From positions 1-32,690 of the forward strand of contig JALSRZ010000171.1 in NCBI GenBank assembly GCA_026984515.1: DNA of 32,690 nucleotides, read 5' to 3'. This document shows, piece after piece, positions 1-32,690 of this stretch (the first letter of the stretch is position 1; each line of letters opens with the position of its first letter). The position numbers and the translations under genes are program-made. The notes beneath the pieces are model-generated. The model had not been told where the DNA came from, searched no databases, and saw nothing but the letters and a program-made list of their open reading frames with translations. The DNA comes from Thiohalobacter sp. GTDB taxonomy: Bacteria; Pseudomonadota; Gammaproteobacteria; DSM-19610.

Positions 1-403
1 TGTCAGCACCAATTGCGCACTGCCAGGATACGCGGCCGGAGTTAGCAGTAGGTGTCAGGGTAACAGACTGGCCATTCATGGTCGGGTTGCCGCCAAGGCT
101 GCTGTTGTACAGAATGGTGATAACACCACTGGCACCTACTGTCACGGAGGTCACGGAGTTACCGTTGATGGATGCTGCGGGAGGCAGTCCGGCAGATGCA
201 TTCGAACCAGGGAAGGAACCGAGAGAGGCATTAGACTCTGTCACGGCAACCTTCGCGGCGGATGCCAGGTTCAGACCTTCGGTAACTTTGGAACGGATGG
301 TGTAGTCCTGGTAAGCCGGAATCGCGATGGCGGCCAGAATACCGATGATCGCGACCACAATCATCAGTTCGATTAGGGTGAAGCCCTGTTGCGTTTTCTT
401 CAT
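1..403 (-). CDS. pilA: Type IV major pilin PilA (3' end cut by window edge)
   Basis: This is the structural subunit of type IV pili, inserted in the inner membrane and polymerised into the fibre. About 134 residues are visible, and the C-terminal end lies outside the window. It starts with the class III leader MKKTQQG, and the prepilin peptidase should cut before Phe8. The mature N-terminus is [20 protein letters not shown], with the conserved Glu at mature position 5 and the hydrophobic assembly helix, followed by [10 protein letters not shown] Cys appears near the window edge (VSWQCAIG) and may be the first of the C-terminal disulfide pair. A GAGGA ribosome site sits just upstream of the ATG at 401-403. 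The gene lies downstream of pilSR on the same strand and behind a sigma-54 promoter, so PilR control is the natural inference. The pilin call is secure; the exact allele type is not known. Confidence 0.95.
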
Positions 404-760
404 GAGTACATCCTCTTTAAAACGTTAACGTTGTGTCAAATGCCCATAGGGCGAGATAGCGTGTGGATCAGAAGCCTTGCGGTATTGCTACATCATGACT
501 CCCTGTCGCGAGCAGTCTGAACCGTGTTGTTTGGCTAACCCTCTACAAGCAGCATGCGTGCCAGTTCTTTCGCGCTATGTGCAGCTTATGGCGGCAGCCT
601 GCACGCAATCTTTAAAAGTTAGTAAAAACAAATGGATAGGTGTTTATGGTGGGTATTTCATGGCAGGCTCCTCCTTGAGTTTCAGTAAGAGAGTTTCCCG
701 GGCCAGATGCGTCATCCTGACGTACTCTGGCAGTTGGGTGACGCAGCGCGTCACTTTCGG
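404..760. other. pilA-pilR intergenic region, 357 bp without a gene
   Basis: The spacer holds the pilA leader and the sigma-54 promoter (548-563). It also holds an AT-rich upstream stretch and, next to the pilR stop, a hairpin with 7-bp arms (738-754, arms GTGACGC and GCGTCAC, 3-nt loop). That hairpin lacks a T-run on the minus strand, so it is at most a weak pilR terminator. Short ORFs here have no recognisable product and no convincing ribosome site. Confidence 0.6.
548..563 (-). promoter_or_regulatory. Sigma-54 (-24/-12) promoter for pilA
   Basis: Read on the minus strand the site is TGGCAC-GCATG-CTGCT. The consensus is TGGCAC-N5-TTGCW, so it matches at every position except the first T of the -12 box, and the GG and GC doublets have the right spacing. 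Transcription would begin near 537, giving a leader of roughly 130 nt before pilA. An AT-rich stretch at about 610-650 lies upstream, where enhancer binding would be expected, but I could not define PilR sites. The neighbouring pilR encodes a sigma-54 activator, which supports the call. Confidence 0.75.
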
Positions 761-2113
761 TTACTCCAGACCCAGTTTCTTCAACCGGTAACGCATGGCG
801 CGAAAGGTGATTCCCAGCAGTTTCGCGGCGGCGGTCTTGTTGTTCCCGGTCTGTTCCAGCGCATTGAGTATCGCCTGGCGTTCGATGGTTTCCAGGTATT
901 CTTCCAGGGCTACGCCCTCGGGTGGTGACAGGAGTTGCTCCGGGGGATGATCCGCCTGGCCGCTGCTGCCGGTTTCGGGCAGGGCCAGGTCATCCCGCTG
1001 GATTTCCTGTCCGTCACACAGGGTCAGGGCGCGTTCGAGGATGTTTTCCAGCTCGCGCACGTTACCGGGGAAGTCGTGGCGTTGCAGCGCTTCCAGGGCA
1101 TCCTGCCCCAGTGTCGGTACCGCACCCTGCTGGTCGGCGGTCAGGCGCGCGAGGATGTGTGCCGCCAGTTGCGGAATGTCTTCGCGACGCTGGTGCAGGC
1201 TCGGCACCCTGAGTTCGATGACGTTGATGCGGTAGTACAGGTCCTGGCGGAAGTCTCCGGATTCCACTAATGCCGACAGGTTCTTGTGGGTAGCGGACAA
1301 CACCCGCACGTCGACCGGGATCTCTTTCTGTTCGCCGACCGGCCGCACGGCTTTTTCCTGGATGACGCGCAGCAGCTTGACCTGCATATGCAGCGGCAGC
1401 TCCGCGACCTCGTCCAGGAACAGGGTGCCGCCGTCGGCGGCCTGGAACAGGCCTTCCTTGTCGGCAACCGCGCCGGTGAAGCTGCCTTTTTTATGGCCGA
1501 AGAACTCGCTTTCCATGAGTTCCGCGGGAATAGCCCCGCAGTTGACCGGTACAAAAGCTGCTTCGTTACGCGGTCCCTTGGCGTGGATCAGGCGTGCCAC
1601 CAGTTCCTTGCCGGTGCCGGATTCGCCACTGATGTATACCGGCGCCTGGCTGCGCGCCAGCTTGGCGATGGTGGAACGGATGGTCTGCATGATTGCCGAG
1701 TCACCCAGCAGGGTGTCGCGGCTGCGGCGGTCACGTGCCGGGAAGCTGCCGAGCCTGAGCGCACCCTTGACCAGGTTGCGCAGCAGGTGCAGGTCGATCG
1801 GTTTGGAGACGAAATCGAAGGCGCCGGCCTTGAGTGCCTGCACTGCGGTTTCCATGTTGCCGTGCGCGGTGACGACCGCGACCGGCAGGTCCGGGTTGAT
1901 TTGCTGGATGTAGTCCACCAGTTCCAGGCCGTCGCCGTCGGGAAGGCGCATGTCGGTCAGGCAGAGGTCAAAGCCGGTTTCGTCCAGCAGTCGCCGGGCG
2001 TCAGTCAGGTTGGCGGCGGAGCGGGTCTCGATGTCCATACGCCCGAGGGTCAGTTCCAGCAGCTCGCGGATATCGGGTTCGTCGTCGACGATCAGTGCCA
2101 GTGGTGTACTCAT
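761..2113 (-). CDS. pilR: Sigma-54-dependent response regulator PilR
   Basis: NtrC-family activator of pilin transcription, 450 residues, the usual size. The receiver domain covers about 1-120, with acidic pocket Asp10/Asp11, phospho-acceptor Asp54 (LTDMRLPDG), Thr82 and Lys104. The AAA+ domain follows, with Walker A GESGTGKE at 163-170 and the sigma-54 contact loop as GSFTGA at 210-215 (a common variant of GAFTGA). Walker B is within GGTLFLDEVAELP. A Fis-type helix-turn-helix ends the protein (NNKTAAAKLLGI...RYRLKKLGLE). It lies 55 bp downstream of pilS on the same strand, so the two are probably cotranscribed. The target is very likely the sigma-54 promoter at 548-563. Other NtrC-type regulators share this architecture; pilS and pilA on either side make PilR the best assignment. 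Confidence 0.95.
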   Translation of the reverse strand: MSTPLALIVDDEPDIRELLELTLGRMDIETRSAANLTDARRLLDETGFDLCLTDMRLPDGDGLELVDYIQQINPDLPVAVVTAHGNMETAVQALKAGAFDFVSKPIDLHLLRNLVKGALRLGSFPARDRRSRDTLLGDSAIMQTIRSTIAKLARSQAPVYISGESGTGKELVARLIHAKGPRNEAAFVPVNCGAIPAELMESEFFGHKKGSFTGAVADKEGLFQAADGGTLFLDEVAELPLHMQVKLLRVIQEKAVRPVGEQKEIPVDVRVLSATHKNLSALVESGDFRQDLYYRINVIELRVPSLHQRREDIPQLAAHILARLTADQQGAVPTLGQDALEALQRHDFPGNVRELENILERALTLCDGQEIQRDDLALPETGSSGQADHPPEQLLSPPEGVALEEYLETIERQAILNALEQTGNNKTAAAKLLGITFRAMRYRLKKLGLE

Positions 2114-2168
2114 GGGCTATCGGGCCTGCGCTTCAATGCGGCGTCATTCTACAGGAAGCGGTCCGGGT

Positions 2169-3743
2169 TTAGGCGCCCTGTGCCGCAAAGTGGATACTGA
2201 AGCAACTGCCGCCGCGGTCGCCGGGCCGGTAACCGAGGCGTGCCTGGTTGATTTCGCAGAGTTCGCGGGCGATGTACAGGCCCAGCCCGGTACCCGATGC
2301 GGCGGTGGTAAAAAACGGCTCGAAGATCTGTTCGGCAGTCTGTGGATCGATACCCGGACCATTGTCGGTGACATCCAGTTGCACGGCGCCACCGGGTTCC
2401 CTGTGGCACTGGATCAGCAGCTGCGGGTGGTTGCCTGCGTGCCGTAAGCCATTCTGGCACAGGTTGAGCAATACCTGGTGCAGGTGGTTGGGATCGACGT
2501 GTACGACCAGGTCCTGTGCCCCCGGGGTCAGCTCTAGCTGATCGGCGGGCAGGTTCTCCATCTGCAGGAATTCTTCACGAAATGCCTGCAGCCAGTCGGC
2601 CAGGTCCAGATCCTGGGGGTGGCTGGCGGAACGCCGTGACAACTGCAGTACATTCTCGATGACCGTGTTGACGCGGCGGGTATGGGTACCGATGATTTCG
2701 GTCAGGCGCTTGTCGGCGCTGGACAGGTGTTCGGATTCTTCCAGTAGTTGTGCCGCGTGGCTGATGGCGCCAAGCGGGTTGCGTATTTCGTGCGCGATGC
2801 TGGCGGTCAAGCGGCCCAGTGAGGCCAGTTTGACCTGCTGGGTCTGCTGTGCCATCTGTGCGCTGTCGTCCAGCAGGATCAGTGCGCCATTGCCCTGGGC
2901 GGTTCTCAGCTCGCCGAATCGTGGCAGCAGGGTGCTGCTGGCGCCCGGGGACTGCAGGGCCTTCGGTTGCCACTGGCGGTCTTTTTTCCACAGCTCGAGT
3001 TGTGTAGCCAGTTGCGGTGCGACCTGGTCCAGCTGCGCCCCGTCCCGTGCATCGGGTCCCAGCAGGGTCGCTGCCGTTGCGTTGGCCAGCCGGATCCGGT
3101 TACCCGGGTCCACCACCAGCAGGCCGGACTGCAGCTGCCGGATGATGTACTGGTTCAGCTGCTGCAGGTTGGCCAGGTCGATGCCACGCCGTTGTGCAAG
3201 CGCTTCACTTTCACGCGCACGTACCGCCAGCACGTTGGCCAGCGCCGCGGCAGCAAACAGCACCAGGCCCAGCAGGCCGGCGCGGGTGATATCGCCGGCG
3301 CCGGTTTCGACTTCCGCCAGGCTGGCCAGCCCGGTCTCGAACAGCAGGGTCAGGGTACCGACGGCGGCAAACAGAAAAGCCAGGCGTCCCGGCAGCACCA
3401 GGGCGCCCGCGGCGATCGCGATTACCAGTAATACCGCCAGCGCGCTGGTGACGCCGCCTGTTGCGTGCATCAGCAGGGCTATGGCGGCAATGTCAGCCAG
3501 CACCTGCAGCAGCGCCTGGAAGCGGTACCCCGGCCAGCGCAGGCGGGTGCTGAAGCCGGCGGCCAGGCTGAACAGCAGGTAGCTGTTCAGGGTGGCGCTG
3601 AACAGGCTGTGGTTCTGGACATTGAACGGATTGCTGTCCGCTAGCAGGTAGTAGACCGTGGCCAGCAGGCCGGCGAGGATGGCCCGGTAGAACGTCAGTA
3701 TCCGCAACGGTTGCCAGGCAACGGGGTAGGCGGAACCGGGCAT
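2169..3743 (-). CDS. pilS: Two-component sensor histidine kinase PilS
   Basis: Membrane histidine kinase that signals to PilR, 524 residues from the ATG at 3741-3743. Six hydrophobic segments fill about residues 15-175. A PAS-like region (about 195-290) follows, then the phosphorylated His318 in [12 protein letters not shown]. The ATP-binding domain has the N-box [10 protein letters not shown] (427-436), the G1 box DNGPGID (460-466), FEPFFTT and [12 protein letters not shown]. The frame stays open upstream of this ATG, but that extension overlaps the next gene and lacks family features. The chosen ATG lies 4 nt after the stop of the PP0621-family gene, which suggests translational coupling. 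PilS of other species senses pilin levels in the membrane; that role here is inferred. Confidence 0.93.
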
Positions 3744-3747
3744 GGGG

Positions 3748-3969
3748 CTAACGGTCTTCGTCGCGGTGCCGGCTGCAACAGTAATAGCGATCCCCTTCCT
3801 TAACGGCTTCGTTGCGGGGTACAAAGATCCCGCAACGGGCGCAGCGCACCATGTCATCCACTTTTCCGGTATTTCTCTGTTCCACGCGAGGGCTTTTTGC
3901 CAGGCGCACGAGAATCCATATAACCAGTCCAATACCGATCAGGTAGATGAGTACACGGATGCCAAACAT
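3748..3969 (-). CDS. PP0621-family small membrane protein with CxxC motif
   Basis: A 73-residue protein of unknown function that resembles the PP0621 family found beside pilSR in other gammaproteobacteria. Residues 3-23 form one transmembrane helix ([20 protein letters not shown]). The C-terminal half is hydrophilic with CARC, then YYCCSRH, so it could bind a metal such as zinc in a ribbon-like fold. Its stop is 4 nt before the pilS start. The upstream frame is open to 4167, but the ATG at 3967-3969 gives the sensible membrane-protein N-terminus. No clear ribosome site precedes it. Assignment to the family is from memory of its sequence pattern; the cellular role is not known. Confidence 0.8.
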
Positions 3970-4082
3970 TCGGCTAGTGTACCGAAGTTGCGGTCTTGCG
4001 TCCTGCCGCTCCAGGGCCGGATGGAGCGGTTTCCCGTCGTGCGCTGCGCCGCTGCCGGCGGCTGTTTGCCGGCGAATGCAGA

Positions 4083-4110
4083 TTGCAGCTTTACTCTGAC
4101 CCCGTTTATT
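4083..4110 (+). promoter_or_regulatory. Possible sigma-70 promoter for sucC
   Basis: TTGCAG at 4083-4088 and TTTATT at 4105-4110 are separated by 16 bp, upstream of sucC in the divergent gap with the PP0621-family gene. Each box matches the sigma-70 consensus in four positions. This is a weak, unverified assignment. Confidence 0.3.
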
Positions 4111-4146
4111 CAGGAGAATACAGCCTTTCCAGCCACGGACAGACGC

Positions 4147-5319
4147 ATGCACCTCCACGAGTATCAAGCCAAACAGCTGTTTTCACAGTACGGGATCCCG
4201 GTTCCCGAGGGTCGTATGGTCGAATCCCGGCAGGATGCCGCCGCGGCAGCAAAGTCACTGGGCGGGGAACGCTGGGTGGTCAAGGCGCAGGTGCACGCCG
4301 GCGGGCGCGGCAAGGCGGGCGGCGTGCAGCTGGTCGATAGCGTCGAATCGGTCGAAAAGACGGCGGATGAACTGCTCGGGTCACGGCTGGTGACCAGGCA
4401 GACCGGCAGCCCCGGACTGCCCATTCACCGCTTGCTGGTAGAAACGACGGTAGCGATCGACCGGGAACTGTACCTGGGTCTGCTGGTGGATCGCAGCAGT
4501 GAGCGGATCATGATCATGGCCTCGGTGTCCGGCGGGATGGACATCGAAGCCGTTGCCGAGCGTGACCCGGATGCCATCCTTACCGAAGCGGTTCACCCTG
4601 CAGTCGGCCTGCAGGCCTACCAGTGCCGTAACCTGGCCTTCGGGCTGGGGCTCGGTGGCGACCAGGTGCGGGCCTTTACCCGCCTGCTGACCGGTTTGTA
4701 CCGTCTGTTTGAGCAACAGGACGCCAGCCTGGTCGAGATCAATCCGCTGGTGGTTACGGCTGCCGGGGAGCTGCTGGCGCTGGATGCCAAGCTGGATATC
4801 GATGACAACGCCCTGTATCGCCACACGGAACTCAGCGAACTGCGCGACCCGAGCCAGGAAGATGAAAAAGAGCGCAGCGCCAGCGAACACGGGCTGAATT
4901 ACATTACGCTGGACGGTGACATTGCCTGCATGGTGAATGGCGCCGGACTGGCCATGGCGACCATGGACCTGATCAAGCTGCATGGCGGTAACCCGGCCAA
5001 CTTTCTCGACGTAGGCGGTGGCGCAACGGCGGACCGGGTTGCGGAGGCCTTCAAGCTGATTCTGTCGGACGACAAAGTGCGCGCCATCCTGGTCAACATA
5101 TTCGGCGGTATTGTGCGCTGTGACCTGATTGCCGAGGGCATCATCCAGGCTGTGCAGGAGGTGGGTGTCAACCTGCCGGTGGTGGTGCGTCTGGAGGGCA
5201 CCAATGTCGACCAGGGCAAGGCGCTGCTGGCGGCATCCGGGCTGAGTATTATCGCCGCGGAGGGACTTACCGATGCGGCCGGGAAAGTGGTGCAGGCAGC
5301 CGGTGAACAAAAATCCTGA
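4147..5319 (+). CDS. sucC: Succinate-CoA ligase, ADP-forming, beta subunit
   Basis: The beta subunit of succinyl-CoA synthetase binds nucleotide and succinate and, with SucD, makes the substrate-level phosphorylation step of the TCA cycle. It has 390 residues, close to the 388 of E. coli. The N-terminal ATP-grasp domain starts [12 protein letters not shown]. It contains the nucleotide-binding loop GGRGKAGGV (52-60) and the metal site LVEINPLV. The C-terminal ligase domain has [28 protein letters not shown] and the grip motif [11 protein letters not shown]. The open frame extends upstream to 3742, but family N-termini begin at this MHLHEYQ, so I use the ATG at 4147. Only a weak ribosome site is visible. 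It heads a probable sucC-sucD-nadE run. Confidence 0.97.
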
Positions 5320-5330
5320 CCTGACGCAGA

Positions 5331-5425
5331 TCGGATTCGCGCAGCGTAATCCGACAAACCGACAACGATGTCGGGTAACGCCCTTCGGGCTGACCCGGCC
5401 TGCATGCAACCCGGCTGGCCGGGTT
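5331..5425 (+). repeat. Cluster of four hairpins in the sucC-sucD spacer
   Basis: Four inverted repeats follow one another. Arms TCGGATT/AATCCGA lie at 5331-5337 and 5348-5354, with an inner CGC/GCG pair. CCGACA/TGTCGG (5359-5374) has a 4-nt loop. GCCC/GGGC (5380-5390) has a 3-nt loop. AACCCGGC/GCCGGGTT (5408-5425) has 8-bp arms. None is followed by a T-run, so these do not look like ordinary terminators. They may be RNA processing or stability elements, or a degenerate repetitive element. Confidence 0.7.
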
Positions 5426-5437
5426 CGGAGAAAACGA

Positions 5438-5455
5438 ATGAGACAGGTTCCATGA
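5438..5455 (+). promoter_or_regulatory. Five-codon ORF (MRQVP) overlapping the sucD start
   Basis: An ATG at 5438 is preceded by GGAG at 5427-5430, an ideal 7-nt spacing, and opens a five-codon frame that ends in TGA at 5453-5455. That stop overlaps the sucD ATG as ATGA. The only ribosome site directly in front of sucD is a short AGG. Ribosomes ending the mini-ORF could therefore reinitiate on sucD. Chance cannot be ruled out from one sequence. Confidence 0.4.
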
Positions 5456-6327
5456 GTATACTGGTCGACAGCCATAGCAAAGTCATTTGCCAGGGATTTA
5501 CCGGCAAGCAGGGGACCTTTCATTCGCAACAGGCGCTGGCCTACGGTACGCAGATGGTGGGAGGTGTCACGCCCGGCAAGGGCGGGCAGACGCACCTGGA
5601 CCTGCCGGTTTTCAATACCGTGCAGGCGGCGGTGGAGGAAACCGGGGCCAATGCCACCATGATCTACGTGCCCGCGGCCTTTGCGGCCGACGCCATCCTG
5701 GAAGCGGCCGACGCCGGGATCAGGGTCATTGTCTGCATCACGGAAGGCATCCCGGTGCTGGACATGCTGAAAGTGAAATCCGCGCTGTCCGGCAGTGAGT
5801 CCCGGCTGATCGGCCCCAACTGTCCGGGCATTATCACGCCGGGCGCCTGCAAGATCGGTATCATGCCCGGCACCATCCACCGGCCCGGTCGCATCGGTAT
5901 TGTCTCGCGTTCCGGCACCCTTACGTACGAGGCAGTGTACCAGACCACGCTGGCCGGTCTCGGCCAGAGCACCTGCGTGGGAATCGGCGGTGACCCGATT
6001 CACGGGCTGGAGTTTATCGATTGCCTGGAACGCTTCGAACGCGACCCGGATACCGAAGGTGTCATTATGGTCGGCGAGATCGGCGGCAGCGCCGAGGAAG
6101 AAGCAGCCGAATTCATCCACGCGCACATGCAAAAACCGGTGGTAGCCTACATTGCCGGGGTGACGGCGCCGCCCGGCAAGCGTATGGGGCACGCCGGCGC
6201 GATTATCAGTGGCGGCAAGGGCACTGCGGATGCCAAATTTGCAGCACTGGAACAGGCCGGTGTGGCCGTCGTGCGCTCTCCGGCGGATATGGGTGTACGG
6301 ATGCAGGACCTGCTGGCAGCTTCGTGA
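5452..6327 (+). CDS. sucD: Succinate-CoA ligase, ADP-forming, alpha subunit
   Basis: The alpha subunit of succinyl-CoA synthetase carries the CoA site and the phosphohistidine intermediate. It has 291 residues (E. coli 289). The N-terminal Rossmann-type CoA-binding domain begins [29 protein letters not shown] and IGPNCPGII follow, then GDPIHGLEF, and the active-site His247 in [14 protein letters not shown]. The start is fixed by family alignment, although the frame is open further upstream. It is separated from sucC by 132 bp of hairpins, unlike the tight sucCD junction in E. coli. Its stop codon overlaps the likely GTG start of nadE. Confidence 0.97.
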
Positions 6328-7985
6328 ACACCGCCCGTCGCGCCGACCACACGGTGCTGCGCCTGGTGATGGCGCAGGTGGACCTGCTGGTCGGTAATAT
6401 CACCGCGAATACCGAACGCGTAATCGCAGTGGCGCAGCGCGCGCGTGACGAGCAGGAGGCCGACCTGGTCGTTTTCCCGGAACTGACCCTGACCGGCTAC
6501 CCCCCGGAGGACCTGCTGTTACGCCCGGGCCTGCAGCTGCGGGTGGATGAGGCAATGGACAGGATCTGCGCGGAAGTATCCGGTATTCACGTGCTGGTGG
6601 GGCACCCGGAACAGACCTCTGCAGGTCGCTATAACACTGCGTCGCTGGTGTACCAGGGCAGAATCGTGGCGCGTTGTCGCAAACACCACCTGCCCAACTA
6701 CAGCGTGTTCGACGAAAAACGCTACTTCATTCCCGGTGAAGGTTTCTGTGTCGCCGACGTGGCCGGGGTCCGGGTCGGGGTGAGTATCTGTGAGGATATC
6801 TGGATGCCGGAACCGGCGCGCGCAGCCGCGGATGCCGGTGCGCGTCTGCTGGTCAATATGAATGCCTCCCCGTTTCATACCGGCAAGGGCGATGAGCGGG
6901 AGGCCGTGGTGCGCAAACGCATTGCGGAAACCGCCTGCCCGGTGGTCTACGTGAACCTGGTCGGCGGGCAGGATGAGCTGGTGTTTGACGGGGAATCCTT
7001 TGTGCTGGACCAGTCCGGTATGACCCGGGTACGCGCACCGGCTTGCGAAGAAGGGCTTTACCCGGTCGATTTCGAGCGCAGCGACGGCGGGGTGCGGCCC
7101 TTGCCCGGGGTGGTGTCGCCGCGTCGTGATGAGGTCGCCAGTGTGTACCAGGCACTGGTGCTCGGGGTGCGCAGTTATATCGAAAAGAACGGTTTTCGGG
7201 GCGTGGTGGTCGGCCTGTCCGGCGGTATCGATTCTGCGCTGGTGCTGGCCATTGCCGTGGATGCTATCGGCGCGCAACGGGTGCAGGCAGTGATGATGCC
7301 GTCGCGCTATACCGCGGACATGAGTCGCGAGGATGCGCGTGCCGAGGCGCAGGTGCTGGGCGTGGCATACCGGGAAATCTCCATAGAAAAGCCGTTCAGG
7401 GCCTTCATGGAGGTCTTGTCGGACGCGTTTGCGGGCGCTGCCGCCGACACTACCGAGGAGAATATCCAGGCCCGCTGTCGCGGGGTGATCCTGATGGCGT
7501 TGTCCAACAAGCAGGGCCGGATCGTGCTTACCACCGGCAACAAGAGTGAAATGGCAGTCGGGTACGCCACCCTGTACGGCGATATGGCCGGTGGTTTTGC
7601 GCCCATCAAGGACGTACCTAAATTGATGGTGTACCGCCTGTGCGAATACCGCAACGCGCAGTCCGCGGTGATCCCGCAGCGGGTGCTGGAGCGGCCGCCT
7701 TCCGCGGAACTGGCGCCTGACCAGAAAGACGAGGATTCCCTGCCACCCTACACCCTGCTGGATCCGATCCTGGAAGGGTATATTGAAAAGGATATGAGTA
7801 TCGAGGCGCTGGTTGCCCGGGGTTTCGATGCGACCACCGTACGACGTATCGCCACCCTCGTGGACCGCAACGAGTACAAGCGCAGGCAGGCGCCGCCCGG
7901 GGTGCGTATTTCCCGGCGGGCCTTCGGCCGGGACCGCCGCTATCCGATCACGTCGGGCTTTATCAGTGTACAGCTGGGTGATTAA
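6324..7985 (+). CDS. nadE: Glutamine-dependent NAD+ synthetase
   Basis: Makes NAD+ from nicotinate adenine dinucleotide with ATP, taking ammonia from glutamine. About 553 residues. The N-terminal nitrilase-type glutaminase has the triad Glu53 ([14 protein letters not shown]), Lys120 ([16 protein letters not shown]) and Cys156 (GVSICEDIW). The C-terminal synthetase has the PP-loop [12 protein letters not shown] (near residues 298-309), [18 protein letters not shown] and the region [11 protein letters not shown] take the GTG at 6324, which overlaps the sucD stop (GTGA). GTG 6354 or ATG 6369 would remove 10-15 residues and cannot be excluded, because no strong ribosome site is seen. glnB follows 67 bp later, which may matter for regulation. 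Confidence 0.93.
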
Positions 7986-8019
7986 ATTCGATTCCTGGCG
8001 CGGCTTTTAGTAGAGTTAG

Positions 8020-8031
8020 TGGCCTAGGCCA
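8020..8031. promoter_or_regulatory. 12-bp perfect palindrome in the glnB leader
   Basis: TGGCCTAGGCCA is a perfect palindrome about 20 bp before the glnB start and its AGGGGAG ribosome site. It could be an operator or a chance palindrome in GC-rich DNA. I see no good sigma-54 site in this 67-bp gap. Confidence 0.25.
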
Positions 8032-8049
8032 ACCTCAACAGGGGAGTGA

Positions 8050-8390
<341 letters not shown>

Positions 8391-8391
<1 letters not shown>

Positions 8392-8568
8392 CCCGCATTT
8401 CTCACCGACTTCCTGCTGCGGCGGCATCATGCCGCGCGCTAAGCGGCGTTCACTCGGTCGGGCTGCTCGACATCGTGTCGACTATGCCTGCGCGGCCCCC
8501 GGTCGCGAACGCCGCTTATCACACGACCTGCCACCGCCTCGCTACGGAACCCGGTGAGAATTCCGGGC
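8391..8568. repeat. 178-bp nested palindromic element, copy 1
   Basis: The ends form 17-bp imperfect terminal inverted repeats; the left end is GCCCGCATTTCTCACCG. Inside are an odd palindrome GCGGCAT-C-ATGCCGC (8421-8435), perfect arms TAAGCGGCGTTC (8440-8451) and GAACGCCGCTTA (8507-8518), and an inner hairpin TCGACA-TCG-TGTCGA (8467-8481). It contains no ORF of note. TA occurs at both outer boundaries (8389-8390 and 8569-8570), as a target duplication would leave. It fills the junction between the convergent genes glnB and bamD. A second copy about 95% identical lies at 20970-21147 in the same orientation. It looks like a MITE-type or REP-like mobile repeat. Confidence 0.85.
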
Positions 8569-8592
8569 TAGCCGATCCCGTGAACCCATATC

Positions 8593-8609
8593 AAAACCGC
8601 TGACGCGGT
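8593..8609 (-). terminator. Weak intrinsic terminator for bamD
   Basis: On the minus strand after the bamD stop, a hairpin ACCGC-GTCA-GCGGT runs into TTTTGA. The stem is short (5 bp) and the T-run is four bases, so strength is doubtful. A second small hairpin (CCCTG/CAGGG) lies just before it. Confidence 0.4.
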
Positions 8610-8644
8610 CCCTGACCAGGGGTATTCTGCCCGCCTGTCCCGCG

Positions 8645-9388
8645 CTATTGATTCTGGTTCTGGTTCTGGTTCATGTCCAGGATCCGCTGCGCGTCCTGCG
8701 CCAGGTCATCCATGCCCATTTTTGTATAGGCCTGTACCAGTACCTGCAGTGCCGTCCGGGCGGACGGTGTGCGCTGGTAGTTTTCGATGACGTACTTGGC
8801 CCGGTTGGCTGCGGCCACCCAGGCGCCGCGTTTCATGTAATAGTAGGCAACGTTGATCTCGTACTTCGCCAGCATGTTGTGCAGGTACACCAGCCGTTTT
8901 TTGGCATCCGGCGTGTAGCGGCTGTCAGGGAATTTCTTGACCAGCTGGGTGAAATCATTGAATGAATCCCGCAGGGCGCGGGTATCGCGTTCGGACGGTT
9001 CGCGCGGTGACAGCCGGTCGATGATGTTGGCGCCGCGGGTATAGTTGGCCAGACCTTTCAGGTAGTAGGCATAATCCAGGTGCGGGTTGCCGGGGTTATT
9101 ATTGATAAAGCGGTCAGCGGTCGCAATGGAAGAGTCCGGCTCGTCAAACTTGTAGTAGGCATACGCGATCTCCAGCTGCGCCTGCTGGGCGTACTTGCCA
9201 AACGGGAAACGCGCTTCCAGCCTTTCGAAGGTATTGATGGCCGTTTCGTAGTCCCCCGCGTTCAGCGCCTGCTTGGCGCGGTTATACAGTTCATTGGCCG
9301 ATAGCTGGTCCAGTTCGTCCTGGCCGTTGGTGGCGCAGCCAAAGGTGAATAAAGCTGCCAATAAAGGTATAAAAGGTAACCAGCGCAT
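8645..9388 (-). CDS. bamD: Outer membrane assembly lipoprotein BamD (ComL/YfiO)
   Basis: Essential lipoprotein of the BAM complex that inserts beta-barrel proteins in the outer membrane. 247 residues. A lipoprotein signal (MRWLPFIPLLAALFTFGC) places the acylated Cys at 18. The lipobox TFGC is atypical because -3 is Thr rather than Leu. Five TPR-like repeats follow, with the family pattern RFPFGKYAQQAQLEIAYAYY, then GNPHLDYAYYLKGL, and YTPDAKKRLVYLHNMLAKYE. The C-terminus ends in (Asn-Gln)4 encoded by a hexanucleotide tract. The start is the ATG at 9386-9388; the longer upstream frame would put a charged extension before the signal peptide. It is divergent from rluD, as in E. coli. Confidence 0.95.
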   Translation of the reverse strand: MRWLPFIPLLAALFTFGCATNGQDELDQLSANELYNRAKQALNAGDYETAINTFERLEARFPFGKYAQQAQLEIAYAYYKFDEPDSSIATADRFINNNPGNPHLDYAYYLKGLANYTRGANIIDRLSPREPSERDTRALRDSFNDFTQLVKKFPDSRYTPDAKKRLVYLHNMLAKYEINVAYYYMKRGAWVAAANRAKYVIENYQRTPSARTALQVLVQAYTKMGMDDLAQDAQRILDMNQNQNQNQ

Positions 9389-9423
9389 AAGCCTGCCTGT
9401 CCGGGGGCAATCGAGAGAGTGAA

Positions 9424-9452
9424 ATTGTAAAGCGGCTTGCCCCCCGTGGCCA
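9424..9452 (-). promoter_or_regulatory. Sigma-70-type promoter for bamD
   Basis: On the minus strand TGGCCA (9447-9452) and TACAAT (9424-9429) are separated by 17 bp, about 36 bp upstream of the bamD start in the 73-bp gap with rluD. The -10 box matches consensus in five of six positions and the -35 in four. Confidence 0.5.
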
Positions 9453-9461
9453 CCGGATTCC

Positions 9462-10409
9462 ATGCAAGAGACGATTCAACTGGAAGGACAGATACCCCCG
9501 GTGCTGGCCGGACGCCGCCTGGACCAGGCCCTGGCGGAGCTGTTCCCGGAATATTCCCGCAGCCGGCTCCAGCAGTGGATCAAGGCCGGCAAGGTGTTGC
9601 TGGACCGGCAGCCGGCGGTTGCCAAATACCGGGTGACAGGTGGCGAGCGGGTGTCGATCCTGGCCGAGCTTGAGCTGGAGACCGGGGTCCAGGCACAGGA
9701 CATTCCGCTGGATATTCAGTACCAGGACGAGCACCTGCTGGTACTGAACAAGCCCGGCGGCCTGGTGGTGCACCCGGCTGCCGGAAACCCGGACGGCACG
9801 CTGCAGAATGCGTTGCTCTTTTATGATCCGCAGCTGGCCGCCTTGCCGCGCGCCGGAATCGTGCACCGGCTGGACAAGGACACCAGTGGCCTGATGGTGG
9901 TGGCGCGCAGCCTGGAGGCGCATCACGCGCTGGTAGGGCAGTTGCAGGCCCGCACGGTACACCGTTCCTACCTGGCCCTGGTACAGCAGGTGTTGACCGC
10001 GGGTGGTACGGTCGATGCGCCCATCGGCCGGCATCCACGTGATCGCCTGCGCATGGCCGTGGTGGAATCCGGCAAGCCGGCGGTCAGTCACTACCGGGTG
10101 CTGGAACGGTTCCCCGCGCACACGCTGGTGCAGGTGCGCCTGGAAACCGGCCGTACCCACCAGATCCGGGTGCACATGGCGCATATTCACTGCCCGCTGG
10201 TGGGTGACCCGCTGTATGGGGGGCGTTTGCGGATACCGCGCGCTGCGTCGCCCGCCGTGCAGGATGCGATTCGTGGTTTTCACCGCCAGGCGCTGCATGC
10301 TGCGCGCCTGGAGTTCGTTCACCCGGCCAGTGGTGAAGCGGTTGGCTGGGAAGTGGAACCGCCGGAGGATTTCAGCACCCTGCTTGAAGTGCTGAGAACG
10401 GAGGCATGA
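9462..10409 (+). CDS. rluD: 23S rRNA pseudouridine synthase RluD
   Basis: Converts uridines in helix 69 of 23S rRNA (1911, 1915, 1917 in E. coli) to pseudouridine. 315 residues (E. coli 326). The N-terminal S4 RNA-binding domain covers about 18-75 ([20 protein letters not shown]). The RluA-type catalytic domain has [12 protein letters not shown] and the catalytic Asp138 in [10 protein letters not shown]. The C-terminal [24 protein letters not shown] is typical. The position between bamD and pgeF matches the E. coli order and favours RluD over RluC. The stop overlaps the pgeF start as ATGA. Confidence 0.95.
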
Positions 10410-11134
10410 TATACCCGGACTGGCCTGCGCCTGCGACCGTCAAAGCGGCGACAACGACACGGCAGGGCGGCCTCAGCAAGCCTCCCCGGGAGCACTTCAA
10501 CCTGGCCGGGCACGTGGGCGACGAGCCGGGCGCTGTGCGGCGCAACCGCGATCTGCTCATGCAGCGTTTACAGTTGCCCGCCGCACCGGTCTGGCTGGAG
10601 CAGGTGCACGCGGACGCAGTGGTTGATATCACCTGTTGTGGCGAGTGTCCGAGCGCCGATGCCGGGTTCAGCAACCAGGCCGGGTACGTTTGCGCCGTGT
10701 TGACGGCGGACTGTCTGCCAGTGCTGTTCTGTGACCGGGCCGGCACCCGGGTGGCTGCCGCGCACGCCGGCTGGCGCGGGCTTGCCGCCGGTATACTGGA
10801 AAGCACGGTGGCGGCGCTGGACAGCGAGCCGGCGCAGCTACTGGCCTGGCTGGGACCCGCGATCGGGCCATCGGCGTTCGAGGTCGGCGACGAGGTTCGC
10901 CAGGCCTTTGTCGACCGGCACGCGCAGACTGCCGGAGCGTTCAGCGCCGCCCCGGACGGTCGCTGGCTGGCTGACCTGTACCGGCTGGCCCGCATCCGTC
11001 TGCAGGCCAGCGGTGTAACCACAGTATACGGCGGTGGCTGGTGTACTTTCCGTGACCGGGAACGCTTTTATTCGTACCGGCGCGATGGTGTCACGGGACG
11101 CATGGCATCCCTGGTCTGGCTGGAACCACCCTGA
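10406..11134 (+). CDS. pgeF: Peptidoglycan editing factor PgeF / YfiH (DUF152, multicopper-oxidoreductase-like)
   Basis: YfiH-family protein of 242 residues. Members have been described as purine nucleoside phosphorylase/adenosine deaminase-like enzymes, and in E. coli as a factor preventing wrong amino acids in peptidoglycan. The zinc/catalytic residues are visible: His68 in WLEQVHAD, Cys103 in [11 protein letters not shown] and His120 in [23 protein letters not shown] and the C-terminal [20 protein letters not shown] also match the family. The ATG overlaps the rluD stop, so translation is probably coupled. The E. coli order rluD-yfiH-clpB is kept here, but three genes lie between pgeF and clpB. 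Confidence 0.92.
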
Positions 11135-11242
11135 ACGCCCCGCGGGAGCAGCCCCGACTTTCGCGCCGAAGATCGACACGCCTGCTGCAAACAATCGATA
11201 CCTTCCGGAATCATGAACTCGTGTAAGATTAAAGGGATGGCT

Positions 11243-11299
11243 GATCAACCGCGTCATTGCAAGTGCCGCGCTCACAATGACCCGGATTCCGGGTTGATC
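11243..11299. repeat. Nested inverted repeat upstream of the ZIP transporter
   Basis: Outer arms GATCAACC (11243-11250) and GGTTGATC (11292-11299) enclose arms GTCATTG (11253-11259) and CAATGAC (11275-11281), then a small palindrome CCCGGATTCCGGG (11281-11293). The GTCATTGC core resembles common bacterial palindromic repeats. It contains no ORF and no T-run. Confidence 0.55.
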
Positions 11300-11309
11300 G
11301 TAGCTGTCC

Positions 11310-11337
11310 TGGATACTCCCGGCTTTGCCGGAATGGA
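11310..11337. repeat. Degenerate CCGGC-hairpin unit next to the ZIP ribosome site
   Basis: TGGATACTCCCGGC-TTT-GCCGGAATGGA is a degenerate member of the hairpin family seen at 13230-13297 and 25670-25694. Its last bases form part of the GGAG (11335-11338) that serves as the likely ribosome site for the ZIP gene. Confidence 0.45.
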
Positions 11338-11349
11338 GTTTTTACTGGC

Positions 11350-12132
11350 ATGACACTATTGTCCTGGATTCTGCTGTTCTCCCTGCTGGGGGGCGTGCTC
11401 AGCGTCGTTGCGGCGGCGGTATTTCTGTTGTTGCCGGAGGCGTTGCGCACCCGGCTGCTGCCGCACGCGGTCAGTTTTGCGATCGGTGCCCTGCTGGGGG
11501 CGGCCCTGCTGGGGCTGTTGCCGCATGCGCTGGAAGCGCTGGGAGGCAACAACTTCCACAATATCAGCGCTACGCTGTTACTGGGTCTGTTCGGGTTTTT
11601 CCTGCTGGAAAAACTGGTGCTGTGGCGGCACTGCCACCACGAAAGCTGTGAAGTCCACATGCCTGAACACGGTGACCACCACCCGGCGGCCGGCACCCTG
11701 ATCCTGATCGGCGATGGTATCCACAACTTCATCGATGGTGTTCTGATCGCCGCAGCGTTTCTCACCGATGTGCACCTGGGCATCGTTACCAGTCTGGCGG
11801 TCGCCGCGCACGAAATTCCGCAGGAAGTGGGCGACTTCGCCGTATTGCTGCACAGCGGGTTCAGTACCGGCAAGGCCTTTGTATTCAACCTGCTGTCGAG
11901 TCTCGCCACCGTCGTTGGTGCTGTGCTGGCCTATTACGGCTTCAAGAACCTGGAGCCCGTGCTGCCGTATATCCTGGCCATCGCGGCGTCCAGTTTCATC
12001 TACGTGGCCGTGGCAGACCTGATACCGGGCCTGCACAAGCGTGTGGAATTCAGTGCTACGATCAAACAGGTATTGCTGATCGGCGCCGGGGTCAGCCTGA
12101 TCTACCTGACCCACGCCACGTTGCATAACTGA
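11350..12132 (+). CDS. ZIP-family divalent metal transporter
   Basis: Inner-membrane ZIP-family metal transporter, 260 residues with about eight hydrophobic segments. The helix IV metal-site signature is HNFIDG (125-130) and the helix V signature AHEIPQE (153-159). Between helices III and IV is a His-rich loop (RHCHHESCEVHMPEHGDHH, 93-111), as in zinc and iron transporters of this family. Substrate cannot be told from sequence; zinc is the most common. GGAG lies 11 nt before the ATG, partly within a repeat unit. A 30-bp gap to the GcvR-like gene suggests cotranscription with it and def. It interrupts the pgeF-clpB neighbourhood known from E. coli. Confidence 0.9.
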   Translation: MTLLSWILLFSLLGGVLSVVAAAVFLLLPEALRTRLLPHAVSFAIGALLGAALLGLLPHALEALGGNNFHNISATLLLGLFGFFLLEKLVLWRHCHHESCEVHMPEHGDHHPAAGTLILIGDGIHNFIDGVLIAAAFLTDVHLGIVTSLAVAAHEIPQEVGDFAVLLHSGFSTGKAFVFNLLSSLATVVGAVLAYYGFKNLEPVLPYILAIAASSFIYVAVADLIPGLHKRVEFSATIKQVLLIGAGVSLIYLTHATLHN

Positions 12133-12162
12133 AGCGGGTCGACCTGAAAAGGGGAGTAAACC

Positions 12163-12681
12163 ATGTTGAACTGGTACATGTTGACGCTGGTGGGCAAAGA
12201 CCGGCCCGGCATCGTGGCGCGGGTAACGACCACGCTGTTCGAGGCCGGCTGTAACCTGGGCGAAACATCCATGATCCGCCTGGGCAGGAACTTTACCGTC
12301 ATGATGATGGTGCAGGGGCGTGATGCTGATCGTCTGCGCGGTGCCCTGCAGCCCGTGGTCGATGAGCTGCAACTGACCCTGCATATCGATGCCATTGAGC
12401 CGGGCCTGCATCAACGTCTGGTCCCGGATGTCTGTATCCGGGTACACGGTGCGGATCGTGCCGGTATCGTGTCACAGGTCACCAGCCGGGCGGAACAGGC
12501 GGGCCTGAATATTCTCGACCTGGAATCGGACGTGGGCGGTACCGAGGCTGAACCGATCTATATCCTGCAGATCGAGGGCGTCGCTGCACAGGGCGTGGAT
12601 GCCATCCGCGCTGCACTCGCGCCCCTGCAGTCTGACGGCGTCAAGGTCTACGTGCATGCCATCGACACGCTCATTGGGTGA
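12163..12681 (+). CDS. GcvR-like protein with two ACT domains
   Basis: 172-residue protein composed of two ACT domains (about 5-80 and 90-165). Each opens with the ligand-loop pattern: GKDRPGIVARV and GADRAGIVSQV. The layout matches GcvR, the accessory repressor of the glycine cleavage operon that acts by binding GcvA in E. coli. No gcvA is seen here, so the target is unknown and a general amino-acid-sensing role is as likely. A strong GGGGAG ribosome site precedes the ATG. Its stop is 3 nt before the TTG start of def. Confidence 0.85.
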   Translation: MLNWYMLTLVGKDRPGIVARVTTTLFEAGCNLGETSMIRLGRNFTVMMMVQGRDADRLRGALQPVVDELQLTLHIDAIEPGLHQRLVPDVCIRVHGADRAGIVSQVTSRAEQAGLNILDLESDVGGTEAEPIYILQIEGVAAQGVDAIRAALAPLQSDGVKVYVHAIDTLIG

Positions 12682-12684
12682 AGC

Positions 12685-13188
12685 TTGACGATCCGCGACA
12701 TTCTCACCTACCCGGACGAGCGGCTGCGGCAGGTTTCCGGGCCGGTGGTGCAGTTTGATGCCGCCCTGCAGGCGAACATCGACGATCTCGAGGAGACGCG
12801 GCTTGCGGGCCCCGCTGCGGTGGGTATCGCGGCGCCGCAGATCGGCTGGTTCCAGCGTGTGGTCATCGTGGACGTGTCGGGCCGTAAAAAGACGCGTAGC
12901 CACGGTCACCTGGTCCTGATCAACCCGGAAATCACCGAATGGGAAGGTTTTGTGCTGGGCCGGGAGGGCTGTCTTTCCGTCCCTGATTACACCGGCAATG
13001 TCGTGCGCGCCGAGCGTATTCAGCTGCATGCCCTTGATCGGGAAGGGAAAGAACAGTCCTTCGAGATGGAAGGATTTGAAGCCCGCGCTGTCCAGCACGA
13101 AATGGACCATCTGGACGGCCTGCTGTTCCTGGACCGGCTGGTCAGTCGCCGCCAGGATCTGTTCCAGCGCAAGGTATACAAGGAATAA
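12685..13188 (+). CDS. def: Peptide deformylase
   Basis: Removes the formyl group from the N-terminal Met of new proteins. 167 residues. Motif 1 is AVGIAAPQ (45-52), where the first Gly of the usual GxGxAAxQ is Ala. Motif 2 EGCLSVP has metal ligand Cys96. Motif 3 QHEMDHLDG supplies His138, Glu139 and His142. The start appears to be TTG at 12685, 3 nt after the previous stop, with GGGTGA as ribosome site inside the upstream gene. There is no fmt partner here, so this may be one of several deformylase paralogs. The Ala substitution in motif 1 is mild and activity is still expected. Confidence 0.92.
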   Translation: MTIRDILTYPDERLRQVSGPVVQFDAALQANIDDLEETRLAGPAAVGIAAPQIGWFQRVVIVDVSGRKKTRSHGHLVLINPEITEWEGFVLGREGCLSVPDYTGNVVRAERIQLHALDREGKEQSFEMEGFEARAVQHEMDHLDGLLFLDRLVSRRQDLFQRKVYKE

Positions 13189-13196
13189 CACAGCAT

Positions 13197-13320
13197 CCGT
13201 CCATAAACGGAAGGTTCTCCTCTGTCCGGTCATCCCGGCGCTGGCCGGAGTCCAGGGGTTTCAGGCACTTGCTGGATTCCGGCCTGCGCCGGGATGATGG
13301 AATTGCAGATTTATGGACGG
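13197..13320. repeat. 124-bp nested inverted repeat between def and clpB
   Basis: Perfect 11-bp outer arms CCGTCCATAAA (13197-13207) and TTTATGGACGG (13310-13320) enclose two hairpin units in inverted orientation (13230-13254 and 13273-13297). Each unit has the form TCATYCCGGC-loop-GCCGGARTCCA. Related single units lie at 25670-25694 and 11310-11337. It has no ORF. It sits directly upstream of the clpB heat-shock promoter. It resembles a BIME or MITE-type palindromic element. Confidence 0.75.
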
Positions 13321-13338
13321 GGACTACCTGGTGGAGCC

Positions 13339-13367
13339 CTTGAAATCCGACTCCTTTCCACCCATAT
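13339..13367 (+). promoter_or_regulatory. Sigma-32 (heat-shock) promoter for clpB
   Basis: CTTGAAA (13339-13345), a 15-bp spacer and CCCATAT (13361-13367) match the sigma-32 consensus (CTTGAAA, spacer about 11-16, CCCATNT) nearly perfectly. Transcription would start near 13375, giving a leader of about 33 nt before clpB. Confidence 0.8.
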
Positions 13368-13407
13368 AGCGGCTAAGTGAATTACTTTTTCGGGGAGACT
13401 CCTTGTC

Positions 13408-16005
13408 ATGCGGATGGATAAACTGACCTCAAAGTTCCAGATGGCGCTGGCGGATGCGCAAAGCCTGGCGGTGGGCCGTGACCACAACTACATTGAACCG
13501 GTGCACGTCATGGTGGCCCTGCTGGACCAGGAAGGTGGCAGCGTGCGCCACCTGCTGACGCAGGCCAACGTCAATATCAACATGTTGCGCTCTCATCTCG
13601 GCGAGCAGCTGGACCACCTGCCGGTGGTGGAGGGCACCGCGGGCGATGTGCATATCTCCAATGACCTGACCCGCCTGCTGAACCTGACCGACAAGCTGGC
13701 GCAGCAGCGCAAGGACCAGTACATCTCGTCCGAACTGTTTGTGCTGGCGGCGGTAGAAGACAAGGGCCGGCTGGGTGAGGCGCTGCGCCAGGCCGGCGCG
13801 GGCAAGGAAGCGATCGAAAAAGCCATCGACAATGTGCGCGGTGGCCAGAACGTCGACGATCCGAATGCCGAAGACCAGCGCCAGGCGCTGGAAAAATACA
13901 CCATCGACCTCACCGAGCGCGCCGAGCAGGGCAAGCTGGATCCGGTCATCGGTCGTGACGACGAAATCCGCCGTACCGTCCAGGTGCTGCAGCGCCGCAC
14001 CAAGAACAACCCGGTGCTGATCGGTGAACCCGGCGTGGGCAAGACCGCTATTGTCGAAGGCCTCGCCCAGCGCATTGTCAACGGTGAAGTGCCGGAAGGC
14101 ATCAAGGGCAAGCGCCTGCTGAGCCTCGATATGGGCTCGCTGATCGCGGGCGCCAAGTTCCGTGGTGAATTCGAGGAGCGGCTGAAAGCGGTGCTCCATG
14201 ACCTGTCCAGGCAGGAAGGCCAGATCATCCTGTTCATCGACGAACTGCATACGATGGTCGGCGCCGGCAAGGCGGAAGGTGCCATGGATGCGGGCAATAT
14301 GCTGAAACCGGCGCTGGCCCGTGGTGAGCTGCACTGTGTGGGTGCCACCACGCTGGATGAATACCGCCAGTACATCGAGAAGGATGCCGCGCTGGAACGG
14401 CGTTTCCAGAAAGTGCTGGTCGACGAGCCCAGTGTCGAGGACACCATTGCCATCCTGCGTGGTCTGAAGGAGCGCTACGAGGTGCACCACGGGGTCGATA
14501 TCACCGACCCGGCGATCGTGGCCGCCGCGACGCTTTCCACCCGCTACATCACCGACCGGCAGCTGCCGGACAAGGCCATCGACCTGATCGATGAGGCGGC
14601 CAGCCGTATCCGTATGGAAATCGATTCCAAGCCGGAGGTCATGGACCGCCTGGAACGGCGCCTGATCCAGCTGAAAATCGAGCGCGAGGCCCTGAACAAG
14701 GAAAGCGACGAGGCGTCGGTCAAGCGGCTGGAGAACCTGCAGGAAGAAATCGACTCGCTGGAGCGCGAGTATTCCGACCTGGAGGAAATCTGGAAAGCGG
14801 AAAAAGCCGCGGTGCAGGGATCTTCGCATGTGAAGGAAGAGCTGGAACGCGCACGCAAGGAACTGGAAACCGCCCAGCGTGCCGGTGACCTGGCGCGAGC
14901 CGGCGAGTTGCAGTACGGGCGTATCCCGGAGCTGGAGAAGCAGCTGGATATGGCTTCGCAGGCCGAGATGCAGGAGATGAAACTGCTGCGCAACAAGGTC
15001 ACCGAAGAGGAAATTGCCGAGGTGGTGGCCAAATGGACAGGTATCCCGGTATCCAAAATGCTCGAGGGCGAGCGCGACAAGCTGTTGCGCATGGAGCAGG
15101 AAATCGGCCGACGGGTGGTCGGGCAGGAGGAAGCGGTCAAGGCGGTTTCCGATGCCATACGCCGCTCACGCGCCGGCCTGTCCGACCCGGCACGTCCCAA
15201 TGGTTCGTTCCTGTTCCTGGGCCCGACCGGTGTGGGCAAGACCGAGCTGACCAAGGCGCTGGCTGAATTCCTGTTCGATACGGAAGAAGCCATGGTGCGC
15301 ATCGATATGTCCGAGTTCATGGAAAAACACTCGGTGGCACGCCTGATTGGTGCGCCCCCGGGCTACGTTGGCTACGAGGAGGGCGGCTACCTGACCGAAG
15401 CGGTGCGGCGCAAACCCTACTCGGTGATCCTGATGGACGAGGTCGAAAAGGCGCACCCGGATGTGTTCAATGTGCTGCTGCAGGTGCTGGACGACGGTCG
15501 CCTGACCGACGGTCAGGGGCGCACGGTCGATTTCCGAAATACCGTCATTGTTATGACGTCCAACCTGGGCAGCCAGCAGATCCAGGAGCTGGCCGGTGAG
15601 GAGAACTACGAGCGCATGAAGCGTGAGGTGATGGAAGTGGTTGGAGGGCATTTCCGGCCGGAATTCATCAACCGTATCGACGAGGCCGTGGTCTTCCACC
15701 CGCTGGGACGCGAACAGATCCGCGCCATTGCCAACCTGCAGATCGATTACCTGCGCAAACGGCTGGCAGAACGCGAACTGGGCCTGAAGCTGTCCGACGC
15801 GGTGCTCGACAAGCTCGGGGAAGCCGGTTTCGACCCGGTGTACGGGGCCAGGCCACTCAAGCGGGCGATCCAGCAACAGCTGGAAAATCCGCTGGCGCAG
15901 GAAATCCTGGCCGGGCATTTCCACCCCGGACAGGTGGTCGAGATCAGCCTGGAAGGCGACCGGCTGCGCTTCACGGCCGGCAGCGAACAGGCCAGTGCTG
16001 CCTGA
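13408..16005 (+). CDS. clpB: ATP-dependent disaggregase ClpB
   Basis: Hexameric AAA+ chaperone that extracts proteins from aggregates together with DnaK. 865 residues (E. coli 857). The N-terminal Clp domain is followed by NBD1 with Walker A GEPGVGKT at about 205-212. The coiled-coil middle domain is at about 410-530 (rich in Glu/Arg/Leu), and NBD2 has Walker A GPTGVGKT at about 605-612. The start [19 protein letters not shown] aligns with E. coli MRLDRL, and GGGGAG lies upstream. A sigma-32-type promoter precedes it and a strong terminator follows, so it is probably a single-gene heat-shock unit. Confidence 0.98.
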
Positions 16006-16030
16006 AAAGGCTTGCATTTCAACGGCAAAA

Positions 16031-16055
16031 GGCGGGCTTGGGCCCGCCTTTTTTT
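16031..16055 (+). terminator. Intrinsic terminator of clpB
   Basis: A hairpin GGCGGGC-TTGG-GCCCGCC, with flanking AA/TT pairs extending the stem, is followed by seven Ts. It lies about 25 nt after the clpB stop codon. Confidence 0.95.
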
Positions 16056-16155
16056 ATCGCTGCAGGGTATTTCGGCTTGAAGCCACGAAGGGTAATCCGT
16101 AGTATGGGCCGGTCTTTGGCGTCAGCCAGGCCATAATAAAACAGGAGGAGGAGTA

Positions 16156-16776
16156 ATGGTTCCAAAGAAAGCCCTCTGGGCACTGGTCATCGGTTCCCTT
16201 GCCTTGCTGGCAAGCCCTGTGTTTGCTGCAAAGGGGTTCAGTTACAGCTATCTGGATGCCGGTTACGAGTACACCGACATCGACGACAGTGATAATGGTT
16301 CTGATTTCAAACTGGGTGCAATCAACGCCTCTTTCGACACGTTTACCTATGTGGCGCTGCGCGCCGGCTTCAAGCGCGGCAAGCTGGAGGATCTCCCGAA
16401 GAAAAACGGGGTAGACAAGGCCGACCCGGATTATACCGAGTTTCAGGCGGGTGCAGCAGGGCACTATCCGCTGATGAAAAAACGACTCGATGTGATTGTC
16501 GGCGCAAACTGGTTCTTCAACAGCATTAACAGCAGTTCCCGTGGTGTAGGTTCCAAGAGCGACGGCGGCTACATCATTGACGGGAGTCTTCGTCTCAACG
16601 CACTGAAGTGGCTGGAGCTGGAACTCGGTGGTGAACACCGCTCCGGTGACATGGACGACGATGTACTGGTGGTCGGATCACGCTTCAAGGTCTGGAAAAA
16701 GCTGTGGGTCAATCTCAAGACCAAACAGCTGGGCGATAACGACGTCTACTTTGGCGGTATCCGCTGGGATATGTAG
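16156..16776 (+). CDS. Small outer-membrane beta-barrel-type protein, function unknown
   Basis: 206 residues. A signal peptide (MVPKKALWALVIGSLALLAS, cut after PVFA near residue 24) is followed by alternating aromatic and hydrophobic stretches typical of small outer-membrane beta-barrels: FSYSYLDAGYEYTDI, TYVALRAGFKRG, FQAGAAGHYPL, RLDVIVGANWFF, GGYIIDGSLRLN, WLELELGGEHRSG, DDVLVVGSRFKV, LWVNLKTKQLG. The last strand ends YFGGIRWDM, lacking the usual C-terminal Phe. I do not recognise a specific family. A very strong AGGAGGAGG ribosome site and its own terminator suggest a well-expressed single gene. It is not placed in any obvious operon. Confidence 0.75.
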   Translation: MVPKKALWALVIGSLALLASPVFAAKGFSYSYLDAGYEYTDIDDSDNGSDFKLGAINASFDTFTYVALRAGFKRGKLEDLPKKNGVDKADPDYTEFQAGAAGHYPLMKKRLDVIVGANWFFNSINSSSRGVGSKSDGGYIIDGSLRLNALKWLELELGGEHRSGDMDDDVLVVGSRFKVWKKLWVNLKTKQLGDNDVYFGGIRWDM

Positions 16777-16805
16777 TTCACAGCGCCTGCTGAAAGCCGC
16801 TTATG

Positions 16806-16834
16806 AACCCACCGCCGGCCGGTGGGTTTTTTTT
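16806..16834 (+). terminator. Intrinsic terminator of the outer-membrane-type gene
   Basis: Arms AACCCACCG and CGGTGGGTT (9 bp, 5-nt loop CCGGC) are followed by eight Ts counted from the end of the stem. It overlaps the stop codon of the convergent SDR gene and acts on the plus strand only. Confidence 0.93.
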
Positions 16835-17693
16835 ATGGCTGTTCGTCACCCGATATCCTGAGCAATACCCGGTCCAGCGCCCGACTGCTGAGCACCCGCT
16901 TCAGACCGCCGAACAACCAGGTGGGAACAGTTACGTAATAGCGTGGCGTGGGACGTTTACACTCCAGCGCCCTGGTCACCTTGTCGAGCACGGCTTCCGG
17001 TGGCAGGGTAAAGGGTACCGCCGGCCCGTCCTTCAGCAGGCGGCTTTCCATCGCCAGGTAGGCGGCCCGGTGGACGCTGTGTGCGACATCGATGTGTTTT
17101 TTATAGGCCGCGAAGGCATTGGCACGAAAGCGGCTTTCAATCGGGCCAGGCTCGATCAGCACGGCGTGGATGCCGGTTCCCGCCAGCTCCAGGCGCAGCG
17201 TGTCATACAGCCCTTCGAGGGCGTATTTGCTGGCATTGTAGGCGCCCCGGTAGGCCAGCGAGACAAAGCCCAGCACTGAGCTGTTCTGGATGATGCGGCC
17301 TTCACCGGCCTGCCGCATCCAGGGCAGGATCCGGTTGGTCAGTTCCAGGGTGCCGAACACGTTGGTTTCAAACTGGGCGCGGAGTGCCTCGCGTGATAAA
17401 TCCTCCACCGCGCCGGGCTGTCCGAAACCGGCATTGTTGAACAAGCCGTAGATTTTTCCTTCACAGCGGTCAGCCAGTGCCTGTATTGCCCGGTGTATGG
17501 ACTCGGGTTGATCGAGGTCCAGCCGCAGGCATTCAAGGCCTTCCTGCCGCAGGCGTTCGACATCCCCGACCTGCCGTGCACTTGCGATGACCCGGTAGCC
17601 TCGTTTTTTCAACCCGTGTGCCACGCAGTGACCAATACCCGTCGAGCAACCGGTTATAAATACCGTACGCCCTGCATTTTCGTTCTGAAGCAT
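16833..17693 (-). CDS. SDR-family NAD(P)-dependent oxidoreductase
   Basis: Classical short-chain dehydrogenase/reductase, 286 residues. The Rossmann nucleotide-binding motif TGCSTGIG is at 14-21, NNAG at 86-89, the catalytic Asn111, Ser138/Ser139 (NSSVLG) and Tyr152-Lys156 (YNASK). EPGPIESRF follows the active site, and the long C-terminus (about 185-286) is typical of lipid or steroid-like SDRs. The substrate cannot be assigned. The ATG at 17691-17693 is preceded by AAAGGG at good spacing. A longer frame would need a TTG seven codons upstream. It is a single gene, convergent with the outer-membrane-type gene and divergent from pomA. Confidence 0.9.
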   Translation of the reverse strand: MLQNENAGRTVFITGCSTGIGHCVAHGLKKRGYRVIASARQVGDVERLRQEGLECLRLDLDQPESIHRAIQALADRCEGKIYGLFNNAGFGQPGAVEDLSREALRAQFETNVFGTLELTNRILPWMRQAGEGRIIQNSSVLGFVSLAYRGAYNASKYALEGLYDTLRLELAGTGIHAVLIEPGPIESRFRANAFAAYKKHIDVAHSVHRAAYLAMESRLLKDGPAVPFTLPPEAVLDKVTRALECKRPTPRYYVTVPTWLFGGLKRVLSSRALDRVLLRISGDEQP

Positions 17694-17832
17694 CTTTAAC
17701 CCTTTGTATTTCAATTAAATGCGCTATGTCAGGCTGAAGCCCGGAATGGCCGTTCGTGCATTCAAGAATCCGCCTGAGACGGCGCTATAGGCGGTATGGA
17801 TTTCTGGCCTGCGTAGTATGGAGTAAGAATCA

Positions 17833-18603
17833 ATGGATCTCGCCACCCTCGTCGGACTGCTGGGTGCCTTCGGTATCATCTTTGTCGCTATGGTGATGGG
17901 CGGCAGTGTCCTGCTCTTTGTCAATGCGCCCTCGCTGCTGATCGTGGTGGTGGGCACCATCTTTGCCGTGCTGATCAAGTTCCCGATGGGGCATTTCCTG
18001 GGCGCGCTCAAGATTGCCATGAAGGCCTTCATCAATAAAGCGGAAGACCCCGTCAAGCTGATCGAGGAAGGTGTTCAGCTTGCCAATATCGCCCGCAAGG
18101 AGGGTGTGCTGGGACTGGAGGGGCAGGATATACAGAACGAATTCCTCAAGCGCGGTATCCAGCTGTGCGTGGACGGGCACGAACCTGAATTCGTGCGTTC
18201 CATGCTGGGCAAGGATATCAATCTTACCATCGAGCGCCATGAGCGCGGTCAGGCGATTTTCAAGTCCATGGGCGATACCGCACCGGCCATGGGGATGATC
18301 GGTACCCTGATCGGCCTGGTGCAGATGTTATCCGCCATGGATGACCCCAAGTCGATTGGACCTGCCATGGCCGTCGCGCTGTTGACAACGTTGTATGGCG
18401 CCGTTATCGCTACCGCCTTTGCCCTGCCTATCGCCGACAAGCTGGCCTTGCGCAGCAAGGAAGAACGCCTCAACAAGGCCCTGATCCTGGAAACCATCAG
18501 TTCCATCCAGGAAGGTCTGAACCCGCGTGTGATGGAAGAACTGCTCAAGACCTACCTGCCGGAAAGCAAGCGCGAAGCCGTAGGTGAGCAGGACGCGGCC
18601 TGA
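17833..18603 (+). CDS. pomA: Flagellar stator subunit MotA/PomA family
   Basis: Channel-forming stator subunit of the flagellar motor, 256 residues with four membrane helices. Two are near the N-terminus (MDLATLVGLLGAFGIIF and LLIVVVGTIFAVLI). Two follow the cytoplasmic torque loop, within AMGMIGTLIGLVQML and AMAVALLTTLYGAVIATAFA. The loop (about 65-150) carries charged stretches such as IERHERG that contact FliG in the family. The start and spacing resemble the sodium-type PomA and pseudomonad MotC more than E. coli MotA. The partner gene follows 36 bp later. GGAG lies upstream of the ATG. No convincing flagellar promoter was found. Confidence 0.93.
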   Translation: MDLATLVGLLGAFGIIFVAMVMGGSVLLFVNAPSLLIVVVGTIFAVLIKFPMGHFLGALKIAMKAFINKAEDPVKLIEEGVQLANIARKEGVLGLEGQDIQNEFLKRGIQLCVDGHEPEFVRSMLGKDINLTIERHERGQAIFKSMGDTAPAMGMIGTLIGLVQMLSAMDDPKSIGPAMAVALLTTLYGAVIATAFALPIADKLALRSKEERLNKALILETISSIQEGLNPRVMEELLKTYLPESKREAVGEQDAA

Positions 18604-18639
18604 CGGTTTTCCGGACAGCCAACGTGGATCCAGCCGGCC

Positions 18640-20058
18640 ATGTCTGACAGCACCCAAGCCGTAGTCATCGAAGAAGGCCTTCCCGCCTGGGTCATGACCT
18701 TTGCTGACCTGATGTCCCTGCTGATGTGCTTTTTCGTGTTGCTGTTGTCGTTTTCGGAAATGGATGTTTCCAAGTACAAGGAAATGGCGGGTTCCATGAA
18801 GAACGCGTTCGGTGTGCAGCGTGATATCAAGGTCAAGGAACCGCCCAAGGGGATCAATGTCATTGCGCGGGAATTCAGTCCGGGTCGTCCCGAACCTACC
18901 ATAATGAATGTCATCCGCCAGATGACGACCAATGACCTGCGGGTCAACCTGGATCTTGGCAAGGAGCGACGCCGGCCGGTTCCCACACCCAAAGCAGACC
19001 ACGAACCGGACCGTGAAAAGACCTTCAGGCCGGAGGAAAATGCGCTCAACAAGGCAGACCGGCAGGAGGGTCAGAAAGCCGGCCAGAAGGCGGACCAGAA
19101 AGCCGGCAAGGAGAGTGGCCAGCTGGCGCACCTGATGCCGGGCAAGCAACGCTCCCAGGCGGACGGCCTGACTGAGTCGCAGAAAAAGGAACTCGCAAAG
19201 GCCAAGGCGCTGGCGATAGCCCGGCTCGAGGAAAAGCTGAAAGCCGAACAGCAGCTGGCCGGGCCTGGTGCACAGAAGAAGCCGGGTGTGAACGTCGATC
19301 GCAAGGACCTCGAAAAACTGATCGAGGCCGAAGCAGCTGCAAGGAAGCGGAAGAAACTGGAGCAGAGCGCCAGACTGATCAGTGAGGCGCTGGGCCGGGA
19401 GATCAAAAACGGTTCCATCGATGTAGAGACCGCCGGCCAGAAAATCATCATTCGGGTGCGTGAAAAGGCATCATTCGGCTCCGGACGTGCGGAACTGAAA
19501 GACGCGTTCCGGCCCATACTGGCCAGGGTGGCGAAAATTCTCAAGGGGTCGGAAGGCAAGATCATCATTGCCGGGCACACGGATAATATACCGATTTACA
19601 CCAAACGCTTCCGTTCCAACTGGGAGCTGTCATCGGCACGCGCCGTGTCGGTCGCGCACGAAATGATGCTGGCCTCCAGCATCCCCTCCAACCGGTTCCT
19701 GATCCAGGGTTTTGCCGATACCGCGCCGGTGGCAAAAAACGATACGGCGGCCAACCGGGCGAAAAACCGCCGCGTGGAAATCATCCTGCAGCAGGGTGAT
19801 GACAGGGAATCGAGCGCTAAGTCGATCAGTGGTAAAAAGACCGGGGCCGGCTTGCCAGGCAAGCCCGCCGCACGGCAAACTGCCCCCGGGACGGTGGCTG
19901 GCAGTTCCGCAGCCTCCGCCAGGCGGGTAAAACAGCCCGTGGCAAAAGCGGTGGGCATCAAGGCCGGCAACACCCGTGTCCGCAGCAAAAAGTCACCGGC
20001 AGGGTCCGCGAACAAAGCGAAGCCGGTGCTGGGCATCAAGGCCGGCGGTACCAGGTAG
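18640..20058 (+). CDS. pomB: Flagellar stator subunit MotB/PomB family, unusually long
   Basis: The stator subunit anchored to peptidoglycan, 472 residues, where PomB/MotB are usually about 300-320. One transmembrane helix (17-39) holds the ion-binding Asp23 in TFADLMSLLMCFFVLLLSFS. The plug and following region (GSMKNAFGVQ, PPKGINVIAREFSPGRPEPT) are strikingly PomB-like, which points to sodium coupling. An expanded Lys/Gln/Ala-rich linker lies at about 110-255. The OmpA-type peptidoglycan-binding domain is at about 262-385 (AGHTDNIPI, NWELSSARAVSVA, NRAKNRRVEI). A basic, low-complexity tail of about 87 residues follows and contains two copies of GIKAG(N/G)TR. Ribosome binding is weak, so coupling to pomA translation is possible. 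Confidence 0.9.
   Translation: MSDSTQAVVIEEGLPAWVMTFADLMSLLMCFFVLLLSFSEMDVSKYKEMAGSMKNAFGVQRDIKVKEPPKGINVIAREFSPGRPEPTIMNVIRQMTTNDLRVNLDLGKERRRPVPTPKADHEPDREKTFRPEENALNKADRQEGQKAGQKADQKAGKESGQLAHLMPGKQRSQADGLTESQKKELAKAKALAIARLEEKLKAEQQLAGPGAQKKPGVNVDRKDLEKLIEAEAAARKRKKLEQSARLISEALGREIKNGSIDVETAGQKIIIRVREKASFGSGRAELKDAFRPILARVAKILKGSEGKIIIAGHTDNIPIYTKRFRSNWELSSARAVSVAHEMMLASSIPSNRFLIQGFADTAPVAKNDTAANRAKNRRVEIILQQGDDRESSAKSISGKKTGAGLPGKPAARQTAPGTVAGSSAASARRVKQPVAKAVGIKAGNTRVRSKKSPAGSANKAKPVLGIKAGGTR
19953..20046 (+). repeat. Direct repeat encoding GIKAGxTR in the PomB tail
   Basis: A 16-base direct repeat, GGGCATCAAGGCCGGC, occurs at 19953-19968 and 20031-20046. The copies are 78 bp apart, so they stay in the same frame and encode the repeated GIKAG motif at the C-terminus of PomB. 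Confidence 0.8.
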
Positions 20059-20071
20059 TTCAGGGGGCTTC

Positions 20072-20671
20072 ATGAGCGACGAACGCAGGGAATATTTTCG
20101 CATCGAGGATGAGATCGCCCTCGACTACCGGCTCATCGACCGGGATGAGGCCGGCCGGCTGCAGGAAAAAATACAGTCACGGGTAGTGGATCGTTTCACC
20201 GCGGCATCCAGCTTTGCAGCCACCACCCGGCAGATGACGCACGTGATGCACAAGGTGCAAAGCGATTCCCCGGAACTGGCGCGCTGCCTGCAAATGCTCG
20301 ATCAGAAGCTGAACATGATCGCACAGCTGTTCGTGAGCGAGGAAATGGGCCTCAATGAACAGCCGAGCCGCGAGGTCAACCTGAGCGCCGGCGGAGTTGC
20401 CTTCCGCGCCCGGCACGAAATCGACGTGGACAGCCTGCTGGAACTGCGGATGGTCCTGTTCCCGTCGCTGGTCGGCATACTGACCGTGAGCCGTGTCATC
20501 CACTGTGAACGCATCAACGACGATAACCGGCACTTCCCCTGGCAGATTGCCGTGGTCTATGAGCACCTGCGCGAGTCCGACCGCGAACACCTGGTGCGTC
20601 ATATCATGGCAAAGGAAACGCAGCAGCTGCGCGAAGAGCGTACCGGAAAGAACCAGCCCGCCCCCCTGTAG
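20072..20671 (+). CDS. PilZ-domain c-di-GMP-binding protein with helical insert
   Basis: 199 residues. The two c-di-GMP motifs of PilZ are visible: RxxxR at the very N-terminus (RREYFR, Arg6 and Arg10) and NxSxxG (NLSAGG, 103-108). They are separated by about 90 residues instead of the usual 20-35. The insert (about 25-100) looks helical and rich in Gln, Glu and Met. This recalls Xanthomonas PilZ proteins that tetramerise through long inserted helices. The gene follows pomB by 13 bp with AGGGGG before the ATG, so a role in c-di-GMP control of the stator or motility is a reasonable inference. Its stop lies in a GTAG that opens a REP-like sequence. Confidence 0.85.
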   Translation: MSDERREYFRIEDEIALDYRLIDRDEAGRLQEKIQSRVVDRFTAASSFAATTRQMTHVMHKVQSDSPELARCLQMLDQKLNMIAQLFVSEEMGLNEQPSREVNLSAGGVAFRARHEIDVDSLLELRMVLFPSLVGILTVSRVIHCERINDDNRHFPWQIAVVYEHLRESDREHLVRHIMAKETQQLREERTGKNQPAPL

Positions 20672-20736
20672 GAGCACCGTCCTCCGGCGCGGATGCCGCA
20701 GCCTGTTTTCGCGGTCAGGAGGCCGCTCCCGCGGGG
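20668..20736. repeat. BIME-like pair of REP-type sequences
   Basis: A GTAGGAGC head at 20668-20675, followed by a GC-rich stem and GCGCGGATGCC, resembles gammaproteobacterial REP sequences. An inverted partner ends at 20736; read on the minus strand it is GGGAGCGGCCTCCTGACCGC. The head begins inside the stop codon of the PilZ gene. The two halves share GGAGC and CGCG features only loosely, so the REP label is tentative. Confidence 0.45.
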
Positions 20737-20794
20737 TTAACCACGTGACTGAAACATAAGCGGCAGGTATGTTTTGAGCCGGGTCGGGCAAGCC

Positions 20795-20909
20795 GGACAT
20801 GGAACCGGTATCACCCGGTCAGGACACGCAGAACCTGCCATCCCTGGCCGCTCGACTGCCGCATCCCTGCGGCAGACGGTCTTGACCGGGTGATACCGGT
20901 TCCATGTCC
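20795..20909. repeat. 115-bp long-stem palindromic element
   Basis: Perfect 27-bp arms occupy 20795-20821 and 20883-20909; the left begins GGACATGGAACC and the right ends GGTTCCATGTCC. Between them lies a hairpin CTGCCGCA-TCCC-TGCGGCAG (20856-20875). No second copy exists in the window. It has no ORF and no T-run. It sits between the BIME-like pair and the second 178-bp element in the same convergent junction. Confidence 0.85.
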
Positions 20910-20969
20910 TCACCTGCGGGCTAGCTCCAAAGTTAACGGGACAGCAGTGACTTTCGGTAATAGCCCTTA

Positions 20970-21147
20970 GCCCGGATTTCTCACCGACTTCCTGCTGCGG
21001 CGGCGTCATGCCGCGCGCTAAGCGGCGTTCACTCGGTCGGGCTGCTCGACATAGTGTCGACTATGCCTGCGCGGCCCTCGGTCGCGAACGCCGCTTATCA
21101 CACGACCTGCCACCGCCTCGTTACGGACCCCGGTGAGAAATGCGGGC
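20970..21147. repeat. 178-bp nested palindromic element, copy 2
   Basis: Same length, orientation and internal structure as 8391-8568, with about eight substitutions by hand alignment. The inner hairpin stem TCGACA/TGTCGA is kept while its loop changes from TCG to TAG. In one arm an A-to-G change keeps pairing as G-U. The trinucleotide TTA flanks both ends (20967-20969 and 21148-21150). The right-hand TTA is the stop codon of the minus-strand ABC transporter. Together with 20672-20969 it makes up a 476-bp gene-free stretch filled almost entirely by palindromes. Confidence 0.85.
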
Positions 21148-22941
21148 TTAGCTGACCGCCTGTTCCTGTTCTTCCTGCTGTTGCAGCTCCCACAGCCGGG
21201 CATATAAGCCATCCTGCCCCAGCAGTTCCTGGTGACTGCCCCGTTCCACGATACGCCCGTCTTCCATGACCAGGATGGTGTCGGCATCGATGATGGTGGA
21301 CAGGCGGTGCGCAATGGCCAGCGTGGTGTGGTTTTCCGCCGCCGTGCGCAGGCTGTCCAGGATAGCCTGCTCGGAATGGCTGTCGAGGCTCGAGGTGGCT
21401 TCGTCGAAGACCAGGATTTTCGGGTTCTTGAGAATTGCCCGCGCAATGGCGACGCGTTGTTTTTCTCCCCCGGACAGTTTCAGGCCGCGTTCCCCGACCA
21501 CAGTATCGTAACCTTTGGGCAGCCTGAGGATAAATTCATGGATGTTGGCGAGGCGGGCGGCCTGTTCGATTTCATCCTGCCCTGCGCCGGGACGGGCATA
21601 ACCGATGTTGTACTTCAGCGTATCGTTGAACAGCACGGTGTCCTGCGGAACGATGCCGATGGCCGCGCGCAGGCTGTGCTGGGTCACCGCACGCACGTCC
21701 TGGCCGTTGATCAGGATGCGGCCCGAGTCCACGTCATAAAAACGGAACAGCAGGCGTGCCAGTGTGGATTTGCCGGCCCCGCTGGGACCGACCACGGCGA
21801 CCTTTTTGCCGGCGGGAATGACAAAGCTAACATCGTGCAGGATCGGTCGTTCCGGGTCATAGGCGAAGCGAACCCGGTCAAAGCGGACCTCGCCGGCGCC
21901 GACGTCGAGTTCGATGGCGTCTTCACGGTCCTCGATCTCCGGCCGGCGTTCCAGCACGTCGAACATCAACTGCATATCAGTCAATGCGTGTTTCAGCTGG
22001 CTGTACACGATGCCGAGAAAATTGAGCGGGATAAACAGCTGCAGCAGGAAGGCGTTGATCAGTACCAGGTCACCCAGCGTCAGGCTGCCGGCGACCACAC
22101 CGTCGGCCGCCAGTACCATGATGGAGGTGACCCCGACCGCAATGATGGCCGCCTGGCCGACGTTCAGCGCAGACAGGGATGTCTGGCTTTTGACCGCAGC
22201 GTCTTCCCATTCCGCCAGGGAGGCGTTGTAGCGTGCCAGTTCGTGCTGTTCGTTACCGAAATACTTGACGGTTTCATAGTTGATCAGGCTGTCGATGGCC
22301 TGGGTATTGGCCAGTGAATCCGCGGCATTCATCCTGATGCGGTATTTCATGCGCCACTCGGTGATCTTGAAGGTGGCGAAGATATACACCGCCACCGAGG
22401 CGAAGGTGATGAGCGCAAACCACACGCTGTAGCGGTCGAGCAGGATCCCGGCGATCAGGGCTACTTCTACAATGATCGGCAGTATGCTGAACACCATGTA
22501 GTTCAGCAGCGAGCTGACACTGCGCGTACCGCGCTCGATATCGCGGGAAATGCCGCCGGTGCGGCGTTCGAGGTGGTAACGCAGCGACAGGCGGTGCAGG
22601 TGTTCGAGCACCCGGATCGAGACCTTGCGCATGGCGCCGTGCCGCACCCGTGCAAAAATCGAATCGCGCAGTTCGTTGAACAGCGAGCTGGCCAGGCGCA
22701 GTGCGCCGTAGCCGAGCAGCAGGGCCAGCGGCAGCACCAGCACCCCGTTGTCCTTGTCCAGGGCGTCGACAATGTCTTTCAGTACCAGCGGGATGCCGAC
22801 GTTGGCCACCTTGGCCAGGATCAGGAAACCCAGTGCCAGCAGCACCCGCCCGCGGTAGGCCCACAGGAAAGGCACCAGGGATTTCAGGGTTTTTAGGTCA
22901 GTGGCGCCCTTTTCAGGCAATTCGGTCTGGCGTACGTGCAT
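21148..22941 (-). CDS. Atm1/HMT1-type ABC exporter (fused permease-ATPase)
   Basis: Inner-membrane ABC half-transporter of 597 residues that should act as a homodimer. Six membrane helices (about 32-320) carry the ATM1-family signature [11 protein letters not shown] (221-231). The ATPase has Walker A GPSGAGKS (385-392), Q-loop [10 protein letters not shown], signature LSGGE (489-493), Walker B ILVFDE (509-514) and the H-loop in AIAHRLSTI. Atm1 and bacterial relatives export glutathione-bound sulfur or heavy-metal conjugates; the substrate here is unproven. The ATG at 22939-22941 is chosen; the frame is open to 23031 and neither start has a clear ribosome site. It is divergent from fmdB. Its stop codon abuts the second 178-bp element. 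Confidence 0.9.
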
Positions 22942-23014
22942 GGGGTGATTGTAGCGCGCCACACGGCGAACCTCTCTCCCCCTTGCGGGAGGGTCGGCCT
23001 GCGGGGCTGAAATA

Positions 23015-23043
23015 TCGGCAAAGCCGGGCATGGCTGCTATAAT
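23015..23043 (+). promoter_or_regulatory. Sigma-70 promoter for fmdB-aspS
   Basis: A perfect -10 box TATAAT (23038-23043) lies 17 bp after TCGGCA (23015-23020, four of six matches). Transcription would begin near 23050, about 30 nt before fmdB. Confidence 0.65.
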
Positions 23044-23078
23044 CGCGCGCTTTGTACTACTTGCCGGATGCCTGAACC

Positions 23079-23363
23079 ATGCCGATCTACGAGTACCGAT
23101 GTGCCGAATGCGGGCACGAGCTGGAAAAGCTGCAAAAAATCAGCGATGCGCCGCTCACCGAGTGCCCGGCCTGCGGTAAACCCGCGCTACAGAAACTGGT
23201 CTCCGCTGCCGGATTCCGTCTTAAGGGCGGCGGCTGGTACGAAACCGATTTCAAGAGCGGGAAAAAGAAGAATATCGCCAAGGCGGATTCAAAAAGCAAG
23301 ACCGATACCGGCAGCAAGCCGGCTTCCAAACCCTCGTCAACGAGTGGTAAAAAGACCGGCTAG
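23079..23363 (+). CDS. FmdB-family zinc-ribbon protein
   Basis: 94 residues. The N-terminal half is a zinc ribbon of the FmdB/regulatory type: MPIYEYRC with Cys8 and Cys11, then Cys29 and Cys32 (ECPACGKP). The C-terminal half from about 55 is Lys/Ser-rich and probably disordered ([19 protein letters not shown]). The molecular role of these proteins is unknown; the name comes from a putative regulator of amide metabolism. The gene is often found upstream of aspS in gammaproteobacteria, as here, with 40 bp between them. Confidence 0.9.
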
Positions 23364-23403
23364 CCCGTTCCTGCCGCTCCTGCCCGGAGTTACCTGAATA
23401 CCC

Positions 23404-25191
23404 ATGCGTACACACTATTGCGGTGAACTGAACACCAGCCAGCTCGACCAGGAGGTTACCCTGGTGGGCTGGGCGCACCGTCGCCGTGACCACGGCGGCG
23501 TCATCTTTATCGACCTGCGCGACCGGGAAGGGCGCGTGCAGGTGGTGTTCGATCCCGATACCGAGGCTACCTTCGCCACCGCAGAGCGGGTGCGCAGCGA
23601 GTTTGTGCTGCAGGTCACGGGCCGGGTTCGTCACCGCCCGGAAGGCACCACCAACCCGGACCTGTCGACCGGGGAAATCGAGGTGCTGGGTAAGGAGCTT
23701 GTGATTCTTAACAGCGCCGAGACACCACCGTTCCACCTCGACGACGACAGCGTATCGGAAGAACACCGCCTGCGTTACCGCTACATCGACCTGCGTCGCC
23801 CGGAAATGCTGGAACGCATACGCCTGCGCGCACGCATTACCCGCGAGTTGCGGGCCTACCTCGATGAGCAGGGTTTCCTGGATATCGAAACGCCGATATT
23901 GACCCGCGCCACGCCGGAAGGCGCGCGCGATTACCTGGTGCCCAGCCGCACGCATCCCGGCGAGTTCTTTGCCCTGCCGCAGTCACCGCAACTGTTCAAG
24001 CAGTTGCTGATGATGTCCGGTATGGATCGCTACTACCAGATGGTGCGCTGTTTCCGCGACGAAGACCTGCGCGCCGACCGCCAGCCGGAATTTACCCAGC
24101 TGGATATCGAGACATCCTTCATGGATGAAGACGCCATCATGACGCTGACGGAGGAGATGATCCGCGGCCTGTTCGACAGGGTGCTGGGCGTCAGGCTGGA
24201 TGACCCGTTCCCGCGCATGACGTACCAGGAAGCGGTGCGCCGGTTTGGCTCTGATCGTCCTGACCTGCGGGTCAAACTGGAGCTGGTGGATGTCGGTGAC
24301 CTGATGCAGGGGGTCGACTTCAAGGTATTCGCCGGCCCGGCGGTGGACCCGAAGGGGCGCGTCGCGGCGCTGTGTCTGCCCGGCGGCTGTGAGCTTACTC
24401 GCAAGGAAATCGACGACTACACCAGGTTCGTCGGCATCTATGGTGCCCGGGGGCTGGCCTATATCAAGGTCAACGAAGTCAGCCAGGGGCGCGATGGCCT
24501 GCAGTCCCCCATCCTGAAGTTCCTGCCCGACGACGTGATTGAACAGATCATGCAACGCACCGGTGCCGCGGACGGTGACCTGGTGTTCTTCGGTGCCGAC
24601 AAGGCCAGCGTAGTGAACGAAGCGCTGGGCGCACTGCGCGTCAAGCTCGGTGAAGACCGCGGCCTGATGGAAGGCGAGTGGAAGCCGCTGTGGGTGGTCG
24701 ATTTTCCCATGTTTGAGTGGGACGACAACACCGGGCGCTGGAATTCACTGCACCACCCGTTTACCTCGCCGAAGGAAGAGCACCTGGCATTGCTCAAAAG
24801 CGATCCGGGCAACTGTCACTCGCGCGCTTACGACATGGTGCTCAACGGTACCGAGCTGGGCGGCGGTTCGATGCGTATCTATCGTGGCGACATACAGAAA
24901 CAGGTATTCGAACTGCTGGGTATCAGTGACGAGGAGGCCGAAGACAAGTTCGGTTTCCTGCTGAACGCGCTGAAGTACGGTTGCCCGCCGCACGGCGGCC
25001 TGGCCTTCGGCCTGGATCGCCTGGTGATGCTGATGACCGGCGCACAGTCGATCCGCGAAGTCATGGCTTTCCCCAAGACCCAGACGGCGAGCTGTCCGCT
25101 GACCAACGCGCCTTCTGAAGTGCCGGGCAGTCAGCTCGCGGAACTCAATATCCGCCTGCGCAAGGTGCCCGAGAAAAACCGGGATTCCTGA
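23404..25191 (+). CDS. aspS: Aspartyl-tRNA synthetase, probably non-discriminating (Asp/Asn)
   Basis: Class II synthetase that charges tRNA with Asp, 595 residues (bacterial type, with GAD insert at about 300-410). The N-terminal OB fold reads [18 protein letters not shown]. Class II motif 2 lies in [23 protein letters not shown] and motif 3 in [16 protein letters not shown]. His30 in RRRDHGG is the residue found in non-discriminating enzymes such as that of Pseudomonas aeruginosa, where E. coli has Leu. This suggests it also makes Asp-tRNA(Asn) for conversion by GatCAB. It lies in the order fmdB-aspS-nudB, followed at 3 nt by nudB. Confidence 0.96.
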
Positions 25192-25193
25192 GT

Positions 25194-25634
25194 GTGGCGT
25201 ACAAGCGCCCGGAATCGGTGCTGGTCGTCATCTATACGGTGGGTGGTGAAGTATTGTTACTGGAGCGCCGCCAGCCGGCCGGTTACTGGCAATCGGTGAC
25301 CGGCAGCCTGGAGTGGGGCGAAGCGGCGCGGGATGCCGCCGTGCGGGAAGTCGCCGAGGAAACCGGGTTGCAGGTGCAGGACCAACTGGTGGATTGCGGC
25401 TACAGCAACCGTTTTAAAATCGTGCCCGCCTGGCGGGCACGCTATGCACCGGATAGCGACTGGAATACCGAGTACGTTTTCAGGGTTGAACTGGCTGTGA
25501 CAGCCCCCATTTGTATAGCGAGAGAAGAGCATGTACTGGCCGAGTGGGTCCCGGTGCAACAGGCTGTCGAGCGGGTGAGTTCCCGCACCAATCGCGAGGC
25601 AATCGAGCGTTATGTGCGTACCCCGATCGTTTAG
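25194..25634 (+). CDS. nudB: Dihydroneopterin triphosphate diphosphatase (Nudix)
   Basis: Nudix hydrolase of 146 residues for an early step of folate synthesis. The Nudix box GSLEWGEAARDAAVREVAEETGL matches Gx5Ex7REUXEExGU. The N-terminus AYKRPESVLVVIY and the residues YWQSVTGSLE are typical of NudB. The start is GTG at 25194, just after the aspS stop, so it is probably cotranscribed and coupled. The aspS-nudB-yebC-ruvC order is that of E. coli, but nadA and a small reverse gene have come between nudB and yebC. Substrate is inferred from position and family. Confidence 0.9.
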   Translation: MAYKRPESVLVVIYTVGGEVLLLERRQPAGYWQSVTGSLEWGEAARDAAVREVAEETGLQVQDQLVDCGYSNRFKIVPAWRARYAPDSDWNTEYVFRVELAVTAPICIAREEHVLAEWVPVQQAVERVSSRTNREAIERYVRTPIV

Positions 25635-25669
25635 ACTGAACGGGTGAGCACAGGTATATTTTCCATCCG

Positions 25670-25694
25670 TCATTCCGGCCTGCGCCGGAATCCA
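25670..25694. repeat. Single CCGGC-hairpin repeat unit
   Basis: TCATTCCGGC-CTGC-GCCGGAATCCA (split here by its loop) is the most symmetrical copy of the repeat family found as an inverted pair at 13230-13297. It shares a 17-base identical core, ATTCCGGCCTGCGCCGG, with the right-hand unit at 13273-13297. Confidence 0.7.
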
Positions 25695-25715
25695 CGCGGG
25701 TCGAAGTACCGGTTT

Positions 25716-25734
25716 CCGGTCTTACCGGCTTTTT
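25716..25734 (+). terminator. Intrinsic terminator after nudB
   Basis: Hairpin CCGGT-CTT-ACCGG followed by C and five Ts, about 80 nt after the nudB stop and 30 nt before nadA. It could end the fmdB-aspS-nudB transcript. The stem is only 5 bp. Confidence 0.55.
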
Positions 25735-25763
25735 CCTGCAGGACAGGCAAGGAGTAACCGCAC

Positions 25764-26864
25764 ATGCAGTCAGCGGCCATCGAACAAACACCGTATATAG
25801 CGCTTGACGACAACGAATGCGATACGCGTATACGGGAAGCGAAGCGCGCGCTGGGCGAACGCCTGGTGATCCTTGGTCATCACTACCAGCGTGACGAAGT
25901 GTTTCGCCATGCCGATTATTCAGGCGACTCCCTGAAACTGTCACGCGAAGCCGCCGGCTCCAGGGCCGAGTACATTGTTTTCTGCGGTGTGCATTTCATG
26001 GCTGAAGTGGCGGATATCCTGTCGCGGCCCGACCAGGTTTCCATCCTGCCGGATCTCGCCGCGGGCTGTTCCATGGCCGACATGGCCAATCTCCCCAGGG
26101 TGCAGCGCGCCTGGCAGGAGCTGGCACAGGTGCTCGATCCGGATGAACAGGTGACACCGGTAACCTACATCAATTCAGCCGCTGACCTGAAAGCCTTCTG
26201 CGGGGAGCACGGCGGTATCGTATGCACCTCCACCAATGCACAGCAGGTGCTCGAATGGTCGTTCCGGCAGCGCAAAAAGGTCCTGTTTTTCCCCGACCAG
26301 CACCTGGGCCGCAACACCGGTTTCAAAATGGGCATCCCGCTCGACGAAATGGTGGTGTGGGATTACGACCAGCCCATGGGTGGTTTGAGCGAAGAGGAAA
26401 TCCGCAAGGCAAGGATCATCCTGTGGAAAGGTTTCTGTTCCGTGCACCAGATGTTCCAGCCGGAACACATTGATCGCTTCAGGGAAAAATACCCGGAAGG
26501 CAGAATCATCTCCCACCCGGAATCCAGTTTCGAGGTTTGTCAGAAATCCGATTACGTCGGTTCGACCGAATACATCATCAAGACCATCCGTGACTCGGAA
26601 CCCGGCACGCGCTGGCTGGTTGGCACTGAACTGAACCTCGTCAACCGCCTGCACGACGAGTGCAAGGCTGACGGCAAGAACGTGCACTTCATGTCCCCGA
26701 CCGTGTGCATGTGTTCCACCATGTTCCGCATCGATCCGCAGCACTTGTTATGGACGCTGGAAAACCTGCTGGAAGGTAATCCGGTGAACCGGATCAGGGT
26801 GCCGGAAAAAGAAGCCGCGTCGGCCAGGGCGGCGCTGGAGCGGATGCTGGAGGTTTCGCCCTGA
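25764..26864 (+). CDS. nadA: Quinolinate synthase NadA
   Basis: Iron-sulfur enzyme that condenses iminoaspartate with dihydroxyacetone phosphate to quinolinate in NAD synthesis. 366 residues (E. coli 347). Three pseudo-symmetric domains contain the 4Fe-4S ligands, most likely Cys102 (AAGCSMAD), Cys225 (GFCSVHQ) and Cys317 (VCMCSTM; Cys315 is the alternative). LGHHYQRDEV, YINSAADLKAFCG and VGTELNLVNRL match the family. A strong AAGGAG ribosome site precedes the ATG. No nadB or nadC lies beside it. It shares the NAD pathway with nadE elsewhere in the window. A 7-bp hairpin (CGTCACT/AGTGACG, 26883-26907) follows but lacks a T-run. Confidence 0.96.
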   Translation: MQSAAIEQTPYIALDDNECDTRIREAKRALGERLVILGHHYQRDEVFRHADYSGDSLKLSREAAGSRAEYIVFCGVHFMAEVADILSRPDQVSILPDLAAGCSMADMANLPRVQRAWQELAQVLDPDEQVTPVTYINSAADLKAFCGEHGGIVCTSTNAQQVLEWSFRQRKKVLFFPDQHLGRNTGFKMGIPLDEMVVWDYDQPMGGLSEEEIRKARIILWKGFCSVHQMFQPEHIDRFREKYPEGRIISHPESSFEVCQKSDYVGSTEYIIKTIRDSEPGTRWLVGTELNLVNRLHDECKADGKNVHFMSPTVCMCSTMFRIDPQHLLWTLENLLEGNPVNRIRVPEKEAASARAALERMLEVSP

Positions 26865-26933
26865 GTTCCTGAGCGATGGCCGCGTCACTTCGTTACTCTC
26901 AGTGACGAATTAATCAGATTCCTTAACAACCTG

Positions 26934-27125
26934 CTAAATGACGCTGCAGGATACGTTACCGTCACTCAGGCAGCTGGAAACGCTGTTTACGTGGCCGTGT
27001 ATCCGGTACCAGTCGGTGCAGGCCTGCCGGGCTGATTCCAGGTTGCGGAAGGTGAACAGGTACAGTCCGTCACGCGTCATCAGGGTGGCCTGGCCGTCGG
27101 GTAATTCCTGTATATAGAATTCCAT
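26934..27125 (-). CDS. Hypothetical 63-residue protein
   Basis: A short reading frame on the strand opposite to nadA and yebC. The ATG at 27123-27125 has an excellent GAGGAG ribosome site at good spacing, which is the main reason to believe it. The product MEFYIQELPDGQATLMTRDGL (first residues, then YLFTFRNLESARQACTDWY) looks like a small alpha/beta fold. It has no signal peptide or membrane segment, and two Cys near the C-terminus. I do not recognise a family. Its frame is open further upstream, but no better start is seen. It lies in the insertion that separates nudB from yebC, together with nadA. Confidence 0.6.
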   Translation of the reverse strand: MEFYIQELPDGQATLMTRDGLYLFTFRNLESARQACTDWYRIHGHVNSVSSCLSDGNVSCSVI

Positions 27126-27252
27126 GGGTGTTCTCCTCACGATTTCGGATCTTGTGCCCCGAGGCCATGATTGCCGGGCAGGATGACCGTTTTGTGACGG
27201 AGGGGTGAACGCTGGATGAAGTCTGCGGACATCCCCATTCCGGCTATTCCTT

Positions 27253-27260
27253 GCTAGAAT
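27253..27260 (+). promoter_or_regulatory. Extended -10 promoter for yebC
   Basis: TGCTAGAAT carries the TGN extension and a -10 box TAGAAT (27255-27260) with five of six matches, about 33 bp before the yebC start. I see no good -35 box, which is acceptable for an extended -10 promoter. Confidence 0.45.
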
Positions 27261-27292
27261 CCCGCCCAGTTGCAATTTTCAGTGAGGCAGGC

Positions 27293-28036
27293 ATGGCCGG
27301 ACACAGTAAATGGGCCAATATTCAACACCGCAAGAAGGCCCAGGATGCCAAGCGGGGCAAGGTTTTCACCAAACTGATACGGGAAATCACCGTGGCGGCC
27401 CGTAGCGGGGATGCCGACCCGGCGGCCAACCCGCGCCTGCGCCTGGCGGTGGACAAGGCGCTGGGCGCCAACATGAACAAGGACACCATCGAGCGTGCCA
27501 TCAAGCGCGGTTCCGGGGCGCAGGATGGCGAGAATTTCGATGAGATCCGCTACGAGGGCTACGGCCCGGGCGGGGTTGCGGTGATGGTCGACTGCATGAC
27601 CGACAACCGTAACCGGACGGTGTCCGAGGTGCGACACGCGTTCACCAAGGCAGGCGGTAACCTGGGCACCAGCGGTTCGGTGGCTTTCCAGTTTGTGCAG
27701 ACCGGGGTGCTCTCTTACCCGGCGGGCAGCGACGAGGACAGTATCATGGAAGCGGCGCTGGAAGCGGGTGCCAATGACGTGGTAAGCAACGATGACGGGT
27801 CCATCGATGTGCTGACCGGCCCGGAAGATTTTGTTGCCGTGCGGGAAGCTATGGTGGCTGCCGGCTTCGAACCGGAGCAGGCGGAGGTGACCATGCGCGC
27901 GGAAAATACCACGCCGCTGGACAGGGCGGACGCCGAAAAGATGATTCGACTGATCGATGTGCTGGAGGACCTGGACGACGTGCAGGAGGTGTACTCCAAC
28001 GCGGATATATCCGCGGAAATCCTGGCCGGGCTCTAG
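27293..28036 (+). CDS. yebC: YebC/PmpR-family protein (TACO1 family)
   Basis: 247 residues (E. coli 246). Members were first described as transcriptional regulators, and more recently as ribosome-associated factors that help translate proline-rich stretches. The N-terminus [21 protein letters not shown] is nearly invariant in the family. [26 protein letters not shown] and the acidic middle and C-terminal domains also agree. The frame is open 14 codons upstream, but family alignment fixes the ATG at 27293, with GAGG before it. It heads the yebC-ruvC-ruvA run, with a 12-bp gap to ruvC. Confidence 0.96.
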
Positions 28037-28048
28037 GGCCGGGTTGCC

Positions 28049-28567
28049 GTGATCCGCATACTGGGTATCGACCCCGGCTCACGCCTGACCGGCTACGGGC
28101 TGATCGACTGTGAGGGTAATGCCTCCCGCTACGTGGCGAGCGGTTGCCTGCAGGTCTCGGGCGATACCCTGTCCGACAGGCTGGGCCTGATTTTTCGCGA
28201 GTTGAGTGAACTGGTGGCCGAGTTCCGGCCGCAGCAATTTGCCATCGAGAGTGTTTTCATGCACCGCAACGCCGACTCCGCCCTGAAACTGGGCCAGGCG
28301 CGCGGTGCGGCAATCTGTGCCGCAGTCACTTCCAGCCTGCCGGTGGCCGAGTACGCGCCGCGCGAAATCAAGCAGGCGGTGGTCGGCAAGGGCGGCGCCG
28401 ACAAGCAGCAGGTGCAGCACATGGTGCGGGTGCTGCTGAACCTGGTGGAGACCCCGCAGGCGGATGCCGCGGACGCACTGGCCATTGCGCTTTGCCACAG
28501 TTTCCGTGACCAGGCCCTGCAGCGTGTAGCGCAGGCGACACTGCTGAGCGGAGGGCGCCTGCGGTGA
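28049..28567 (+). CDS. ruvC: Holliday junction resolvase RuvC
   Basis: Endonuclease that cuts Holliday junctions bound by RuvAB. 172 residues (E. coli 173). The four catalytic acids are present: Asp8 (GIDPGS), Glu67 (AIESVF), Asp139 and Asp142 ([13 protein letters not shown]). The start is GTG at 28049, 12 bp after yebC. The stop overlaps the GTG start of ruvA. The gene order agrees with other gammaproteobacteria. Confidence 0.96.
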
Positions 28568-29166
28568 TCGGTTTTCTGCGTGGCGTGTTACGCGAGAAGC
28601 AGCCCCCCGGCCTGTTGCTGGACGTACAGGGCGTCGGTTACGAGGTGAATGCGCCGATGACCACTTTCTACGATTTGCCGGCTGTGGGCGAGACCATTAC
28701 CCTGTTTACCCACCTCGCGGTGCGTGAGGATGCGCACACCCTGTACGGTTTCAGCAAGCTTTCCGACCGCACCCTGTTTCGGACCCTGATCAAGGTGAAC
28801 GGCGTCGGTGCAAAAATGGCGCTGACCATCCTGTCGGGTATGGATGCCGGCGTGTTCGCTGCCTGTGTGCAGGCCGGCGATACAGCGGCGCTGGTCCGGC
28901 TGCCCGGCGTAGGTAAAAAGACGGCTGAGCGGCTGGTGGTGGAAATGCGCGACCGGCTGGCAGACGGGGACACGGCCGGCGCCGCGACCGGTCCGACTTC
29001 AGCGCCACCGGATGTTGCCAACCCGGTCGAGGAGGCGGTCAGCGCCCTGGTCGCGCTGGGCTACAAACCCCAGGATGCCAGTCGCATGGTGCGCGCCGTC
29101 GAGACGCGAGAGCTGGCCACCGAAGACATTATAAGAACCGCCCTGCAGGCCACGGTAAAGAAATAA
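28564..29166 (+). CDS. ruvA: Holliday junction branch migration protein RuvA
   Basis: Junction-binding partner of RuvB, 200 residues (E. coli 203). The N-terminal OB fold ([21 protein letters not shown]) and the tandem helix-hairpin-helix region ([18 protein letters not shown] and [19 protein letters not shown]) are clear. The flexible linker (about 135-155) leads to the RuvB-binding C-terminal domain ([21 protein letters not shown]). The GTG start overlaps the ruvC stop (GTGA), so they are translationally coupled. Unlike most gammaproteobacteria, ruvB is not next; it lies 1.7 kb further on. Confidence 0.96.
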
Positions 29167-29236
29167 GGCAGCGCCGGAGTGGCGGCAGGCCTGCGCTTGC
29201 CGCGATGTTCCCCGGCAGGGTTGTGTCCCGGCCCGC

Positions 29237-29587
29237 TCAGGTATCCGGCGGTGGCATCGGCAGCCCGGACAGCTTGCAGAGTTCGTGCACCGGGTCGGTG
29301 TGAAACAGACTGTAGATGTGTTGCTCGTAGGCCTTCTGATCGTGGAACTGGTCGCCCTTGCCCTTGCCCAGTGTGACCACCATGGTGTGCATGGTCGGGC
29401 ACTTCTGGTGTTCCTCGTAGTACTCGCGGAAGTAGCCGATCAGTTCCCAGTGATCGACGAACAGTTCGATACCCTCCTCCTTCGCCAGCGCCTCGGCGAA
29501 TGCTTCGCTCCAGTCGTCCAGGTTGCACAGAAAGCCCTGTTCATTGGTCTCTATGGTCTTCCCGTTGATGTTGAATTGTCTTGTCAT
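29237..29587 (-). CDS. DsrC/TusE-family sulfur-relay-like protein lacking the C-terminal Cys
   Basis: 116 residues. The family core is clear: NEQGFLCNLDDWSEAFAEALAKEEG, then VDHWELIGYFREYYEEH and YSLFHTDPVHELCKLSGLP. DsrC carries two C-terminal cysteines and TusE one, at the penultimate position (PKPxxC-x). Here the tail is MPPPDT, so that catalytic Cys is missing, while Cys104 stands where DsrC has its second Cys. It therefore should not act as an ordinary sulfur carrier. It may be one of the regulatory-type paralogs. The ATG at 29585-29587 has GGAGAG before it. It is convergent with ruvA and divergent from the DUF3179 gene. Confidence 0.85.
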   Translation of the reverse strand: MTRQFNINGKTIETNEQGFLCNLDDWSEAFAEALAKEEGIELFVDHWELIGYFREYYEEHQKCPTMHTMVVTLGKGKGDQFHDQKAYEQHIYSLFHTDPVHELCKLSGLPMPPPDT

Positions 29588-29667
29588 GTATCTCTCCATG
29601 GGTGCGGCGCAAAATCGGTACAACACCCCAAGCGTAGACGACAAAACCGACCGGTCAAGGTAGACGA

Positions 29668-30786
29668 ATGTTTTCGCCAGGGTCGTGCAAACCTGGCATG
29701 GCAGACAGGATGTTTCCGCTGCCGGCGGTACGTGAACTTGCGCCCGGTTGCCGGGTCAAATGGTCTGGTAACACTGCCGGGGGGCCGTGCGTGGGATATC
29801 GACAGTGGTTGTCAGTTCTGCAGTTCCGTCTGCTTCCGGGGCAGGGGGCGCGCTGGGTAATATACCCCCTGCTGGTGGTCGGGCTGTTGTATTATTTCGG
29901 GCCGCGTTACCTGTATGCCGGGCCTGCGAACGGCTTTGATCTCGGCGCATCGCTGGTGCCGGTCGGGGAGATCGAACCGGGTGGTCCGCCACGCGACGGG
30001 ATCCCTGCCATCGACCACCCGCATTTTGTCAGCGCCGCGCAGGCGGATTTCCTGGCTGACGACGACCGCGTGTTAGGCATTGACCGTAACGGAATACGCA
30101 AGGCCTACGCAGTCCGTATCCTCAATTACCACGAAATCGTCAATGACCGTTACGGTCACGACGCGGTGCTGGTCAGCTATTGCCCGCTGTGCGGAACCGG
30201 TATGGCATTCCTGGCCCCGGTCGATGGCCCGGCACGGAGTTTTGGTGTATCGGGCCTGCTGTACAACAGCGATATGTTGCTGTACGACCGGGAGACCGAT
30301 TCGCTCTGGTCACAGCTGATGAAACAGGCCATCAGCGGGCCGTTACGTGGCCAGCGCCTGCAGCAGATCGCGATGGCCCATACCAGCTGGCGCGACTGGC
30401 GCAGCCGGCACCCGGATACCCTGGTGTTGTCCACCGATACCGGTAGCCGGCGAGACTATACCCGTTCGCCATACGCCGGCTATGAAGACAGCCCTGAACT
30501 CTATTTTCCGGTCCGTCATACGGATACACGTTATCACCCCAAAGAGCCGGTCATCGGCCTGAGCGTGGGTGATGTCCACAAGGCATACCCCTTTAGTGAA
30601 TTGTCGCGCACGCAGGGGCTTGTGCAGGATCGCGTTGCCGGACGGGAGGTGCAGGTGTATTACGACCGTCACAACCGCACCGGCCGGGTGCTCGCGGCGG
30701 ACGGCAGCGAGCTTCCCTCCACCATCAGCTACTGGTTCGCCTGGCTGGCTTTTCACCCGGACTCCGGGGTCTACACAGCGCCCTGA
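29668..30786 (+). CDS. DUF3179-family membrane-anchored protein
   Basis: 372 residues with one transmembrane helix (62-78, [17 protein letters not shown]). A large domain follows with the DUF3179 hallmarks: [20 protein letters not shown] (Cys172 and Cys175) and [24 protein letters not shown]. Function is unknown; the CPLC pair could bind metal or form a redox disulfide, and the domain is probably outside the cytoplasm. The start at 29668 has AAGG at 7 nt; ATGs at 29698 or 29710 are alternatives. It is divergent from the DsrC-like gene and lies 44 bp before ruvB, which may share its transcript. Confidence 0.82.
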
Positions 30787-30830
30787 GCACACCCTGTACC
30801 GGGCCCGTTCCAGCCTGTATCCTCATGGTC

Positions 30831-31868
30831 ATGATCGAGCCCGACCGCATTGTGACCGCCGGCGCCTCAAAGGAGGATGAAGCTCTCGACCGTGCCATCC
30901 GTCCCAAAACGCTGGCAGACTACGTGGGGCAGCCCCAGGTGACCGAGCAGATGGAAATTTTCATCGAGGCGGCGCGGCGCAGGAGCGATGCACTGGATCA
31001 CGTGCTCATTTTCGGTCCCCCGGGGCTGGGTAAAACCACCCTGGCCCACATCATTGCCAACGAAATGGGCGCCAACCTGCGCCATAGTGCAGGACCGGTG
31101 CTGGAAAAACAGGGCGACCTGGCGGCGCTGCTCACCAACCTGGAACCGCACGACGTCCTGTTCGTGGACGAGATACACCGTCTCAGCCCGGTGGTGGAGG
31201 AGATTCTCTACCCGGCCATGGAAGACTACCAGCTGGATATCGTGATTGGCGAAGGGCCGGCGGCGCGTTCCATCAAACTGGACCTGCCGCCGTTCACCCT
31301 GGTTGGTGCGACCACGCGAGCGGGTTTGTTGACCTCGCCGTTGCGGGACCGTTTCGGCATCGTGCAACGCCTGGAGTTCTACAACAGCCGTGATCTGGCC
31401 ACCATCCTGAAGCGCTCGGCGCATATCCTGGGTATCCAGGTGGACGAGGAAGGCGCGCTGGCCCTGGCAAAACGCTCGCGCGGTACGCCGCGTATCGCCA
31501 ACCGCCTGCTGCGCCGCGTGCGCGACTACGCGGAAATCAAGGCGCAGGGCGTGGTGTCCGCCACAGTGGTCGAACGTGCCATGCAGATGCTGGATGTCGA
31601 CACGCAGGGTTTTGATGCCCAGGACCGGCGCCTGCTGCGCACCATCATTGAAAAGTTCGACGGCGGGCCGGTGGGCGTGGATAACCTGGCGGCGGCGATC
31701 GGCGAAGAAAAAGGCACCATAGAAGATGTGCTGGAACCCTACCTGATCCAGCAGGGGTATATTATCCGTACACCGCGCGGGCGCATGGCAACGCGTAACG
31801 CTTACCTGCAGGTCGGCCTGAAACCACCCCGGCGTGAAGGTGAGACGCTGCCGCTGATAGAGGATTGA
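30831..31868 (+). CDS. ruvB: Holliday junction branch migration ATPase RuvB
   Basis: AAA+ motor that drives branch migration with RuvA. 345 residues from the ATG at 30831 (MIEPDRIV, as in E. coli MIEADRLI); an in-frame ATG at 30825 would add two residues. Walker A GPPGLGKT, Walker [11 protein letters not shown], sensor 1 LVGATTRAG and the arginine-finger region [18 protein letters not shown] are present. The winged-helix C-terminus includes [17 protein letters not shown]. No good ribosome site is seen. It is separated from ruvA by the DsrC-like and DUF3179 genes, so RuvA and RuvB are not made from one simple ruvAB message. Confidence 0.95.
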
Positions 31869-31991
31869 GGTCGGCTATCGACCACCTGCCTCACCGTACA
31901 CCGTAGAAGAAGGTCGCCGCCATTGCGAGGCGCATGGCGCCGCGGCCACCTTTCCGGCAGCGCGCCGGACTGAAGCCCTGTCCGGCCGTTA

Positions 31992-32690
31992 TCACGGCAG
32001 GCGCAGCGTACGCGTGTCGGCCCTTCTTTGCCGTGACGGCAACCAGGGTGCCAGTTGCCGCATGACTTTCTCGGCGGTCGCCCGGTACGAGGTCAGCTTG
32101 CCCCCGTAGATACTCAGCACCCGCGGACAGTGGCTCCTGTCCACGTGCAGCACGGTATCCCTGGAACGATGGAAAGCGGCGCGGCTGGCTTTGGGCAACA
32201 CGCGCAGACCGGCAAAGGCGTCGATGACCTGTGTGGCATCCAGGGTCTGTGCGAAGTAGTGGTTGTACACCTCCAGCAGGTAGCTGATTTCCCTGTCCAG
32301 TGGTCGAACCTCCTCCGGCTTGCCGGTAAACAGGGATTCCGTGGTTCCCAGCAGGATGTGGTTTTGCCAGGGCATAACGAACACAGCGCGCCCGTCCTGC
32401 GGGGCTTCCAGGTAATACATGCCCTGGCGCAGCTGGCCCGGGATGACCAGGTGCGCGCCCTGTACCAGGTCGATTTCCAGTGGACGGGCAAGGGGTTCCG
32501 TGCGTTCCAGTACCCGGTTGACCCAGGGTCCTGAGGCGTTGACCAGTACTCCTGCACTGATTTTGCCGCCGGCGTCACTTCCCTGGCAGGCAACCAGGCA
32601 CTGGTCGGTGTCGCAAATAATGTGTTCAACGCGGCACTGGTAGCGGATTTCGGCGCCGAGTGTGGTGGCGGACGCCAGTACCGCACGGGT
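31992..32690 (-). CDS. glpD: FAD-dependent glycerol-3-phosphate dehydrogenase (5' part outside window)
   Basis: The C-terminal 232 residues of an aerobic glycerol-3-phosphate dehydrogenase, a membrane-associated flavoenzyme that passes electrons to quinone. Visible motifs are VLVNASGPWVNRVL, EIDLVQGAHLVIP, the substrate region FVMPWQNHILLGTTE and the FAD-contacting LSIYGGKLTSYRATAE. The visible C-terminus is shorter than in E. coli GlpD, ending soon after VMRQLAPWLPSRQ. The translation continues unbroken to the right edge of the window. The 123-bp gap before ruvB contains small hairpins but no convincing terminator. Confidence 0.9.
   Translation of the reverse strand, partial: TRAVLASATTLGAEIRYQCRVEHIICDTDQCLVACQGSDAGGKISAGVLVNASGPWVNRVLERTEPLARPLEIDLVQGAHLVIPGQLRQGMYYLEAPQDGRAVFVMPWQNHILLGTTESLFTGKPEEVRPLDREISYLLEVYNHYFAQTLDATQVIDAFAGLRVLPKASRAAFHRSRDTVLHVDRSHCPRVLSIYGGKLTSYRATAEKVMRQLAPWLPSRQRRADTRTLRLP

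Follow-up and report, generated by a model that had tools for sequence, protein, structure and literature searches.

Related Systems

Several described kinds of sequence resemble the hairpin reported here. The first are the REP, BIME and REPIN palindromes, with their GTAG and CGTC families. Their description (PMC3733652) presents them as dispersed intergenic palindromes of Gammaproteobacteria, and the present hairpin is similar in this. Unlike those palindromes, it has a conserved T-shaped tip and much longer arms of variable sequence. It also lies in a MITE with 9-bp duplications, and no link to a RAYT (Y1 tyrosine transposase) was found for it.

A second kind is the template-switched inverted repeat. 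According to one study (PMC8604942), template switching between inverted repeats homogenises their arms and inverts their spacers. Both effects are seen here. The cases in that study come from coding sequences of yeast and have spacers only a few bases long, whereas the present family of hairpins is bacterial and mobile and has a loop of 53 nt.

The MITEs of IS4-family elements (NF033592, DDE_Tnp_1 and DUF4372) are a third kind. The element described here is like them in having terminal inverted repeats (TIRs), 9-bp duplications and no gene, and IS4-type elements with identical ends exist elsewhere. It differs in that the autonomous elements share only the TIR with it, the interior of the MITE being an unrelated hairpin family.

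The terminal hairpin of parvoviruses is T-shaped, with a long stem, two small hairpins at its tip, and flip and flop orientations. The present hairpin may be compared with it in shape and in having both orientations; there is no replicon here, and the likeness is one of shape.

Of these kinds, the element belongs with the IS4-type MITEs and, by its homogenised arms and inverted loops, with inverted repeats probably shaped by template switching. In the literature searched, mostly outside subscription papers, there was no report of this hairpin family or of the TIR. It is very probable that a MITE of 234 bp carries at its centre a hairpin of an older, T-tipped family, and that template switching rewrites the arms and the loop of this hairpin.

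The Hairpin and Its Element

The window, meaning the whole stretch of 32,690 nucleotides from Thiohalobacter sp. that was analysed, contains the hairpin on its forward strand, with a left arm at 20795-20825 and a right arm at 20879-20909. These 31-nt arms are 97% complementary. An earlier note on this DNA had described perfect 27-bp arms, and there are indeed 27 perfect outer base pairs, followed by a single G.T mismatch and an inner GAC/GTC. By chance, the window would be expected to contain about 3e-10 inverted repeats with 27 perfect base pairs and a spacer of at most 60. The loop (20826-20878, forward strand) holds two mini-hairpins, which make the tip T-shaped. One, CTGCCGCATCCCTGCGGCAG, has an 8-bp stem at 20856-20875 and was already recognised; the other, GCCATCCCTGGC, has a 4-bp stem at 20837-20848 and had gone unlisted. 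As single-stranded DNA, the hairpin strand folds at -52 kcal/mol against a mean of -18.6 for shuffled sequences (z -12.2), and its RNA fold gives a z of -11.6 against shuffles.

A repeat of about 234 bp has the hairpin as its core. The surrounding 212 bp occur at many places in the 3.37 Mb, 189-contig assembly of the same genome (G000), independently of a neighbouring 178-bp element. Thirty-nine copies were compared, namely the window copy and the 38 best matches, partial ones included. The true copy number is at least this high, because the comparison was limited to the best matches and some copies are cut off by the ends of contigs. Both 18-bp TIRs (CACTGCTGTCCCGTTAAC, at most 4 mismatches) are present in 22 of the 39, typically 234 bp apart. 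Flanking 9-bp duplications, with at least 7 of 9 positions identical, accompany 13 of these 22 complete copies and are absent in register from the other 9; shifted flank matches were seen by eye in three more (C160, C129 and C188). The repeat is short and without a transposase gene, and no match to an IS4-type transposase was found in G000. With its TIRs and duplications, it is therefore a MITE. The suggestion that the hairpin might be a separate non-autonomous element was thus right in kind, although the element extends beyond the hairpin and ends in TIRs rather than in the arms. Among the conditions for its refutation, the note named arms that occur nowhere else and a junction identical in all relatives; neither holds, since the arms recur in many other copies and, as described below, the junction varies.

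The window copy (20739-20949, forward strand) has only one intact end. Its right TIR (CACTGCTGTCCCGTTAAC, 20932-20949, reverse strand) is exact. The left end, about 23 bp including the left TIR, is called lost or degenerate because the best match to the TIR there has 7 mismatches. Beyond the right TIR, ACTTTCGGT (20950-20958, forward strand) stands where the right 9-bp target duplication would be expected, with no left partner identified; the evidence for target duplication comes from other copies.

The MITE had no match among plasmids and phages, and the exact 22-nt arm pattern occurred in no record of genome_contigs. One copy in G000 (L090, G000:C62:9176) has no more than a small part of the hairpin core. 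Two others (L020 in C93, L027 in C105) have loops 23 nt shorter, the missing part lying between two CATCCCTG repeats, as in slippage.

Source of the Ends

The ends of the MITE are also those of IS4-family transposase elements of about 1.27 kb in other genomes. TIR pairs enclose a transposase at a distance of 1271 bp in G015 (contig C12) and G020 (contig C63), and at 1273-1274 bp at two further loci (L207 and L208). The proteins of G015 and G020 were compared with family models, and both pass the cut-offs of NF033592 (IS4 family), DDE_Tnp_1 and DUF4372. The exact 18-bp TIR was found in 80 loci of other genomes, taken from 115 matching stretches. These include 30 TIR pairs, 22 of them with duplications matching at 8-9 of 9 positions.

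From these shared ends we infer that an IS4-family element is the mover of the MITE. Its transposase, acting in trans on the 18-bp ends, would spread the copies. Two findings count against this part of the explanation: no such transposase or autonomous partner was found in G000, and 9 of the 22 complete copies have no in-register duplication. Ten leftover TIR sites in G000 lie on MITE ends that are truncated or degenerate, and neither a second full TIR nor a transposase was noted there.

Alternatively, the repeat could be a REP element moved by a RAYT. Short palindromes in many intergenic copies are typical of such elements in Gammaproteobacteria, and 38 of 56 genomes, G000 among them, have Y1_Tnp. 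However, 30 RAYT loci taken from the listed matches were free of both the core and the TIR to a distance of about 1.5 kb, and direct 9-bp duplications with TIRs point to a DDE transposase. With no RAYT gene flanked by the repeat at these loci, this candidate was rejected as very unlikely.

In other, mostly gammaproteobacterial records, the same TIRs enclose elements of 132-345 bp with other palindromes. Such IS4-type ends surround palindromes of the GTCATTCCGGCGAAGGCCGGAATCCAG or CCCTCTCCC types at L159, L162, L164, L171, L172, L181 and others. Many IS4-ended MITEs with other palindromes share a GACATGAA box near position 80.

A Wider Family of Hairpins

Sequence comparison indicates that the hairpin is older than the MITE, which contains one member of a wider family of T-tipped hairpins. 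At up to 3 mismatches over 33 nt, the tip is present in 12 of 56 related genomes, and a reversed control pattern gave no matches. Over 46 nt, again at up to 3 mismatches, 7 of the 369 genomes from this class have it. The 58-nt core had no match among plasmids and phages, and the core pattern none among viral contigs.

Of 89 tip sites found, 8 were dropped for short flanks and 21 for non-canonical spacing (longer loops or disrupted ones). The 60 that were kept had been selected by at least 70% pairing over the inner 12 pairs. Their arms, about 28 bp long, pair at 91.5% within a locus versus 41.0% when swapped between loci; pairs 13-24, which lie outside the selection criterion, pair at 91-94%. 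Pairing drops beyond about 28-30 bp. Between loci, the arms have a median identity of 37%, against 88% for the cores. Paired changes are also found in the 8-bp mini-hairpin stem, which varies among relatives.

Since the arms differ at nearly every locus, the core might generate them itself, through an inverted duplication of target sequence. In this direction points one site (L273) where the arms extend over 97 bp and reach into a gene. The genomes are draft assemblies, often broken or folded back at hairpins, and L273, like L281, may be an assembly fold-back. At two sites that are filled in G007 and empty in G000 (L343 and L342), the empty site contains no trace of either arm; the gaps there have diverged. 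Five other sister-site comparisons (L345, L309, L308, L302 and L310) were left out, the sites being filled, replaced by another repeat or unalignable. The arms also share a loose consensus: GAC at the tip, TT at positions 8-9 and G at position 18 (28 of 30 non-redundant arms). Because of these few conserved positions, they look like diverged homologues and not like random target sequence. Duplication of target flanks is largely refuted by the empty sites, and is to be regarded as extremely improbable.

The T-tip hairpin also occurs in MITE-like frames with unrelated ends, of the CTAAATACGTGTTCCGAAT type in G054 (L352-L360) and the TACTAAGG type in G006 (L322-L341). At six sites (L327, L328, L287, L293, L307 and L311) the loop is lengthened by an insert (CCCCAGGGCAC...CACCTTGT) of about 40 nt.

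Probable Arm Correction and Loop Inversion

Long perfect arms had been expected to decay unless recent or selected. A third option has to be added, the correction of one arm from the other. Template switching between the arms predicts both paired arms and inversion of the loop, and both are found. Among the 39 copies in G000, 23 have a forward loop, 7 an inverted one and 9 an uncallable one, so that 7 of the 30 callable copies are inverted. In the pair C137 and C22, the arms match at 30 of 31 positions on each side, and the loops are identical at 53 of 53 positions if one is inverted versus 20 of 53 in direct comparison.

The same is observed at an orthologous site. The hairpin lies upstream of a gene that its sequence marks as presumably gyrA in 4 of 11 readable species. 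There, G000 and G007 match at 55 of 58 positions when inverted and 22 of 58 directly, while their left flanks match at 115 of 122. G000 and G006 have one orientation at this site, G007 and G012 the other. The hairpin is also found in a gap between genes that, from their motifs, we take to be aroA and cmk; here, three species have a common orientation and paired arm changes.

Template switching is the preferred cause of the paired arms, and we infer it from these patterns. During replication, a polymerase would switch template between the arms and copy one onto the other, sometimes inverting the loop. The arms could thereby stay nearly perfectly paired while diverging from locus to locus. Perfect arms occur in 4 of 6 inverted copies versus 1 of 19 forward ones (one-sided p 0.005, a post hoc figure for related copies that are not independent).

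A site-specific or homologous recombinase could also flip the loop by crossing over at the arms. The ends of the inversions are exact, and both states occur among sister elements, as such an enzyme would produce. The arms are unlike a recombinase site, however, in varying from locus to locus (37% identity), and the more frequent perfect arms of inverted copies fit a copying event. Inversion by a recombinase is thus quite unlikely.

Another explanation is selection at the RNA level, which would keep the arms paired in a terminator, a stabiliser or a regulatory hairpin that the MITE merely spread. The conserved tip, the stem changes in pairs and the persistence of the hairpin upstream of gyrA and between aroA and cmk would suit such a role, as would the position of the window copy between convergent genes. 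Against it, 23 MITE copies are spread over tandem (7), convergent (5), divergent (5) and undecided (4) gene contexts and the inside of predicted ORFs (2), by crude ORF calls, and both loop orientations occur at the one gyrA-upstream site. Departures from pairing on the core strand comprise 23 of the G.U type (G.T) and 44 A.C, so G.U-type pairs are not in excess. The mild excess of A.C would be G.U on the opposite strand and could hint at RNA pairing there. No Rfam family matched at its gathering score; there were only sub-threshold microRNA matches, of the sort that long hairpins tend to give. A structured RNA, as the earlier note proposed, is not supported by these results, and RNA selection as the cause of pairing is unlikely.

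Template switching does not account for everything. The tip and some arm positions are conserved, which points to selection or to recognition by a protein beyond it, and selection for pairing could be another source of the paired arm changes. The draft state of the genomes also weakens the reading. A broader reading, possible but tentative, is that T-tip hairpins are a distinct, self-correcting mobile class. In such a class, a protein or RNA role would keep the tip conserved in several families of Gammaproteobacteria, while template switching would rewrite the arms in pairs and flip the tip. The hairpin would be carried by MITEs whose ends are unrelated, of IS4 type in G000 and G007 and of the types noted above in G054 and G006.

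Compensatory stem changes are usually taken as proof of a selected RNA structure. A mobile DNA hairpin gives the same covariation signal, together with loop inversion, as arm-to-arm copying would produce. This makes the hairpin a natural case for telling selection and mutation apart when covariation is analysed, and a bacterial sensor of template switching.

The Junction and Its Other Repeats

The junction in the window differs among relatives. In G007, where the neighbouring ABC-transporter segment and protein are 97% identical, it is free of both the MITE and the 178-bp element. So is the junction in the other readable relatives, apart from G016, where a short piece resembling an end of the 178-bp element is present; in G004 this place is a run of N, and G013 is not readable. 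The insertion of the MITE here is young.

The 178-bp element (20968-21147) has inverted ends, CTTAGCCCGGATTTCTCACCG and CGGTGAGAAATGCGGGCTTAG. It begins 58 bp after the hairpin, close to the 60 bp first given, and the gap is not empty, as it contains the right end of the MITE (20910-20949). Among the matches listed, the element is found at 96-98% in at least 28 other places in the genome. Pieces of it lie inside or beside other hairpin MITE copies (C49, C136 and C134b).

On the other side of the hairpin, at about 20672-20735, is a REP-like palindrome of the GGAGCGGCC...GCTCC type. Since it is also present in G007 and G016, this palindrome is older than the insertion of the MITE and the 178-bp element.
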